From assembly GCA_029265815.1 (NCBI GenBank), contig JAJUGU010000009.1:1-64000 (forward strand): DNA of 64,000 nucleotides. The letters run 5' to 3'. Position numbers and translations under genes: made by a program. Shown piece by piece: positions 1 through 64,000 of the stretch. The stretch is from Anaerolineaceae bacterium. GTDB taxonomy: Bacteria; Chloroflexota; Anaerolineae; Anaerolineales; Anaerolineaceae. The notes beneath the pieces were generated by a model. The model was given only the letters and a program-made list of their open reading frames with translations. It ran no database searches and had not been told where the DNA came from. Numbering within the stretch: the stretch's first letter is position 1; every line of letters starts with the position of its first letter.

Positions 1-594
1 ATCTTGTTTTCAAAGCATCTCGAAAAAATCACTGCGATTGAACCATCAAGGGCAATGCGCGATGTTTTGAAAAGTAAGATCTCTCAAGAAGGAATAAAAA
101 ATATTGAAGTGCTTGCACAAAAGTGGCCGGATTGTACTCCTGACCCTCATGATTATGTGTTTTGTTCACATGCCATGTATGGAACGGCTGACTTGCCTGC
201 ATTTATCAAAAAAATGAACGATTGCTCACGAAAGATGAGTTTTCTCTTGATCAGAGCGCCGTCTTCTGGTGGATTGATCACAGAAGCATTTCAACATGTC
301 TGGCAGCAACCCCATGACTCTCCAAACTTTACAATCGCTTACAATATTCTGCTGCAGATGGGAATCTTCGCCAATGTTCTCTTTGAGGAATCTGAAAAAA
401 AGCATTTTCTTGCCAGTGCAAGTGAAAAGGAAGCTTTCGTTGAATTAAAAAGACGCTTGGGTTTACTCGATACTGATAAATATGACGCGTATTTGATCAA
501 TTTATTACAGAGGAGGCTGGTTGAACAGGATGGTCAGTTCTTGTGGCCTGGCACTGTTCGCTCAGCCCTGATCTACTGGGAAGCCAAACATTAA
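1..594 (+). CDS. SAM-dependent methyltransferase, 5' end outside window
   Basis: The reading frame is open from the first base, so the gene begins upstream of the window; 197 residues are visible. The segment AIEPSRAMRDVL resembles the acidic motif II loop of class I methyltransferases, where the acidic residue contacts the SAM ribose. NIEVLAQKWPD and the following DYVFCSHAMYG fit motifs III and IV. The glycine-rich motif I would lie in the missing part. The remaining C-terminal half is helical and gives no clue to the substrate. The gene is followed by a bidirectional terminator. The family call is an inference from motif order only. Confidence 0.6.
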   Translation: MLFSKHLEKITAIEPSRAMRDVLKSKISQEGIKNIEVLAQKWPDCTPDPHDYVFCSHAMYGTADLPAFIKKMNDCSRKMSFLLIRAPSSGGLITEAFQHVWQQPHDSPNFTIAYNILLQMGIFANVLFEESEKKHFLASASEKEAFVELKRRLGLLDTDKYDAYLINLLQRRLVEQDGQFLWPGTVRSALIYWEAKH

Positions 595-621
595 AATCAG
601 TGCAGGTTCACATAAATGAAC

Positions 622-662
622 AAAATGGAGGATGCTCAATTCTTTCGAGAATCCTCCATTTT
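622..662. terminator. Bidirectional rho-independent terminator
   Basis: A 12-bp perfect stem (622-633 with 651-662) carries A and T runs at its two ends, so it can stop both the methyltransferase gene on + and the XRE gene on -. Confidence 0.8.
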
Positions 663-671
663 CATATTAGA

Positions 672-1343
672 TTAGGGGTGAACAATACGATAAAATTCGT
701 CCTCGCTATCTACATGATAGCGATACACATCATAAAATAGTTTGTGATAGCGAATGGTTTTTTCTCCGTTTGGGAAGGTGGTAGTGATGCTGATGGTATA
801 AAGAGGGGGCATACCGTGAAGAGTCACACTGATGTAATCTCGAGCTTCAAAAAGGCCAAAGGCGAGAAGCAGGGTTAGACCAGCAGCCAGCAAACCTGTC
901 ATGAGACGCTTCTTAAATAAGCGAAATACACCTGTTGCAACGAAGAGCATTCCCAGAACAGAGTAAATAGATACCCATGATGTATCATAGCCGAGAAAGA
1001 GAACCGCGATCACCAGCAAAATTCCCCCAAAAGCAAATAAAAGGCCATTGATCAGGCGATTTACTCTTTGATTTGAGTGCAACAGAGTTTTGAGAATCGT
1101 ATCATCTGCACTGGCCGTTTGCGCTTCAGGTTTTATCCTTTCGCCAATGATGAGTTCGTTGACAGTTACACCTAATATTTCGCTTAATGGTTTCAACAAG
1201 GATATGTCTGGCAATCCTCTGCCGGTCTCCCAGCGAGAAACCGCCTTATCGGTGACACCCAGTTTCTGAGCCAGGTCACTCTGAGTCCAATTGTTTTGTC
1301 TGCGCAGATCTGCGATTAATGCGCCTGTTTTGTAATTATTCAT
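672..1343 (-). CDS. XRE-family regulator with C-terminal membrane domain
   Basis: A 223-residue protein. Residues about 7-61 form a Cro/C1-type helix-turn-helix, with WTQSDLAQKLGVTDKAVSRW as the two helices. After a linker, residues about 100-165 hold three hydrophobic segments, so the DNA-binding domain is tethered to the membrane. The remaining C-terminal stretch is soluble. The start is fixed by GGAGGAG about 6 nt upstream of ATG. Such membrane-tethered XRE proteins are common in Firmicutes and Chloroflexi; the signal they sense is generally unknown. It is monocistronic here. Confidence 0.8.
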   Translation of the reverse strand: MNNYKTGALIADLRRQNNWTQSDLAQKLGVTDKAVSRWETGRGLPDISLLKPLSEILGVTVNELIIGERIKPEAQTASADDTILKTLLHSNQRVNRLINGLLFAFGGILLVIAVLFLGYDTSWVSIYSVLGMLFVATGVFRLFKKRLMTGLLAAGLTLLLAFGLFEARDYISVTLHGMPPLYTISITTTFPNGEKTIRYHKLFYDVYRYHVDSEDEFYRIVHP

Positions 1344-1422
1344 TTGACTCCTCCAATCTTCAGGATGATAATCACATCACACGAAATTGTCACCCTATGA
1401 TGGATAGAGTTGTTATTAAACC

Positions 1423-1454
1423 AAAAAGGCTGCCTCTTCTGGGGCAGCCTTTTT
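1423..1454. terminator. Terminator at end of the opp operon
   Basis: A 12-bp stem (1423-1434 with 1443-1454), GC-rich in its core and with A/T runs at both ends, lies just past the stop of the small membrane protein gene on the minus strand. Confidence 0.85.
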
Positions 1455-1461
1455 GCCATGA

Positions 1462-1728
1462 TTAACGGAACCAGATCTGGGTGCAAAATAGTGTGAAAAG
1501 CACCCACACAGTAGAAAACACGAGTACGATTACCAATCCCGCAAGAACCGCGTACCAGTTATATCTTCGAGCTTCAGACCGTGTCAGCTGATCACGCGGG
1601 ATACCTTGTGGGGTGTTCTCTTCCCTGCGGCGGCTTTTCTTGTCATACCAGCGCATACCGGGCACATCCATGTTGCAGATGACCCTGCCGTCGTCGTCCT
1701 CGTATTTCTTTTCTTTGTAATTCATCAT
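1462..1728 (-). CDS. Small single-pass membrane protein, last gene of the opp operon
   Basis: An 88-residue protein that I do not recognise. The first 55 residues are very hydrophilic (YEDDDGR, KKSRRREE). Residues about 60-83 form one strong transmembrane helix, and the protein ends WFR right after it. The gene starts 26 nt after the oppF stop and ends just before the operon terminator, so it is probably co-transcribed with the transporter. A role as an accessory subunit is only suggested by position. Confidence 0.6.
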   Translation of the reverse strand: MMNYKEKKYEDDDGRVICNMDVPGMRWYDKKSRRREENTPQGIPRDQLTRSEARRYNWYAVLAGLVIVLVFSTVWVLFTLFCTQIWFR

Positions 1729-1754
1729 GCAACTATCTTACCACGATACTGACC

Positions 1755-2753
1755 CTAATCATATAGATGACAACTAACCATATGATTGGGTTCAATTTCC
1801 TTGGTTTCTGGTGCGACTGTTTTACAAATTTCCATGCATTGGCGACAACGCGTGTGAAACTTACAACCCGAAGGAGGATTCGCCGGTGATGGAATGCTGC
1901 CTTCAAGAATGATGCGGTTCATCTTCAAGGTTGGATCAGGAATAGGGGCGGCACTTAAAAGCGCTTGCGTATACGGGTGCAGCGGGTTTTGGAAAATTGA
2001 TTTCTTGACGCCATGTTCAACCAGATTACCGAGGTACATAACACCCACATCGTCAGAGATATGTTCAACAACTGAAAGGTCGTGTGAAATGAATAGGTAG
2101 GTGAGCCCAAACTCGTCCTGTAAATCCTTCAGCAGGTTGATGATCTGAGCCTGGATCGAAACATCAAGGGCTGAAACCGGTTCATCACAGACAACGAATG
2201 AAGGGTTGAGAGCGAGCGCCCTCGCGATGCAGATGCGCTGCCGTTGACCGCCTGAAAATTCGTGCGGATATCTATCTTTATGATATGGTTCGAGGCCGCA
2301 AGCCTTCATGATCCGATCGATATGATTGTCATATTCGTTATCGGGAACGATTTTATGTTCTTTGACTGCCTCTCCGATGATTTCGCTGACAGGAAGTCTT
2401 GGCGAAAGGCTTGAATAAGGATCCTGAAAAATGATCTGCATTTTCGGACGAATGGTGCGCATTTGTTTACGAGAAATTGCAAAAATATCAAACCCGTAAA
2501 AGAAAACGTCACCACTTGTTTTTTCATTCAACCGCAAAATTGTTTTGCCGATGGTTGTTTTTCCACAACCAGATTCACCCACCAGCCCCATTGTTTTACC
2601 GCGTTTGATCTTAAAACTGACACCATCAACGGCTTTGACATATCCAACGACGTGCTGTAACAACCCTGCTTTGATCGGGAAGTACTGCTTTAGGTTGTTT
2701 ACCTCAAGCACTGGATCGGGTAAAGCGCCTGATTCTAAGAATTGTTGTTCCAT
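1755..2753 (-). CDS. oppF: Oligopeptide ABC transporter ATP-binding protein OppF
   Basis: The 332 residues hold a complete ABC nucleotide-binding domain: Walker A GESGCGKTTIGK, signature SGGQRQRICIARAL, Walker B FVVCDEPVSALD and the switch histidine in FISHDLSVV. The C-terminal oligo_HPY extension (residues about 245-325) has the cysteine pattern CKFHTRCRQCMEIC, which in OppD/OppF relatives can hold an iron-sulfur cluster. It pairs with OppD to power uptake through OppBC. It follows oppD by 2 nt in a five-gene minus-strand operon. Confidence 0.92.
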   Translation of the reverse strand: MEQQFLESGALPDPVLEVNNLKQYFPIKAGLLQHVVGYVKAVDGVSFKIKRGKTMGLVGESGCGKTTIGKTILRLNEKTSGDVFFYGFDIFAISRKQMRTIRPKMQIIFQDPYSSLSPRLPVSEIIGEAVKEHKIVPDNEYDNHIDRIMKACGLEPYHKDRYPHEFSGGQRQRICIARALALNPSFVVCDEPVSALDVSIQAQIINLLKDLQDEFGLTYLFISHDLSVVEHISDDVGVMYLGNLVEHGVKKSIFQNPLHPYTQALLSAAPIPDPTLKMNRIILEGSIPSPANPPSGCKFHTRCRQCMEICKTVAPETKEIEPNHMVSCHLYD

Positions 2754-2755
2754 AC

Positions 2756-3940
2756 TTATGCCTCTGCCTTGGTAGCCATGCTGTGATAACAGGTCACCAT
2801 GTGCGTTTTCGTTACATAAACTTCCCTGGGATATTCACCATCACAAACTGCCATGCGCTTTTCACAGCGGTCCTTGAAATAGCAGTAATTGGGCATATTA
2901 ATCGGGTTGGGTACATTCCCGGGAATATTATAAAGCCGCTTAACCTCACGATTGATCACTGGCTTTGATTTCATCAAACCCACGGTATATGGATGAAGTG
3001 GATTTTTGAAAACTTCAAGCGCGGTTCCCTTTTCGACAATCCGGCCTGCGTACATAACGACGACGAAATCAGCCATCTCGGCAATGACACCCAGGTCGTG
3101 GGTAATGAGCATGATGCTTGAATTGATTTTATCTTTAAGGTTTCTAAGCAGATCAAGGATTTGTGCCTGAATCGTTACATCGAGAGCAGTGGTTGGTTCA
3201 TCTGCGATAATAAGTTTAGGATTGCAGGCCAGGGCAATTGCGATCATGATGCGCTGCCGCATACCACCTGATAGTTCGTGCGGATACATCCTGTACACCC
3301 CTGTGTTATTGGCGATACCAACCAGATCGATCATTTTTAACGAGAGTTCTTTGACCTGTTCTTCCGTCATTTCAGGGTTGTGCAGTTTCACCACTTCATC
3401 AATTTGATCACCCACACGAAAAACCGGGTTGAGGCTGGTCATCGGTTCCTGGAAAATCATGGAAATCTTGCTGCCGCGGATGGTTTCCATCACGCTTATT
3501 GGGGTTTGAGCGATATCATAAACCTTATCTCCAGAGTCAAATCGGATGGATCCGGCTATCGTTTGACCCTGCGGACGCTGAACAAGTTGCATTAGAGAAA
3601 GCGCAGTTACTGATTTGCCACAGCCTGATTCGCCAACCACGCCAACCGTTTTCCCTTTGGGAATTTCAAAGGATACGCCATCAACAGCTTTTACTGTACC
3701 AATGTCTGTGAAGAAGTAGGTATGAAGGTTATCAAACTCCACAACATTGGTCGGATCCTTCATTTTTGTTAAATATTCACTTTCAGGAACATTCTTACGA
3801 TTGCGCCGCTTTTCAATTTCATCAGTGATGCGGCGGTTTTCGCGTGATATCCTTGCTGATTCCACAGCAGATAAGTGGTTGGAATCCTTGGGCTTAATTT
3901 TTGCGTTGATTCTTTCAATGAGAGACCGATTATCATCCAT
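2756..3940 (-). CDS. oppD: Oligopeptide ABC transporter ATP-binding protein OppD
   Basis: An ABC ATPase of about 394 residues with Walker A GESGCGKSVTALS, signature LSGGMRQRIMIAIAL, Walker B LIIADEPTTALD and a C-terminal oligo_HPY region with cysteines in YCYFKDRCEKRMAVC. An N-terminal extension of about 65 charged residues precedes the ABC domain and is longer than in typical OppD. ATG at 3940 is preferred because AGGTGA sits 5 nt upstream; a GTG at 3949 abuts the oppC stop and is possible. It is the partner ATPase of OppF. Confidence 0.9.
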   Translation of the reverse strand: MDDNRSLIERINAKIKPKDSNHLSAVESARISRENRRITDEIEKRRNRKNVPESEYLTKMKDPTNVVEFDNLHTYFFTDIGTVKAVDGVSFEIPKGKTVGVVGESGCGKSVTALSLMQLVQRPQGQTIAGSIRFDSGDKVYDIAQTPISVMETIRGSKISMIFQEPMTSLNPVFRVGDQIDEVVKLHNPEMTEEQVKELSLKMIDLVGIANNTGVYRMYPHELSGGMRQRIMIAIALACNPKLIIADEPTTALDVTIQAQILDLLRNLKDKINSSIMLITHDLGVIAEMADFVVVMYAGRIVEKGTALEVFKNPLHPYTVGLMKSKPVINREVKRLYNIPGNVPNPINMPNYCYFKDRCEKRMAVCDGEYPREVYVTKTHMVTCYHSMATKAEA

Positions 3941-3949
3941 TGTGATCAC

Positions 3950-5722
3950 CTACCTTTTCATCTTCGGGTCATAGGCATCCCGAAGTCCATCACCAACGAA
4001 GTTGAAACCAAGCACTGTCAAGAGGATCAACATACCGGCAGGGATCCACATAAACCAGAAATTGGTCATGACATAGGCATCTGAAGCAACATTAATGATG
4101 CTTCCCCATGAAGCCAGCGGGTATTTTACGCCAAGCCCTAGAAAGCCCAATGTCGCTTCTGCAATAATTACACCACCAAGTCCCGAAGATGCATAGACGA
4201 TCAACAAAGGCATGACATTTGGCACAAGGTGTTTCATAATTCTGCGGCTTGTTCTTAACCCGGTAGCCTCAGTGGCGATCATGAAGTCTTGTTCGCGCAG
4301 AGAAAGAATCTGGCCGCGGACGATACGAGCAACGCCTGTCCAGCCCAGAATGCCCAAAATAACCATCAAGAGGAAAATTCTCGCCATTGGCTTGACTTCA
4401 AGGGTGTCCATGACAGAGCCAAAGATCAACACCATTGGATAGAATGGGATACTGTTTACCAGATCGACGAAACGCATCAATGCCGTATCAACCCAGCCGC
4501 CAAAATAACCTGAGATACCACCAACGATGATGCCGATAAAGAGCTCGAAAAAGATGACCACAAAGCCGACCAGCAGGGAGACACGACCGCCATACATGAG
4601 GCGGGTCATGACATCCATGCCGTTGTTGTCAAGCCCGAGGAGGTGCTTTCCGGAGGGTTTTTCAAACACGCGGATTAGTTCTGTGGAAGTCTCTTTCTTG
4701 ATGTTGTAAGTGGTATTGACCCGCACAATTGAATAGTGCTCTGTTTCGTTGGTTTCATCTACATATGAAAACTTTGGTTCATCGTTATATATTGCTTCAC
4801 GTACAGCGGACTTAAACGAAACCGGCAAAAACAGCGATTGATCGAGAGGGTTCACGATAATATCAGATACCTGGGCAAATTCTTTGCCTGCACTGGTGTA
4901 AATTGTCGCTTGACCCTCATTGTATTTAATCGAATACGTTTGATTGCCAACAGAAAACGAATCCTTTTCCTTTGCGATGGCTCGAGTGCTGGCAAGTTTA
5001 AAGTCATAAGATGAAATTACCTGTGCGTCTGACTGATTGTAGGCATCATATACAGGCAGCATGGCCAGGGCAACATCATGTTCAATGGAAATTTGAGTTG
5101 CCTTTTTGTTTTTCGTCATTCGATAGGTAATTCCATTAAGTTCAAAGGAATTCTGCTTATTGTCAACCGCAGTTTGGTATGCTGCTTTAAGGTCTTCAGC
5201 AACGGTGTCACCTGCAAGGGGTCGAAAAATTCCGAGCATTACTTCGGCAACGGTTTCAAGCTGCATAATCCGGTACACGCCTTCGTCCTCGTTGGTAAAG
5301 TAATAAGTGTTATCACCGTAACTGAAAGATTCTAGATTCTTTCCGAGCGCGAGCAGGAATTGTGCACGTTCAGCACTGCCAAATTGCAGGCCATCCACAG
5401 CGGTATAGCGTAATTCAGTGTTGTAAGTGGCTCCTGCGTAATCCTTGGACATGGTACCTACGCCTTTAAAGACCTCGGTTTGTGTATACGGAGAGAATAA
5501 TGGACCAAGGAATGAAAAGATGAACATCACCAGAAGAATTCCAAAACCGATGACAGCAAGTTTGTTGCGAATAAATCGTTTGAAAACAAGCATCCCTGGC
5601 GAAAGAACTTTAACGCGTCGGGCATCGTCTAGATGCATTTCTTCGGGTTTTGCACCGGTTTGAGTGGCTTCTGGATCCATTTTTGGGGTTTTATCTTCAT
5701 TTTCAGGCATGATTATCACCAT
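3950..5722 (-). CDS. oppC: Oligopeptide ABC transporter permease OppC with large extracytoplasmic insertion
   Basis: About 590 residues, roughly twice the usual OppC length. An N-terminal OppC_N helix (KLAVIGFGILLVMFIFSFLG) is followed by about 300 residues without membrane segments. Then comes a normal permease domain: GRVSLLVGF, several TM helices and the EAA loop region EATGLRTSRRIMKHLVPN. Because the insertion lies between TM1 and TM2, it should sit outside the cytoplasmic membrane, where it could contact the large receptor OppA. The start ATG at 5722 shares a base with the oppB stop (TGATG); ATG at 5710, with GGTGAT upstream, is an alternative. Confidence 0.88.
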   Translation of the reverse strand: MVIIMPENEDKTPKMDPEATQTGAKPEEMHLDDARRVKVLSPGMLVFKRFIRNKLAVIGFGILLVMFIFSFLGPLFSPYTQTEVFKGVGTMSKDYAGATYNTELRYTAVDGLQFGSAERAQFLLALGKNLESFSYGDNTYYFTNEDEGVYRIMQLETVAEVMLGIFRPLAGDTVAEDLKAAYQTAVDNKQNSFELNGITYRMTKNKKATQISIEHDVALAMLPVYDAYNQSDAQVISSYDFKLASTRAIAKEKDSFSVGNQTYSIKYNEGQATIYTSAGKEFAQVSDIIVNPLDQSLFLPVSFKSAVREAIYNDEPKFSYVDETNETEHYSIVRVNTTYNIKKETSTELIRVFEKPSGKHLLGLDNNGMDVMTRLMYGGRVSLLVGFVVIFFELFIGIIVGGISGYFGGWVDTALMRFVDLVNSIPFYPMVLIFGSVMDTLEVKPMARIFLLMVILGILGWTGVARIVRGQILSLREQDFMIATEATGLRTSRRIMKHLVPNVMPLLIVYASSGLGGVIIAEATLGFLGLGVKYPLASWGSIINVASDAYVMTNFWFMWIPAGMLILLTVLGFNFVGDGLRDAYDPKMKR

Positions 5723-6711
5723 CAATTGGCTCTGACGCGTGGATCAACCACTGCATACATAATGTCAGCGAGGATCAGACTGATCTGCGTCAAAAGCAGG
5801 AGGAATGTTGTATAAAACATGGCAAATGGAATATCGCCGCGGACGATGGCTTGAAAGGATATGTAGCCAATGCCAGGGATTTGAAAGAGTGTTTCGGTGA
5901 TCAACGAGCCGCCAAACATAGAAGGGATCAGATAGCTCATGTAAGAAACAAGCGGGATCAGGGTGTTACGGAAGGCGTGTTTATTAATGACCACTTTTTC
6001 CGGTAGTCCTTTGGCACGAGCTGTTCGGATGTAATCAGAGTTAAGGACTTCAAGCATATTGGTTCGGTTATAACGCATCAGCCCACCGATGGAGAGCATG
6101 GTAAGCGTTACAACAGGTAAGACCATGTGATAACCGATATCTAGAACCTGTTGGAACGGGGTCATAGATGTATAGAACCTGCCAGTCAACCCGTACAGGT
6201 CAAACCAGCCAAGTTTGATTGAAAAAACGTATTTCAAGATGGTGGCGAGGAAAAATGTGGGCAGTGAAATACCTGCCAGTGCAAAAACTGTGATTGCGTA
6301 ATCTGTTTTACTATATTGTTTTGTCGCTGCCAGGTTACCCAGTGGTATTGACAGGAATATTTCGACGAGGAACGTGATGATATTGATAATGACGGAATAC
6401 CAGATTACCTGGTTGAACTTTTCGGTAACCGGGATACCGAAGTGCCAGGATTCGCCGAAATCACCTCGGATTGCATTTCCCATCCAACCAATAAAGCCGG
6501 GAATGATGCCGACATCAAGTTTATAAACAGAATTTAGTTGGTCTAACCACTCCTGGTACGTTTTATTACTTAATGGGTTGCTTGCTCGCTGCCGCGCGAT
6601 TGTTTCAACGTATGAGGTAGGTAAACACCGGATCACGGTATAGACCACCATCGCTCCGAAGAACGTGATGAACAATCCGAGCAGGAGTCTCCTTAGGATG
6701 AAATTTCGCAT
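5722..6711 (-). CDS. oppB: Oligopeptide ABC transporter permease OppB
   Basis: A 329-residue permease of the DppB/OppB family. It starts with the typical RRLLLGLFITFFGAMVVYTVIR helix, followed by the extracytoplasmic loop with LDQLNSVYKLD, five more TM helices and the EAA loop DYIRTARAKGLPEKVVINKH that contacts the ATPases. AAGGATC precedes the ATG. It forms the heterodimeric channel with OppC, whose gene overlaps its stop codon. A strong hairpin separates it from oppA. Confidence 0.92.
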   Translation of the reverse strand: MRNFILRRLLLGLFITFFGAMVVYTVIRCLPTSYVETIARQRASNPLSNKTYQEWLDQLNSVYKLDVGIIPGFIGWMGNAIRGDFGESWHFGIPVTEKFNQVIWYSVIINIITFLVEIFLSIPLGNLAATKQYSKTDYAITVFALAGISLPTFFLATILKYVFSIKLGWFDLYGLTGRFYTSMTPFQQVLDIGYHMVLPVVTLTMLSIGGLMRYNRTNMLEVLNSDYIRTARAKGLPEKVVINKHAFRNTLIPLVSYMSYLIPSMFGGSLITETLFQIPGIGYISFQAIVRGDIPFAMFYTTFLLLLTQISLILADIMYAVVDPRVRAN

Positions 6712-6770
6712 GGTGATCCTTTTATTCGAGGTATGAATTCTACCGAGTTATTTGTTAAGATAGTAATCCA

Positions 6771-6802
6771 AATGTGAGCCCGCCTAGAGGCAGGCTCACA
6801 TT
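6771..6802 (-). terminator. Intercistronic hairpin between oppA and oppB
   Basis: A 10-bp arm pair (6771-6780 with 6793-6802) with an internally self-complementary loop lies just after the oppA stop. No full U-run follows on the minus strand, so partial termination or mRNA end protection, giving more receptor than permease, is the likely role. Confidence 0.6.
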
Positions 6803-6833
6803 TTGTTGATCCGATCAAGAGATCAGCCACAAA

Positions 6834-9329
6834 CTAGTTGGCCATCTCCAGTAATTCGATGTCATTCAGCCAACCCCAGAAGGTGGTGATATCAGGGGTG
6901 ATGGTATCAATTTTGATGCGTTGAGTGCTGAAGATGACACAGTTTTGTCGCTGGTAGGTTGGGATTTCGACTGCCCATTCGATGATCTTATCCAGAGCCT
7001 GTTTGTAAATGGCTTTGCGGTAGTTCTGATCATCGCTCTGGCGGGCATCTACGATAAGCTGATCCAGTTCAGCATCGCGGATGTGATAATGGTTCGAATC
7101 GGAACCACCTTCACCAACAACACCGGAGCTGTGGTAGACCTGGTACATATCGGGATCGATCGTGGCACCCCAGGCTGCTGCCCAGAGTTCCTGAGTACCG
7201 GCATCCAATGCATCCCAGAGGATGTTGGAATCAGCCGGGTCATTGATCTTGAGTTCCATGCCGACTTTGGCCAGGGAAGTTTGGGCACCGGTCAGAATAG
7301 CAAACGCGGGATGGTCACCAGTACCGTCACCAGGAACGATCACTTCGTAGGAAAGCTTTGCGCCGTCAGGGGCAGCGGTGAGCTTGCCGTTGGCAACAGT
7401 GTAGCCGGCTGCTTCGAAGAAGCCCAAAGCTGCGGCTTCTGCTGCAGCGTACTTCTGTTCGGGGGTCATGTCAGCAGTGTAAATGGGGTTACCATTAACA
7501 TCTACTGAGAAGGCGACCTTGTAGTCTTCATCGGTTGGCTGTGGTGCAGCCCATGATGTGTTGGAGATCGGGTAGTTGATGACGGATGCAGCTTCACCGT
7601 AGTAGCTGTCGATGGCAACATCGCGGTAAGCAGCCAGAACTGTGGCCAGGCCGCGGCGCAGGTTCTTGGAAGCATCTGAACCAGGTTCGCCGCCAACATT
7701 CACGGTATCGGCATTGATTCCAATATATCCGTAACCCAGGTTGTCAACCTTGCTGGTGGTGATGACATCACCAGTGATCTCACCATTTGAGTTGTAGGAA
7801 GCAACCTCATCGAAACGGGAGCGAGAACCAGTCATCTCACCTGCATCTACTGTACCAGTCTGAACAGCGGAAGCAACTTCAGCGGAAGCGGTTTCTTTGA
7901 ATTGGATTTCTTTGATCTTCGGGCAGCCTCTGTAGTAATTTTCATTAGCCTCGAAGTAAACGGTTCGGTTTTCATATTTCACGAATTTGTAGGCGCCAGC
8001 ACCCATCGGGGTAGCGGTCAGGCTTAACTGTTTAGATAAATCGCCAAAATCAAAACCGAATTTGTTGTTCTCGTAATCGTATTTCGCAGGATCACCATAA
8101 TAGTGCATTGGCGCTACTGGAATACCGAGGATTGAGTACACAGCGGGGGCTTCGTAACCGTTGGTGGTGACTTCCACGGTGTAATCATCGATCTTCTTGA
8201 TACCTGCGATATTCGGAACACCCTTACCGCCCATTGCTTCATCTTTCGGGCCCCAGAAGCCGATGAATGCACCTTTTACGTTGCCAAAAACATCGGTGCT
8301 ATCAGCGGATTCATACGGGAAGGCTGCCTGGATATCGTTTTCATACGCGGCCAGGATTTCATTGTAGTAGTCTTCGATGGTCGGGAAGGTGGTTTTGAGA
8401 TCCCAGATGGTTTCTGTGGCGGCTGACTTGAACGATCCGTCATCCTGTTTTTCACCGAATCCCCACATGGTCATAGCATAAGCCACTTTCAATCCATCAT
8501 TGGCGGAGATTTCTTCACCGGTCATTCCGAAGTAATCTGGACCGTAATCGAGGTAGTTAGCCATGACATAGTCTACGATCTTCTGAACTTCGGCGGTGAC
8601 ACCTTCTTTGATCCGGGCCCAGAAATCATCCTGCTGTTCCTGGGTCCAGGTGTCAGTGGCAGCCCAGGCGTGGTCCGCGCCGGCGGCATAGATTGCGTCA
8701 GCCATTGTGGCATATTTGTCATATACATCGCTGGTGGTCTGTGTCTGGTAGTCCTTCAAGCCAACGATATCGTATGAGCCGAGGGTGGTTGAACCCACAT
8801 AGGAAGGATCAAGGAATGTGTAGTAAGTGAAGATGATGTCATCGGCAGTGACAGGAACTCCATCGGAGAATTTCATGCCGACGCGCAGCCTGGCAGTATA
8901 TTTGGTGGTATCGGTCGCTTCGTCATATTCAACTTTGACATCCGCAGGACCCTTATAGAGGTAATCAGTTCCGTTATAGGGGACGGTTTCGCCTTCGATG
9001 GCATTGTAGATGATGCCGCCCATACGGTCGGTGGTCAGCAACGAGATTTGGGTCATCGATGCGACATCCTGATCATAGCCAGTGTCTGCGAAGAACGGGC
9101 TGAATTTCTGTGAGAACTGATCATATGCAACCACGAGGGGGGTGTCGATGGTTGGTGCGGTGGGCAGATTCTCACCGAAAGGTTGCTCCTCATAAACAAC
9201 GGCTGCTTCTGTAGGTGCAGCAGTTGCTTCGGGTGTTTCAACCGGAGCGGCTGTTGGTTTGGCACAGGCGCTCAAAACGAACATGACAACAAAGAGCAGT
9301 GATACGATTGCGATCAATTTCTTGGGCAT
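6834..9329 (-). CDS. oppA: Oligopeptide-binding lipoprotein OppA (SBP family 5)
   Basis: An 831-residue extracytoplasmic solute receptor. Residues 1-22 form a lipoprotein signal with lipobox LSAC, so Cys22 would be lipidated; a Pro/Thr/Ala/Glu linker follows. Family-5 signatures include KYTARLRVGMKFSDGVPVTA near residue 140 and a late region LWAAAWGATIDPD. It is about 250 residues longer than common OppA. It should capture peptides and deliver them to OppBC. AGGAGG precedes the ATG, and a sigma70-type promoter lies about 55 nt upstream. Confidence 0.9.
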   Translation of the reverse strand: MPKKLIAIVSLLFVVMFVLSACAKPTAAPVETPEATAAPTEAAVVYEEQPFGENLPTAPTIDTPLVVAYDQFSQKFSPFFADTGYDQDVASMTQISLLTTDRMGGIIYNAIEGETVPYNGTDYLYKGPADVKVEYDEATDTTKYTARLRVGMKFSDGVPVTADDIIFTYYTFLDPSYVGSTTLGSYDIVGLKDYQTQTTSDVYDKYATMADAIYAAGADHAWAATDTWTQEQQDDFWARIKEGVTAEVQKIVDYVMANYLDYGPDYFGMTGEEISANDGLKVAYAMTMWGFGEKQDDGSFKSAATETIWDLKTTFPTIEDYYNEILAAYENDIQAAFPYESADSTDVFGNVKGAFIGFWGPKDEAMGGKGVPNIAGIKKIDDYTVEVTTNGYEAPAVYSILGIPVAPMHYYGDPAKYDYENNKFGFDFGDLSKQLSLTATPMGAGAYKFVKYENRTVYFEANENYYRGCPKIKEIQFKETASAEVASAVQTGTVDAGEMTGSRSRFDEVASYNSNGEITGDVITTSKVDNLGYGYIGINADTVNVGGEPGSDASKNLRRGLATVLAAYRDVAIDSYYGEAASVINYPISNTSWAAPQPTDEDYKVAFSVDVNGNPIYTADMTPEQKYAAAEAAALGFFEAAGYTVANGKLTAAPDGAKLSYEVIVPGDGTGDHPAFAILTGAQTSLAKVGMELKINDPADSNILWDALDAGTQELWAAAWGATIDPDMYQVYHSSGVVGEGGSDSNHYHIRDAELDQLIVDARQSDDQNYRKAIYKQALDKIIEWAVEIPTYQRQNCVIFSTQRIKIDTITPDITTFWGWLNDIELLEMAN

Positions 9330-9384
9330 GCTTTTCCTCCTTATAGGATTTATTTATATCGGGATTGTACCCCCCCGATAATTT

Positions 9385-9413
9385 AGTATATTTAAAAAGC
9401 TAAAAATACGCAA
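9385..9413 (-). promoter_or_regulatory. Promoter of the opp operon
   Basis: On the minus strand, TTGCGT (9413-9408) and TATACT (9390-9385) are separated by 17 nt, upstream of oppA. A run of seven G follows near the expected start site. Confidence 0.6.
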
Positions 9414-9445
9414 GTCATCATTTTCAAGATTTAAGTTCTCAGGCT

Positions 9446-9982
9446 TCATTCAAGAGGTTTGATTTGAACCTGCTTTTGTAAACTAAAAAGCAGAAGGCTA
9501 CCAATAAAGATCAGGATTTCAATCAAAAGAAAGGAGAAATCCATTTCGTAAGATTGAGCGGGATTGGCAAACAACAGGAAGGCGATTTCTCCGATTACTT
9601 CGATTCCAAGCAGAATTGCAAGAAAAATACTCGCTGTTTTTATCCGGTAATACGAGAACTCAATTTCGTCGCGTTGGTAGTTGCGTTTTTCTTTTGGCAG
9701 CCTTAACAGGCCTGCAGATAAATAAATGATGGCAAAGAATGCAAGCACATAGGGTAAGGCTACATAAAATTGATACATCCCTTGATTCTCCAGGAATCCG
9801 CTAGTAATATGCAAGACAATGATTGCAGCCAACAGCAGAAGACTATTCTTTCGAAATCGAATAATTCCCACTTCATCCAAAAGGACTTCGTAATATTTTC
9901 CTTTATATCTGACGGTTTTTTTTTCTTTGCCGTTTTCATTTTGATTAACAATAATTTCGTAGTCTTCAGAAAATTTTCTCAT
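9446..9982 (-). CDS. Membrane protein of unknown function, four predicted TM helices
   Basis: I do not recognise the family. The 178-residue protein has a hydrophilic N-terminal region of about 45 residues (VRYKGKYYEVLLDEVG) followed by four hydrophobic segments arranged as two pairs with a charged loop (KEKRNYQRDE) between them. ATG at 9982, with AGGA 8 nt upstream, is preferred to a GTG at 10015. It sits downstream of nothing obvious on its strand, and no terminator is seen. Confidence 0.6.
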   Translation of the reverse strand: MRKFSEDYEIIVNQNENGKEKKTVRYKGKYYEVLLDEVGIIRFRKNSLLLLAAIIVLHITSGFLENQGMYQFYVALPYVLAFFAIIYLSAGLLRLPKEKRNYQRDEIEFSYYRIKTASIFLAILLGIEVIGEIAFLLFANPAQSYEMDFSFLLIEILIFIGSLLLFSLQKQVQIKPLE

Positions 9983-10404
9983 TCCCTGGTCCTGACTATC
10001 ATGAGATTCAACCACAATTGTGGTTTATTAAATTTCAACCAAACTTTTCAATCGTTTAGGTGAAAATTGAAACCTGATAAGAATTTCTCATCTGCTGAGC
10101 GGATAATTTAGGGCTGGAGTTTTTAAAATGCTGGGATTTCAGGATTCTGTGGATATATTTTACCCAAAAAGAGGATATTTGCACAAAGTAATCGGAACGC
10201 GGATGATACAGAGATATCAGGCACACGGTTACATCAGGGTGCGGCATACGCAGGTTTTAGGTTGATGTGTGAAGTGCAGCTTCCCTGTGCTCTACTTGAT
10301 AATTATTTCATCGGTTTTTCATTATTCAATCTTGACTGCCTCAACGACATTAACCCGAACCTGTATAATAATGACATCAGTTTTGTCTGAAGATTGGAGG
10401 AAGA
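9983..10404. other. Intergenic region before the xylanase gene
   Basis: No gene is supported here. A TATAAT hexamer lies at 10364-10369, about 35 nt before the xylanase start. It lacks a convincing -35 box at 17 nt; TTGACT at 10332-10337 is 26 nt away. The promoter may depend on an activator. Confidence 0.35.
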
Positions 10405-11625
10405 TTGAAGGCCCAAACAAAATTTTTAAAAACCTGCTGTAAATTATTGAATCCGGACCAAACCCCGATGGCCAGGCGCGAGGTGGTGGTGAGGCAATTA
10501 AGCCATAAATTTCTCTTTGGCACGGCTCTCTTTGACCTTGTTCCATTTGTTAATGGAGAATATACTGGATCTGCCCGCGAACTTTCCTGGCTGCGTATCG
10601 AAAAAGCTCTCGAACTCTGCAATGCAATTACCCTGCCTTTTTATTGGGCGGGATTCGAACTCAGACGTGGAGAACCTCGAACATCGCAGCTTCAAAATGC
10701 TGCCCGGTGGGCGGGCGAGCACAACTTGCGAGTCAAAGGACACCCACTCTGCTGGCACACTCTGGCACCAGAATGGCTGCTGCCGCTTTCCAATACAGAA
10801 ATCCTGCAGGCACAAACCTCACGCATCCAACGCGAGGTCTCTGATTTCCGTGGTCTCATCGATATGTGGGATGTAGTTAATGAAGCGGTGATCATGCCCG
10901 TTTTTGACAGGTATGATAACGGCCCAACGCGCATTTGCAAGGAGCTAGGCCGGATAAAGACCATTCAAACGATGTTCGAAACAGCTCGAGCGGAAAACCC
11001 TTCTGCATTTTTGTTGATTAACGATTTCGACACTTCAGCAGCGTATGACATTTTGATCGAAGGGTGTTTGGCAGCGGGTGTGAAAATTGATGCGATTGGC
11101 ATCCAATCGCACATGCATCAGGGGTGGTGGGGGATTGAAAAAACACAGGAGATCCTTGAGCGTTTTGGACGCTTCAAAATCCCCTTGCATTTTACAGAAA
11201 CCACACTTGTCTCAGGTCATCTTATGCCACCTGAAATTATTGACTTAAATGATTACCAGGTGACAGAATGGCCTACGACAATTGAAGGTGAAGAACGTCA
11301 GGCTCGTGAAGCAATAGCGCATTACCAAACGCTCTTTTCTCATCCTCTTGTCCAATCAATCACCTGGTGGGATATCTATGATGGCTGCTGGCTCAATGCT
11401 CCTTCAGGTCTTCTTCGGGCAGATGGTTCAAGTAAGCCTGCTTATGAGGAGCTGTTGAAGCTGGTCAAAGGCGAGTGGTGGCTAAAAGAAGTAACAATGC
11501 TTACTGATGATGACGGATGGATTCGCTTTTCAGGTTGTGCGGGTGAATATGAGGTCATCTGCTCAGATCAGCGCAAGACATTCACCCTTGATGAGGGAGT
11601 CTCAAAGGTTGAGATCAATTATTAA
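10405..11625 (+). CDS. GH10 family endo-1,4-beta-xylanase, cytoplasmic
   Basis: A 406-residue glycoside hydrolase family 10 barrel. Recognisable elements are KGHPLCWH (strand 3), WDVVNEA with acid/base Glu160, the QSHMHQGWW region, HFTETT with nucleophile Glu265 (usually ITELD) and WWDIYDGCWL near the end. There is no signal peptide, so it probably cleaves imported xylo-oligosaccharides. The start is TTG with GGAGG 4 nt upstream; an internal ATG at 10468 lacks such a site. A terminator shared with the convergent ABC gene follows. Confidence 0.85.
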   Translation: MKAQTKFLKTCCKLLNPDQTPMARREVVVRQLSHKFLFGTALFDLVPFVNGEYTGSARELSWLRIEKALELCNAITLPFYWAGFELRRGEPRTSQLQNAARWAGEHNLRVKGHPLCWHTLAPEWLLPLSNTEILQAQTSRIQREVSDFRGLIDMWDVVNEAVIMPVFDRYDNGPTRICKELGRIKTIQTMFETARAENPSAFLLINDFDTSAAYDILIEGCLAAGVKIDAIGIQSHMHQGWWGIEKTQEILERFGRFKIPLHFTETTLVSGHLMPPEIIDLNDYQVTEWPTTIEGEERQAREAIAHYQTLFSHPLVQSITWWDIYDGCWLNAPSGLLRADGSSKPAYEELLKLVKGEWWLKEVTMLTDDDGWIRFSGCAGEYEVICSDQRKTFTLDEGVSKVEINY

Positions 11626-11654
11626 GTGGTCTGTAATGATGTTTCAGGTAAGTC

Positions 11655-11686
11655 AAAAAAAAGCACCGATAGGTCGGTGCTTTTTT
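11655..11686. terminator. Bidirectional terminator between xylanase and ABC genes
   Basis: A 12-bp stem (11657-11668 with 11675-11686) has A8 on the left and T6 on the right, between two convergent genes. Confidence 0.88.
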
Positions 11687-11696
11687 CTTCGATGTT

Positions 11697-12371
11697 TTAT
11701 CTTGTTTCTTGATAAATTGAACCGCTGTGCATGTGAAAAACAACATCCATCTTTGGCAGGATGGACAGGTCATGGGTGGCAATGATGACGCAGTAACCGT
11801 CTTTGTGGGCAAGGTCGACCAAAATGTCGATGATGTTGCAGGAGTTTTCTTCATCTAGATTCCCGGTTGGTTCATCTGCCAGGAGCAGCTTCGTATCCAT
11901 CGATAGTGCGCGAGCGATTCCCACACGTTGCTGCTCACCACCTGATAGCATATTTGGAAAACGATCAAGCAGAGTTTCTGGAAGGGCAACTCGCGCAGCA
12001 AGTTCTCGTGCCCGATCGCGTGCCTTTTTTCCTTTGAACCCGCGTAATTCCATCGGGTAGGTGATATTTTCTGAAACCGTTAAAAGGGGGAGCAAGCGAA
12101 AACTCTGGTAGATCATCGCCGCACATTCGCGGCGGTATTTTGCGAGATCCATGGTTGAGATAGATTTTCCTTCGTACAACACCTTTCCAGATGCAGATAG
12201 ATCGAGCCCAGCCATGAGAGAGAGCAGGGTGGTTTTCCCACTGCCTGACTTTCCAACAATCGCGTAAACTTTTCCATGCTCAAAACTACAGTCAATGTGC
12301 TTAAGGACATCAACTTTTTGATATTTGCTGTTGTAACTGTATGAGACATCCTGCAACTCGAGAATATTCAT
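11697..12371 (-). CDS. MacB/LolD-type ABC transporter ATP-binding protein
   Basis: A 224-residue ATPase with Walker [15 protein letters not shown]-loop [11 protein letters not shown], signature [15 protein letters not shown], Walker [14 protein letters not shown] and H-loop IIATHDLSI. This is the MacB/LolD/FtsE branch, which drives mechanotransmission rather than classical transport. AGGAG precedes the ATG. It begins 10 nt after the stop of the large FtsX-domain permease, and the two form a minus-strand operon. The substrate cannot be read from the sequence. Confidence 0.92.
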
Positions 12372-12381
12372 TCCTTTCTCC

Positions 12382-15300
12382 TTAATCCCTGTCCAGGAGG
12401 ATTGTTAATACTCTGGTATGGTTCATGATCATGATGGATACCGTACAGCCGATGAAGTAACAGATTAAGAAACCTCCGGTGAGCATGAGGTGAAGCGCGT
12501 TGGGTATTCCAAGAATACATCTCCAGCCCACCAGACCAATTACGGTTCCCAGAACACACAAGATGCTTTGTTCCCAGAAAAAGCTGAAAAACGTACGCAC
12601 ACGTGTGGCTCCAAGACCGCGCATGGTTGCAAATTCCTTTTTACGGCTCACCACGAGCAGATACGAGACGACAATCGAGATGATCCCAACCAGCACATAC
12701 AGGCAGGGATACAGTGTATTGATATATCTTATTTGCTGTTTAATGCTTGCTACAGCATTATTGAAAGATGCATCCTTGAGAACGATAAACTGGCGCACAC
12801 TGCTGACGTTATTGACTTCAGAATAACCGTATTCCGTTAAGTAATCCTTAGCCTTGATAAGTGAGCGAGTGTCTTTGAGGGTAAAGTTAGCACTGTTAAA
12901 GAGATTTTTGTGGAGTAAATATTCCTGTTTTGGAGTGAACTTGTAACCCGCGTCAAAGGTCTGTGATGGAGCGCTCACGGTTGCCTGTCCTTCATCCCAG
13001 ATTAAATCGGAATTAAAGAGCAGTGAAAGGGGAGTGTAGATTGTATCCTCTGCGCCCTGTTTTTCGTAACTACCCACGACCAGCAGCTCGACATCGCGGA
13101 ATAACCGTTGGTCATATTCCGGGTTGGTGTAAATTCTGTCAAATGCGACGCGTATGCTATCACCAAGGACAATGCTGTGGATGTCCAGTAGTGAAGTTGG
13201 GAGGATACAACTGAATACCCTGGGATCGGAAGTGGGCACGGTAAGGATCGATTCGTCGTAACCATCCAGGAAGGTCAAATTGATCGTACTGCTGTAATAG
13301 AACTCAGGTGCGGTGCGGATATCATTCGTGGCTGTCAGGTTGGGGCCGCGGCGTATCTCTTCTTCCAATGATTCAAGAGCAAAGAATGAAGTTGGCACAA
13401 ATAAAGGCTCAAGGTGTATTGAGGTGCCGTCGGCAAGCTTGCTGACTCCAAGATAATAATATGGTTCGCCTAATGATGCAGATAGTGTACTGATCTGACC
13501 TGTGCGGTACAGGTTGGCGACATCATATGCGTCCAGCACCAGATTTCCAATCTGCTTTCCGTGAATGTCTGTATAGTATCCCGCGATGGTAGTATTTTCG
13601 TAGATAGAATCAAGCTGTTCCTGGTAGCGCTGAGTGGTGGTCACGAGCTGTCCAAAGAAGATTACCACTGCAATGGCGAGAACAGGAACCACGGTGGTGC
13701 GAGCACCACCGCGCATAATCGATAGGAGGGTGTATTTCATACTGCTGCCGCCCATGCGTGAGGTTCTGTGTTCCCTTTTTGGTCCCGAGGGTTTTTTCTC
13801 ACTTGGTTTGCTGTGTATAAATGTGCCAATGGTGAATGACATACATGAGAGACAGGCGATGAGGAATACTGCGGCGCCGATTGCCAGGAATAATTGCCAA
13901 TTGAGGTCCGGTGCAAATTCCAACAATCGGGAGGTGGTGAGGTTGCCGTTGCTGAAACGGGAATCAATCAATTGATACCGATCAGCAGCCCTGGCGACCA
14001 GGGCTATGATGCCGTCATGCAGCCAGTAACCGGCCGCTGCTCCAGCAATCGCTGCGATTAACGAAATAAACCCGGAACTAAATAAGAAATATCCGCATAC
14101 CCGCGCCTTTCCGGCTCCAAGCATTAACATGGTTTCGCTGGTATCACGCTGCCGGTAAACGAACAGGAAGCCAAAAAGCACGATCACCGCCAGTTCCACC
14201 AACGTGCATACACCTGTAACAATTTTCGCAATTCTTAGTATCGTCTGATACGGAATGGCAACCGTTGAATACCCTTGATCATAGATCGTGAGTAGAAGGC
14301 GATCATTTACATAGGGTTCCATTCGTGTATAGAATTCAGGAGCATCCTCATTACGTATGACTGCCTGTCCGACGGTATATCCAATTGGAAATTTCGACCA
14401 TGGTATTTCAGCAGATTTGGGAACGTAGACGTACCAGCTTTTATCCAAGACCGTGTTCATGATACCAACGATGGTGAAGGGAGCCTGGAAAGCGAAACCA
14501 TCAGCAACCCAAAAACTATTATAAACACCGGGCTGGTCTGATATCGCAACCGAGAGATCAATAGAATCGCCGACACCCACTCCGAGCCGCGCAGCCAACA
14601 AATCCGAAACCACTACCACCGGACTGCCTTGATCGTATTCTTCCTGTGTGAACGTACGTCCATCAATGATATACAGTTCCTGTTGATGGAAGGGAAGCAA
14701 AGCCATGAGGTTTTCCGTTCCATTAACAAGAACGCTGTTGTTTATCACCGGCAGGGTTTTTGCCACTTGCATGATCACGGAATTTTCAGGGATTGTGAAA
14801 AATTGGCCGTCAGTGTCATCTGCTGTAATGTCGATCATCCTGGGCACTTCGAGACCATTTGCTGTTGCTACCGCATTTTCGTACTCTACAGCCCGCAGAT
14901 GGAGCAAGGGAGATCTGCCGTAATACACTTCACCGAATACCAGATAGTAATGATCAGGCTCGAATTTTCCGAAGTCACCATCGATATATAAGATCGTGTC
15001 ATCTTCGCTTTTTAGAGAATAGATCGACTTCATCACAATGGCACTGTAAATCTTGTATCTTGCATCGTATGAGGCGTTTCCGACCACAAGCACGGAATAC
15101 ATGCGGTTTGGCATTAAGGTGTCTGTGCGCCAGAAACCATCTACATAACCGAGTGCACGCGCTGGTGTTTCCCACGTAAGGGCCGCTTCATCTTTTGTGA
15201 TGGCAGAGGCGTCAAACGAGGTGAGTGTTTTAACCATGCCAGCATCATAAGCGGTGTCATCCGGGTAACCCGTACCCATATACTCCACCAAGCCGATCGT

Positions 15301-15459
15301 GGTGTAGTAATCATCACAGCTTTCGAGAAACTGAGCCACGGATGCCCAGACACTAATACCCAGAGCAAGCACCAGGGTTAGCGCAAAGATGAGTAATGTG
15401 AATAATGCTGATTTTCCTTTGGAACGGATTATGCTGAGAATACTATTGCGAAGGATCAT
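12382..15459 (-). CDS. Large FtsX/MacB-type ABC transporter permease
   Basis: A 1025-residue permease. An N-terminal TM helix (residues about 14-38) is followed by a long extracytoplasmic domain of about 350 residues. A first FtsX domain with three helices (residues about 400-560) is followed by a second helix near residue 595, another extracytoplasmic domain of about 300 residues and a final FtsX domain (residues about 900-1010; ATMRGLGATRVRTFFSF is typical of these loops). It pairs with the downstream ATPase. Family knowledge suggests export or extraction of lipids, lipoproteins or peptides. Confidence 0.85.
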   Translation of the reverse strand: MILRNSILSIIRSKGKSALFTLLIFALTLVLALGISVWASVAQFLESCDDYYTTIGLVEYMGTGYPDDTAYDAGMVKTLTSFDASAITKDEAALTWETPARALGYVDGFWRTDTLMPNRMYSVLVVGNASYDARYKIYSAIVMKSIYSLKSEDDTILYIDGDFGKFEPDHYYLVFGEVYYGRSPLLHLRAVEYENAVATANGLEVPRMIDITADDTDGQFFTIPENSVIMQVAKTLPVINNSVLVNGTENLMALLPFHQQELYIIDGRTFTQEEYDQGSPVVVVSDLLAARLGVGVGDSIDLSVAISDQPGVYNSFWVADGFAFQAPFTIVGIMNTVLDKSWYVYVPKSAEIPWSKFPIGYTVGQAVIRNEDAPEFYTRMEPYVNDRLLLTIYDQGYSTVAIPYQTILRIAKIVTGVCTLVELAVIVLFGFLFVYRQRDTSETMLMLGAGKARVCGYFLFSSGFISLIAAIAGAAAGYWLHDGIIALVARAADRYQLIDSRFSNGNLTTSRLLEFAPDLNWQLFLAIGAAVFLIACLSCMSFTIGTFIHSKPSEKKPSGPKREHRTSRMGGSSMKYTLLSIMRGGARTTVVPVLAIAVVIFFGQLVTTTQRYQEQLDSIYENTTIAGYYTDIHGKQIGNLVLDAYDVANLYRTGQISTLSASLGEPYYYLGVSKLADGTSIHLEPLFVPTSFFALESLEEEIRRGPNLTATNDIRTAPEFYYSSTINLTFLDGYDESILTVPTSDPRVFSCILPTSLLDIHSIVLGDSIRVAFDRIYTNPEYDQRLFRDVELLVVGSYEKQGAEDTIYTPLSLLFNSDLIWDEGQATVSAPSQTFDAGYKFTPKQEYLLHKNLFNSANFTLKDTRSLIKAKDYLTEYGYSEVNNVSSVRQFIVLKDASFNNAVASIKQQIRYINTLYPCLYVLVGIISIVVSYLLVVSRKKEFATMRGLGATRVRTFFSFFWEQSILCVLGTVIGLVGWRCILGIPNALHLMLTGGFLICYFIGCTVSIMIMNHTRVLTILLDRD

Positions 15460-15903
15460 TTTCCTGCCTGAGCCTGCCCTGATGGGTTTACGATGTGATC
15501 TGTATTGCCTGCATCCACTGGTTTATGATTTGAGCAGTGATACCGCGAAAATTTCTACAAGAGAACAAGCGGTATTCTCCTCTATTTCTTCTGTTTTATT
15601 TACCATCACTTGGATGAACCAGTGATCCAGAACAGCGTTCCCCACTGACATAAGGGATAAACCAGATCACTTTTCATCTGTATGGTTGTGAAAAATGGCT
15701 GTCCTGCGAGATTTAGGAAAACCGATCAACCTAATTATATATGAGCGTAGAAAATGAAGCCATGAAATCCCATGAAAATCTGCAATTTCTGTCTGTTAAA
15801 AAAGATCAGACCTGAGTCTGAGGTAGTTTCAGACCTGCAGCTGATACTGATTCCACGCCTGTCGCGTACACTGCCAATATCAATTCTCACAGGAGCGAAT
15901 CGT
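15460..15903. other. Divergent intergenic region between the two ABC operons
   Basis: This 444-nt stretch should hold both divergent promoters, but no clear -35/-10 pair was found. A frame open from 15772 joins the ABC gene, but its first 44 codons look non-coding compared with the well-placed ATG at 15904. Confidence 0.35.
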
Positions 15904-16629
15904 ATGAAATCAGAAAATATGGTGGAAGCCGTAAATGTCTATCGTGAATTATCTTCAAATGGACGGCGCCTCCCCATCTTGCGCGGGATATCTTTTTCTG
16001 TTGCGTCTGGTGAATGGGTGGCACTTACCGGCCCGTCAGGATCGGGTAAATCAACACTGTTGGGCATTCTTGCCGGGATCGATAAGCCGACTTCAGGAAA
16101 TATCCGCGTGGGGGGGTACGAGATTTCTGCACAATCAGAGAATAATTTAGCCCGGTTTCGCAACCAGATGATCGGGATCGTCTTTCAATCGTTCAACCTG
16201 ATCCCGACCATGACTGCGCTTGAGAACGTGGAAGCGCCCATGTATATCCACCCAAACAAACGAAACGCGCAATCTCTGGCGGCGGATATGTTGCGCCAGG
16301 TGGGTATGGGTGACCGGTTTCATCACCTTCCGCATCAATTATCAGGTGGTGAGCAGCAGCGCGTGGCCATTGCTCGAGCACTCGTGACCCGCCCCCAGTT
16401 GCTGCTGGCTGATGAACCCACTGGTAATCTTGACAGCAGCAACAGCAAGCAGGTGATGCAGGTGATCCAGGAAATGAGCAGGCGTATGAACCTTACAGTG
16501 ATCATGGTTACCCACGATTCCAGTGTGGCGAGCTATGCCGACCGCTGTCTGCACATCATGGACGGCAGGCTGGCAGAACAGGAACCGGAAAAACCTCCCA
16601 GGTTTCCAGTAAATCAGGTGGCAGCATGA
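15904..16629 (+). CDS. MacB/LolD-type ABC transporter ATP-binding protein
   Basis: A 241-residue ATPase with Walker [14 protein letters not shown]-loop [15 protein letters not shown], signature [15 protein letters not shown], Walker [15 protein letters not shown] and H-loop MVTHDSSV. The start is ATG 15904, with AGGAG 8 nt upstream. Its stop overlaps the permease start (ATGA), so translation is coupled. It is paralogous to the divergent ATPase at 11697-12371. Confidence 0.92.
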
Positions 16630-19106
16630 AAACGTTCTTTTTCTTTCTACAAACAGCCTTTGTCCGTATGCGGCGCGGCGGCCAACGTAACCTGGTAGCT
16701 TTGTTGTGTGTAGTTTTTGGAGTGATGTCGCTGGTGGCGATGACTACACTGGCGAAATCGATTGAAGATATGCTGGTCCTGGAACCTCATGAAATGATCG
16801 GCGGTGATCTTACCCTAGATCGGACAGATGAAAGCCAGATCAGCGCAGCCAATGAAGCCGGGCTTCAAAAATTACTATCTGACGGAACGATCAGCAGTTA
16901 TACACTCATTGATTACTTCACCTCTCTGGGTTTTCGGTTACCTGACTCGGCTGAAATGATCTTCCCCTCGGTGGGGATGGGTGTGGATATTGAAAAATAC
17001 CCATTAGCAGGTAACCTGACCTTCATCGATCCGCTGAACAAGTCGCTTGATGATTTGCTCAAAGAGCCAAACGGCATCATCATAACCCGCGACCTGGCAC
17101 TGACTTATAAATTAAAAGTAGGTGATACGATCCTGTTGTCGGACTTGAATTACGGACAGCCGTTGCCTGTTACCATACGCGGGATCGCATCGGATACCCC
17201 GAACCATCAGGGCAGCAAGATTTATTTTTCGCACGAGACATCGCAGGCATTGACTGGCCTGGGATCCAATGCCAACACGGTTTTGGTTAATGCCCCCAAC
17301 CCAGATGAGGTTTCAGTTCAGTTGGAAGCGCTGGGTTGGCGAGTCTTTACCGCCCAACAATTGGCAGAGGCCTCGGCCACTAGGGAAGGCGCACTGGCTA
17401 TGGGCTTGAATGATATTGGACTACTTGGACTGTTGGTGGGCGGCATAGGGATAGCCAATACCATGCAGGTTTTAATGCGCCGGCGACGCAAAGAAGTGGC
17501 AATCTGGAAAACGCTGGGATATTCCTCAGGCGATATCCAATCCATGTTCGTCGCCGAAGCAGCATTACTTGGGCTATTCGGCAGTCTGGTTGGTGCTTTT
17601 TTAGGTGTGCTGCTCTCCCTGGGGATGGTTGGGCTCTTCAGCCGGATCACCACCGTGCTTGTGGTATGGTCATTTTCACCCATTGAAGCCATCAGTGGTG
17701 TCATCGTCGGAACGATGACGACCGTCATCTTTGCCATGTGGGCAATCGTCGCAACCAGCCGCGTCACACCGCAATCATTGCTGCGGAATGAGGAACCGGG
17801 AATTTCTCAAATCCCTGCCGGTCAGTCATTTCTGCTGGGATTGCTCCTGGTAATACCTTTTGCGGCCATTGTTGTCTGGGTGTTGAAATCGTTCATCACT
17901 GGTCTGCTCGTACTCATTGCCACCATAATTTGTCTTGCCATTTTAGGTGCGATCCTTTGGCTGCTGGTTTTTATTGCAGAAAAGATCTTCCCGGCAAGGA
18001 ATTGGGCTTTGGTCAAGATCTCACGTAAGGGATTGACAAGGCGCGGCAGTTCACAGGTATTTGCCATGGTTGCCTTATTCATTGGCGTCTTCATGCTGGG
18101 ATTGGGTACTGTCATCACTGAGAGCGGAAACCAGGTAACGGGTATGCTCACAGGCTCAGCCCAGACTGAGAACCTGGCCATTTTTACTTCTGCTGATCAG
18201 GAACACACCGTTTTACAAGTATTGCAGCAAAACCAGATTGATAAATATGCCACCGGACATACATACAACGTTAATCAAATAATGATTCCTGAGGTCAGTG
18301 ATTCTTCACAATCCCGTGCTTTATTTTCCCGTTCAGATCCAGGAACGGCGGTGATTACTGGGGCGGTCTGGGGTACCCGTCCTGACGGAGCATATGCATA
18401 TCCTTACACTGGTGTTTCTGTCGGTTCAATGCTCCAGATCACTGCTGCAGATGGCAGCCTGCATGCAGTGGAGGTGGTTGGCACTTTTGATAACGGCGAT
18501 CAACTTTCCTGGCCGGGGATGAATAACCAGTTCTTGGTTTCAGAAGAGTTGGGTGCCAAACTGGGCAAGGTTGTCAATAGTCAATTTTACCTGTCCATTG
18601 ATCCGGAACGTTTGGATGTAATTCAATCAAAATTGGGGAAGGCATTGCCGAAATCAACTCTATTGAGCATGCCCGACTATAAAATGCACTATGTCCGCCA
18701 GTATCAAAACTTGTTCGGGTTTGTAGCTGCAATGGCTGGATTGGCTGTAATGGCGGGTATCCTGTTGGTGGCCAATTCTGTCAGCTTGGCAATGCTTGAG
18801 CGCCGCTTCGAGATCGGAGTTCTAAAATCCGTTGGTTATTCACGCGGGCAGGTGATATTTACCCAGGTGGTAGAATATTGCATAATGTCACTGGTGACCA
18901 GTCTTGTGGCCTTGCTGGTAATCTGGGCAATACTGGGATTGTCAGGCATGATTAACGAGACATTGAGCACGTTACTTATGCTGCCGCCGGAGACGGCTGT
19001 AATGATTGGCTTGGCTGCTATTATTCTGACCGCCTTGGCTGCAGGGTGGGCTGCCTGGAAACCGTGCAGTGTTTCCCCTGTAGTGATCTTGAACGACCGC
19101 GAATGA
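16626..19106 (+). CDS. FtsX/MacB-type ABC transporter permease
   Basis: An 826-residue permease with two FtsX domains. TM1 is near residues 20-42, then comes an extracytoplasmic domain. The first FtsX helix bundle (residues about 258-385) has the loop RRRRKEVAIWKTLGYSSGDI. Central helices lie at about 395-450. A second extracytoplasmic domain precedes the last bundle (residues about 695-815), with ERRFEIGVLKSVGYSRGQV. These KTLGYS/KSVGYS loops couple to the ATPase. A two-component system follows 19 nt downstream and probably belongs to the same operon. Confidence 0.9.
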   Translation: MKTFFFFLQTAFVRMRRGGQRNLVALLCVVFGVMSLVAMTTLAKSIEDMLVLEPHEMIGGDLTLDRTDESQISAANEAGLQKLLSDGTISSYTLIDYFTSLGFRLPDSAEMIFPSVGMGVDIEKYPLAGNLTFIDPLNKSLDDLLKEPNGIIITRDLALTYKLKVGDTILLSDLNYGQPLPVTIRGIASDTPNHQGSKIYFSHETSQALTGLGSNANTVLVNAPNPDEVSVQLEALGWRVFTAQQLAEASATREGALAMGLNDIGLLGLLVGGIGIANTMQVLMRRRRKEVAIWKTLGYSSGDIQSMFVAEAALLGLFGSLVGAFLGVLLSLGMVGLFSRITTVLVVWSFSPIEAISGVIVGTMTTVIFAMWAIVATSRVTPQSLLRNEEPGISQIPAGQSFLLGLLLVIPFAAIVVWVLKSFITGLLVLIATIICLAILGAILWLLVFIAEKIFPARNWALVKISRKGLTRRGSSQVFAMVALFIGVFMLGLGTVITESGNQVTGMLTGSAQTENLAIFTSADQEHTVLQVLQQNQIDKYATGHTYNVNQIMIPEVSDSSQSRALFSRSDPGTAVITGAVWGTRPDGAYAYPYTGVSVGSMLQITAADGSLHAVEVVGTFDNGDQLSWPGMNNQFLVSEELGAKLGKVVNSQFYLSIDPERLDVIQSKLGKALPKSTLLSMPDYKMHYVRQYQNLFGFVAAMAGLAVMAGILLVANSVSLAMLERRFEIGVLKSVGYSRGQVIFTQVVEYCIMSLVTSLVALLVIWAILGLSGMINETLSTLLMLPPETAVMIGLAAIILTALAAGWAAWKPCSVSPVVILNDRE

Positions 19107-19125
19107 TGAAAAGGATGGGATAACT

Positions 19126-20598
19126 ATGTTCAAAGGACTAAGGGGTAGACTAACCCTAACCTATACGCTGGTCACAGTCTTGGCGCTCATGGCTCTCGAG
19201 TTTATTCTCTTCATTGTTCTGGCGGCTAACTATACTATTTATGACCAAGATGGTTATCTCAACGATGTAGTCTATACTCTTGTACCGGAAGCACGCGCTT
19301 ACTTGCAACCCGAGCAGGACCTGCCCGGGCTGCAAGTCTGGCTTGAAACACTAGCCCGGACTGGAAAAGCCAGCCTGGAACCACAAGATCCATTTGACAG
19401 CCCTGCGGCAAGGATCGTACCGGATTCCCCGCTTTATGTGCTCTCTCCACAACGTGAAATCCTGGCCCAGATCCGTCCGGCAGAAGAAGGCCCCTTTACC
19501 AGTCATTCCAATGAAATCATCGAAAAAGCACTGGCTGGTAGAGAAAGTATCAGTGACCTCCACATGGTGGATGAAAACGGCAATTACTGGGTGGCCATAC
19601 CGATTTTCCAGGAAGACCACAATAAGCCTGTATTGGGAATCCTTGTACTGACAGTGGAGCCTGTGCCAGGGATGAGCATTAAAGAATTGTTTGACTCGAT
19701 CAGTGCAGCGATGTTGGCTGGTTTGGTCATGTTGTTAGCGCTGGCTCCTTTTGGTGCAATTTTCGGTTATATCATCTCCAAGAAGCTGACCGGCAGACTG
19801 CAGAATCTTTCTATCGTGGCGCAAGCCTGGGGAAATGGAGATTTCGCGATCATGCCTCCGCCTGACCGTCGAAAGGACGAGATCAGTGCCTTGAGTCAGC
19901 AAATGCGTGAAATGGCCTTGCGGATACACAGCCAGTGGCAGGATCTGCAGGTTCTCACACAAATGAGGGAACGCAATCGCCTTGCCCAGGAACTACATGA
20001 CACCGTCAAGCAACAAACCTTTGCCACACTGATGCAAGTAAGGGCAGCACGAAACCGGCTGCACACCGATGTGGATTCAACCGAAAAATCATTGATAGAA
20101 GCCGAAAATTTGATCAAGGCTTCCCAGCAGGAACTAGCCTCAATGATCGCCGAACTTCGTCCGCCATCCTTTGAAGGGAAAGGTTTTACCAGGGCTTTGC
20201 ACGAATTTGTTGATAACTGGTCGAACCTATCCTGTATTCCAGCTTCCTTTAAAGTTAATGGAGAAAAAATAATTTCAGAGGAGGCGGAACATACCCTTTA
20301 CCGCATAGCCCAGGAGGGATTATCCAATGTGTCACGTCATAGTCGGGCGTCTGCAGCGGTGGTGGATCTTTGCTACGATGACAACGAGGTCAGGTTGGAG
20401 ATTCGGGATAACGGCATTGGATTTGACATTTCACAGTATCAATCTTCCGGTTTCGGATTGACCAGTATGCAGGAAAGGCTCAAAGATCTTGGCGGGCGGT
20501 TGGAAATCCGCACAGGCAAAGATAGCGGAACCACTCTGACCGCTGCCCTTCCAATAGCTTCAGCTCCAGCTTTGGAAAAGAGAGGTGCGAATGGCTGA
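19126..20598 (+). CDS. NarL/LiaS-type sensor histidine kinase
   Basis: 490 residues. TM1 is at about 12-34 and TM2 at about 191-217, bracketing an extracytoplasmic sensor domain of about 155 residues. A HAMP linker follows. The HisKA_3 box ELHDTVKQQTFA has phospho-acceptor His291. The ATP-binding domain ends with NGIGFDISQYQSSGFGLTSM (N and G1 boxes). AAGGATGGG precedes the start. The gene overlaps the response-regulator gene by 8 nt. Linkage to an FtsX-type exporter suggests it senses envelope stress or the exported compound. Confidence 0.92.
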   Translation: MFKGLRGRLTLTYTLVTVLALMALEFILFIVLAANYTIYDQDGYLNDVVYTLVPEARAYLQPEQDLPGLQVWLETLARTGKASLEPQDPFDSPAARIVPDSPLYVLSPQREILAQIRPAEEGPFTSHSNEIIEKALAGRESISDLHMVDENGNYWVAIPIFQEDHNKPVLGILVLTVEPVPGMSIKELFDSISAAMLAGLVMLLALAPFGAIFGYIISKKLTGRLQNLSIVAQAWGNGDFAIMPPPDRRKDEISALSQQMREMALRIHSQWQDLQVLTQMRERNRLAQELHDTVKQQTFATLMQVRAARNRLHTDVDSTEKSLIEAENLIKASQQELASMIAELRPPSFEGKGFTRALHEFVDNWSNLSCIPASFKVNGEKIISEEAEHTLYRIAQEGLSNVSRHSRASAAVVDLCYDDNEVRLEIRDNGIGFDISQYQSSGFGLTSMQERLKDLGGRLEIRTGKDSGTTLTAALPIASAPALEKRGANG

Positions 20599-21250
20599 TC
20601 CCATCAAGGTTGTCCTGGTGGATGACCACAGTATGATCCGGATTGGGTTAAAAGCCTATTTCGATACACTGGAGGATATCCAGGTGGTTGGTGAAGCCTC
20701 TAGCGGAGAAGAAGCGGTCAGCGTGGTAACAAAAACTCATCCGGATGTGATTTTGATGGATCTGGTAATGAATGGTATGGATGGTGTGGAGGCTACATTA
20801 CAGGTTAAAAAGGTTTGTCCGAATGTGAAGGTAATCATTCTGACTTCATTCCATGAAGATTTACATATTTTTCCAGCAATTAAAGCTGGTGCAATATCAT
20901 ATATTCTTAAGGATGTGGATCCAGATGATCTGGCATGTGCAGTGCGTGCAGCATACGCCGGAGAAGCTGTCATAAACCCTCGCGTAGCCGCCCGACTGGT
21001 AAGAAAAATGCAGGGTAATGGAGAAGAAAGCCCAAACCCATTTTCAGAACTCACTGATCGTGAATTGGATGTGCTACGATTGGTTGCTCAAGGTATGAGT
21101 AACCAGGAAATTGCGGATTCTCTGGTGTTAAGCGAAAAAACCGTGAAAACTCACATGACGAATATTCTCTCAAAACTGCACCTCAAAGACCGCACTCAGG
21201 CAGCGGCATATGCATGGCAGCAAGGCATCGTTCGCAGGGACCAGGGATAA
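20591..21250 (+). CDS. NarL/LuxR-family response regulator
   Basis: 219 residues. The receiver domain has acidic pocket Asp11/Asp12, phospho-acceptor Asp57 in DVILMDLVMNG, and Lys in YILKDVD. The C-terminal LuxR helix-turn-helix reads LTDRELDVLRLVAQG, then NQEIADSLVLSEKTVKTH. ATG 20591, with GAGG 5 nt upstream, is preferred to a GTG at 20585. It is the cognate partner of the overlapping kinase and probably controls the adjacent exporter genes. Confidence 0.92.
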   Translation: MADPIKVVLVDDHSMIRIGLKAYFDTLEDIQVVGEASSGEEAVSVVTKTHPDVILMDLVMNGMDGVEATLQVKKVCPNVKVIILTSFHEDLHIFPAIKAGAISYILKDVDPDDLACAVRAAYAGEAVINPRVAARLVRKMQGNGEESPNPFSELTDRELDVLRLVAQGMSNQEIADSLVLSEKTVKTHMTNILSKLHLKDRTQAAAYAWQQGIVRRDQG

Positions 21251-21292
21251 ACAGCTTTCACTGTTGATCATAAGTAGTGGAAGGATTGCGTT

Positions 21293-21987
21293 ATGAAAAT
21301 ATGTAATGCAAATATCCTCACTCCTCGTAGAACATTAGAAAAGCAAACCTTTTCATCGATAAAGGCATGATTACCGCGGTCCTTCCGCCTCAACCCTGCA
21401 ATGGATTAGACTCAATTGATGTGGAGGGGTGGATTGCTTCACCTGGCAGAATCGATCTTCTGATCAATGGCGATTTTGGGTTCGATTTAACAACCAATCC
21501 TGAACGATTATGGGATGTGGCGACGATGCTTCCAAAATTTGGAGTCACAGGCTTTATACCAACGATCATTTCATCAACCAAAGAGACCTACGAAGTGGCG
21601 ATTAAAATTTATAAAAATGGGCCGCCAGATGGTTGGAAGGGTGCGAGACCATTCGGGTGGCATTTTGAAGGGCCATTCTTGATTTCTGCTAAGAAAGGTG
21701 CTCACAACCCTGACTGTTTACTTCTGCCAGATAAGGGCCTTGCTGCAGGTTGGTCGCGAAAAAATGGTGTGGCAATGGTCACAATGGCGCCATAATTGCC
21801 TGGCACTGAAGAAGTTGCCCGCCTGTTATTGGATGCAGGGGTAACTTTGAGTATGGGTCATTCTATGGCGGCAATGGAGGAAACACGGCACGTGCTGAGT
21901 TACAGATATACCACTGCGACCCAACTATTCGCCTGCCACCTGACCGTTGTCAAAGGGTATGATCATGATCTACCACGTACCATATGA
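21293..21987 (+). pseudogene. nagA: Decayed N-acetylglucosamine-6-phosphate deacetylase (nagA)
   Basis: The reading frame from ATG 21293 gives an N-terminal segment (NANILTPRRTLEK), then shifts frame near 21350-21367 into DKGMITAVLPP. It continues with family hallmarks IDLLINGDFGFDLTT, FGVTGFIPTIISS, HFEGPFLISAKKGAHNP and LLDAGVTLSMGHSMA. A TAA at 21793-21795 interrupts it between VTMAP and LPGTEEV. Homology stops near residue 230, so the metal-binding C-terminal half is gone. At least one frameshift, one stop and a truncation make it non-functional. An intact NagA is about 380 residues. Confidence 0.85.
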
Positions 21988-22166
21988 AAGATCATAGAAA
22001 CAAGCTAGGGTTATGTTCCGAGAGGGTGCGACAATAGTACAAAACAACCATCCATTCAAAGATCGATTGTGTAACAAAATGACACGATTGATTAATAACT
22101 GATTTCCTTACCAGGGGTCTGTTTCATCAGCCTGTATATTCTTTAACAAAGTTCTAAATTAACCCC

Positions 22167-23354
22167 TTAATCAAATTTTCTACTTTCGATCCTTGTTGTT
22201 TCATTAACCTGATAGAAAGATGAATAAATGGTTTCCAGACTGACGTTGTTTTCTCTTGCCAGACGAACGCAATCTTCGTATTCGGGGATGGAATGGACAA
22301 CTTGCCCGTTGATGATCTTCTGCTTGATCGTCAGGTCGCCATAACAGGTATGAATACGACTGAACTTGCGGTCGGCTTCATACCGATAAATTGGATGGAC
22401 GCGTAGACCCAGGGTTGTGGTTTCTTTAAGGATGATTTCAGCCAGGGTGGGTTCATCACGGCGGTAGGCGATCACTCCCAGCAGCGTGCCAGGGCGGTTC
22501 TTTTTCATCTGAATGGGGGTGAGGTAAACATCTACGGCACCGGCAGAAAAAAGTCTTTCGATAATATGCCCGTAAAATTGGGGGTTCATATCATCAATAT
22601 TGGTCTCAATCTGCACCATTTCAACGGGTGTGGTGGCGGGTGTTTCGCCAATCATCAGCCGCATGATATTAGGCCATTCCAGTTCGCGTTTGCCAGCGCC
22701 GATACCAACCGAGCTGAGAACCATCCCGGGGCGGGTGAACGTTGCCAGGGTTCCCAGCAGGGCTGCGCCGGTGGGGGTTACCAGTTCGACCTGCGCGGTA
22801 GAAGGTGTCAAAGGAATGTTTGCCAGCTTCATGATCTCGAGTGTGGCTGGAGCGGGCAGGGGCAGCACACCGTGAGCACTTTCAATTGTGCCAGAATTGT
22901 AAGGCAATGGTGAGGCGTACAGCCGTTCGATGCCAAGCGCTTCCAGTCCAATGACAGCCCCGACCACATCCACGATCGAATCCAAAGCTCCTACTTCATG
23001 AAAGTGAATTTTTTCAACCGGTTCTCCATGCACGTGGGCTTCGGCTTCGGCCAGCAGGGTAAAGACGCGCTCTGCAGTCTGTTTGACCTGTGTAGATAAC
23101 TGGCTGGCAGACAGGATGTTCTGAATATCTGCTAAATGACGGTGCTGGTGGCTGTGCGGAACGAGCACTTCGAGATGAGAAGCGCGAAGTGCTCCTCTGT
23201 GAACTTCAGTGAGCCGCAGATCTACGGGTTCAGATAGATTTAATTCGGCAAGGTCTGATCGTAGTCTTTCAAGGGGTAAACCGGCATCCAACAACGCAGC
23301 AAGGAACATATCGCCGCTGATACCTGAAAAACAATCTGCATAGGCAATTTTCAT
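22167..23354 (-). CDS. larC: Nickel-pincer cofactor biosynthesis protein LarC
   Basis: 395 residues, full length for the LarC (DUF111) family. It begins MKIAYADCFSGISGDMFLAALLDAGLP and includes HVHGEPVEKIHFHEVGA, with its many histidines, and LVTPTGAALLGTL. In the family, LarC inserts nickel into the pyridinium-3,5-bisthiocarboxylate mononucleotide used by lactate racemase and related enzymes. LarB, LarE and LarA are not in this window. A His-rich loop (HSHQHRHL) lies near residue 70. It is monocistronic. Confidence 0.93.
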   Translation of the reverse strand: MKIAYADCFSGISGDMFLAALLDAGLPLERLRSDLAELNLSEPVDLRLTEVHRGALRASHLEVLVPHSHQHRHLADIQNILSASQLSTQVKQTAERVFTLLAEAEAHVHGEPVEKIHFHEVGALDSIVDVVGAVIGLEALGIERLYASPLPYNSGTIESAHGVLPLPAPATLEIMKLANIPLTPSTAQVELVTPTGAALLGTLATFTRPGMVLSSVGIGAGKRELEWPNIMRLMIGETPATTPVEMVQIETNIDDMNPQFYGHIIERLFSAGAVDVYLTPIQMKKNRPGTLLGVIAYRRDEPTLAEIILKETTTLGLRVHPIYRYEADRKFSRIHTCYGDLTIKQKIINGQVVHSIPEYEDCVRLARENNVSLETIYSSFYQVNETTRIESRKFD

Positions 23355-23855
23355 TTGATTACCTCTTTTGAAATTCTTTCCAAGGATCAGATTGACGAAC
23401 TTTGTCTGATGGAATGTGAAGGTTTTACACTGGCTGTAATAACGAAAACTGATCTATTGTACTATTTCTCCGGATTGACCTGAAAGGTGTTAGCGGGTAT
23501 GAGGTGATCATACGAATGAGATCATCACCGAATAATTTTGCTGCAGAGCCGCTTTCTCATAACAATTGATGAAAAAACGTGTGTAAATTCGGATTTTTTG
23601 TTGGAAGGGAACAAGAGAACGAAAAAAGGCAAATCGGATGAATTGGTGATACTGGAGAGTCATTTGGTAGAAAACGGTGAAGGACTCTAAAAGTTAATCA
23701 CACGCAAATTCGAAAAAAGAGAGGCAACCAGGTTGAATTTTGCTGAAAAATACAGATTCCTGAAGTTGAATTTTGATAAGTAAAGAATGAAATCATGAAA
23801 ACTATGATCAACAGGAATCCATTCAGGCGGGAATTCACGAATCACACATACCATC
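23355..23855. other. Intergenic region, no gene seen
   Basis: About 500 nt upstream of both larC (minus) and the PerR-like gene (plus). No reading frame of note and no strong hairpin were found. Confidence 0.4.
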
Positions 23856-23884
23856 TTGACAACCACTCCATAATAATTTATAAT
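23856..23884 (+). promoter_or_regulatory. Consensus sigma70 promoter of the PerR-like gene
   Basis: TTGACA (23856-23861) and TATAAT (23879-23884) are separated by exactly 17 nt, so both hexamers and the spacing match consensus. Confidence 0.85.
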
Positions 23885-23894
23885 AAATATAAAT
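23876..23894. promoter_or_regulatory. Fur/PerR-type operator overlapping the -10 box
   Basis: ATTTATA-N5-TATAAAT is a perfect inverted repeat. The overlapping 15-mer at 23878-23892 matches the Bacillus Per box (TTATAATnATTATAA) at all but one defined position. It covers the -10 element, so autorepression is likely. Confidence 0.7.
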
Positions 23895-23915
23895 AAGGAA
23901 TCATTATAAATAAAA

Positions 23916-24338
23916 ATGAAAACAGATTATCTCGATATCATACGAAAAGCAGGCTTAAGGGCAACGCCTCAACGGATTGCCATTTGTGAGTATTTGATTG
24001 ATACTGACTCACATCCCACCGCGAATGACATTTACATGAAATTAAAGGATCGGTTCCCTTCATTGTCTTTAGCCACGATTTACAACACTTTAGATGTAAT
24101 GGTAGGGATGGGATATGTAAACGCCTTAGGTAGTATAGGGGATGACACAGTGCATTTTGATGGAAACACCTCGCCGCATATTAACCTTGCCTGCACAAAA
24201 TGTCACACGATTATCGATCTTAAATCTGAACTCGTCGCTCAACTGGATTCTGAAATTGATCAGATTTCTGGATACCGGGTACTTGGGGCTAGGGTGCTTT
24301 ATTATGGCATCTGCCCGCAGTGCCAATCGACCAACTAG
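23916..24338 (+). CDS. PerR-like Fur-family peroxide/metal regulator
   Basis: 140 residues. The winged helix (residues 1-75) has the recognition segment SLATIYNTLDVMVGMG. The structural zinc site has two pairs, Cys93/Cys96 (CTKC) and Cys133/Cys136 (CPQC). By alignment with Bacillus PerR, His33, Asp82, His88 and Asp101 match regulatory metal ligands, while the position of PerR His93 is Asn90. Asp101 rather than Glu favours PerR over Fur. The next gene is a peroxiredoxin 42 nt downstream, which supports a peroxide-stress role. AAGGA lies 16 nt before the ATG, farther than usual. Confidence 0.85.
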   Translation: MKTDYLDIIRKAGLRATPQRIAICEYLIDTDSHPTANDIYMKLKDRFPSLSLATIYNTLDVMVGMGYVNALGSIGDDTVHFDGNTSPHINLACTKCHTIIDLKSELVAQLDSEIDQISGYRVLGARVLYYGICPQCQSTN

Positions 24339-24379
24339 CGATAATTGCTAGAACCTTTTTCAAAAAAATGGAGGAAAAA

Positions 24380-25096
24380 ATGGAAAATAATCCGATCTCA
24401 ATATCAATGCCGCGCATCGGTGATAAAGCACCCGAGTTCAAAGCTGTAACTACACAGGGAATGATCAATTTCCCTGAAGATTACAGCGGTAGTTGGGTCA
24501 TTCTCTTCAGTCACCCGGCCGATTTTACCCCGGTTTGTACTTCTGAATTCATGACCTTTGCTTCTATGGAAGAGAAGTTTGCCAAAGCAAACACCAAACT
24601 GGTCGGGCTTTCAGTTGATGGCCTTTACAGCCACATTGCCTGGTTGCGAACGATCAAGGAAAAAATTGAGTACAAGGGCCTAAAAAATGTTGAAGTGAAA
24701 TTCCCCTTGATTGAAGACATCACAATGGAAGTGGCACACAAATATGGCATGATTCAACCCGGTGAAAGCAATACCAAAGCCGTACGGGCGGTCTTTGTGA
24801 TAGATCCAAAGGGGATTATTCGCACAATTATCTATTACCCCTTGAGTTTAGGGAGAAACTTCGAAGAATTGTATCGGGTAGTCATTGCACTTCAAACGGC
24901 GGATGCCTTTGCCATTGCCACACCCGCTGATTGGCAGCCTGGAGACGATGTGATTGTTCCTACTGCCGGTTCCTGTGGTGTAGCCAAAGACCGCATGGAA
25001 GGAAAAGAGGGTGAGATGCACTGCTATGATTGGTTCTTCTGCACGAAGAAACTTGATAAAAATACCATTATGGAAAAAATCCTCAAAAAAGAATAG
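24380..25096 (+). CDS. Peroxiredoxin, Prx6/archaeal AhpC type
   Basis: 238 residues. HPADFTPVCTSEF has peroxidatic Cys53 with the Thr/Pro of the active site, and Arg136 follows. The C-terminal extension carries Cys199, Cys215 and Cys221 (CYDWFFC), the arrangement found in Prx6-like thermophile and archaeal peroxiredoxins. It reduces H2O2 and organic peroxides in the cytoplasm. ATG 24380, with GGAGG 5 nt upstream, is the start. It probably shares the Per-box-controlled transcript with the regulator gene. Confidence 0.92.
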   Translation: MENNPISISMPRIGDKAPEFKAVTTQGMINFPEDYSGSWVILFSHPADFTPVCTSEFMTFASMEEKFAKANTKLVGLSVDGLYSHIAWLRTIKEKIEYKGLKNVEVKFPLIEDITMEVAHKYGMIQPGESNTKAVRAVFVIDPKGIIRTIIYYPLSLGRNFEELYRVVIALQTADAFAIATPADWQPGDDVIVPTAGSCGVAKDRMEGKEGEMHCYDWFFCTKKLDKNTIMEKILKKE

Positions 25097-25127
25097 TTCA
25101 TAGAGAAAATTTTCACCTGCCGCATGT

Positions 25128-25159
25128 AACATCCTCTGGTTTTTAGAGGATGTTATTTT
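25128..25159 (+). terminator. Terminator after the peroxiredoxin gene
   Basis: A 10-bp perfect stem (25128-25137 with 25145-25154) with a 7-nt loop is followed by ATTTT. Confidence 0.8.
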
Positions 25160-25518
25160 GTTTAAGCCAGCCTTTTGAGTAAGTAGTGCATAAAATCGAT
25201 TTTTCTGTGATGAATAAATACGCTAACACGACAGAAGATCTTACGACCATATCGAATGGGAAAATAATGCAATTCTGTTTGAATTCTTGTCCTTCAATTA
25301 GTGAAAGGATCATCCTTGTACTTTCATATCCCATTTCCAGGTCTTTCTAAAAATTTGATTTTTTATTCGCACTTATGGCCCCTAAGCTACCTGTTTTACT
25401 CAGGCTGGCATACATAACCATTGATGAAAAGGGCACAACTTTTTTCAAAGTTGAAATCTAGATCGTCAAAAATCTACCCGTAACGGGGATTCTTGCTTAC
25501 AAGACCTTTACCAATAAT
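25160..25518. other. Convergent intergenic region, no gene seen
   Basis: About 360 nt between convergent genes. Only a 63-codon frame without a ribosome site occurs on the minus strand, which I do not accept as a gene. Confidence 0.4.
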
Positions 25519-27333
25519 TTATTCAGGAAGGCGAAGAGAATCAATGTAGATTTTTTGAAAATCTGGGAACAATGTCAAGTCAACATATTGTGTCCGTTTG
25601 GAAAAATCAGTTCCCTTTTGCTTCATCTCGTCAGACAGCAGCATCAATCGCGCTCCACTCCCTGCGGCGTTTCCTACCTGGATAAAACGTTCAGTCGGTA
25701 TTGGGGGGAACATGCTGATTTTTTTTGCACTATGAATATCCAAATAGGTTCCGAAAGCACCAGCGACGATAAAACGATCGATTTGGTTCGAAGTTATTCC
25801 AGCGGTTTTCAGTAAAATCTCGATTCCAGATTGAATCGCGGCTTTTGCCAGTAAGATTTCATTCACGTCTTTTCGGGTGAGCACAATATCGCGTGACGAA
25901 CCAGATTCATTACCAGGTACGAGGACAAATTCAGTATTCCTTCCATTCCCCCTCACGCGCTGATGATCTCTATCAAAATTCCCTTTTTCGTTAATGATTG
26001 CGTTTTTTCTCATCTCTGCGATTAAATCCAGTATCCCGGATCCGCAAATTCCAATGGGTTTTTTTCCACCGATTGTGGAAAGGAAAAGATGATCACCTTC
26101 GATATCAACCCTTTCTATGGCACCGTCGGCAGCCCGCATTCCGTCCTGGATATGAGCTCCCTCAAAGGCGGGACCGGAGGCACATGAGCATGTATAAATG
26201 CTGCCATTTTTTACCAGAGAGATTTCAGTGTTTGTCCCAATATCCAGCGCGAGGACAATATCCTGTGTTTCGACTGATTTTGTTGCGACCATCATCGCTA
26301 CGTGGTCACCACCGACGTAGCCGGCAATGTTTTCAGGTAAATAGATTGATGCGTTTGAAGAGATCATCAGGCCAATTTGCTCCGGCTTGAGGGTCAACGA
26401 ATGGGTCACAGCAGGGGTGTAAGGCGCCAACCCCAGTTGCCCGACGGGAAGACCGACAAAAAAATGGTGCATGGCCGTGTTACCAACGACTACTGCTTCA
26501 ATGATCTGATCACAATTCGCCTGAACTTCTTCACACATTTGTTGGATAAGTGAATTGAGAGACTTCACGACCAACTTCTGCATGGTCAGAGTGCCGTCTT
26601 CATGTTCCATGCAAAAATGGATGCGGCTCATTACGTCTTCACCGTATTGTATCTGTGGGTTCGGAGAGCTGGATTTCGATACCACTCTGTTTGATATCAG
26701 ATCAACAAGATAGGCGGCAATTTTTGTCGTTCCAAGATCGATCGCCACCCCAAGGGGCGGCTGCTCAAATTTTAGGAAGTGAACGAGTTTTTTTTCTTTT
26801 GATACCAACCTGAGCTTGCCGTTATTATTGATCAACGCTTCGAGAATTGACTGTTTGAGAAAAGATTGGTCTTTTGCGAGTTTACATGGCAGTTCAGATA
26901 GAATGTTTGAAAAAGAGTTTTCGACATTATTTTTGAGTGTGTTATTGTCGGCAAGATCTATGTCGAAAACATCAAACGAAGATATTAATCTATTTTCGTC
27001 ATCCACTCCTTCCAATTGAAGTCTCTGTGGTGTTGAAAGAGCTTCTGCCGGTACATAAATTTTCATTGGACCGTGAATGATGGATTGACAGGCCAGACGC
27101 CAACCTTTAGAAAGCATCTCAGATGTGATAACATCTTTTTCAATGGAACTTGGCGTGGGTAATTGGTCATGAATAATCTGAACCTGGCATTGACCACAGG
27201 AACCGGCACCTCCGCAGACAGCTACCAGATCAATACCTGCAGAATGCGCTGCTTCAAGAATAGTGACTCCTGCTTCAGTTTCAATTCGTTTACCGATTGG
27301 TTCAAATTCGATCTTAATTCTATCCGCACTCAT
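25519..27333 (-). CDS. RACo-like reductive activator of corrinoid proteins (2Fe-2S + ASKHA)
   Basis: 604 residues from ATG 27333, which has AAAGGA 5 nt upstream. The N-terminal 2Fe-2S ferredoxin domain has CGGAGSCGQC and RLACQ (four cysteines). A linker region follows. The ASKHA ATPase part has GVAIDLGTTKIAAYLVDL, VVGNTAMHHFF, LALDIGTNTEISL and FIVAGAFGTYLDI. This is the architecture of RACo (DUF4445), which uses ATP to reduce inactive Co(II) corrinoids back to Co(I). The target corrinoid protein is not nearby. The partner gene upstream encodes a MetH-activation-like protein. Confidence 0.87.
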   Translation of the reverse strand: MSADRIKIEFEPIGKRIETEAGVTILEAAHSAGIDLVAVCGGAGSCGQCQVQIIHDQLPTPSSIEKDVITSEMLSKGWRLACQSIIHGPMKIYVPAEALSTPQRLQLEGVDDENRLISSFDVFDIDLADNNTLKNNVENSFSNILSELPCKLAKDQSFLKQSILEALINNNGKLRLVSKEKKLVHFLKFEQPPLGVAIDLGTTKIAAYLVDLISNRVVSKSSSPNPQIQYGEDVMSRIHFCMEHEDGTLTMQKLVVKSLNSLIQQMCEEVQANCDQIIEAVVVGNTAMHHFFVGLPVGQLGLAPYTPAVTHSLTLKPEQIGLMISSNASIYLPENIAGYVGGDHVAMMVATKSVETQDIVLALDIGTNTEISLVKNGSIYTCSCASGPAFEGAHIQDGMRAADGAIERVDIEGDHLFLSTIGGKKPIGICGSGILDLIAEMRKNAIINEKGNFDRDHQRVRGNGRNTEFVLVPGNESGSSRDIVLTRKDVNEILLAKAAIQSGIEILLKTAGITSNQIDRFIVAGAFGTYLDIHSAKKISMFPPIPTERFIQVGNAAGSGARLMLLSDEMKQKGTDFSKRTQYVDLTLFPDFQKIYIDSLRLPE

Positions 27334-27736
27334 GGGCATCCTTTGAGAATATGGTAAAGAATCATGAAGGTTACTTCGACTAGCATATAACCAGGTAATT
27401 GAATCAATATCCTCACTAACTAATTTCTGCTACAGCAAATCCTTAAATGTAGTCCCTGGATGTAATCAATCGGTAAATTAGATCCTGAAGATCGCTTCAT
27501 GGCATTTGAATCCGGACATTGATTAACAAACGTGCTTTTAATCCATATAGATGAGAGTATAGATTATTCCAGTTAAACTGCTTTCTAAACCTGCACTGGA
27601 AAAGGGGCTTTCTTTTACCGCCATATGAAAAATCACGAACATTTCTAATCCGTAATTCTTTGTTCCTTTTAATATATTTAAACTTAATATTCGACTGGTA
27701 ATCATTTGTTTTCGTGATCTATTTCTTTAATTCATT
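27334..27736. other. Intergenic region between the two corrinoid-activation genes
   Basis: A 403-nt AT-rich spacer without a supported gene or clear terminator. It does not carry the conserved boxes of a cobalamin riboswitch as far as I can see. Confidence 0.4.
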
Positions 27737-28414
27737 TTATAGAGGCTTGAAAACACAAGTTTTTTGTAGAGAGCAAAGATCGCAGGATTTCATGTGGTTA
27801 TCTAAGGAATGTCCCACGCCAATAACCATTGAGAGAGATTTTAATGGTTTCATAAATCCGGATGGTTCAAGTGTAACGCCGATATTCTTTGTGTCTAGGA
27901 TGTTGAAAATTTGAGGTTGTCCTTCGTCCAAAGGCCATCCTACCATCCCGGGATGAATGGGCAGGTTAATTACGAGATCTTCTTTGATGACAATAGATTT
28001 CAGGTAGTTACAAAAAGCATTGCCCAACATCTCTGTAGCCACTGAAGCCATTCCTTCGATCGCCATTGACAGCGCAGGGTTTTCAGGAAATGTGTTAGCC
28101 ACCAACTTATCGATTTTATTGCCTATCGTACATACGGCAATGATGATTTCTTCTGAATGACTCAAGATTTTTCTTATTAATTCACCTTCAATAGTTTTTT
28201 TATTAGCAAGTTGGATACCGTTTGGAATAAGTCCTTGAACTTGATGCCTTTCATAAATCACCCGTGGTTCTAAGAGAGGTCTTCCTTCCTCAATCGCCCG
28301 GTTCGTTATGTCTACCAGCCTGGGACTTTTCGCTCTTACGAGGATCGGATCCATCCCTTGCGCGCGTAAAACCAGATCTGTATTGATTTCGATTGGAAGG
28401 TCAGTGAGAATCAT
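27737..28414 (-). CDS. Vitamin B12-dependent methionine synthase activation-domain-like protein
   Basis: 225 residues. The region AVCTIGNKIDKLVANTF, then MAIEGMASVATEMLGNAFCNYL and LPIHPGMVGWPLDEGQPQIF, resembles the SAM/cobalamin reactivation domain of MetH. It lacks the rest of MetH and ends in a cysteine cluster CDLCSLQKTCVFK. Such short versions usually sit beside corrinoid methyltransferase genes. Here the only companion is the RACo-like gene downstream on the same strand. AAGGTGAT precedes the ATG. Confidence 0.75.
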   Translation of the reverse strand: MILTDLPIEINTDLVLRAQGMDPILVRAKSPRLVDITNRAIEEGRPLLEPRVIYERHQVQGLIPNGIQLANKKTIEGELIRKILSHSEEIIIAVCTIGNKIDKLVANTFPENPALSMAIEGMASVATEMLGNAFCNYLKSIVIKEDLVINLPIHPGMVGWPLDEGQPQIFNILDTKNIGVTLEPSGFMKPLKSLSMVIGVGHSLDNHMKSCDLCSLQKTCVFKPL

Positions 28415-28851
28415 TAAATCACCTTTGTGGATTTATTAAAAATTGTTCATCCATTTTTCCCTAAATTGTAACGAGTCTGGATCGGTACTCAGGGTGACTA
28501 CTGAGTTAAGATTATATTGCATCCCTGGTGATTCGTATGGATACTCACGCGAAAGGGAATATTTTCGTGAACAATGAGATGAGGGTTTTGCTGCAGATTG
28601 ATTATTTATTATTAAAGAAAAGAGATAATTTTTTCGCGAAGGCTGATATTCAGATTATTTTTTACGATGACAACATAAAAAACTTGGAAAGCCTGCTTGA
28701 TTGTCCTGGCGAGTGATCAGAGAAGGTGAAAATATTTACCTGCCTTTTTTTAAATTTCCATGAAGGAGGTTGGAAGGGTGAGGAATGACACCGTGCGTAG
28801 GTCTGATTAAATGCATGTGTAGCATTAACGAGATTGAGCCGTGATCTAGGA
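28415..28851. other. Intergenic region, no gene supported
   Basis: 437 nt. A 62-codon plus-strand frame (28528-28716) lacks a ribosome-binding site and family features, and I do not accept it. Confidence 0.4.
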
Positions 28852-29277
28852 TCAATTCCCACTAATGGCTCCAATGATGAACACCACAATCAACGCAATG
28901 ATCATTCCTCCCAGGATGAGCGAGTAATTCTTAGGCTGGATGTTCCCCTCGCGATCCATTTTTCGAGCCAACGGGAACATCCGCCAGAAGAAAGTGAGCG
29001 TCGCAAGCGCCAGCGCAATCAGGCTTAGCCGTTGCATATTCAGATCGGCGAACACCACGATTAGCCCCAGTAATAAAAGAAAGATTAGCTTTGTCCCTGC
29101 CACCCAAAAGACCAGGTAGCGCATCAGATCGTGAACCTCTGGTAATTGTTTGGATTTTTCCCAGGCGGAAAAAACCCCCACAGCGTTAGCCCTTTTCGAT
29201 CCCGGGAAAAAATACAGTGCCACAACATTTGAAAATTCCAGCGCGATGAAAGCCAGGAGCACGATCTTTGTGATCAT
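28852..29277 (-). CDS. Small membrane protein, four predicted TM helices
   Basis: 141 residues with hydrophobic segments at about 4-22, 55-77, 84-100 and 121-138 and a conserved-looking central loop. I do not recognise the family. It starts 5 nt after the stop of the CrtI-like flavoprotein gene and is probably the last gene of a three-gene operon. It could be a membrane anchor or partner of that enzyme, but only position supports this. Confidence 0.65.
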   Translation of the reverse strand: MITKIVLLAFIALEFSNVVALYFFPGSKRANAVGVFSAWEKSKQLPEVHDLMRYLVFWVAGTKLIFLLLLGLIVVFADLNMQRLSLIALALATLTFFWRMFPLARKMDREGNIQPKNYSLILGGMIIALIVVFIIGAISGN

Positions 29278-29282
29278 TAGTT

Positions 29283-30887
29283 TTAGCTTTTAGACTGTTT
29301 GATGATCTTTTTATAAGCATGCCAGGCGGTCAGCATGGCAATGGGTACACCGGCAGGAGCATATGCCCACTGCCCGGCCTTAAAAATGTTCGGGATTGCG
29401 GTAAAAACTGATTTTCCAACATCTGTAAGTTTGTAGATTACAGGTGGTTCAGTTTCAAAAGACCACCCGGTGATGGCTCCTTCAGAGCTACCCGAGACTT
29501 TGCTGATTGTCAGCGGCGTGGAAGAAAACTTGAAAATAATGTCTCTTTCCAAACCCTCGAAAACTGTCTTTGAAAAATTGGTGATGATTCTGTTTTCCAA
29601 TCGTTCCTTAAACTCATCATACCAGCCGGCTTGTTCAACATTCTTGATAACCTGGTAATCGAAGAGGCAGCTAATCATCACCCCGGTTTGACCTTCAGGT
29701 GCCAGGGTAGAATCTCGCAGAACGGGAATAGATACTTCGTAGGTGTTCAGGTCACAATAGCGCTCAAGCCACCCCATTACTTCCTCTTTTGTGACCTGAT
29801 CAAAATCATCGATGAGATGTCTCCGCTCAACTCCGTTTACATCACCCAGCCCCTGCCTTGAGGGAGTGAAGAAAAGGTGCTCTCCTCCGCGTTCCTTGAA
29901 AAATGATGGCGGTCGGTTGATGCCGAGATATAGAATGAAGACAGATTCTGCCCCTTTAGAAGACAGAATTTGCTGTTTCTCAAATTCCAATTTGCGATTG
30001 ATCTTTGCATCCAATCCGACTGGATCGATACTACGGTAAAAGGATTTCAGATCCGCCGCCCAGATTAAATAATCGTAGAGGTATTCAATCCCTTCCACAT
30101 CAATGACCTTTGATTCAGAAGGTATGACCCGGACTACTGGCTTATTGAACTCGATTTGCCCTCCCCATTCGGTTACTTTTTGTGTGAACAGGTCTTTCAA
30201 TGCGCCAGTTCCACCCTTTGGATAAAAATAATCGAGGTAAACATAAAAGTATCCCAAAGCAAAATAGGTGGGAGTATTTCTAAAGAAGTGCTGGGTGAGG
30301 ATGTCGATGAGTGATTGGTTTTTTGTAAATTGATGCAAATATTCTTCCATCGGCATCTTGAATTGGTTAAACTTACGCAACGCCTTTAAAAATTTCAACG
30401 TCCAGGGTAACAGTCTTCTTAAAACATATTCTTTGTTGCTGAATTGGTCACCAAAATAGGGGTTGTCAAATTCATATATGACCCTGGTGTATTCAGAAAG
30501 ATCATTCATCGCTGCAAGGATGTGCTTAATATCTTCCTGGTTTTCCGGGTACAAATCTGACAATATCTGTTGGTATTCTCCCAGGTCTTTGATCGAATTT
30601 ACCTGGAAAAGCTGGTCTTCGATGCCAATTGAGATTTTATTTGTGAAATAATTTAACTCAATTCCAAGTTCTTTTAGAATGGGTTTTACGATGCCTGAAT
30701 TCACTAAAGCCCTTGGGCCGGTATCAAAATAGAAATCATTGAAATTTAATGTGCCCAGCAATCCCCCTGTTCTGTCATTCTTCTCCAATAGCATCACATT
30801 GAATCCGGCTTTTAACAGGTATGCCGCTGCCGTCAGGCCTGCCATCCCGGCTCCGACGATAACGACTTTAGTGTCATTTTTTTCCAT
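29283..30887 (-). CDS. CrtI/phytoene desaturase-like FAD-dependent oxidoreductase
   Basis: 534 residues. The N-terminal Rossmann motif VIVGAGMAGLTAAAYLLKAG continues into LLEKNDRTGG, the FAD signature of the amine oxidase/phytoene desaturase superfamily. The C-terminal FAD-contact segment is GQWAYAPAGVPIAMLTAW. No carotenoid synthesis genes are nearby, so the substrate is open; bacterial relatives include retinol/carotenoid saturases. ATG 30887, with AGGTGG 5 nt upstream, is chosen over a GTG at 30896. It overlaps the SDR gene end by 14 nt. Confidence 0.82.
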   Translation of the reverse strand: MEKNDTKVVIVGAGMAGLTAAAYLLKAGFNVMLLEKNDRTGGLLGTLNFNDFYFDTGPRALVNSGIVKPILKELGIELNYFTNKISIGIEDQLFQVNSIKDLGEYQQILSDLYPENQEDIKHILAAMNDLSEYTRVIYEFDNPYFGDQFSNKEYVLRRLLPWTLKFLKALRKFNQFKMPMEEYLHQFTKNQSLIDILTQHFFRNTPTYFALGYFYVYLDYFYPKGGTGALKDLFTQKVTEWGGQIEFNKPVVRVIPSESKVIDVEGIEYLYDYLIWAADLKSFYRSIDPVGLDAKINRKLEFEKQQILSSKGAESVFILYLGINRPPSFFKERGGEHLFFTPSRQGLGDVNGVERRHLIDDFDQVTKEEVMGWLERYCDLNTYEVSIPVLRDSTLAPEGQTGVMISCLFDYQVIKNVEQAGWYDEFKERLENRIITNFSKTVFEGLERDIIFKFSSTPLTISKVSGSSEGAITGWSFETEPPVIYKLTDVGKSVFTAIPNIFKAGQWAYAPAGVPIAMLTAWHAYKKIIKQSKS

Positions 30888-31824
30888 GGAATCCACCTAA
30901 TTCCAAACTGATATCCCATAATTTTTCTGCGGCTGCTTTATCCAGCGCTGGGGGCGCAGGTTCCTCTTCGGTTGTCAGGTTGTAGAACTTGCCGGAACTC
31001 TTTGCCACTTCATCAGAAACACCCAGGTAATACAATGCTTCAGCAGCAAAATCCACTGGCTGTGAATTACGATCTAAAAGGATTTTTTTGAAATAGCGAT
31101 AAACTATCCCATTGTTTTGACCACTGTTGGTTTGCACATTGCCAGGATGCATGGCATTAATAGTGACCCCCGTTTCTTGAAAACATTCGTTCAATTTCAA
31201 CATCGAAAGTAATTGTGCGAGCTTGGCTGCACCATAACTTTTAATGCCTGAATAGCGATTTCTTTTCCATGAGAGATCATCCAAGTCTAACCCGAACGCA
31301 GCAAACCGATATGCTTCAGAATTGACAAATAAAATCCGTCCGCTTGACTGGTTGCGAAATTTCTCAATCAGAGAATAATTCAAAATAAAGGTGCTCAGGT
31401 AATTGGTCTGAAATACTGCTTCCAGATGGTCATCAGTGAGAATTCGTCTGGTGTTATAAATGCCGGCATTGTGGATCAGGACATCAATATTGCGATCCAG
31501 TCCGGATAATTTCTCTGCAACTGCATGGATATCAGACAATTTCATAAAGTCGGCCAGGAAATAACTGCAATTTGTGTTGTATTCGCCCTTCAAGGTTTCG
31601 CAGAGTAATTCTGATTTTTGCTCATTGCGGTTAATGAATAAAAGATCAGCACCGCGTGAGGCATATTTTTTTGCAGTGGCAAAGCCAATCCCCGAAGTGG
31701 CACCTGTAATCACCACTAAATGCTGGTCAAATGTATTCGTGCAGATCCGAGGCTTTGATCGAAGATTACGTATCATTTTAAATACATTCGACCATCTATA
31801 TTCTTTAAGGTAATGACTCAACAT
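30874..31824 (-). CDS. Short-chain dehydrogenase/reductase, retinol-dehydrogenase-like
   Basis: 316 residues. The NAD(P)-binding motif TGATSGIG is at residues 40-47, NAG occurs in LIHNAGIY, and the catalytic Tyr-x3-Lys is in SYGAAK, with the Ser in LFVNSEAYRF. This is a classical SDR resembling RDH/WWOX-type proteins that act on retinoids or sterols. A 38-residue N-terminal extension precedes the fold. GGAGG lies only 1 nt before the ATG, so the true start may be slightly downstream. The pairing with a CrtI-like enzyme suggests a shared lipid or isoprenoid substrate. Confidence 0.83.
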   Translation of the reverse strand: MLSHYLKEYRWSNVFKMIRNLRSKPRICTNTFDQHLVVITGATSGIGFATAKKYASRGADLLFINRNEQKSELLCETLKGEYNTNCSYFLADFMKLSDIHAVAEKLSGLDRNIDVLIHNAGIYNTRRILTDDHLEAVFQTNYLSTFILNYSLIEKFRNQSSGRILFVNSEAYRFAAFGLDLDDLSWKRNRYSGIKSYGAAKLAQLLSMLKLNECFQETGVTINAMHPGNVQTNSGQNNGIVYRYFKKILLDRNSQPVDFAAEALYYLGVSDEVAKSSGKFYNLTTEEEPAPPALDKAAAEKLWDISLELGGFHGKK

Positions 31825-32352
31825 ACCTCCACGCCTGGAAAGGATACTATAAATAGAATTTTGAGTTTCTTTAATTATAAAAGATTGAGGTGATTTTAAG
31901 ATTAAAATTTTGATTTTTAAGGCAAAATTTGTCTGTAACTAACCTTCCAATTAATCTGAGGAATCTGATTTCTTGTCATAATATCCGGAGTATACACTAC
32001 AAGTATTTATTGAGTTGGGTAAGTCAGGGGAATGCGCCAATGTTCAAGATTCAGAAAGTATGGATTTCTAACCCTGGATTTTACATTTGATCATTATTTT
32101 CTCGAGCTCAGAATTATCACGTGAAAGAGACATATTGTTGAGGTGAAGAGTTGGTTAATAAAACCTTATGCCGAATTCTAACGAGATAGTTGATGGTAAT
32201 AAATTACAATATTTTCATAGCAAGCAAAAGCATTCGTATATGTGGAAAATGAACGATAAAGATCTACAGAATTAAAGCCTAAATATTTCTAGAAATTATT
32301 CGCTAAAAAAATAATTAGTTTGAATATCAAGATTTGCTGATTTTATTGGTGC
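31825..32352. other. AT-rich intergenic region, no gene seen
   Basis: About 530 nt between divergent genes with no acceptable reading frame. The enolase promoter begins at its right edge. Confidence 0.4.
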
Positions 32353-32380
32353 TTGACACTGAGGTGAGAAAGAATAAAAT
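32353..32380 (+). promoter_or_regulatory. Enolase promoter
   Basis: TTGACA (32353-32358) and TAAAAT (32375-32380) are separated by 16 nt. This predicts a start site near 32387, just before the leader attenuator. Confidence 0.72.
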
Positions 32381-32385
32381 AAAAT

Positions 32386-33792
<1,407 letters not shown>

Positions 33793-33802
33793 GCAGTAAT
33801 CG

Positions 33803-33836
33803 ATTGGGGGGTGAGTGACTCCACTCACCCCCAATT
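33803..33836 (+). terminator. Terminator after enolase
   Basis: GTGAGTG (33811-33817) pairs with CACTCAC (33822-33828), extended by a G/C run and AATT, 11 nt after the stop codon. Confidence 0.75.
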
Positions 33837-33844
33837 ATTCTGGT

Positions 33845-34343
33845 GTTATAACCTTTGATTACCATTCTTTTGTCCATTACGACCACACGGAATGGAATCG
33901 GATCGAGCGTTTTCGTGGAAGAATTGACCTGAGCTCAATTCATCCGGTCTGGTTCAGGTTTAAAAAAACCGCAGCCAAAATAAATCAATTCTGGAGGCCT
34001 GATGCGGTCTATTCCAGCCCGCTAAAACGAGCATTCCAAACAGCCAGCGTAATCGCAGAGACACCACAAAATCAGGTTCATATTTCGCAAGAATTAATCG
34101 ATATTGATTAGGGCGAATGGCATGGGATTCAGCCCCGAAGAGGTTCGATTGCGATGGCGAAAACGAATTGAAACCTGGTATCGACATCCTGACCAATTAC
34201 TCATCGCTGGTAGGGAGAACCTGGAACAGGTTCATTCCATTACAATGAGTTTAATCACCTTTCTTTCAGATGCAGTTTCTTCTAACGCTTTTGCAGGTGA
34301 AACATTTGATAGAGAATTGATTGATCCTGTTGGGAATATTTGA
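33845..34343 (+). pseudogene. Decayed histidine phosphatase (phosphoglycerate mutase-like) gene
   Basis: The frame reads FVHYDHTEWNRIERFRGRIDL, where the family motif is VRHGxTEWNRxxRFQG. The catalytic Arg-His-Gly is replaced by His-Tyr-Asp. PDAVYSSPLKRAFQTASVIAE is the intact second motif. A TAG follows LIDID where GEWHG continues, then the frame shifts near 34125 into FSPEEVRLRWRKR. The gene therefore has lost its catalytic residues, has an in-frame stop and has a frameshift. It lies between enolase and the fluoride riboswitch. The original could have been a phosphoglycerate mutase or an alpha-ribazole phosphatase-like enzyme. Confidence 0.85.
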
Positions 34344-34381
34344 ACTTGGAAATGATCAATCAGGTATGTAAGTTTCACTCC

Positions 34382-34410
34382 TTGACGCAGTCGATCATTC
34401 CCGTTACAAT
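34382..34410 (+). promoter_or_regulatory. Promoter of the crcB fluoride operon
   Basis: TTGACG (34382-34387) and TACAAT (34405-34410) have 17 nt between them. The aptamer begins 8 nt downstream, at the expected transcript 5' end. Confidence 0.82.
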
Positions 34411-34417
34411 GAAATTC

Positions 34418-34466
34418 GAGTGATGAGGCTCACTCAATCACCCGCCATGTGCTGATGGCCTCTGCC
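34418..34466 (+). ncRNA. Fluoride riboswitch aptamer (crcB motif)
   Basis: All elements of the crcB-motif RNA are visible. Pseudoknot strands GAGTG (34418-34422) and CACTC (34431-34435) pair. ATGA is followed by the P1 strand GAGGC (34425-34429), which pairs with GCCTC (34458-34462). The short P3 CAC/GTG (34439-34441 with 34449-34451) lies between them, and the conserved CTGATGGCCTCT follows. The 5' and 3' conserved strands closely follow the structurally known Thermotoga petrophila aptamer as I recall it. The RNA precedes crcB, the classic target. Confidence 0.93.
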
Positions 34467-34492
34467 AGTTTATTTGGGGCAGAGGTTTTTTT
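34459..34492 (+). terminator. Riboswitch-controlled transcription terminator
   Basis: CCTCTGCC (34459-34466) pairs with GGCAGAGG (34478-34485), followed by T7. The left arm is also the 3' strand of aptamer stem P1, so ligand-bound aptamer and terminator exclude each other. Fluoride should switch crcB on. Confidence 0.92.
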
Positions 34493-34529
34493 ATTGAAAA
34501 CCATAAACTTTGAAATTATTTGAGAGAGT

Positions 34530-34904
34530 ATGGAAAAATTTCTTATCATATCTGCAGGTGCAATACTGGGTGCCAATGCACGCTATTGGATTGGAGATTG
34601 GGTTGCTAAGAAAATTGGCACAAGTTTTCCGTATGGCACATTCATCATCAACTTTACCGGAAGTCTGCTAATTGGGTTCTTCCTTACGCTGGCTACGGAA
34701 CGGTTGATCATTGATCCAAGGTGGCGGTTATTTGTCGCAGTCGGTTTCTTGGGGGCTTACACTACCTTCTCAACTTATGCTTATGAGAGTTTTAATCTAC
34801 TCATTAATGGCCAGTGGTTGGAAGGAGTGATAAATTTATTCGGTAGTATCTTGTTAGGAGTTCTAGCTGTCGGGTTGGGAGTTTATCTTGGGAAATCAAT
34901 ATAA
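34530..34904 (+). CDS. crcB: Fluoride channel CrcB/Fluc
   Basis: A 124-residue four-helix membrane protein. The family signatures GANARYWIGDW, FPYGTFIINFTGSLLIGF and GFLGAYTTFSTYAYE are all present; the last holds the polar track that lines the fluoride pore. Fluc works as a dual-topology dimer that lets F- leave the cytoplasm. Expression should rise with fluoride through the riboswitch upstream. A DUF190/CBS protein follows 33 nt downstream. Confidence 0.96.
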   Translation: MEKFLIISAGAILGANARYWIGDWVAKKIGTSFPYGTFIINFTGSLLIGFFLTLATERLIIDPRWRLFVAVGFLGAYTTFSTYAYESFNLLINGQWLEGVINLFGSILLGVLAVGLGVYLGKSI

Positions 34905-34937
34905 TAAAAATTAAAGAGATCAAACGAGGAGGTAATC

Positions 34938-36218
34938 ATGCCGGATCTGTCTTTACAAAAGAAAACAAAAAGGCTGCGAATATATATCAGCGAGAAAGAC
35001 CGATGGCGTGGCACTTCTCTGGATGTTGCATTGATTGAGACCCTGCGTAAAAATGGGATCGCGGGAGCGACAGTTTTCAGGGGAATTGTGGGCTATGGCG
35101 CTCATTCCCTGATTCATACGATCCGGATTGAAGTTTTGACCTCCGATTTACCTTTGGTGATTGAAACCATTGACACGCCCGAAAAGATCGCAGCTGTACT
35201 GGATATCATCTATCCAATGGTTCGTGAAGGTTTGATCACAGTTGAGGATGTGGAAATTGTGAAATATACACATCGTTACCTCAATCCCCTTCCTGCTGAT
35301 AAACTGGTATCTGAGGTGATGACACCCGAGGTTGTGACTTTAAGCCCAGATATGAGCATCCTTCAGGCCTGGACTCGGATGCTGAAAAACAAGGTAAAAG
35401 CAACTCCGGTTGTTGATCCATCAGGCAGGGTTGTTGGAATTCTCACCGATGAGGATCTACTGGAACGCGCCGGTATTCAGCAAAGACTCTCAGTTGCGAT
35501 TCGAATGGATGCCAACGAGATTAACCAGGAACTAAGCAATTTAGAAAAATCATCCTTATTGGTTCGCGACATTATGACGCAGCCTGTAATAACCGCTCAA
35601 GAAAGTGAAACCTTAGGGGTGGCTACTGCACGCATGGTGCAATCTAAGTTAAAACGTCTGCCGGTTGTAAACCATGACGGAATTCTGGTTGGTGTGTTGT
35701 CGCGGCTTGATATCCTTAGACAGGTAGCCAAGGTCACTTATGAGATTCCCGCCCCGAATATTCCTACTGGGGCTGTCAGAACTGTTTCGGATATCATGAG
35801 TTCTGAAATCCCAATGATTAATCAAGATGATGATCTACCCTTGATCATTGAAAAATTCTCAAAATCAGATTCGCATCGATTAATCGTGGTAAATGATGAG
35901 GGGGTTGGTATTGGTTTGTTGAGCGATTCAGATATCGTTACACGCGTTCAACCTACGAAACGACGCGGAATTTTAGACGCGTTGAAAAAAATTGGCAAAC
36001 CCCCGGTCGGAAAAGAAACCGCCTTTGATTTGATGTCACCCGGGTTGTTAACGATTCCTCCTGATACCTCCATTGTTGATGCTTTAAAGAGAATGTTAGC
36101 CGACTCGCGGAAATGGATGGTTGTTGTCGATGATAAAGGGCATCCATTAGGTTTAGTAGATCGGCAAATGATGCTCGAAGCGATTGCTGTGTATGAAAAG
36201 AAAGATCCGGAATCGTAA
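34938..36218 (+). CDS. DUF190 domain protein with four CBS domains
   Basis: 426 residues. Residues about 10-112 form a DUF190 domain (LRIYISEKDRWRGTSLDVALIETLRKNG), a PII-like fold found beside crcB genes. Two Bateman modules follow with CBS pairs near 125-265 and 285-420 (VSEVMTPEVVTLSP, VRDIMTQPVITAQE, VSDIMSSEIPMINQ, AFDLMSPGLLTIPP). CBS pairs usually bind adenine nucleotides or SAM. It is probably co-transcribed with crcB and so fluoride-induced. A regulatory or sensory role is inferred; no catalytic residues are seen. AGGAGG lies 7 nt before the ATG. Confidence 0.88.
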   Translation: MPDLSLQKKTKRLRIYISEKDRWRGTSLDVALIETLRKNGIAGATVFRGIVGYGAHSLIHTIRIEVLTSDLPLVIETIDTPEKIAAVLDIIYPMVREGLITVEDVEIVKYTHRYLNPLPADKLVSEVMTPEVVTLSPDMSILQAWTRMLKNKVKATPVVDPSGRVVGILTDEDLLERAGIQQRLSVAIRMDANEINQELSNLEKSSLLVRDIMTQPVITAQESETLGVATARMVQSKLKRLPVVNHDGILVGVLSRLDILRQVAKVTYEIPAPNIPTGAVRTVSDIMSSEIPMINQDDDLPLIIEKFSKSDSHRLIVVNDEGVGIGLLSDSDIVTRVQPTKRRGILDALKKIGKPPVGKETAFDLMSPGLLTIPPDTSIVDALKRMLADSRKWMVVVDDKGHPLGLVDRQMMLEAIAVYEKKDPES

Positions 36219-36385
36219 AAACTATCAAAAAGTGCAATAAATTGATCGCTGAAATCTCTGATAAAACGGTTGAAGCACAGCCTTATGAGAATGGATGGGG
36301 TATTCTCCATAAGGGTAAGGTTTTCTCTGGTTTCGACTTCCACAATTTTCTCATTGTAAATTGCTTATTTTGAAGATCGCGATTC

Positions 36386-36414
36386 TTGACATGGTAAGAA
36401 AACGGGGATATTAT
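36386..36414 (+). promoter_or_regulatory. Promoter of arsR1
   Basis: TTGACA (36386-36391) is followed at 17 nt by TATTAT (36409-36414); TATAAT at 36412-36417 lies at 20 nt. The predicted start site leaves almost no 5' leader before the arsR1 start codon. Confidence 0.6.
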
Positions 36415-36415
36415 A

Positions 36416-36435
36416 ATATTCATTGTATTGAATAT
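36416..36435. promoter_or_regulatory. ArsR-type operator at the arsR1 start
   Basis: A perfect inverted repeat, ATATTCA-N6-TGAATAT. Its core ATTCA-N6-TGAAT recurs at the start of the second arsR gene (46425-46440). Confidence 0.72.
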
Positions 36436-36805
36436 GATTGAAGAACAAAAGATAAAAAACGATCCTCTTGAAGCAGAAACACAGGTGTTCAAAATTCTTA
36501 CCCACCCGGCAAGGATCGCGATTCTCAATATCCTCAGGGATGGCGAGCGTTGCGTCTGCCATATGGAAGCCTATTTAGGTTACCGCCAATCATACATTTC
36601 TCAACAACTTGCGGTCTTGCGCGAAGCCGGTCTGATTCAAGACCGCCGCGATGGCTGGAACATATACTATCGTGTGACCAATCCGAATATCTATGCCGTA
36701 CTGGATGCAGTCCAAAATTTTACAGGACGACCGGTTGAATCTTCAGATGGCCGTGTGGTAAGTTGTAATTGCCCGCATTGCATTGCAAAAGAAAACAAAG
36801 GATAA
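36434..36805 (+). CDS. arsR: ArsR/SmtB-family metalloregulator (arsR1)
   Basis: About 123 residues. The winged helix holds TQVFKILTHPARIAILNIL, then the metal-site segment ERCVCHMEAYLG (compare CVCDL of ArsR) and recognition helix YISQQLAVLREAGL. A C-terminal CNCPHC gives more thiols. ATG 36434 directly abuts the operator; a TTG at 36428 lies inside it at the position of the ATG in the paralogous gene. No Shine-Dalgarno is present, so initiation is probably near-leaderless. It heads a plus-strand ars gene set, and arsenite should release it. Confidence 0.88.
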   Translation: MIEEQKIKNDPLEAETQVFKILTHPARIAILNILRDGERCVCHMEAYLGYRQSYISQQLAVLREAGLIQDRRDGWNIYYRVTNPNIYAVLDAVQNFTGRPVESSDGRVVSCNCPHCIAKENKG

Positions 36806-36851
36806 GCTGTTTTTTGATTCTGTAAAAACTTTTAAATATAGAGGTGTACCG

Positions 36852-37088
36852 ATGAAAAACATCAAAATTCTGGGTTCGGGCTGTGCGAACTGTAAACGTC
36901 TGGAAGCGTTGGCTCGCAAGGTAGTTGGTGATCTGGGGATAGAAGCGGAATTTGAAAAAGTGACTGATATGAATGAAATCATGAAATGGCCGATTCTCTC
37001 AACCCCTGGACTGGTTATCGACGGTAAAGTCGTTTCATTCGGCCGGATTCCTGCAGAAACAGAAATCGCTGCCTGGCTGAAGGAATAA
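36852..37088 (+). CDS. Small thioredoxin-like protein (TM0996/redox-active disulfide protein 2 family)
   Basis: 78 residues. The active-site motif is GSGCANCKRLEA, with Cys11 and Cys14 early in the chain, and the fold continues to STPGLVIDGKVVSFGR with its cis-proline. GAGGTG lies 5 nt before ATG 36852. Proteins of this family commonly occur with ArsR regulators and DUF318/ArsP permeases. It could reduce ArsC or act with the permease encoded next. A hairpin separates it from the permease gene. Confidence 0.88.
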   Translation: MKNIKILGSGCANCKRLEALARKVVGDLGIEAEFEKVTDMNEIMKWPILSTPGLVIDGKVVSFGRIPAETEIAAWLKE

Positions 37089-37097
37089 CCTGATGGA

Positions 37098-37125
37098 ATG
37101 GGCAGCTTTGTCTGCCCATTCTTTT
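37098..37125 (+). terminator. Hairpin between thioredoxin-like and permease genes
   Basis: AATGGGCAG (37098-37106) pairs with CTGCCCATT (37113-37121), followed by CTTTT. It is a terminator or an internal attenuator within the ars set. Confidence 0.65.
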
Positions 37126-37179
37126 GGTTAAAAGACATTCAAGTTTTTGCATGTGATACTCTTAACTATAGAAGGTACT

Positions 37180-38511
37180 ATGGACTCTGTATTGAATTAT
37201 ATTGGTATGTTACTCTGGTCTGGCTGGACAGGTCTGCTGGATTACCTGGCGGCGCATGTTCTCCTCTGCCTGGTGCCGGCATTTGTGATTGCCGGCTTTA
37301 TGAGCTCAATGATCCCCAAAGAGGCGATCACGCGTTATCTTGGGCCAAAAGCATCCAGGTGGATCAGCTACCCGGCCTCAGCTTTTGGCGGGTTTATCCT
37401 GGCGGTATGTTCCTGTACCATTCTGCCACTCTTTGCCGGAATCTGGAAGCGGGGCGCAGGCCTCGGCCCGGCGATCACGTTTCTCTTTGTCGGCCCGGCC
37501 ATCAACATTCTGGCCATCACCTACACCGGAGCAACCATCGGGATGGATATTGCCATCTCTCGCCTGGTGCTTTCCATTGCATTTGGTATCTTCATTGGAC
37601 TGATCATGGCCTGGATCTTCCGAAAAGAGGAAAGCGCTCGTGAAACTGAGATGGCAGCCAGCGGCGTGTTTGACCAAACCGCGAAAGTTAAACCGGCAGT
37701 TTGGGTGTTGTTCCTCATGTTAGTCGCAGTGTTGATCGTTGGCACATTACAGGTTGATCTATTGACCAATGTGTATGCCAGCGTAAATTTGCCTTTTGAT
37801 TGGGCGAATGGATTGGGTTCGTTCCTGTCCACCATGAACCTGACCATTCAGGGCGCCGTCCTCATTCTGATGCTGGTCGTGATCGGCATCACCGCCTGGA
37901 AAGGGTTTGAAAAAATCTTCGACGGCTTCACCGGCTGGACCTATGCTGCCTTTGCATTCATTGCAATCACCATCCTGATTGCGGCCCCCAAAGAAGAAGT
38001 GGGCTCGCTGGTTATCGGGATTAACGGCCGCCTGATTGGAGAAATCATCCTGCTCATCGGTATTGCAGTTGTTGCCAGCCGTTCATTCACCAAGGATGAA
38101 CTCAGTGGTTGGGTTTGGGAAACATGGAAATTCGTCAAGCAGATATTTCCACTTCTCATCGTTGGCGTCTTTGCTGCCGGTATCGTCAAAGTAATCATCC
38201 CTGAAGCCTGGGTGCGCACCATCGCCGGACAGAATACCATCTGGGCCAACCTGGTGGGTGTTTTATTCGGTGTGTTTATGTACTTTCCCACCCTGGTTGA
38301 AGTTCCAGTTGCAAAAATGTTTCTTGATCTGGGCATGGCGCGCGGTCCGCTGCTGGCTTACCTGCTTTCAGATCCAGAACTCTCGCTCCAGTCTATTCTA
38401 GTATTGAATGGTGTGATGGGTAAAAAGAAGACGGCAATCTATGTCTCTTTGGTGGCTGTATTCAGTACTCTGGCTGGGTATTTGTTCGGTTTAATTCTGG
38501 CTGCTGGTTAA
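37180..38511 (+). CDS. ArsP/DUF318-family permease
   Basis: About 443 residues with 8-10 membrane helices, in two halves. The conserved first-half block is CLVPAFVIAGFMSSMIP, then AVCSCTILPLFAGIWKRGAG and FLFVGPAINILAI. This CSCTILP block marks the PF03773 permease family, which includes ArsP, an efflux protein for trivalent organoarsenicals. ATG 37180, with AGAAGG 4 nt upstream, is preferred to a TTG at 37147. Its place between a thioredoxin-like gene and arsC supports a metalloid role, but the exact substrate is inferred. Confidence 0.85.
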   Translation: MDSVLNYIGMLLWSGWTGLLDYLAAHVLLCLVPAFVIAGFMSSMIPKEAITRYLGPKASRWISYPASAFGGFILAVCSCTILPLFAGIWKRGAGLGPAITFLFVGPAINILAITYTGATIGMDIAISRLVLSIAFGIFIGLIMAWIFRKEESARETEMAASGVFDQTAKVKPAVWVLFLMLVAVLIVGTLQVDLLTNVYASVNLPFDWANGLGSFLSTMNLTIQGAVLILMLVVIGITAWKGFEKIFDGFTGWTYAAFAFIAITILIAAPKEEVGSLVIGINGRLIGEIILLIGIAVVASRSFTKDELSGWVWETWKFVKQIFPLLIVGVFAAGIVKVIIPEAWVRTIAGQNTIWANLVGVLFGVFMYFPTLVEVPVAKMFLDLGMARGPLLAYLLSDPELSLQSILVLNGVMGKKKTAIYVSLVAVFSTLAGYLFGLILAAG

Positions 38512-38526
38512 AAAAGGAGAACAAAG

Positions 38527-39027
38527 ATGGATCCTCCAACAGTTTTGGAAAAAGCATTGGAGTTTCATGGTCATCGCTGTTGGGCAAGTGTGGCCGGCGT
38601 ACGGGTTGGGCTGGCCGCCCTCGAAAAATTGGGCGTCAAGCGCTCTGGCGGTACGCAGCTATATGGCATCGTAGAGATTGGTGAAGAACACGGTGGCATG
38701 TGTTTTGGCGATGGCGTGCAATACGCCACCGGATGCACCTTTGGCAAGGGCAATATTCGCACGCTGACACATGGTAAATTTGTGCTGACCATGATTGACA
38801 ATAAATTCAGACACAGTGTGCGTGTAACCACCCGCAATGTGGTCATCAAACGCACCCAGGAATCCGAATTCATCGAATTTCGTAAGAAAGGGATTCCCGC
38901 TTCAAAGATTGCTGTAGAATTGATTGACCGCGCTGTTGATTTTACCTGGCTGAACCAGACGAGAACCATTTCAAAATTGATTCGGTTCAAAATATCAAAC
39001 ATACTCCGGGACAGCCGCAAGATTTAA
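38527..39027 (+). CDS. FmdE-family protein
   Basis: 166 residues. The FmdE core is clear: FHGHRCWASVAGVRVG, then GMCFGDGVQYATGCTFGKGNI, with conserved His and Cys residues. It lacks the C-terminal zinc ribbon of many FmdE proteins. The family is named after a protein in methanogen formylmethanofuran dehydrogenase operons; its function is unsettled, and roles in metal or cofactor handling have been suggested. AAGGAG precedes the ATG, 15 nt after the permease stop, so the two are co-transcribed. Confidence 0.87.
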   Translation: MDPPTVLEKALEFHGHRCWASVAGVRVGLAALEKLGVKRSGGTQLYGIVEIGEEHGGMCFGDGVQYATGCTFGKGNIRTLTHGKFVLTMIDNKFRHSVRVTTRNVVIKRTQESEFIEFRKKGIPASKIAVELIDRAVDFTWLNQTRTISKLIRFKISNILRDSRKI

Positions 39028-39059
39028 CCCCGCATTTTTGCGAGTAATGCGGCGAAGTG

Positions 39060-39263
39060 ATGGTCGAGCGATATGATCGATTTAAAATGGGAAAACTGTT
39101 TGCATTCCATCCGCTGATAAGTAAGCTTTACAATCCCAAAGAGCTCTATGAGAGCATTAAACACAAAGAGTACATTAAAAAAATATTATGGTTTCGGAAA
39201 TCTGGTTTACTATTTAAGCAATGTGCTTATTTGTGTAAAAATTTGCATGAAGATAAATGGTAA
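39060..39263 (+). CDS. Possible small protein of unknown function
   Basis: A 67-codon frame rich in Lys, Tyr and Leu fills the gap between fmdE and arsC and ends 3 nt before the arsC start. No signal, TM helix or known motif is visible, and the ribosome site is weak. A small inverted repeat (39030-39035 with 39047-39052) precedes it. It may be a real small gene or only chance. Confidence 0.3.
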   Translation: MVERYDRFKMGKLFAFHPLISKLYNPKELYESIKHKEYIKKILWFRKSGLLFKQCAYLCKNLHEDKW

Positions 39264-39266
39264 AGC

Positions 39267-39704
39267 ATGAATAATCCAAAAAGAAAAATCCTTTTTTTAT
39301 GCACCGGGAATTCCTGCCGCTCGCAAATGGCAGAAGCCATTGTAAATTCACAGTATGGTGATCAGTGGGAGGCAGTCAGTGCAGGCACTCAACCCGCTGG
39401 CTATGTTCATCCTAAATCAATACAGGTATTGAAGGAAATTGGAATTGATCACCAGGGTTATTCTAAAAATGCTGACCAGTTTCGTAACATAGACTTTGAT
39501 CTGGTTGTAACTGTATGTGATGACGCAGCCGAAAATTGTCCAGTCTGGCTTGGCAAGGGTAAACGGGTTCACATGGGTTTCCCTGACCCTGCCAAAGCAG
39601 CAGGCAATGACGAGGAGGTCTTACGAGTCTTCCGTGCTGTTCTGTATGATATGATGCAAAAAATCTCAGACTTAATGACAAAAATGAATTCCATAGAAAG
39701 GTAG
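39267..39704 (+). CDS. arsC: Thioredoxin-coupled arsenate reductase ArsC
   Basis: 145 residues of the low-molecular-weight phosphatase-like ArsC. The P-loop LCTGNSCRSQ has nucleophile Cys12 and Cys17. Cys84 and Cys91 in VTVCDDAAENCPVW match the Cys82/Cys89 relay of the Staphylococcus and Bacillus enzymes. HMGFPDPAKA supplies the conserved Asp-Pro. It reduces arsenate to arsenite for export by Acr3 or another permease. A thioredoxin is needed as reductant, and a thioredoxin-like protein is encoded in the same cluster. Confidence 0.95.
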   Translation: MNNPKRKILFLCTGNSCRSQMAEAIVNSQYGDQWEAVSAGTQPAGYVHPKSIQVLKEIGIDHQGYSKNADQFRNIDFDLVVTVCDDAAENCPVWLGKGKRVHMGFPDPAKAAGNDEEVLRVFRAVLYDMMQKISDLMTKMNSIER

Positions 39705-39916
39705 CGTGATGTTTTCGAATTGCTAAGAATGACATTAATTAGTATAGCCAGATGAACGACTTTCTAAAACTCAATAGTGGAATGATTGCTAAATGATTGG
39801 GATGGTCTTTACCAAGAAATAAGTTGTCATCGTTTCATACATTTTTCACTTCGTTTGGTATTTTTAGAACACGAACAGTCAGGACTCTAAAGATATTATG
39901 GAAAAAGGGATCAAAA

Positions 39917-40597
39917 ATGGCCTATCCTTGTGTGATATGTGGGAGTGAATTACAGCTGGTAAACACAACGGCTGTGTGTTCTTTTTGTAATCAAGAGACC
40001 CCAACCAGATACCTTTGTGAAAAAGGGCATCACATCTGTGAAGAATGCCAGCTGGCTGACTGGCCGCAGGTGGTGATACGGGTTTGTGAAGGGTCAAAAG
40101 AAACCGATCCATCAAAGATCGTAAACCTGATCTTGAAGCACCCGATGGCTGTGATGCACAGTCCGCAGCATCATATTGTTGTCACCCCTGCGTTTTTATC
40201 CGCACTGCGAAATTCAGGTATTCGGCTTCTCAGTTCTGGGCGTTTATCTTCAGCGATCGAACGGACTCAGGGGATTCCGCTTGGAGCGTGCGGTACCCGT
40301 GGCGAATGTGGAGCTGCCACCAGCGTTGGCGCGTTAGTGTCTATACTAACTGGGGCATCTTTTGCCAAAGATAGAGAACGCTCTCTATCTTTGCAGGCGA
40401 CTGCTGAAACCTTAATGGAAATCGCGCAGGCTAGCGGACCACGATGCTGTAAGCAAAGCGTATACCTGGCGATTGAGACTGCATCTGCCTTTTTGAAAAG
40501 GGAACTTGAGATCAATTTACCTGTTGAACCGCACTGCGAATTTTCAGTACGCAACAAAGAATGTAAAAAGGAACGGTGCAAATACTATGTTGACTGA
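39917..40597 (+). CDS. DUF5714-family cysteine-rich protein
   Basis: 226 residues. The N-terminal part is a double zinc ribbon: CVICG, CSFCNQ, CEKGHHICEEC. The rest carries HPMAVMHSPQHHIVVTPAFLSALRN, a glycine/cysteine loop GACGTRGECGAATSVG, GPRCCKQSVYLA and a C-terminal cluster ending CKKERCKYY. This matches my memory of DUF5714, which is uncharacterised and found in anaerobes. AAAGGGA lies 6 nt before ATG 39917. It overlaps the lipoate ligase gene by 11 nt, so the two are likely coupled. Confidence 0.78.
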   Translation: MAYPCVICGSELQLVNTTAVCSFCNQETPTRYLCEKGHHICEECQLADWPQVVIRVCEGSKETDPSKIVNLILKHPMAVMHSPQHHIVVTPAFLSALRNSGIRLLSSGRLSSAIERTQGIPLGACGTRGECGAATSVGALVSILTGASFAKDRERSLSLQATAETLMEIAQASGPRCCKQSVYLAIETASAFLKRELEINLPVEPHCEFSVRNKECKKERCKYYVD

Positions 40598-41660
40598 ATG
40601 GCGATTGCTGGATGATGGGATCCATGATGCGCACCATCATTTTGCCGTTGAAGAAGCGGTTGCCCGCCAGTTAGATATGGGCCAATCTCCTCCTACGCTA
40701 CGATTAAGGCAGGTAAACCCATCTGTATTTATTGGTGTACACCAAAATACCTGGGAAGAAGTGGATGTGGATTATTGCCGGGAGAATGGGATTCAGATCG
40801 TACGACGTATGAATGGAGGAGGTGCAGTTTACCACGAGAGGGGGAGTTTCTGCTTCTCAGCCTTCTTTCCTCGAAAGTTATTCACTCAATCAGATCAAGA
40901 GATCTATCGATTGTTTGCTGAGCCCGTCATTCAGACCCTTGCTGATTACGGCATTGTCGGTGAATTTGGGGGACGGAATGATATATTAACTGGAAACCGG
41001 AAGATCTATGGTTCAGCTCAGTTCTCGTGGTACAGCGCGTTTGTGCAAAGCGGCACTTTTCTGGTAAATATGAATTTTAAAATCATGGAGCGTTCATTAA
41101 CGCCACATCGCCTTAAATTTGTGGGCAAAACAGCACGTTCCATCAACGAGCGAGTAACTTCGCTCTCGCGGGAGGTTGGGCGGACAGTAGATACGCGAGA
41201 AGTGATGAAAATATTTTCGAACCATTTTGCCTCTACATTCGGAGTTGTTTTGACTCCTGGCGATTTGTCAGATAATGAACAAAAACTTGCGCTTGAGTTA
41301 CTTGAGACAAAATATAGTACCGATCAATGGAATTTTGGCTCTCAACTTGATTTTGAAATTAATATTGCAGAAAGGACTGAGGATGGAGTAATTTCTCTTT
41401 CTGTTGAATTAGAAGACCATGTCATTAAAAGGGTTAGAATCAGCGGAGATTTATTAGTCAATCAGCCGTCGATTTTAAGTGATCTAGAAAAACACCTCAT
41501 TGGTATCCATGTTCGAAAAGCAGAGGATGTGATCAAAATAGCACCTTTACCAGCGAATCTTGTTCGGTCATTAACGCAATTATTCAGAAGACTTGATATA
41601 GAAGCCATAGATGTTACTACTACAAAGCGTAAGGAGAAATCCTCATGGGCAAAAGAATAA
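40587..41660 (+). CDS. lplA: Lipoate-protein ligase A family protein
   Basis: About 357 residues with both the catalytic domain and a C-terminal accessory domain. The lipoate/ATP loop is RRMNGGGAVYHERGSFCFS (canonical RRxSGGGAVYHD), and the adenylation lysine occurs in GNRKIYGSAQ. The HGT motif of standard ligases is replaced by SGTFLVNM. It should attach lipoate or a related group to a carrier protein. No lipoyl-domain protein is in the window. It overlaps its upstream neighbour by 11 nt and its downstream neighbour by 16 nt. Confidence 0.86.
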   Translation: MLTEWRLLDDGIHDAHHHFAVEEAVARQLDMGQSPPTLRLRQVNPSVFIGVHQNTWEEVDVDYCRENGIQIVRRMNGGGAVYHERGSFCFSAFFPRKLFTQSDQEIYRLFAEPVIQTLADYGIVGEFGGRNDILTGNRKIYGSAQFSWYSAFVQSGTFLVNMNFKIMERSLTPHRLKFVGKTARSINERVTSLSREVGRTVDTREVMKIFSNHFASTFGVVLTPGDLSDNEQKLALELLETKYSTDQWNFGSQLDFEINIAERTEDGVISLSVELEDHVIKRVRISGDLLVNQPSILSDLEKHLIGIHVRKAEDVIKIAPLPANLVRSLTQLFRRLDIEAIDVTTTKRKEKSSWAKE

Positions 41661-42004
41661 AAATCGAAGTGCTTATTGCTACTCCTCCCACAAGTAAATG
41701 TGACGAGACGGTAGAAAACTTGCGCGAAATTGTGCGTCGGCACCCTGATGAAACGAGTCTAGTCGTCTTCAAGAGAGGAATCGATTTCATGCCAGAAGAC
41801 TTCCGCATGGAAGAATATATGACTGAAGAAGATTACCTTCCCAAGGAAGATCCCAGTCTGCAAATGAGAACTCTCATTACAAAAGGTCGTGCGGTGCCTA
41901 CGGTGATCATTGATGGTGAGTTATTTTCAACTTGTGAGGTTCCAGAACTGAGCAAACTAGAAGAGAAAGTAACGGAGATCCTTCAGAAAAGTGCGCCAAG
42001 GTGA
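41645..42004 (+). CDS. Thioredoxin-fold protein coupled to lplA
   Basis: 119 residues. IKIEVLIATPPTSKCDETVENLREIV gives a first strand and a single-cysteine PTSKC active site. GRAVPTVIIDGELFSTCEVP gives the cis-Pro strand typical of thioredoxin folds, with a second Cys 10 residues later. A long acidic insertion (MEEYMTEEDYLPKED) lies between them. AAGGAG precedes the ATG inside the lplA coding end. Redox or sulfur transfer connected with the lipoylated partner is plausible but unproven. Confidence 0.72.
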   Translation: MGKRIKIEVLIATPPTSKCDETVENLREIVRRHPDETSLVVFKRGIDFMPEDFRMEEYMTEEDYLPKEDPSLQMRTLITKGRAVPTVIIDGELFSTCEVPELSKLEEKVTEILQKSAPR

Positions 42005-42325
42005 TCGATCTGTTAGATTCTTTTGAAACGGATCTCTCTCCTGCATAAAGTAACTGCTTCATTCACCCTTCAAATGCAGTAAATTAAAATGTTTTTTCAA
42101 CAATAACACAACCCCCTTTTTTGATTAAATCGCCGATTTTTGGCTTAACACCAACCGTGGGGTAATTTTTAAAAACAGAGCCAATAAATCCAGAGAACAT
42201 TCAAAAATAAGAAGTGTATTGTGGATCTTATTTCAAATAATTTAATAGTTGAGGTAAATCTATACCTGCACATAGATGGCAGAATAAACATTGGCTGGTA
42301 ATTAGGTTATCAAATCCATAATCGC
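42005..42325. other. Convergent intergenic region, no gene seen
   Basis: 321 AT-rich nt between convergent genes. No clear terminator or reading frame was found. Confidence 0.4.
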
Positions 42326-42571
42326 TTATCCCCCTCCGGAACGAAAAAACAATGAAACCTCATCATTATCTGATAGACTGAAACTTCTCGGAACAAGCGT
42401 GTCATTTACTGAAATAAACAGGAATTTAGATATTTTTTCAATTTTTGGCTGTTTTTCAATAATTTTTAATAACGCCTCAGCAACGGTCGAGGATGGATCC
42501 ATTTCGATCGTGAATGTATCATCGGACGAATAAGCTCTTGTGGCGCCTAAAAAGACTACTTTTATCCTCAT
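42326..42571 (-). CDS. MoaD/ThiS-family sulfur carrier protein
   Basis: 81 residues with the beta-grasp pattern MRIKVVFLGATRAY, SSTVAEALLKII and FISVNDTLVPRSFSLSDNDEVSLFF, ending in SGGG. The terminal Gly-Gly is the thiocarboxylation site of MoaD-type carriers. It stands divergently from the aldehyde:ferredoxin oxidoreductase gene, an enzyme that needs the tungstopterin cofactor, as often seen in anaerobes. No Shine-Dalgarno is visible. Confidence 0.83.
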   Translation of the reverse strand: MRIKVVFLGATRAYSSDDTFTIEMDPSSTVAEALLKIIEKQPKIEKISKFLFISVNDTLVPRSFSLSDNDEVSLFFRSGGG

Positions 42572-42650
42572 AAAAGTAGTATATCATTCTATAAATATTG
42601 TAAAATAATTCAAGCTATGTTGTTCATCATCATTCTGGGAGGATACTGAC

Positions 42651-44546
42651 ATGTCATTCGGTTATGCTGGTTCGATTTTACATATTGATCTTACGACCAA
42701 GACAATTCAAATTGAACACCCTTCCGAAGATTTCTATCGGTCCTACATGGGTGGTGGTGCAATGGGACTGTATTATATTCTTAAAGCCATACCTCCCAAG
42801 ATAGATCCTCTGTCTCCTGAAAATATTTTAACCTTTATGTGTTCGGTGACCACTGGCGCGCCTGTACCAGGTCAAAGCCGCATAAGCGTCAACGCAAAAT
42901 CACCCATGAGCGGAGCGATTGGTGATTCTCAGGCAGGTGGTTTTTTTCCTGCAGAACTAAAATTCGCTGGTTTTGATGGAATTGTTCTGCGTGGAAAATC
43001 ATCAAACCCGGTGTATCTCTGGATTCATGATGGGAATGCAGAAATCCGCGACGCTTCTCATCTCTGGGGCAAATGCACAAAAGAAGTTGATGCTTTATTA
43101 AAAAAAGAAATTGGTGATTCAAAAATCCAGATTGCACAGGTTGGGCCTGCTGCTGAAAAAGGCGTTTTGTTTTCGAGCATTGTGAACATGGTCAACCGCA
43201 ATAATGGCCGCACTGGAATGGGGGCAGTGATGGCCAGTAAAAATCTTAAAGCGATCGTTGTCAGAGGAACAAAAAAACCTTCCTTTGCAGAGCCAGCCAT
43301 ATTGGCTGCACTGGCCAAACAGGGAGCGCAGGATGTGAGTCAAAATCCTGATATGGATGGCCTTGCAAAACACGGGACGGCGTCTGTGGTGGGCTACCAA
43401 AACCAAATGGGTACTCTTCCTACCAGAAATTACACAGAAGGGCAATTTGAGGATGTAGATAAGATCACTGGCGAGACCATGACAGAAACGATCCTTAAAA
43501 AATCAGATACCTGTTTTGCCTGTTCTGTGAGATGTAAGCGGGTGGTTGAAGCAGAAAAGGATGACTACAAAGTTGATCCTGCGTATGGTGGCCCAGAATA
43601 CGAGACGATCGGGACTTTCGGTTCTTATTGCGGGATCGGTGATCTCGAAGCGATTAGTTATGCAAATCAAATTTGCAATGACTATGGGGTTGATACCATA
43701 TCGTGCGGAGCTACTATCGCATTTGCGATGGAGTGTTTCGAAAAGGGTATCATTTCCACCAAAGAGACGGGTGGAATTGAGCTCAAATTTGGCAACTCAA
43801 AGGCAATGCTGGAAGTATTGCTCCAGATTGTAAATAGGTCAACTCCTCTGGGCATTCTCCTTTCTCAAGGTTCCGCGCGGGCAGCAGAAGCCTGGGGAAA
43901 AGAAGCAAAGCACTGCTTAATCACCGTAAAGAACCAGGAAGCTCCCGCGCATATGCCCCAGGCCAAAAAATCACTTGCTCTGATTTATGCAGTCAATACT
44001 TTTGGTGCTGACCATCAATCCAGCGAGCATGACTGGATGTACGAGGTCGGTGGGGCTGATCTTTATTTTGAACGCCTGGCTCATCTTGGTTTAACGCTCC
44101 CTCCAGAAGCAGGTGATTTTGGGCCAGAAAAGGTGAAGTTTGCCACCCTGACCCATATTTTCTACAGCATGCTCGATAGCCTGACACTTTGTCAGTTTGT
44201 TTTTGGACCTGCCTGGACGCTGTATGGACCCATTGAAACCGTTCAAATGGTCAGAGCGTGCACGGGGTGGGATGTCAGTGTAGATGAATTGATGAAAATT
44301 GGTGAACGCAGAATCAATATGATGCGAATCTTCAATATTCGAGAAGGTTTTTCACGTAAAGACGATCGGTTGCCTGAAAAATTCTTTGAACCTTTGAAAG
44401 GCGTTGGTCCAACAAGCGGAGTGTCGGTAGATCGTGACAAGTTAGAAAAGGCCATAGATTTGCATTATGCAAATATGGGCTGGTCTACCGAAGGAGTTCC
44501 TACAAGAGAAAAACTTGAAGCGTTAAACCTTGAGTGGCTGATTTGA
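42651..44546 (+). CDS. aor: Tungsten-containing aldehyde:ferredoxin oxidoreductase
   Basis: 631 residues, full length for the AOR family. The N-terminal domain has GYAGSILHIDLTT, YMGGGAMGLYYI and the pterin-binding QAGGFFPAELKFAGFDGI. Cysteines for the 4Fe-4S cluster are Cys288, Cys291, Cys295 and Cys514 (CFACSVRC and LTLCQF). It contacts two tungstopterins and oxidises aldehydes to acids with ferredoxin as acceptor; the specificity of this paralogue is unknown. GGGAGG lies 7 nt before the ATG. It sits inside the ars island next to moaD. A strong terminator follows. Confidence 0.94.
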   Translation: MSFGYAGSILHIDLTTKTIQIEHPSEDFYRSYMGGGAMGLYYILKAIPPKIDPLSPENILTFMCSVTTGAPVPGQSRISVNAKSPMSGAIGDSQAGGFFPAELKFAGFDGIVLRGKSSNPVYLWIHDGNAEIRDASHLWGKCTKEVDALLKKEIGDSKIQIAQVGPAAEKGVLFSSIVNMVNRNNGRTGMGAVMASKNLKAIVVRGTKKPSFAEPAILAALAKQGAQDVSQNPDMDGLAKHGTASVVGYQNQMGTLPTRNYTEGQFEDVDKITGETMTETILKKSDTCFACSVRCKRVVEAEKDDYKVDPAYGGPEYETIGTFGSYCGIGDLEAISYANQICNDYGVDTISCGATIAFAMECFEKGIISTKETGGIELKFGNSKAMLEVLLQIVNRSTPLGILLSQGSARAAEAWGKEAKHCLITVKNQEAPAHMPQAKKSLALIYAVNTFGADHQSSEHDWMYEVGGADLYFERLAHLGLTLPPEAGDFGPEKVKFATLTHIFYSMLDSLTLCQFVFGPAWTLYGPIETVQMVRACTGWDVSVDELMKIGERRINMMRIFNIREGFSRKDDRLPEKFFEPLKGVGPTSGVSVDRDKLEKAIDLHYANMGWSTEGVPTREKLEALNLEWLI

Positions 44547-44665
44547 GAAAAATCTTCGGCTTGGGTGGTTTTGATGATATTTTCAACCACTCGAGCGGCA
44601 AGGTAAGTAAGCTGTTATTTTGAAATAGATCAGGTTCATCAACATTGAAAATTAGTTCGATCGTC

Positions 44666-44698
44666 AAACAGCCACCCTGCATAGGGTGGCTGTTTTTT
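44666..44698 (+). terminator. Terminator downstream of aor
   Basis: A 13-bp perfect stem (44666-44678 with 44683-44695), a GCAT tetraloop and T6 mark it as strong. It lies about 120 nt after the stop. Confidence 0.88.
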
Positions 44699-44888
44699 GA
44701 ATTTTCATGCGATATTTACCAGAATGTTTCGTAAGAATTTCACACTCGTCAAATAAAAAATGGAATGAAAAGCGACCATTTCGAAAATTTTTTTGCTATG
44801 AATCAACGATTCTGGGCATTCCCGACTTGAATGTTAGATGCTTATTTGATAAGCTCGGGTTTACAATTTTACTTGCGTGATTATAATC

Positions 44889-44919
44889 AAAAGGGCTTGC
44901 TGGTGATCAGACAAGCCCT
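44889..44919 (-). terminator. Terminator of the arsR2-acr3 operon
   Basis: On the minus strand, AGGGCTTG (44919-44912) pairs with CAAGCCCT (44899-44892), followed by TTTG. Confidence 0.72.
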
Positions 44920-44966
44920 GTGCATTTTTGTAAGTAAATATCTAGATTAGGTTTATCTGATGAGGT

Positions 44967-46019
44967 TTATCCTTTGAACAGGCGTTTTTGAAGCCAGAAA
45001 GCCACGTTTACAAGTCCAATCATCACAGGCACTTCCACCAGCGGACCAATGACCGCGGCAAAAGCTTCTCCGGAGTTTAAACCGAATACTGCCACTGCAA
45101 CGGCTATGGCAAGTTCAAAATTATTGGAAGCTGCTGTAAATGACAGGGTGGTGGTCTGTTTGTAATTTGCGCCAATGGCTTTACCCATCAGGAAGCTAAT
45201 GAGGAACATCGCCACGAAGTAGATTAAAAGTGGGATGGCAACGCGTACCACGTCGAGAGGAATGGTAACGATTAAGTTTCCCTTGAGACTGAACATCACG
45301 AGGATGGTGAATAATAATGCGATGAGCGTGATGGGGCTAATTTTGGGAATAAAGGTATGGTAAAACCACTCTTTGCCTTTTAGGCGAGTCAAAACCTTGT
45401 TGGTGATAAAACCAGCGATAAACGGAATCCCAAGATAAATGAAAACTGATTTAGCAATTTCACCGATGGTGATATGCACGGTCATGCCCTTTAAGCCAAA
45501 CCAGGTGGGCAGCACGGTAATGAACACATACGCATATACACTGTAAAACAGCACCTGAAAAATGCTATTAAATGCCACCAGACCAGCGGCATAATCTGTG
45601 TCGCCCTTCGCCAGTTCATTCCACACAATCACCATGGCAATGCAGCGGGCCAGTCCGATCATAATTAAACCTGCCATATATTCCGGGTAGTTGCGCAGGA
45701 AGATGATGGCCAGGGCGAACATCAGGATAGGTCCAATGATCCAGTTCTGAACTAAAGAAAGTCCGAGCACTTTCCAGTTCCTAAAAACCTTTCCGAGTTC
45801 ATCGTAATGCACTTTTGCAAGTGGAGGATACATCATCAGAATCAAACCGATCGCAATAGGAATGTTGGTGGTGCCAACTGAAACCGCACTGTTGAACACC
45901 TCAACCGCTTTTGGGAAAAGATAACCTAACCCAACGCCAACCGCCATTGCCAAGAAAATCCATAAGGTCAGAAAACGATCAAGAAACGAAAGCCGTCTGG
46001 TAACACTAATATTTTCCAT
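44967..46019 (-). CDS. acr3: Arsenite efflux transporter Acr3
   Basis: 350 residues with ten hydrophobic segments. Family hallmarks are [34 protein letters not shown] with the essential Cys126, and [17 protein letters not shown] with the conserved Glu. Acr3 exports arsenite (H2AsO3-) using the proton gradient. It follows arsR2 by 24 nt in a two-gene operon and should be induced by arsenite. Confidence 0.95.
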
Positions 46020-46043
46020 TTTTATCTCCTCAGATGCGAAATA

Positions 46044-46430
46044 TTAACAAACCTGATCATGCTCAGGACCTGGTTTACATTGTGGACAGGAACACCCCGG
46101 ATAAGGTCTTAAGGAATATTGTTTCATCGCAGATTCTGAAATGCCAAGGGAATGTCCGATTTGAAACAGTAATACGAGAATTTCAGGATTATTCAGTCGA
46201 TAATATATATGGCGCCCTTGACGGCGGGTGGTAACCAGTCCGGCTTTTCGCAGGGACATCAAATGCTGCGATATCGCTGCCTGGCGAATACCGAGTATGG
46301 ATTCGATATGACATACGCAGGTTTCACTCTGATCGATGATCAAGAGTATTTTTATTCGAGCTGATTGCTGAATATACCCTAAAAATTTTGAAATTTGATC
46401 ATGAGGATTTTCACGCAAGTATATATTCAT
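46044..46430 (-). CDS. arsR: ArsR/SmtB-family metalloregulator (arsR2)
   Basis: 128 residues. The winged helix includes QSARIKILLIIDQSETCVCHIESILG and recognition helix AAISQHLMSLRKAGLVTTRR. The CVC pair aligns with ArsR, and the C-terminus has CSCPQC and a final Cys. It resembles arsR1 of this window in both thiol sites. The ATG lies inside an inverted repeat, and the promoter leaves almost no leader. It controls acr3 and, through a shared operator core, perhaps the arsR1 set. Confidence 0.9.
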   Translation of the reverse strand: MNIYLRENPHDQISKFLGYIQQSARIKILLIIDQSETCVCHIESILGIRQAAISQHLMSLRKAGLVTTRRQGRHIYYRLNNPEILVLLFQIGHSLGISESAMKQYSLRPYPGCSCPQCKPGPEHDQVC

Positions 46431-46440
46431 AATAATGAAT
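46425..46440. promoter_or_regulatory. ArsR-type operator at the arsR2 start
   Basis: ATTCAT-AATA-ATGAAT is an inverted repeat that includes the arsR2 start codon. The core ATTCA-N6-TGAAT is the same as at 36418-36433. Confidence 0.72.
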
Positions 46441-46442
46441 GT

Positions 46443-46471
46443 ATTATATTTTTTAACTTAAAAATTAGCAA
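46443..46471 (-). promoter_or_regulatory. Promoter of arsR2-acr3
   Basis: On the minus strand, TTGCTA (46471-46466) and TATAAT (46448-46443) have 17 nt between them. The operator covers the predicted start site. Confidence 0.68.
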
Positions 46472-48393
46472 TATGAAACCGATTACTTCTGCAAACTAAT
46501 TCTTACGACCTTTTTCAAGGCGAGAAGTTGCTATCCCTAAAAAAAGAAAATTAAACCTAAGTGAATTCAAATGATCGTAGCAGCTTATGCGACACCTTTA
46601 TAAATTTTTTTGGAAGATAGATTTGGCTCGTTGGGGGCGAAGGGCGTAAATTGGTTATAGGAACAACTATCGATCACGCTGAACTTTCCAAGGTATTGTA
46701 ACCCGGTGGTTTTCAGGGATGTTCACTCATGGTTGTCTGGTGTTTACCACCAGGAAATCACGAGTATGTATTATGGATATAACACTCCTTAGAAACATAA
46801 TAGTGGAGGACAGAGTATTGGACTGGATCCTTAAGAACTCGTTTATTGGCTGCATGTCTGAAAAATTGCACGCAGCATTTCACGAGGCCTGATGAATTAC
46901 TGCCCGATCATACACAAGTAAAAATTCAAAGCTGATATAGGTGGGTATCTGGATCAATAAAGGAACCACCATCCAACGAGAACTAGGTGGAAAGCCTTGA
47001 TTCAGCACTTCGACCACCTAAAATATCCAGCAAGTTGGAAAATAATGTGAAAAAGTACAAAACTATGCAGATTTAGATTTTCAGATGCATATGATCTTTT
47101 ATAACCTTCGCGAAGATTTCGGTTTTGAGGGAGCTTATTGTAAGAATTGCGATTTGTGCATATTTTGGCACCAAAAAACAAGAAGTCGATAATTGAGTGA
47201 ATATAGAACCCGGCGAGAAATTGTTTTGGATCGATTTATAGATCTTTGATCACAAGATAAAAAGCGGATACGAGTGCGTGCAATACACAGATTTTATTGT
47301 CATTATTACACCAAGATCGTGTTAGAAGAAATAAAGGGTTAGGTTGCATCAGGAAGCCCTGTTTTCTTAGAAAAATACCAGGCTGCGCAGTATTGGATAA
47401 CCTGAATGTGGGCACACGCCTAACCTCACGGCTCTGCAACCACTCAATCCCCAGCTTATCTGGAGAACCTTTTACGGTGTGGGCAATGGAATTGAGGTCA
47501 TTTCTACGCGATAGTGGTTGTGCAGAAAGCTGCCAATGGCGTTGTGGTGCCAACCTCAAGAAACCAGGCAAACGCCCAGGCATTTTTAGCCGAAGACCCC
47601 ATGAGGTTATCCGCCCGAGAGTGCATGTATTTTTATGACGGGGAGTCAAGTCATCGAGAGGAAATGCACGGTGAATGTCAGGGTATGTAGACCTGGTGGT
47701 TATATACCAGTTAGTCTTTCCCAGGGTGATTGAATTTCAGACAGGCGTGGCAAAGTTATGGATGGTGATGAATTAAGTAGCCATGATTAGGCAGGGTGAG
47801 ATTTAGTCTGCGAGCAGCAAAAAGCCTGAAGCCAGAAAAATGCCGATAAGTCGGAAGGAATCCCACTATCCAGCTAAAAGCTGATCCGGGCTGCATTATG
47901 GATCATTTGATTCATTTTCTTTAAAAAGACTTTGACAGTCAAATTGTTGGACATATATCACTAATGAGCCAAATCACGGAAATTGAAAAATGGGAAATTG
48001 GCTGGGCTGTCTGCTTAAATAATTGGCGAAAAGGGCATGCTTCTGTGGCTGTTCATAGGATGTTAGAATAATCTTTCTATCCTCTGAATGTCCACCGTGT
48101 GGTGGATTTCTGCTATGCTGAAAGTTCAACCTCTGCGAAAGTTATTAAAAGATCGGCATGAAGCAGGAAGGTATTTACGGCATACCTGTTGGTTCACCGG
48201 CTGTTGGTCTGACGAACATGTGAGCAATCCTCGAGTCTGAATTTGGTAAATCAAACTCGTGAAAATCGACCTTATTAATAAAAACTCTAAGTTGACATCA
48301 ATTTTCAATAATGAGTATTTTATACTCCTTGTAGAGCAGGGCGTGTTACTTATTGAATTTTTCAATCAATTGACGAAGTACCTACGAAAACAG
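46472..48393. other. Long region without a convincing gene
   Basis: About 1.9 kb. The longest frames (about 137 codons minus at 47236-47649 and 113 codons plus at 47297-47638) overlap each other, lack ribosome sites and show no recognisable family. A short hairpin (TCCACC-GTGT-GGTGGA) lies at 48091-48106. A TTGACA at 48292 has only a weak TATTTT at 18 nt and no gene behind it. It may be a decayed gene or element. Confidence 0.4.
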
Positions 48394-49461
48394 TTATGGA
48401 AGCTGAATATTGTTGATCGTATCTAACAACATTGGAAGGTATTCCTCAAAAGATTGATTACTCTGTTCAAATCCTTCTAAAGCTTGAAATAGCGGACGAA
48501 TTAGAAGGAATCCGTTGTTTTCCTCTTGCTCGATCATGGTATTGCGTAATGCCTCGTCATTAAGCATTCGAATGCCAATTGCACGAATCAATGATTCTTC
48601 AACGGCACTCGACCATGTTCCATAGCCAGATGGCATGCTCTTTCTAAGAAACGCATATAAACGGTTTCTCTGTGCCAACGGTATCACACTTAAGTTTTTA
48701 TCAAGCATGGGCCCAATAATGGAATGAAGGATCTCATGTTCAATGAGCCCTTTCATACTCAGATCAGTTTCAGTTGGGCCAGCCACTACATATGCAATAT
48801 CGTCTATCTGGGGACCATTGCCGCTGTAGTATGAATCTAACGGGTTGGGGATGACCACCAATTGATGGAAGGGAAGTTCTGTTACACCCAGATAGGTTTG
48901 GATTTCGGTGAGCGAAGTTTCAGCCAACGGCTTCCAATGCGCAATTTCAGCATCGTACTGAGGGCCTACTTGTTGCCATAGATCGTCGATATTGGCTTCT
49001 TTGTAGAAATCGCTCAAGGCGGTAGAAAGGTCGTCGAAGTTAGCAGCGCGCGTCGTAACCCACCAACCTGCCTCAGCACGACTAAACTCTGGTGCTGGTC
49101 CCCGTTGTAGAATCCATACTACCAGTTGATAGTCAGGTATACGGTCAAAATAGGGTTTCAGTTGTTTCAGGCTGGGGAGATCCTTCCCATTCAGTTCTGC
49201 ACGGATTTGCTGACGGATGGGAGACATAGGGATGCCCTGGTATTCACGGTCGAATCCGGCGGCATTAAGCGCTGCAAACAGGGTAAAAATCCTTTCATCG
49301 CTGCTGACAATAACAGTTTGAGACCCGAAATCAGGTCGTGGGGCATTCACTGCTTCTAACCGTACCCGCAATTCAGAAGGAAGTTGCAGGATGAAAATTA
49401 CGGCGATGAGTGCTGCCAGGAGAATTATGCGCCAAATTGTTGAGGAAGAAAGACGAGACAT
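48394..49461 (-). CDS. Membrane-anchored HExxH metallopeptidase-like protein
   Basis: 355 residues. An N-terminal TM helix at about 10-26 works as a signal anchor. The body carries HEILH (His242, Glu243, His246), the zinc-peptidase HExxH motif, and VEESLIRA (Glu288/Glu289) 42 residues later is a candidate third ligand of the gluzincin type. No known peptidase family was recognised. It is monocistronic, without a good ribosome site. The catalytic domain should face outward. Confidence 0.65.
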   Translation of the reverse strand: MSRLSSSTIWRIILLAALIAVIFILQLPSELRVRLEAVNAPRPDFGSQTVIVSSDERIFTLFAALNAAGFDREYQGIPMSPIRQQIRAELNGKDLPSLKQLKPYFDRIPDYQLVVWILQRGPAPEFSRAEAGWWVTTRAANFDDLSTALSDFYKEANIDDLWQQVGPQYDAEIAHWKPLAETSLTEIQTYLGVTELPFHQLVVIPNPLDSYYSGNGPQIDDIAYVVAGPTETDLSMKGLIEHEILHSIIGPMLDKNLSVIPLAQRNRLYAFLRKSMPSGYGTWSSAVEESLIRAIGIRMLNDEALRNTMIEQEENNGFLLIRPLFQALEGFEQSNQSFEEYLPMLLDTINNIQLP

Positions 49462-49828
49462 TGATGTGTTTTTCCTATATCAATTATTTCTGAGTTTACT
49501 GACACTGAAGCGTTCTAGACGATTGAAAAATCTTGTGCATTCTGTCTCCACACATCCAGAGGATTCAACCATCCATATAAAGCATGCGGGTAGTCGCGGG
49601 TGCAATGATGGAAATATCAAATCTTGCTAAGAAATGGTCTGACTAATTTTCTGATTCTTGCGTTTAACTTGAGTGAATTGATCAATGAAGTAACCGTGAA
49701 CATAGCGGGTGTTTCATTCTAATATATGGCAACAATAAAATCCAAATGATCTCGAAAAAACTTATACAGCCATATTATTAGTGGATTAACTAAAGATGGA
49801 AAAAAGTATTGTTTTCAGCTTGATCTGT
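49462..49828. other. Intergenic region, no gene seen
   Basis: 367 nt. A 79-codon plus-strand frame here overlaps the start of the metallopeptidase-like gene antisense and is not accepted. Confidence 0.35.
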
Positions 49829-50410
49829 TCATTGGCGCATCTTTTTCCTCAAGTCGCTTTGAAATACGCCAGCCATCATGATCAAAAACGCACCGGCTAA
49901 TGCAAGAAACCAACCCAACCTCAGGGATGAAGAAAAGTCTACCAATGACATCGAAGGAATCCCGATTTTATTAAATATTCCAGGCATACCCAAAGAGAAG
50001 AGAACCAACCCGAATAAGACGACCACGCCGCCGATAATTCTAAAAATGGGAGAATCAGCCAAACTTGATATCAAAGCAATGCCAGCACCTAAGATCAAGA
50101 GGATATAAACGATCATCACAAAACTCGCCTCTACTTGCTCGATTCCATTTTCAAATGTTGGAAGATGATGTAAACGAACAATATCCATTGGGATCACCTG
50201 AATTCGAACAAGGTTCTCGTTGATGATTAATTCGGATTGGTATAACCCAAAAGTGGAGATAAAAAAACTTAAACCAATTGAAAATAAGATAAGAATACTG
50301 GCGCAAGTACCAATTTTCTGGCTTGTGTGAAGTACTCTTGGGAGATATCTTGATGGACTATTGGCTGATCGGTGAAGCCAAAACGCGTTTACCAAAAGAA
50401 AAGAAGTCAA
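49829..50410 (-). CDS. Membrane protein of unknown function
   Basis: 193 residues with four hydrophobic segments (about 35-54, 94-114, 123-146 and 165-185). The region between TM1 and TM2 (ELIINENLVRIQVIPMDIVRLHHLP) is probably extracytoplasmic. The apparent start is TTG without a clear ribosome site, so the true start is uncertain. It lies 24 nt after a second small membrane protein gene and is likely co-transcribed with it and the nitroreductase gene. Confidence 0.55.
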   Translation of the reverse strand: MTSFLLVNAFWLHRSANSPSRYLPRVLHTSQKIGTCASILILFSIGLSFFISTFGLYQSELIINENLVRIQVIPMDIVRLHHLPTFENGIEQVEASFVMIVYILLILGAGIALISSLADSPIFRIIGGVVVLFGLVLFSLGMPGIFNKIGIPSMSLVDFSSSLRLGWFLALAGAFLIMMAGVFQSDLRKKMRQ

Positions 50411-50434
50411 GAGCAGGAGCGACCCTGGCAGGTA

Positions 50435-50716
50435 CTAGAGTCGCCCCACGGTGGTAAAGCAAATGGCTGCAGGTAAAAACACACCCAGAAAAATTGCCAG
50501 CTTGCGATCATTATTAATCGAAACTCTACGGCCAACTGAAACGATTGAAAACAGGGCAAACATACTCAAGATCACCGTAACGAGTCCTAAAACGAAAGGA
50601 TTTTCCTTGTTTCCTATCCACGACAGGATTTTTGTGCCAATACTCAACTCGATAACACCCGCCAGGGCTCCGAGAGAGCTACCTAATTTGCCAATTTGAA
50701 CCGCAAGCTTTTCCAT
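50435..50716 (-). CDS. Small membrane protein, three predicted TM helices
   Basis: 93 residues with three hydrophobic segments (about 16-33, 42-61 and 71-88). AAGGTGA precedes the ATG. The family is not recognised. It starts 26 nt after the nitroreductase stop, so the three genes probably form an operon. Confidence 0.6.
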   Translation of the reverse strand: MEKLAVQIGKLGSSLGALAGVIELSIGTKILSWIGNKENPFVLGLVTVILSMFALFSIVSVGRRVSINNDRKLAIFLGVFLPAAICFTTVGRL

Positions 50717-50742
50717 GCATTCACCTTTATCAAAATCGAGTC

Positions 50743-51867
50743 TTAGATCAGTACCTCTTCAACAGGTCGGCGCAAAGAGTGGGGAAGTGGATCAGCGTAG
50801 CCAAATCGAACCAATAACTGTGGCTTTGCGTTTTCCAACCCCATCGCGCTCTGGAACTGTGATCGAATGCTCGAAACTTCGATCGGTTGATTTAATAGGG
50901 CTGACTTAATGTTTCGTGCTGTCATTTGTAACGCCAGACGTTCATATACCTGCCCGGTCCGCACCCAGCCAGTTAGATCATCGGCATCAGAAGCGATTAC
51001 TACCGCACCAGAGGAACTTCTCAGTTTTTTTGCATCTAGATCAGCCTGTTGCTGTGGTTTTGTTCCAGAAACGAAAGATTTTCCAAGCCAACGGGGAACT
51101 TCTGGATTACCTGAACAACGCGAATAAAGGCCATCTCGTGACCGCAAGGCTTCTTTTTTATTAAAACGCAGCCATTCAATTAACTCATTAAGAAAAGCTG
51201 TGTCAGCATACTGAACAAGGTTCCCCTGGTTGACATATTCTAGCGCGGTCTCGATTTTTTTAGTATCAGTGAGGAATTTCGTTACAACCCCGGGTTCGCC
51301 TTGTATCTCTTGCAGAAGATTAAGATCAGCCTGATTTACGGGCTGACCATCATACTCAGATCGTGTATTCTGACGAATTGGAATTACTTTCACTAATGGG
51401 TTTGGTTGAGGTGCATCTTTTGTCAGATTTACAGTGATCACCTCATTCGCGTTAGGGTAAAGGACATTTGTGGCGTATCCAGAAGCGGCAGCAGCTAATA
51501 ATAAATTTTCCAGAGCGCATCCAAGGCTGATCCACAATTCCCGATGATCTGGATCAACAACTGGCAGTTGCCTTGAATAATCTGGGTATATTTCAATTGC
51601 GTTCTCTTTAATTGCGAATTTCCAGGGTTGAGTGTTGTGGCCATTGGGTGCCAATGTGGCGTAACGGATCATTTCTCTCATCTGATCATATAATGTTGTA
51701 CTCATCGAAAAAGATCTCCAGTCATTTTCAATTTGCTGATCATAATTAAGCCAGGGGGTATATTCACTAAGCACATAACCTCCCAAAGCCACCACTCCTG
51801 CTGCTGCCGATAATTTCAAAAAATCGCGACGGCTGAGTCCTCTGCGATGAACATCCTTGTTTTCCAT
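50743..51867 (-). CDS. Tat-exported nitroreductase-fold (Acg-like) oxidoreductase
   Basis: 374 residues. A Tat signal SRRDFLKLSAAAGVVALGGY occupies residues 12-31. The nitroreductase-like domain has MIRYATLAPNGHNTQPWKF, the FMN phosphate site pattern, and ELWISLGCALENLLLAAAASGY. The second half resembles the duplicated Acg-type fold with RTGQVYERLALQMTARNI and LLVRFGYADPLPHSLRRPVEEVL. Acg proteins bind FMN, and some may store it. AGGAGG precedes the ATG. A small inverted repeat sits upstream. Confidence 0.85.
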   Translation of the reverse strand: MENKDVHRRGLSRRDFLKLSAAAGVVALGGYVLSEYTPWLNYDQQIENDWRSFSMSTTLYDQMREMIRYATLAPNGHNTQPWKFAIKENAIEIYPDYSRQLPVVDPDHRELWISLGCALENLLLAAAASGYATNVLYPNANEVITVNLTKDAPQPNPLVKVIPIRQNTRSEYDGQPVNQADLNLLQEIQGEPGVVTKFLTDTKKIETALEYVNQGNLVQYADTAFLNELIEWLRFNKKEALRSRDGLYSRCSGNPEVPRWLGKSFVSGTKPQQQADLDAKKLRSSSGAVVIASDADDLTGWVRTGQVYERLALQMTARNIKSALLNQPIEVSSIRSQFQSAMGLENAKPQLLVRFGYADPLPHSLRRPVEEVLI

Positions 51868-51883
51868 AGAATCCTCCTTAATT

Positions 51884-51904
51884 TTGATATGATAAATATA
51901 TCAA
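51884..51904. promoter_or_regulatory. Possible operator upstream of the nitroreductase gene
   Basis: TTGATAT (51884-51890) and ATATCAA (51898-51904) form a perfect 7-bp inverted repeat with a 7-nt spacer, 17 nt before the nitroreductase start. Confidence 0.45.
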
Positions 51905-51919
51905 TTTGGAATGTTGAGG

Positions 51920-51953
51920 TAATCAACCGAATGATTGATTGACAGGTTGATTA
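51920..51953. repeat. Inverted repeat upstream of the MalT-type gene
   Basis: TAATCAACC and GGTTGATTA form 9-bp arms with a 16-nt spacer. A similar element with the same 29-nt core length occurs in the terminator after the gene (54851-54879). Confidence 0.55.
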
Positions 51954-52078
51954 TCAATTTTAAAGCCACTTTAAAATTGGTTTGCTGTGAAACTTGCTAA
52001 GAAAATTTGATTTTTTGAAAATCTCTGAACCCAATTAAGTTTTAATGTGTTTAATGAATATAGTTGTAGGAATTTGAC

Positions 52079-54778
52079 ATGGAACCATTTGTTCTGACTA
52101 CAAAATTACATCAACCCTCTCCTTTAATACGGGGAATTCATCGTCAACGGCTTGTTACACGTTTGAATCAGGGATTGCTCGCAGGCCGGTCGCTTACCCT
52201 GGTTTCTGCACCAGCCGGGTTTGGGAAAACCACATGTGTTAGTGAATGGATCGAACAGCTAGACCTGCCGGTCGCCTGGCTTTCTTTGGAACCGGCCGAT
52301 GATGACCCGGCGCGTTTCTTTTTATATTTCATCGCTGCTTTACAAAAAATCAATTCAAGCCTTGAAAATGAGTTAAAACGGTTATTAGAACCAGGTCAAT
52401 TATTTCCTACCCAATCTGTATTCACCATACTGCTTCAAAATATCCACCGTTTTGAATTTCGATTCTTACTGGTTCTGGATGATTTTCAAAATATCCAAGA
52501 AAAGACCATTATCGAATTTCTCGAAATGCTGGTTGAAAATTCACCGCCGCAGCTTCATCTCGTGATACTGACACGCGAAGACCCGCTAATTCCACTGGCG
52601 CGGCTGCGGGCGAATAATCAAATGACAGAAATTCGTGCTGAAGATTTACGCTTTAGCAATGATGAGACCAGAGATTTTTTCTCAAAAACGATGGGGGTAA
52701 CCCTTGCCGAAGAAGATCTCCGGATGCTGGATCACCGGATTGAGGGTTGGGCAGCCGGGTTACAGTTAGTGGGATTATCAATTTATGGACGGGAAAATCC
52801 ATCGCAGTTCATTTCGAACCTCAGGGGCACACAACGCCATATTCTAAGTTACCTGACTGAAGAGGTTCTAAACCATCAAAGTATAGAGGTGCAGAAATTT
52901 TTAATCGAGACATCCCTTCTCGATAAAATGTGTGCAGAATTATGTGATGCTGTTACTGGTCGGATGGATAGCAAAGTTCTTTTGGACCATTTGTTCTCAG
53001 CGAATCTATTTCTTGTGCCTCTTGATGATCATCAGCAGTGGTTTCGCTATCATCACCTTTTTGCTGATTTACTCCGTAGTCAACTGAATCGAATTTCCAA
53101 ACAAAGAATTATCCAGTTACACAACAATGCCAGCAAATGGTTTGAGCAAGAGGGAATGGTTGCGGAAGCCATTGATCAAGCTCTTGCAGGGGAAGATTAT
53201 GACCGGGCAGTAGGGTTGCTTGAACAGCACGCCATGAGCTTTGCCATGCAGGGTTATGTCAAAACAGTCGAAAATTGGATGTTGGCCATTCCGCCTGCGC
53301 TGCGCTCTCAGAGCCCACGAGCCAATCTGGCGTTTTCGAGTGTGTATCTGATGCGTGGTAATTATGCTGAATCTGCGAAATATCTAAGTCAGGCTGAAGC
53401 CTCCATTTTCCAGAATTCTTCAGCAGACGGATCGGATAACCTGGAGCTTGCTGCTCTACAAGCAGAGTGGTATGCAATTCAGGCGAATTTGTTCAACGTT
53501 CGAGGCAATCCAACTGAAAGTTTATCAGCAGCTGAAAAATCGTTGCAACTGGCGAGTTCTGAGCAATTTCAAATCCTCTGTATTGCTTATTTGGGAATGG
53601 GTGGTGCTTATCGTTTAATTGGAAACTATCAGAAATTGGTCGAAGCATATCAGAAAGCCATTCATTACAGCCGCGCAGCAGGCAATCTGCTGGCTGAAAT
53701 GTTGTCGAGCACAGCCCTGGGGCTTGTGGCGATTCAGCTTGGCCAGTTACATTTTGCCTATCAAATTGCGATAGAAGCCGTTGACCGCTATGAAACCTCA
53801 AACATGCTCCCCCCTCCAGTCGCAGGATCGGTTTATGGGATTTTAGGTCTTGTGGAACTCGAGTGGAACCAGTTAGATCGTGTTCACAACCATTTTTTGA
53901 AGGCCCTTCAACTTAACTCGTTGGGGGGTCATAACGCCGGGGTGGTATTTGCGAAGGTGCTGATGGCGCGCCTGGCTCAAACGCAAGGAAAGCTTGATGA
54001 CGCAACGAAACTTATGAATGAAGCCGCGAACCTTTTACCTCTGGGAGTACCTGCCTGGTTAAAACCAGAAGTGATTTCTCAGCAGGTACTGATCTATCTT
54101 GCGCAAAACAACCCGATTTCTGCAGAAGTTGTTCTTAATCAAGTACCGGGTTCGTTTCTTGAACCTGAAAAATATCCGAGTGAACTCATCTTTATCGCTC
54201 AGTTAAGGGTGGTGCTCTACTATGTGAAAAATGGAGAGTATAAGGGTGATCTTGATCTACCACTTCAACTTGCTGATTGTTTGATTACCACAGCCATTCA
54301 GAACCATCGTTTGGGCATCGCCCTGGAAATATTGATGGTATTAATCCAAATACAATCGATTGTTGGAAGAAAAGACGCTGCTCTTGAGAGCCTGAGTAAA
54401 GCACTCCAACTGGCAGAACATGAAGGATATTTACGAATATTTTTAGATGCTGGCTCTGAGATCCATGAACTGCTCAAAATTGCTCAAAAGAAGAATCTTC
54501 ACCCTGAGATAACACGGAAATTACTGGCTGCCTTTTCAAGCGCTGAAACAATTTCGACTTCTTCAGCAGAACAGACTGGGTTATTTGAACCTTTGAGCGA
54601 TCGTGAACTGGAAGTTTTGAAACTGATGTCTGAGGGATTAACGAATCCAGAGATCGCTGACCATCTAATCATCTCATTGAGTACGGTAAAAACACATCTG
54701 GTTCATATATTTAACAAACTCGGGGTTCGTAATCGCGCTGAGGCGGTGCTAAAGGCAAAAGAAATAGGGATCTTATAG
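52079..54778 (+). CDS. MalT-type LuxR-family transcriptional activator (LAL)
   Basis: 899 residues. The N-terminal NTPase has Walker A APAGFGKTT (44-52), Walker B LLVLDDFQ, and ILTREDPLIPLARLRA as the sensor region typical of MalT. A helical TPR-like effector domain spans about 360-810. The LuxR helix-turn-helix lies at about 835-899 (LSDRELEVLKLMSEGLTNPEIADHL, KTHLVHIFNKLGVRNRAEAV). MalT-like STAND proteins oligomerise on inducer and ATP binding. The downstream membrane-protein genes may be targets. Confidence 0.93.
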   Translation: MEPFVLTTKLHQPSPLIRGIHRQRLVTRLNQGLLAGRSLTLVSAPAGFGKTTCVSEWIEQLDLPVAWLSLEPADDDPARFFLYFIAALQKINSSLENELKRLLEPGQLFPTQSVFTILLQNIHRFEFRFLLVLDDFQNIQEKTIIEFLEMLVENSPPQLHLVILTREDPLIPLARLRANNQMTEIRAEDLRFSNDETRDFFSKTMGVTLAEEDLRMLDHRIEGWAAGLQLVGLSIYGRENPSQFISNLRGTQRHILSYLTEEVLNHQSIEVQKFLIETSLLDKMCAELCDAVTGRMDSKVLLDHLFSANLFLVPLDDHQQWFRYHHLFADLLRSQLNRISKQRIIQLHNNASKWFEQEGMVAEAIDQALAGEDYDRAVGLLEQHAMSFAMQGYVKTVENWMLAIPPALRSQSPRANLAFSSVYLMRGNYAESAKYLSQAEASIFQNSSADGSDNLELAALQAEWYAIQANLFNVRGNPTESLSAAEKSLQLASSEQFQILCIAYLGMGGAYRLIGNYQKLVEAYQKAIHYSRAAGNLLAEMLSSTALGLVAIQLGQLHFAYQIAIEAVDRYETSNMLPPPVAGSVYGILGLVELEWNQLDRVHNHFLKALQLNSLGGHNAGVVFAKVLMARLAQTQGKLDDATKLMNEAANLLPLGVPAWLKPEVISQQVLIYLAQNNPISAEVVLNQVPGSFLEPEKYPSELIFIAQLRVVLYYVKNGEYKGDLDLPLQLADCLITTAIQNHRLGIALEILMVLIQIQSIVGRKDAALESLSKALQLAEHEGYLRIFLDAGSEIHELLKIAQKKNLHPEITRKLLAAFSSAETISTSSAEQTGLFEPLSDRELEVLKLMSEGLTNPEIADHLIISLSTVKTHLVHIFNKLGVRNRAEAVLKAKEIGIL

Positions 54779-54844
54779 AACCACGTATTTGATCAATGAG
54801 AATTTTTAGTATAAGCTGAAAATTTTCTTCTTTTCTCTAAAGCA

Positions 54845-54887
54845 AAAAATCAACCGTCTGATCGGTCATTCGGTTGATTTTTATTTT
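54845..54887 (+). terminator. Terminator after the MalT-type gene
   Basis: A 12-bp stem (54845-54856 with 54871-54882) has a 14-nt loop and is followed by ATTTT. Its arms share CAACCG/GGTTGATT with the upstream inverted repeat. Confidence 0.75.
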
Positions 54888-54888
54888 G

Positions 54889-55251
54889 ATGGTTAGCGAT
54901 ATGATGATTTTCGTAAACAGGAGATCAGATGTTGAAAAAATTCACTCTTTGGAATACTCAATACCCCAAGAAAACCAGAAGACGCTTTTCTTGGATTTTC
55001 GAATCTTTATACGGCTTGCATCAAGTGAAGGGGTTGTAATGGAAGATATGCGTATCTACCAGATTGACATTAGCGGTCAGGTTGTTGAGAGCGAGATTGC
55101 TCCTTTCAGTTTGCCAGGTTTAAAAATTAACCCTGACGAAAACGGAGATTCAATCATTACCGTAAAGACAGACCAGTCAGGCTTAATCGGCCTGATCCGC
55201 CATTTACACGCTCTCGGTTTCGAACTTTTATCGATCAATATCTTAAATTAA
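54889..55251 (+). CDS. Small protein of unknown function, start uncertain
   Basis: The frame encodes up to 120 residues, with an alternating strand pattern such as MRIYQIDISGQVVESEIAPF and DSIITVKTDQSGLIGLIRHLHALGFELLSINIL. An ATG at 55039 in the same frame gives a 70-residue product; it overlaps the TAA of a separate 36-codon frame (54929-55039) that has an excellent AGGAG site. The protein may therefore be the 70-residue form, coupled to a leader peptide. No family was recognised. Confidence 0.5.
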   Translation: MVSDMMIFVNRRSDVEKIHSLEYSIPQENQKTLFLDFRIFIRLASSEGVVMEDMRIYQIDISGQVVESEIAPFSLPGLKINPDENGDSIITVKTDQSGLIGLIRHLHALGFELLSINILN

Positions 55252-55261
55252 CGAGGAAAAA

Positions 55262-56119
55262 ATGAGAAATCAATCCGCTTTAAAAATAATGATTCCCATC
55301 ATTGGATTACTGGCGATATTTGCTGCCAGCATGGGGCTTTTCTACCAGACGCCAGGACAGCCGTATGCCTATACCAGTCACCGTGGTGAAACAGTGATGA
55401 TTCAGGGGCGCGGGCTCTACTATTATGATACGGTGAGTTCGGCCGCGCAAGAACAAGGGAACGACTTGGTAACCCTCATCATTGGATTACCCCTGCTAGT
55501 GATTTCCACCTGGTTTGCTTTCAGAGGTTCTCTGCGAGCGCGATTGCTGTTGACCGGTACGCTTGGTTATTTTCTGTATACGTACCTGTCTATGTGTATG
55601 TTGACCTCATTCAACCCGTTATTTCTGGTCTATGTAGCGATTTTTGCTCTCAGTCTTTATGCATTCATCTTAGCCATGATGTCTTTTGATCTGACAACCC
55701 TGCCACAAAAATTCACTGAAAGTCTACCGAGGGTTTGGATTGCAGTTTTACTTTTTTTGATCGGTGGCTTTTTAACATTGACCTGGTTGAATAAGATCCT
55801 CACTCCGCTAATTCAAAACAGTACTCCAGCTCTTGAAAACACGACTACATTTGTCATCCAGGCTATGGATCTAGCTCTGATCGTTCCGTTGGCAATTCTT
55901 TCAGGGGTACTGCTTCTGCGTCGCAACGCCTGGGGGTATCTGCTGACCTCGGTATTCTTGATGAAAGCCATTACGCTTGGACTTGCTGTGAGCGCGATGT
56001 GCATCAAAATGACGCTGGCTGGCACGCCAGATCGTCTGGGGGTGATGATCCCATTCGGAGTCATAACAATATTGAATTTATTCGCCGCCGCTTCATTACT
56101 GAAGAATATTAAACCGTAG
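55262..56119 (+). CDS. Multi-pass membrane protein of unknown function
   Basis: 285 residues with about seven TM helices. The first follows the N-terminus (IMIPIIGLLAIFAASMGLFY); then an extracytoplasmic loop (YAYTSHRGETVMIQGRGLYYYD) and six further helices follow. I do not recognise the family. It starts 10 nt after the previous stop, with AACGAGGAAAA before the ATG, and probably forms an operon with its neighbours. Confidence 0.65.
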   Translation: MRNQSALKIMIPIIGLLAIFAASMGLFYQTPGQPYAYTSHRGETVMIQGRGLYYYDTVSSAAQEQGNDLVTLIIGLPLLVISTWFAFRGSLRARLLLTGTLGYFLYTYLSMCMLTSFNPLFLVYVAIFALSLYAFILAMMSFDLTTLPQKFTESLPRVWIAVLLFLIGGFLTLTWLNKILTPLIQNSTPALENTTTFVIQAMDLALIVPLAILSGVLLLRRNAWGYLLTSVFLMKAITLGLAVSAMCIKMTLAGTPDRLGVMIPFGVITILNLFAAASLLKNIKP

Positions 56120-56145
56120 AATTCTTTTCAGAAAAAAGGAAATTA

Positions 56146-56565
56146 ATGATGAGCAACTCAACAATTTTCAAAACAAATTTTGATAAGACGCTAATCTGGG
56201 CCTGCTCGGTACTGGCTATTTTGACGGCCATTGCTTACTTGTTGGTCGCAGAAGGTTTCCTTCCCATTGGAGGAGCAAATGCCTCCGCTGGTGATGGTTC
56301 AATCATCTTCGTAGCAGCCGGGTGTTACTTTGCGGGCGGGCTGATGATCCATCTCAAACGCCGATGGTTGTGGGCTCTTGGCCTTACCATCAATTTACTG
56401 GTGATCTCATTCTATTTCAATATGTATATAACCCGTCCTGAAATTCTCCTTTCCGCCGGAGGGTTGACTACCAAGTTCTATCAAATCTTGCTAGAAGGGG
56501 CTTTGCTTATCCTGATTATTCGCAGCCGGGCATTTGATCGTAAACAAGCCAGGATAATCAGGTGA
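56146..56565 (+). CDS. Membrane protein, four predicted TM helices
   Basis: 139 residues with hydrophobic segments at about 12-34, 48-66, 72-92 and 106-127. The family is not recognised. It follows the seven-helix protein by 26 nt, with AAAAAGGA before the ATG, and completes the gene set behind the MalT-type regulator. Confidence 0.65.
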   Translation: MMSNSTIFKTNFDKTLIWACSVLAILTAIAYLLVAEGFLPIGGANASAGDGSIIFVAAGCYFAGGLMIHLKRRWLWALGLTINLLVISFYFNMYITRPEILLSAGGLTTKFYQILLEGALLILIIRSRAFDRKQARIIR

Positions 56566-56790
56566 GAGAGAGCATCCATGCCAGCGCGAGCGCGGTGAAC
56601 CCATCAATCCTTAGTTGTTTGGTAAATAAAATATCTCTATCGTCAATTATGAAAGAGGCTTGTGATTCTGCAGGAATGAATGTCTTTGAAAAATAGACGA
56701 ATAATTAACACCATGTACCGTGCCAATCATTCGAAGGGCTCAACATCCCAAGTTGGTGACAATTTCAATATGTTTTCCATTTATTAATAC

Positions 56791-56815
56791 AAAACCCCTC
56801 TGTTTGAGGGGCTTT
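56791..56815 (-). terminator. Terminator of the FecR-lipoprotein operon
   Basis: On the minus strand, CCCCTC (56811-56806 on +) pairs with GAGGGG (56800-56795), and T4 follows. Confidence 0.68.
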
Positions 56816-56821
56816 GTTTTT

Positions 56822-57364
56822 TTATTTACAATAGGGGCTGGTAGATGCACAGTAATCATCTAAACATTCGTTGATCGTCATTTCTAAATGTACGCCCTGT
56901 GCTGGACCATCGGCCGCTTCGACTTGAATGCCGACAATCTCCATCTCATCTGATTCTTCGTCAAATTTCTTGATTTTAATCTGGAAATCTTCTGTAATCA
57001 CCAGCGGGCTATCCTTTGACACAGTTTTCTCAATGGTGCTTCCATTTTCAGGCTGAATGATCACGTTTACGGTTCCCTCACCCTCAACCGTGACTTTGAG
57101 AGTGGCATTGACTGACTTCTTTGATTTCATTGAAGGTGCCTGGCTTCCAACCACATCTGGGAACAAATAACCAAACGGGAACTGGACGGATGTTTTTTCG
57201 TTTTCAATCATGTCGCCACGGGAAGATTGGCACACAGGAAGATTACCACACTGTAGATCGCAACCAAGAATATTAATGCCTGCATTGAAGTCTTCTGACC
57301 CTTCGCAGCCAGCCATTACCAGCATCATGATGATGAAAGGGATAAGCAACTTCATGTTTTTCAT
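56822..57364 (-). CDS. Lipoprotein of unknown function
   Basis: 180 residues from ATG 57364, whose first bases overlap the stop of the FecR-domain gene (ATGA). Lipobox VMAGC ends the signal near residue 20. The mature protein has paired cysteines GCDLQCGNLPVC near the N-terminus and CLDDYCASTSPYC at the C-terminus, suggesting disulfides. The central part (ATLKVTVEGEGTVNVIIQPENG) looks like beta structure. It is probably anchored outside the membrane next to its FecR-domain partner. Confidence 0.7.
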   Translation of the reverse strand: MKNMKLLIPFIIMMLVMAGCEGSEDFNAGINILGCDLQCGNLPVCQSSRGDMIENEKTSVQFPFGYLFPDVVGSQAPSMKSKKSVNATLKVTVEGEGTVNVIIQPENGSTIEKTVSKDSPLVITEDFQIKIKKFDEESDEMEIVGIQVEAADGPAQGVHLEMTINECLDDYCASTSPYCK

Positions 57365-58779
57365 TTTCGCTCCTCTTGTGTGGCGACACTTTTCTTGGAT
57401 CTCATCATGAAAATGACCGCAAGCAAACCGGGGAATATACTTGAACAAATACGCCCAAGCGTTTTATCCCAAATATTTTTCAAGAATCCGGGCTGCTCTT
57501 CTGCTGCGACCTGCGTGTCATCCCGATAATCATCTTCAGGAAGATATTCTGCTCCCGTGGATGGTTCTAGTACCGATGCATCTTCCACGTATGGCAGCCA
57601 TGAGTTTGTTTCAGTCGCGATATCTAAAGGTGAGATATCGCTCAACCCACTGGAATCTGCACTGGCCTGCTGGCCAGAAGAAACCTCGATCGTTTCACCG
57701 GTTGCTTTAGAGGTGAATTCAACGGTGCCAGCGATTACCTTGAGCGTTGTGCTTGCGCCGTCAGTTTCAATCACCAGAGTCGTCCCCTTTATTCCTGCAA
57801 CCGCCTGAGTGGTCTCGATATCCATCGTCCCCTCATACCATAGCTTTTTGGTATTATTCCAGAGCCTCCCTAAAACAAGTTGAAGTTTCGTTTCTTTTTC
57901 AGGTGGTGTCAGGATTACGATCTCAGTATTTTCTGGCATGATGTAAGTATTCATATCTGCGAGTTGAAGTATCGCAGAGGAATTATTGCGGGTGGCAATG
58001 TGATCTCCCACATAGATCACTTGTTTCATGCTGACCGGCTCCCAATCAATTTCCTCCGGATCACAAGTGGTTTCAACAAACCCTGTTATGGCATTAAATC
58101 GAGATAATGAATCTTCCCAATCATTTTTTAATCGTAACATGAAGCAATAAGTTCCTGAAACAAACCCGGTCCATTTGATCTCAAAGGGTTCAGTATCAAC
58201 GTGAGTGGATTTTTTCAGACAAGCGCCAAATGTTGGCGAACGGGTGTCGGTATCTTGCTTATCACATTCCTCATGAGTCCATGTCATTTCACCAGTCATG
58301 TACCCTTTTCCACCATTTTTATCAATTGTCCCGGATGAGTAAAAATCACCACTTCCCTCAAACGTTGGATCTGCCACAAAATAGAACTCTGGGACCTGTG
58401 GAATATCTAGTTTCCCGGTGTAAGTCCACGTTCCGGAAATTTTCCCTGATTTATAAATACCGATGAGATTAAAGGTTCCATCCGTCTTTCGATCCCCCGT
58501 GTTTGTTTCACTATGAACGGCTGCCCAACCGTTAACCTCGCCATTTTTTCCTATAGAAATCGTGATGTTATCAATACCGGCAAGCATCCCAGAAAGGTGT
58601 ACCGGGTCATTATTCTGGTTGATATCCAAATATTGGTCATGGTCAAACGAGATTCGTAAATTGAAAGGTGGGTTTAATGGCGTTGCTGAAATTTCTGCTG
58701 ATGCTTGTTGAATGGCCGATGCCAGTATAAAAATGGAAAGGAGAATCACAATTAGGAACTTATGAACTTTGGGTTTCAT
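57361..58779 (-). CDS. Secreted FecR-domain protein with C-terminal membrane anchor
   Basis: 472 residues from ATG 58779, with AGGAGG 5 nt upstream. A signal peptide occupies about residues 1-27, then comes a beta-rich domain of about 200 residues. The FecR-like region follows: QVIYVGDHIATRNNSSAILQLADMNTYIMPENTEIVI, then QAVAGIKGTTLVIETDGASTTLKVIAGTVEFTSKATGETIEVSSGQQ. A C-terminal TM helix with basic tail (MMRSKKS) ends it. FecR domains outside iron signalling often occur in surface or adhesion proteins. The downstream lipoprotein gene is translationally coupled. Confidence 0.75.
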   Translation of the reverse strand: MKPKVHKFLIVILLSIFILASAIQQASAEISATPLNPPFNLRISFDHDQYLDINQNNDPVHLSGMLAGIDNITISIGKNGEVNGWAAVHSETNTGDRKTDGTFNLIGIYKSGKISGTWTYTGKLDIPQVPEFYFVADPTFEGSGDFYSSGTIDKNGGKGYMTGEMTWTHEECDKQDTDTRSPTFGACLKKSTHVDTEPFEIKWTGFVSGTYCFMLRLKNDWEDSLSRFNAITGFVETTCDPEEIDWEPVSMKQVIYVGDHIATRNNSSAILQLADMNTYIMPENTEIVILTPPEKETKLQLVLGRLWNNTKKLWYEGTMDIETTQAVAGIKGTTLVIETDGASTTLKVIAGTVEFTSKATGETIEVSSGQQASADSSGLSDISPLDIATETNSWLPYVEDASVLEPSTGAEYLPEDDYRDDTQVAAEEQPGFLKNIWDKTLGRICSSIFPGLLAVIFMMRSKKSVATQEERK

Positions 58780-59599
58780 AATACCTCCTGACTCTGTGAT
58801 TAGGTTCAATAATGATATTATAGACAAACGAGAGTGAAATTATAGTGGTCAGGGAATATTGAAAGGAAGGAATTATTCGATTCACTTAAACGATCTCATC
58901 AAAATCGGAGACGATTTCTAAGGAATTTCGGTATTCAAGGGGGACTCTGGAATCATACTTCTGGATATTGAAAAAGCAGCGGTTTGAGACCACTTTATAA
59001 AAATCATCATGTTACGAAAGAGATAATAGGAAAACCATATCCCTTGCCATTTGAGTATTAAACGCTGTCGATGACTTTAGATCAGGAAGTGAAAATTGGA
59101 TTTCAATGTATCTGGCGAAATGTGGTTCAAGTTAATGCGCATAGACGAGTAGAAAAATCCTTCAATTTTTTGAAAAACCCCTGCGGAGGGGCTTTGGGTA
59201 GTATAACCACACCCAATACCATGATCGTGCCAAGTCTAATGGTGATGACCTGGACGAATTGGCTGATTATCGATTGAAATAAATGGACCATCTGTCTCTT
59301 TTAGTATCTGATTCCTGGGGATAATCTTAGCCAGCAACTGTCCGATTGTTGAATTCATAAAGGATGGTTTGAGCGGATAATCGATAATCAGGGGGGGGTA
59401 GTTACATGAAAATTAACCTGTAAACTCGTGGAGATCCTTTTTCCTGAGCTGGAAGGTGTAGAAACTGAAGAATTATTTGGCAAGCACAACAATTCATCCT
59501 ACAATCTGGAGAGTAAACCGTAAGAATCCTAACTCTTCCTAAACTAAAAGAGACTGTTCAAAAACATGAACAGTCTCTTTCTTGTGTATAAACCAGGTT
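58780..59599. other. Intergenic region, no gene supported
   Basis: About 820 nt. It holds a small CCCCTGCGGAGGGG hairpin near 59178-59191, an eight-G run near 59391, a TATAAT-like box at 58817-58822 on the minus strand before the FecR-domain gene, and the terminator listed next. Short frames here lack support. Confidence 0.4.
59547..59583 (-). terminator. Terminator of the flavoprotein gene
   Basis: A 14-bp perfect stem (59547-59560 with 59567-59580) with a 6-nt loop has A/T at the outer ends, 17 nt past the flavoprotein stop on the minus strand. Confidence 0.85.
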
Positions 59600-61195
59600 T
59601 TACTTAATTGCTTCCAATGCTGCCAAACGTCCGGTCGTCCAGGCACGGCTGTGGCTCAGCCCTGGAACGATCACCGGGTAGTCATTGGCAAAAAAGTTAC
59701 CAGCAACATTTCCAGCGGCAAACAAGCCCGGGATCACCTGATGATTTGTATCTCTGACCTGGAAATTGCTGTTGACATCCAGGCCGCCTAAAACGACAAG
59801 CAAAGCAAGCGAGTTGTAAGCAGCGTAAAACGGCGGGGTATCAATGGCCGTGACCATCTCACCATTCTTGCCAAAATCTTCATCCACACCTTTAGCAGCC
59901 AGTTCGTTATAACGCGTGATGGTGGCCTTTAAAGCATCAGCGGGGACGCCCATTTTTGCTGCCAGGTCATCAAGCGTATCTGCTTTGATCAGCGAACCAC
60001 TTTCCAACGCTGATTCCATACCAGACCTGGTATAGTCGCTCATCGCGTTTGTGCGTGAAAAACTAATCCCCATCTTGGGCAGGTCTTCCTCAAAGGTCGA
60101 GTCATAGATGGTCCAGGTTTTGTGTCCCGGTTGAAGTTGAGCCGAATTGGCCATCGAAGGGATGGGAACATCTTCATTTTCATAACGCTTCCCTTCCAGG
60201 TTGATGCGCAGGAAAGGATTGCCGGAGAATGGTGCTGCGCCAAGGTTGTGCACCATGGGAGTGTGTGGCAATTGTGGTTGCATCGCTGCTCCGATCCACA
60301 ATCCCATCTTATGACCATCCCCCGTGTTTACGGGTGGGGCATAGACATTAAGGTCGACTTCACCAGCTCGAGGACAATAAGCCTTGATCATTTCGGGGTC
60401 ATTTCCATAATCGCCGGTGCACAGGATCACGGCTTTCTTGGCATTAAATTTCTGGTAAGCTCCCTGAGCGTCTTTGGCGATAACGGCGGTCACCCGACCC
60501 TTCGCATCCTTAACCAATTGTTCTGCCGCTGTGCTGTAATAGAAAACCGCTCCTGATGATTTGGCTGCTCCTTCGAGCATTCCAGCCAGGATGGATTGGT
60601 CCATTCCACCGAACATATGGACTGTCTTATATTCCGGGTAAAACTGGTCAGGGACATCATTCCCCCAGCGCATCACCTTTATGTCCTGCGCAGTCGCCAT
60701 ATCGATCAACTCGTCAATGATAGGGCTGCAGTTGGTTGCCCAGGCCATAATCTGGCTGACATCCACATTATTGCTTCCCCATTTGGTCAATTCGCGGACC
60801 ACTCGCACCGGATCATAATCCAATCCCTCTTCCAGCTGGATCTTACTGCGCAGTGCAGCGTTATGGCCACCGCGGGCGTTGAACTTTTCTGATTTTTCAA
60901 TTAAGATGGTCTTCACTCCGGCTTTTGCTGCGGTGTAGGCAGCCATCAAACCAGCTACTCCTGCTCCAACCACCACGATATCTGCGTCCTGGGTTCCTTT
61001 GATATCTGCATCTTTGATCGGGGCAGGCGGGGTGAGAAAGGATGGTGCAGATGAGGCTGCTTCAATCGGCGCTTGAGTTTCGACAACTTTAGGGGTGCAG
61101 CCTGCCACACCCAGCGCCAATCCTGCGCCACCTGCGACAAGTGTTCCTTTTAGAAAATCCCGGCGGCTTTGATTGATTTTGTTTTTTCTTGACAT
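59600..61195 (-). CDS. Tat-exported fumarate reductase-like flavoprotein
   Basis: 531 residues from ATG 61195, with AGGAGG upstream. The Tat motif RRDFLK (11-16) is followed by lipobox GVAGC (Cys33), so it is exported folded and probably lipid-anchored. The FAD-binding part has DIVVVGAGVAGLMAAYTAAKAG and KFNARGGHNAA. The later active-site region (EDFGKNGEMVTAIDTPPFYAAY) and the end LGGLDVNSNFQVRD, GLFAAGNVAGNFF, follow the fumarate/urocanate reductase flavoprotein family. No heme or FMN-binding domain is fused, so an electron donor must come from elsewhere. The substrate is unknown. Confidence 0.85.
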   Translation of the reverse strand: MSRKNKINQSRRDFLKGTLVAGGAGLALGVAGCTPKVVETQAPIEAASSAPSFLTPPAPIKDADIKGTQDADIVVVGAGVAGLMAAYTAAKAGVKTILIEKSEKFNARGGHNAALRSKIQLEEGLDYDPVRVVRELTKWGSNNVDVSQIMAWATNCSPIIDELIDMATAQDIKVMRWGNDVPDQFYPEYKTVHMFGGMDQSILAGMLEGAAKSSGAVFYYSTAAEQLVKDAKGRVTAVIAKDAQGAYQKFNAKKAVILCTGDYGNDPEMIKAYCPRAGEVDLNVYAPPVNTGDGHKMGLWIGAAMQPQLPHTPMVHNLGAAPFSGNPFLRINLEGKRYENEDVPIPSMANSAQLQPGHKTWTIYDSTFEEDLPKMGISFSRTNAMSDYTRSGMESALESGSLIKADTLDDLAAKMGVPADALKATITRYNELAAKGVDEDFGKNGEMVTAIDTPPFYAAYNSLALLVVLGGLDVNSNFQVRDTNHQVIPGLFAAGNVAGNFFANDYPVIVPGLSHSRAWTTGRLAALEAIK

Positions 61196-61963
61196 TTTTT
61201 CCTCCTTTTTAATGCCATAGTTGGTGAAGATCACTCCATTAGAATTCATTATATATAATTTCATGTAAGATTTTGCAATGAATAATTGAAAGTAATTCCA
61301 CACAAATAAGTTTATTGAAGATAACAAAAGCGGAAGGTAATTATCCTTCCGCAAATCCTAGTATTGAATTGTAATGCGTGGTTCTTGTGTATTTCCTGCC
61401 CAACCGATATGCGCCCCGGGTCAACGAAAAACCAGAGCCTTGTGAAGCATCCTGTAAAGGGTTTGACTTTAGTAGCGGGGAGTGAATTCGCCTGCCCTGG
61501 GTGGCCAGGCCAGGGAACCACTACTCTGACGGGTACTTCGTGACTTCCGGGTGATGAAAGTTTTTCCTGGTTTCAGAACGTTTTTCCCTCAGGCTCCGCA
61601 TTTTAGTCTGGTCTGAGGGACGCTCTTCTGAAGAGGCCGGAGGATAGCGACTTTTTTTGACAGGGTCAAGTAGGATTTTTTTCGCGATCCGGAGGACGAT
61701 GGTTGTGAATTAGTGAACGAACATCCAAAAATCACGACTTTTTCGTGCTATCGTTCAGACGCAATTTGTTAAGATTATTTAAGATTTTCGTTGCCATAAA
61801 AGGTCAATCGTTGCTATAAAAGGGATTTCCGTAAACACGTTTAAATTTATCCATTATTGAATTAGTCGGAAATCGAATCATGGCCTACTATGTAGAAGAT
61901 TACATACTTGTACTTGACCTAACGTCATCTTGCCTGACATATCTCGATGACACCTTTTGATCC
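61196..61963. other. Intergenic region with a short direct repeat
   Basis: 768 nt with no supported gene. A minus-strand TATAAT at 61248-61253 may serve the flavoprotein gene. A 16-bp direct repeat at 61788-61803 and 61808-61823 (TCGTTGCYATAAAAGG) is the only other pattern noted. Confidence 0.45.
61788..61823. repeat. Tandem 16-bp direct repeat
   Basis: Two copies, 61788-61803 and 61808-61823, differ at a single position (C/T) and are 20 nt apart start to start. Confidence 0.6.
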
Positions 61964-63541
61964 TTATTCGCCAGTCGGGAGCGCATACAATTCCCCGGCG
62001 GTCATGCCAAAGGTATCGACGAAATATTGCTCTGCCAGTTCCAGGGAATGCTCATAAACGTTTTGGATGGCGGGGTCGTTGTAGGCTTTAATGAAGTAAT
62101 CTTTCACGGTTAGATCAGGATAGCTGCACCATTCGTCGACGAACTCACCGGTCTCTTGATAGTAGATGAAGCTCGCACCACCCTGTGCGAGATCGTCAGC
62201 GCTAAAAGTAATACTTCTATCTGACAGGTGATAATTGACTACAATGCGATATTCATCACTGAGCTCAGTGAAAAATTGAACATCGAAATTCTGCTCTCCC
62301 CATTCGGGGCGGTGCACCTGGATGTTCACATCATTTCCGCTTTTATACTCATACCGATAGACCGCTTCCTCCTGTATCGGAAAAAAGCCCAGATTCTGGA
62401 GAGACGGCGGCTCATAGGGCAAGGTGAAGAGTTTTGCGGGGGTCATGTGGAAGGTGTTCTTAATGGTTTCATTAAAAAAGCGGATTGGCGCATACAGCGG
62501 ATCTTCGCCATTTTCAACTTCCAAGGCGGCACGGATCATCTGTTCTGCGTTCACCCGGTCTTCTCCTTCGATGGAAAATTCGCCAGTGGCGATGTCGTAG
62601 AGGTAGTTCACGGGCGGCTGACCTTCCTTATCCATTTGGCAGAGATAAACCTTGTGCACGTCATAGTAACCAATGGAGGTTTTGTATCCATCATTCAGGT
62701 AGAGGGTCATGCGGATGATGTTCTGGTTGTCTTCCCTGGATGGCGGCCCCCACTTGTCATGGGTAACGGTGAAATTGGCTAACTCGCTTTCGAAGTAAGC
62801 TTCGTGATTGTTGGGATCAAGGTTGAATCCAAGGTCTTTAAGTGTGGTAGGAATGATGAAATCTTTGTTGGCGAGGGTGGTGTAGATGTTTTCGAGGGAT
62901 GAAATGTCTTCGATGGTGCTTTTGTCGAGGTAAAGGGTCTGGAGGTTCGTCAGCGAAGCCAGTGGGGAAACATCCGAAATGGTTGAATTGTCGAGGTAGA
63001 GCACCTGTAAATTGGTCAGGTTGGAGAGGGCGTTGTAGTCTTGCGCCTGGCAGTTGGAAAGGATCAAGAGCTTAAGGTTTGTTAATTTGGCCAGAGGTGC
63101 GACATCCGTGACGGGATTGCCAGCCAGGGACAAGGCGGTTAGTCTGGTGAGCCCGGCCAGAGGGGAGATATCGGACACAGCGTTTTGAGACAGGTCGAGG
63201 CTTATGAGGTTGGTGAAGGCTTCAAGGCCGCTGAGGTTGGTGATTGGGGTGAATTCAGAGAGCTGTCGCTGCAAAGAGTCGGTGAGATCCATGCGGGTGA
63301 CGCCCTGGGCTTCCTCGAGGGTAATTTCGCCTTCAGGTTTGCCCATTGCGCCGCGTATCATCGCTTCCAGCACTGGATCAGCAAATGTTACGATGTCAGT
63401 TACCGATGTCTCAATTGGAGATGAGGTCGTTGTGACCTCCGCAACCGGGTTTGATGAGGTCGTCGTCACAGCGGGCGTGCTACAAGCCGCAAGGGTTATG
63501 GTCAGTAAAACGGTTATCAGTTTATTATGAGATTTCATCAT
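61964..63541 (-). CDS. Leucine-rich repeat lipoprotein
   Basis: 525 residues. Signal peptide with lipobox LAAC (Cys20), then a Thr/Ser-rich linker. Residues about 95-220 contain five to six internalin-type 22-residue repeats of the form LTNLxxLxLxxNxISDVSPLAG. The C-terminal half, of about 300 residues, is not recognised and contains duplicated patterns (LKDLGFNLDPNNHEAYF and LQNLGFFPIQEEAVYRY; FFNETIKNTFHMTPAKLFTLP and YFVDTFGMTAGELYALP), suggesting an internal repeat. It should be a surface protein for binding other proteins. Confidence 0.85.
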   Translation of the reverse strand: MMKSHNKLITVLLTITLAACSTPAVTTTSSNPVAEVTTTSSPIETSVTDIVTFADPVLEAMIRGAMGKPEGEITLEEAQGVTRMDLTDSLQRQLSEFTPITNLSGLEAFTNLISLDLSQNAVSDISPLAGLTRLTALSLAGNPVTDVAPLAKLTNLKLLILSNCQAQDYNALSNLTNLQVLYLDNSTISDVSPLASLTNLQTLYLDKSTIEDISSLENIYTTLANKDFIIPTTLKDLGFNLDPNNHEAYFESELANFTVTHDKWGPPSREDNQNIIRMTLYLNDGYKTSIGYYDVHKVYLCQMDKEGQPPVNYLYDIATGEFSIEGEDRVNAEQMIRAALEVENGEDPLYAPIRFFNETIKNTFHMTPAKLFTLPYEPPSLQNLGFFPIQEEAVYRYEYKSGNDVNIQVHRPEWGEQNFDVQFFTELSDEYRIVVNYHLSDRSITFSADDLAQGGASFIYYQETGEFVDEWCSYPDLTVKDYFIKAYNDPAIQNVYEHSLELAEQYFVDTFGMTAGELYALPTGE

Positions 63542-63835
63542 CGTAGGTAGTCCTTAATTTATTTTGACTGAACATGTGAAGGCGGGCTGACAGGTGGGCA
63601 TCCTTTTTGTTTCCATAAATTATGAGAATTTTGGACCCCTTTTGTATTTTACACTAACCACCTGATCACAAGTCTAGCCGAGCAATTCGAAGGTCATTAC
63701 TTGTTGGCATTTGGGTTTGATGAAAATAAATGACCCACCTCGGTGCGCGTGCATAGCAGAGGTATGGTGGCTACTGTTTTTGCCCTTGATGTTAAGGGTG
63801 AAATGTAATGTGACACTGTTTAACGACTATGATAT
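63542..63835. other. Intergenic region, nothing recognised
   Basis: 294 nt between two minus-strand genes with no clear signal. Confidence 0.35.
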
Positions 63836-64000
63836 CTATTCCTCTTTCTGTAAAATCACAAAAGTATGCGCATAACGGCTGCGCTGGACACGATGTGCAT
63901 ATTGGGCAGCCCATTCAGCTTTCGACATTTGAGTCTTCATAGCCGGGTAATTAGCCATCCATTCTTCGCGGCTCATCGGAGCTATAGCAGATTGCAGGCC
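63836..64000 (-). CDS. 3' end of an unidentified gene, 5' part outside window
   Basis: A minus-strand frame is open from the window edge to TAG at 63838-63836 and gives 54 C-terminal residues. It is hydrophilic with MSREEWMANYPAMKTQMSKAEW, then HRVQRSRYAHTFVILQKEE. The regular Trp and charged pattern looks like genuine coding sequence, but the family cannot be identified from this piece. Confidence 0.5.
   Translation of the reverse strand, partial: GLQSAIAPMSREEWMANYPAMKTQMSKAEWAAQYAHRVQRSRYAHTFVILQKEE

Follow-up and report, generated by a model that had tools for sequence, protein, structure and literature searches.

What does a protein that joins a DUF190 domain to four CBS domains do beside the gene for a fluoride exporter? 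The question is raised by a 64-kb window, that is, the whole stretch of 64,000 nucleotides of Anaerolineaceae DNA analysed here, in which a fluoride riboswitch (34410-34492), crcB and a DUF190-CBS gene are collinear on the + strand (Table 1). The three apparently form one transcription unit, within which crcB and the DUF190-CBS gene are presumably co-transcribed, and they belong to a wider fluoride locus together with the upstream enolase and a phosphoglycerate-mutase-like pseudogene. The initial annotation had identified the riboswitch, crcB and DUF190-CBS genes correctly, as indicated by the aptamer anatomy and by the matches to TIGR00494, DUF190 and CBS; its switching scheme, its P3 and its expectation of an Rfam score above threshold did not hold.

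Table 1. Features of the fluoride locus, in window coordinates.
Feature	Position	Strand	Basis
Second fluoride-riboswitch element, upstream of enolase	32378..32449	+	Class model, comparison with relatives
Enolase-leader terminator CTTCTGTCTTG/CAAGACAGAAG, five U	32437..32471	+	Terminator scan
Enolase	32512..33792	+	Counterpart of riboswitch-preceded enolase in three relatives
Histidine-phosphatase (phosphoglycerate-mutase-like) remnant	33869..34256	+	In-frame stop and frameshift
Promoter-like site TTGACG-17-TACAAT	34382..34410	+	10/12 match to -35/-10; position
Fluoride riboswitch aptamer, RF01734 envelope	34410..34471	+	Rfam alignment, class model, covariation in relatives
P1	34418-34422/34431-34435	+	Read by eye; 5/5 pairs
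Pseudoknot GAGGC/GCCTC	34425-34429/34458-34462	+	Read by eye; 5/5 pairs
P3, about 2 pairs	34444-34445/34451-34452	+	Rfam alignment
Conserved segment CTGATGGCCTCT	34452-34463	+	Read by eye
Intrinsic terminator 34459-34466/34478-34485, U 34486-34492	34459..34492	+	8-9 pairs, -15.5 kcal/mol, seven U
crcB, 124-aa Fluc-type fluoride exporter	34530..34904	+	TIGR00494, PF02537
AGGAGG, presumed ribosome-binding site of DUF190-CBS gene	34927..34932	+	By eye
DUF190-CBS protein, 426 aa	34938..36218	+	One DUF190 and four CBS stretches
DUF190 domain, residues 11-107, PII-like fold	34968..35258	+	PF02641, structure model, fold comparison
T-loop segment, residues 48-71	35079..35150	+	Conservation; structure model unsure at 57-69
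Four CBS domains	35307..36191	+	PF00571

The aptamer aligns end to end with RF01734 (27.3 bits, E = 9e-6 with 301 nt searched). A search of the 2.58-Mb genome, in which 150 of 325 first-look candidates were scored, reported no other match at E ≤0.001 (E = 1.8e-5 for the aptamer). A scan of the window at the gathering threshold of 34 bits returned 0 hits, formally the outcome that the initial annotation had named as counting against it. We ascribe the low score to the short P3 and to the pseudoknot, whose strands carry a swapped allele that a covariance model is unable to credit as base pairs; the element is accordingly named a fluoride riboswitch from its anatomy and its relatives, below the Rfam cut-off. 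P1, both pseudoknot strands and the conserved segment are all located at the claimed aptamer. Of the claimed P3 helix, Rfam's alignment shows two pairs, and P3 is misaligned in the 35-row alignment of the class. The element thus shares P1, the pseudoknot, the conserved 3' segment and a terminator drawn from the 3' strand of the pseudoknot with the terminating type of RF01734, and differs from it in its sub-gathering score, its nearly absent P3 and its GAGGC/GCCTC allele. Matches of other Rfam families at the locus each fell below their own gathering score, and a weak match of 9 bits at 39324-39350 (- strand) was rejected as a third riboswitch.

The class contains 78 riboswitch matches, 58 with sequence and 20 without, and the covariation alignment comprises 35 of the 58, long-linker sequences being omitted. 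GAGGC/GCCTC is the commonest pseudoknot allele in the class sample. P1 and the pseudoknot covary strongly across the 35 aptamers, with 98.8% of cells forming pairs, two-sided changes in 75 cells (21.9 in shuffles) and a covariation of 0.482, which falls to 0.202 in shuffles and does not exceed 0.138 when the partner is slid. Two weaker measures on the same aptamers were reached more often by shuffles (further pair types by 32 of 500, double-change pairs by 6 of 500). A class riboswitch model was built on this alignment, so its matches at class loci are partly circular; 80 named loci, described below, were not used in it.

The 3' strand of the pseudoknot is drawn into the 5' arm of the terminator. 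Competition with P1, as proposed in the initial annotation, was rejected as wrong, the terminator and P1 having no bases in common. Within the fluoride riboswitch class, the available part of one account sets the terminator against the pseudoknot, with some variants reaching into P3 (PMC13273304). The survey of the class first chose the best pseudoknot register and then looked for terminators nowhere but at the strand so defined; the figure of 58/58 is therefore optimistic, and that of 44/58 depends on the pseudoknot registers, a few of which are visibly wrong. The 64 kb hold 19 terminators of this strength on both strands, two of which begin inside the window's two fluoride elements, a placement that is more than chance.

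Members of the fluoride riboswitch family switch in response to fluoride, and those of the CrcB family export it. The 34410 element has both an overlapping terminator and a downstream fluoride-resistance gene. By homology, the pseudoknot would open without fluoride, its GCCTC strand would build the terminator and transcription would end before crcB; when Mg-bound fluoride is present, the pseudoknot would persist and allow read-through into crcB and the DUF190-CBS gene. A promoter claimed for the unit is present as a site, but its score does not stand above chance: six promoter-like matches were found in the region and 6.0 were expected from shuffles, so that it is the position that supports the call. 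Transcription is expected to start at about 34417, the first base of P1.

Upstream, the leader of the enolase gene has lost its P1 (TGTA vs AGCG in three relatives with an intact riboswitch). The 34410 element could have decayed in the same manner, leaving crcB constitutive or silent, a reading that would suit the score under Rfam's cut-off, the short P3, an aptamer fold no stabler than shuffles (z -0.80), and a minimum-energy fold with an alternative hairpin (GCCAU/AUGGC) and alternative pairing in the P1 region. However, P1, the pseudoknot and the terminator are all retained, the class model scores the element at 44.2 bits (E = 8.5e-12, the window being one of its 35 rows), and a relative in the family (G255) has a similarly short P3, as judged by eye. 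We regard decay as very unlikely and the element as very probably a working, or recently working, fluoride riboswitch.

The enolase just upstream of the crcB unit, the sole enolase found in the genome, had not been linked to the fluoride locus in the initial annotation. The arrangement resembles that of E. cloacae FRM, where enolase, a phosphoglycerate-mutase-like gene and crcB share one fluoride-riboswitch locus, given in the accessible portion of the source as ppaC-uspA-eno-gpmA-crcB-orf5249 (PMC5533749). The window differs in having two leaders, a pseudogene in place of the mutase-like gene, a P1-less enolase leader and an added DUF190-CBS gene. As a fluoride-type enolase, the only enolase found, behind a P1-less riboswitch, the gene may be a stress copy that turned into a housekeeping gene.

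The crcB assignment was upheld: the protein scores 110.9 bits with TIGR00494 (cut-off 80.45) and 102 bits with PF02537 (cut-off 32.9), and is the sole CRCB match of the profile search in the genome. It retains R18, N41 and the TTFS of residues 78-81, with Y instead of F at position 83.

The two-part composition claimed for the second gene is likewise borne out, with a DUF190 match of 118.1 bits to PF02641 (cut-off 23.4; the sole DUF190 match in the genome) and four PF00571 stretches. The CBS motif G-h-h-S/T-x-x-D is found at residues 167, 252 and 326, and the fourth CBS domain is without it. In the structure model, the DUF190 domain has the order beta-alpha-beta-beta-alpha-beta, with the T-loop between strands 2 and 3, the arrangement that defines the PII-like superfamily. 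It is structurally most similar to PH1503 (PDB entry 2dcl, Z-score of 13.6), followed by CPII with AMP (10.7), SbtB (9.9), CutA (9.6), GlnK of the AmtB complex (2ns1_B, 9.3), LarC2 (9.2) and 7egk_B (9.2). CutA and LarC2 tie with SbtB and GlnK, and the fold alone therefore singles out no transporter regulators. The P-II model PF00543 gave no match to the domain at E ≤1, where DUF190 matches alone; the domain is thus PII-like rather than PII. PH1503 (127 residues) and TM0021 (1o51, 114 residues) belong to the same family, DUF190/UPF0166/COG1993 (94.9 and 55.4 bits), and are single-domain proteins, whereas the window protein adds four CBS domains. Structures of the family were released in 2003 and 2006, and the Pfam entry for DUF190/COG1993 describes it as uncharacterized. 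Conservation within the family is highest in the T-loop (motif RGxxGxGxxSxIHT); the T-loop arginine, present in 81% of members, is leucine here. The full-length model (pLDDT 76.8, pTM 0.58, the CBS part covered by three sequences) fits a PII-like domain plus CBS modules, their mutual placement not being agreed.

In the class, 79 of the 84 DUF190 matches immediately follow CrcB in the same orientation, with 54-239 nt between profile matches, and 76/79 DUF190-carrying genomes have such an adjacent pair. CrcB is present in 78/79 genomes with DUF190 vs 47/217 without. Riboswitch presence is untied to that of CrcB (28/66 genomes, p 0.54) and loosely tied to that of DUF190 (24/66, p 0.03). As a control, all 150 listed P-II (PF00543) matches in the same genomes were measured; a single one has CrcB within 1.5 kb, and it is itself a DUF190-CBS gene. 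Across Bacteria and Archaea, the 80 named loci are the best 80 of at least 555 confirmed and hence favour sequences near the query. They were scanned with a narrower DUF190 alignment, the first being too diverse for a contig scan, and a CrcB profile derived from class CrcB adjoining DUF190. Among these best 80, DUF190 adjoins crcB on the same strand in 74, has a same-strand fluoride riboswitch upstream in 30, and is a separate gene in 78; two are CBS fusions, whose records bear the names Chloroflexi and Leptolinea. Other families of the phylum often have frames of DUF190-CBS size, judged by size alone.

That relatives adjoin crcB in nearly all loci examined suggests that DUF190-CBS regulates fluoride export. 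The nucleotide-sensing partner of export envisaged in the initial annotation gains support from these neighbourhoods beyond the genome and from the PII-like fold, while still being a proposal. A tie to fluoride independent of crcB comes from the riboswitches upstream in 30 of the best 80 loci and from locus L219, described below. We consider it very probable that the protein acts in fluoride resistance. Were DUF190 a passenger carried along by selection on crcB, with no such role, its adjacency across Bacteria and Archaea, its persistence as a separate gene in nearly all of the best 80 of at least 555 loci and its preserved motifs would be hard to account for; the literature searched, available in part, yielded no functional test of DUF190, which suits this reading, and we hold it to be highly improbable.

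We infer that DUF190 is a PII-type regulator dedicated to the Fluc channel and, in this window, extended by four CBS domains, its membership among PII-type transporter regulators being drawn from gene adjacency. CrcB would let fluoride out, and DUF190-CBS, presumably translated from the same message, would dock as a trimer on the cytoplasmic face of CrcB with its T-loop at the channel mouth, as in GlnK-AmtB and SbtB-SbtA. Whether it docks would depend on adenine nucleotides bound in the clefts between DUF190 subunits and on the CBS domains, so that a passive channel would be open only when useful. The likeness to those pairs lies in the regulator fold (compared with 2ns1_B and 7egk_B), the gene beside the transporter and the conserved T-loop; the window differs in that the transporter is a Fluc channel, PF00543 finds no match, and binding and gating are putative. 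In Amt, the T-loop blocks the channel, according to the part of the source available (PMC8395244). Direct action on CrcB is probable in our estimation, and a T-loop plug is a tentative addition that we rate below it.

Fluc channels are dimers of oppositely oriented subunits, which fit a PII trimer less neatly than AmtB does. Partnered and unpartnered CrcB (40 of the 44 long-enough sequences for the latter) differ gradually, with no partner-only residue; class differences at positions 53-58, 64 and 89 fade in the named set, and no claim is therefore made on separating residues. This, and the finding of no DUF190-CrcB fusion among the best 80 of at least 555 named loci, speaks against a direct role. 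DUF190-CBS could instead be a signalling protein of the fluoride regulon without CrcB contact, which would sense the drop in energy charge that follows inhibition of enolase and pyrophosphatase by fluoride, and would act on, for instance, glycolysis or another transporter. Such a role would accord with the CBS motifs and the enolase within the same locus, with DUF190-CBS genes 10-13 kb from crcB in two genomes (G031, G063), and with a locus (L219) in which a fluoride riboswitch precedes Na/H exchanger-Usp-DUF190 and the profile search gave no CrcB match within 10 kb. It would also accord with DUF190 genes beside other transporters, an observation that, like the loose riboswitch association in the class, speaks against the CrcB-regulator reading. 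In Pelobacter carbinolicus, they adjoin presumed acetoin, glycerol or diol channels, crcB being absent from the portion of the text available; the authors describe one of the proteins as a distant relative of GlnK and both as possible membrane-channel modulators (PMC3543383). In Caulobacter, DUF190 proteins are reported beside zinc-regulated efflux genes. Against this stands the near-constant adjacency to crcB expected of a direct partner, a constancy counted for crcB-DUF190 only, and we consider a role apart from CrcB unlikely.

DUF190 could also help to assemble or stabilise the CrcB dimer, which has dual topology, its own nucleotide binding being a relic. This would match the prevalent order crcB-DUF190 and the DUF190 genes found with two tandem crcB genes (L218, L234, L248). 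However, 47/125 crcB genomes of the class are without DUF190, and CrcB therefore has no general need of it; both the T-loop conservation and the presence of CBS domains speak for signalling. This role is improbable. A fluoride-switched operon with a PII-type CrcB regulator is, on balance, the explanation that we favour for the locus as a whole.

Most accounts present Fluc channels as passive and ungated. It is conceivable, at somewhat less than an even chance, that DUF190 is a missing regulatory subunit of Fluc and, in Bacteria and Archaea, a further PII/transporter pair besides GlnK-AmtB and SbtB-SbtA; in Chloroflexota, the CBS-fused form would subject efflux to the adenylate state of the cell (or to a cyclic dinucleotide), adding to the transcriptional control that fluoride itself exerts. 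If this is true, the conserved PII-like partner would mean that many Fluc channels are regulated, and DUF190/COG1993 would gain a function; small soluble proteins combined with measurements of Fluc flux would put both questions within experimental reach.

The unit at 34382-36218 bears out the layout proposed in the initial annotation, with a riboswitch, crcB and a gene for a 426-residue protein of one DUF190 and four CBS domains (DUF190-CBS) following one another on the forward strand. Across the genome (2.58 Mb, 26 contigs), the CRCB, DUF190 and RF01734 models each gave one reported match, all at this locus. The riboswitch and crcB are ordinary; the DUF190 partner is the point of interest.

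Features of the fluoride locus in the window
Feature	Position	Strand	Remark
Second riboswitch element, enolase leader	32378-32449	+	class model 15.8 bits, E 0.0045
Enolase	32512-33792	+	directly upstream of crcB unit
Histidine-phosphatase (phosphoglycerate-mutase-like) pseudogene	33869-34256		between enolase and crcB leader
crcB/DUF190-CBS unit	34382-36218	+	promoter-like site, fluoride aptamer, terminator, crcB, AGGAGG, DUF190-CBS
Terminator	5' arm 34459-34466; 3' arm 34478-34485	+	seven U after 3' arm
crcB	34530-34904	+	
DUF190-CBS gene	34938-36218	+	starts 33 nt past crcB stop

Nothing in the window passes the Rfam gathering cut-offs, and the proposed aptamer fails at that level, formally the outcome that the initial annotation had named as a refutation; with the cut-off lifted, RF01734 nevertheless gives an end-to-end alignment at 34410-34471 (27.3 bits, E 9e-6). 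Judged from the sequence, the reason for the low score looks mundane: the pseudoknot is GAGGC/GCCUC instead of the consensus GGAGU/ACUCC type, both strands having changed in a compensatory way for which covariance models cannot give credit, and P3 is reduced to two pairs. Among the Anaerolineae genomes (the class), 78 aptamers were found and 58 compared, 28 of which carry the exact pseudoknot pair of the window. In an alignment of 35 of the 58 (A3), paired cells amount to 100% in P1 and 99.4% in the pseudoknot, with two-sided changes at 5/9 pairs of these helices and a whole-structure covariation of 0.482 (0.202 in shuffles, ≤0.138 with partners slid). The class model built from A3 scores the window aptamer, itself one of the 35 rows, at 44.2 bits (E 8.5e-12).

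The terminator stem, computed from 34458 at -15.5 kcal/mol, shares four or five bases with the pseudoknot 3' strand (34458-34462) and none with P1 (34418-34422/34431-34435). Its competitor is thus the pseudoknot, and not P1 as had been suggested. The terminator occupies this position in 44 of the 58 class aptamers. Covariation-supported competition between terminator and pseudoknot, extending into P3 in some variants, is described for the cereus and T. petrophila fluoride switches, in which fluoride stabilizes the aptamer and transcription goes on (PMC13273304).

Enolase is a fluoride target often encoded in riboswitch operons (PMC11139923). The element in its leader is weak alone (Rfam model 12.1 bits, E 0.65). 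The closest enolases in relatives (93% in genomes G308 and G307, 88% in G311) are preceded, at the same place, by intact fluoride riboswitches of 48.3, 48.0 and 47.5 bits (loci L310, L311 and L312), with which the window element aligns by eye without gaps over 72 nt. It is most likely a decayed fluoride riboswitch, since its P1 5' arm reads TGTA versus AGCG in 3/3 relatives and one pseudoknot base is A versus C; the terminator is retained (leader and terminator, 32378-32471). Each of the three relatives has a second enolase (65-68% identity to that of the window), and the tabulated gene is the only enolase found in the window's genome, which is 99.4% complete.

The histidine-phosphatase remnant has lost its RHG motif and contains an in-frame stop and a frameshift; in G307 the gene is intact after enolase. 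Enolase, crcB and DUF190-CBS are consecutive in G308, where one riboswitch was found, before enolase. A 12 kb region of G307 (L340, G307:C2:44500-56500) has five fluoride riboswitches, four of them forming two divergent pairs. One leads crcB-DUF190-CBS, one the genes of two MutS-like ATPases, one enolase and the phosphatase gene, one a 111-aa frame (L340 6461-6796, + strand) with no Pfam or NCBIfam match, and one a P-type ATPase nearest to the proton-efflux type (579 bits, under the model cut-off of 615.5). MutS genes are known company of the fluoride riboswitch (PMC2864571), and E. cloacae FRM carries eno-gpmA-crcB in one fluoride operon (PMC5533749); to these the window locus adds the leader decay and DUF190-CBS. 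Downstream, 36428-40597 encodes an ArsR-type regulator, a permease nearest to the SO_0444/SaoE efflux models (under their cut-offs), an FmdE-domain protein, a DUF5714 protein and two small frames; by eye, one frame resembles an ArsC-type phosphatase and the other a redox protein. Together these genes may form a cluster for arsenic or metal efflux.

In both Bacteria and Archaea, gene linkage connects DUF190 with fluoride resistance. DUF190 occurs in 79/296 class genomes and CrcB in 125/296; CrcB is present in 78/79 genomes with DUF190 and 47/217 without (Fisher p 5.6e-37, overstated as the genomes are related). DUF190 lies directly downstream of CrcB, on the same strand and 54-239 nt away, in 79/84 matches, and 76/79 DUF190 genomes have an adjacent pair. 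One match is upstream of CrcB, in a genome with another downstream; the remaining four are 10-13 kb from CrcB (G031 and G063, same genus), at a contig edge (G289), or a weak 27-bit match inside a 1315-aa frame (G199). Ordinary P-II proteins, the control (128/296 genomes), showed no CrcB linkage: among the 150 matches listed, 11 have CrcB on their contig. For ten of these the distance is at least 11.6 kb; the eleventh, 173 nt away, is G130's own DUF190-CBS gene. A riboswitch lies upstream of DUF190 in 25 of the 79 class DUF190 loci fetched. By genome, riboswitch and CrcB presence are unlinked in the class (28/66, p 0.54), because riboswitches there precede other genes too. In G223 (L125, 5004-6198), one fluoride riboswitch is followed by a DUF190 gene of 100 aa, crcB and a second DUF190 gene of CBS size, in that order; in G005, a genome with no CrcB match, two divergent fluoride aptamers lie ~30 nt apart (L075, 1407-1565).

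The best 80 of at least 555 confirmed DUF190 loci from named records, chosen by DUF190 sequence alone, come from a wide range of Bacteria and Archaea, among them Thermococcus, Methanosarcina, Archaeoglobaceae, Planctomycetota, Actinomycetota, Bradyrhizobium and Sporomusa. In 74/80, a same-strand CrcB is found at a distance of 600 nt or less; the six exceptions are two contig ends, one CrcB 2.5 kb off and three loci without CrcB. In one of the latter (Sporomusa, L219), a fluoride riboswitch precedes a Na/H exchanger, a universal stress protein and DUF190. Within these 80 loci the class model finds a fluoride riboswitch (E < 0.001) in 31, upstream on the DUF190 strand in 30 and within 200 nt of crcB in 23. 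Two of the 80 loci have a DUF190-CBS gene: L225, from a Chloroflexi MAG (67% identity to that of the window), and L236, from Leptolinea (54%). The Leptolinea locus has two divergent, back-to-back fluoride riboswitches (4373-4536), one leading crcB-DUF190-CBS and the other a MutS-like pair. Bradyrhizobium loci L218, L234 and L248 have two different crcB in tandem before DUF190, with TTVSS in the first and TTFST or TTFSA in the second.

The DUF190 domain is modelled as beta-alpha-beta-beta-alpha-beta, with residues 57-69 unsure. The closest structures are the two solved members of its own family (Z 13.6 and 12.8), followed by CPII with AMP (10.7), SbtB (9.9), CutA (9.6), GlnK in the AmtB complex (2ns1; 9.3) and LarC2 (9.2), values below 10 being ties. 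We term the domain PII-like, not PII, because Pfam P-II does not match it. Across 160 sequences, residues 48-71, the T-loop by position, are the best conserved of three stretches (mean entropy 1.11; 1.32 before and 1.76 after), as one would expect if the loop had a shared target. R48, G52, G54 and S57 are conserved in 93-100% and retained in the window protein, which has Leu at position 58 versus Arg in 81%. CBS domains 1-3 contain G-h-h-S/T-x-x-D, a motif associated with the adenosyl-ribose contact; three such motifs arose in 0/2000 shuffles, and of 37 frames of ≥400 aa in the class, 36 have at least two. Judged by length, similarly large DUF190 frames are present elsewhere in the phylum, in other families.

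In earlier work, one DUF190 protein is called GlnK-related and two possible channel modulators, beside other genes (PMC3543383); COG1993 is tabulated as 'PII-like signaling protein' (PMC9394441), and a DUF190-domain protein is listed beside zinc-regulated efflux genes (PMC4176598). Among the open-licence papers listed, some of them judged by title, we found none linking the family to fluoride; prior mention elsewhere, as in subscription papers, is possible. The modelled fold is of regulator type, and no assigned function was found. The likeness of DUF190/CrcB to GlnK-AmtB lies in fold, gene pairing and T-loop; in Amt the loop is inserted with ADP and withdrawn with ATP, Mg and 2-oxoglutarate (PMC8395244). 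As the best inference, DUF190-CBS probably acts directly on CrcB; more boldly, and at somewhat less than even confidence, its T-loop might gate the exporter.
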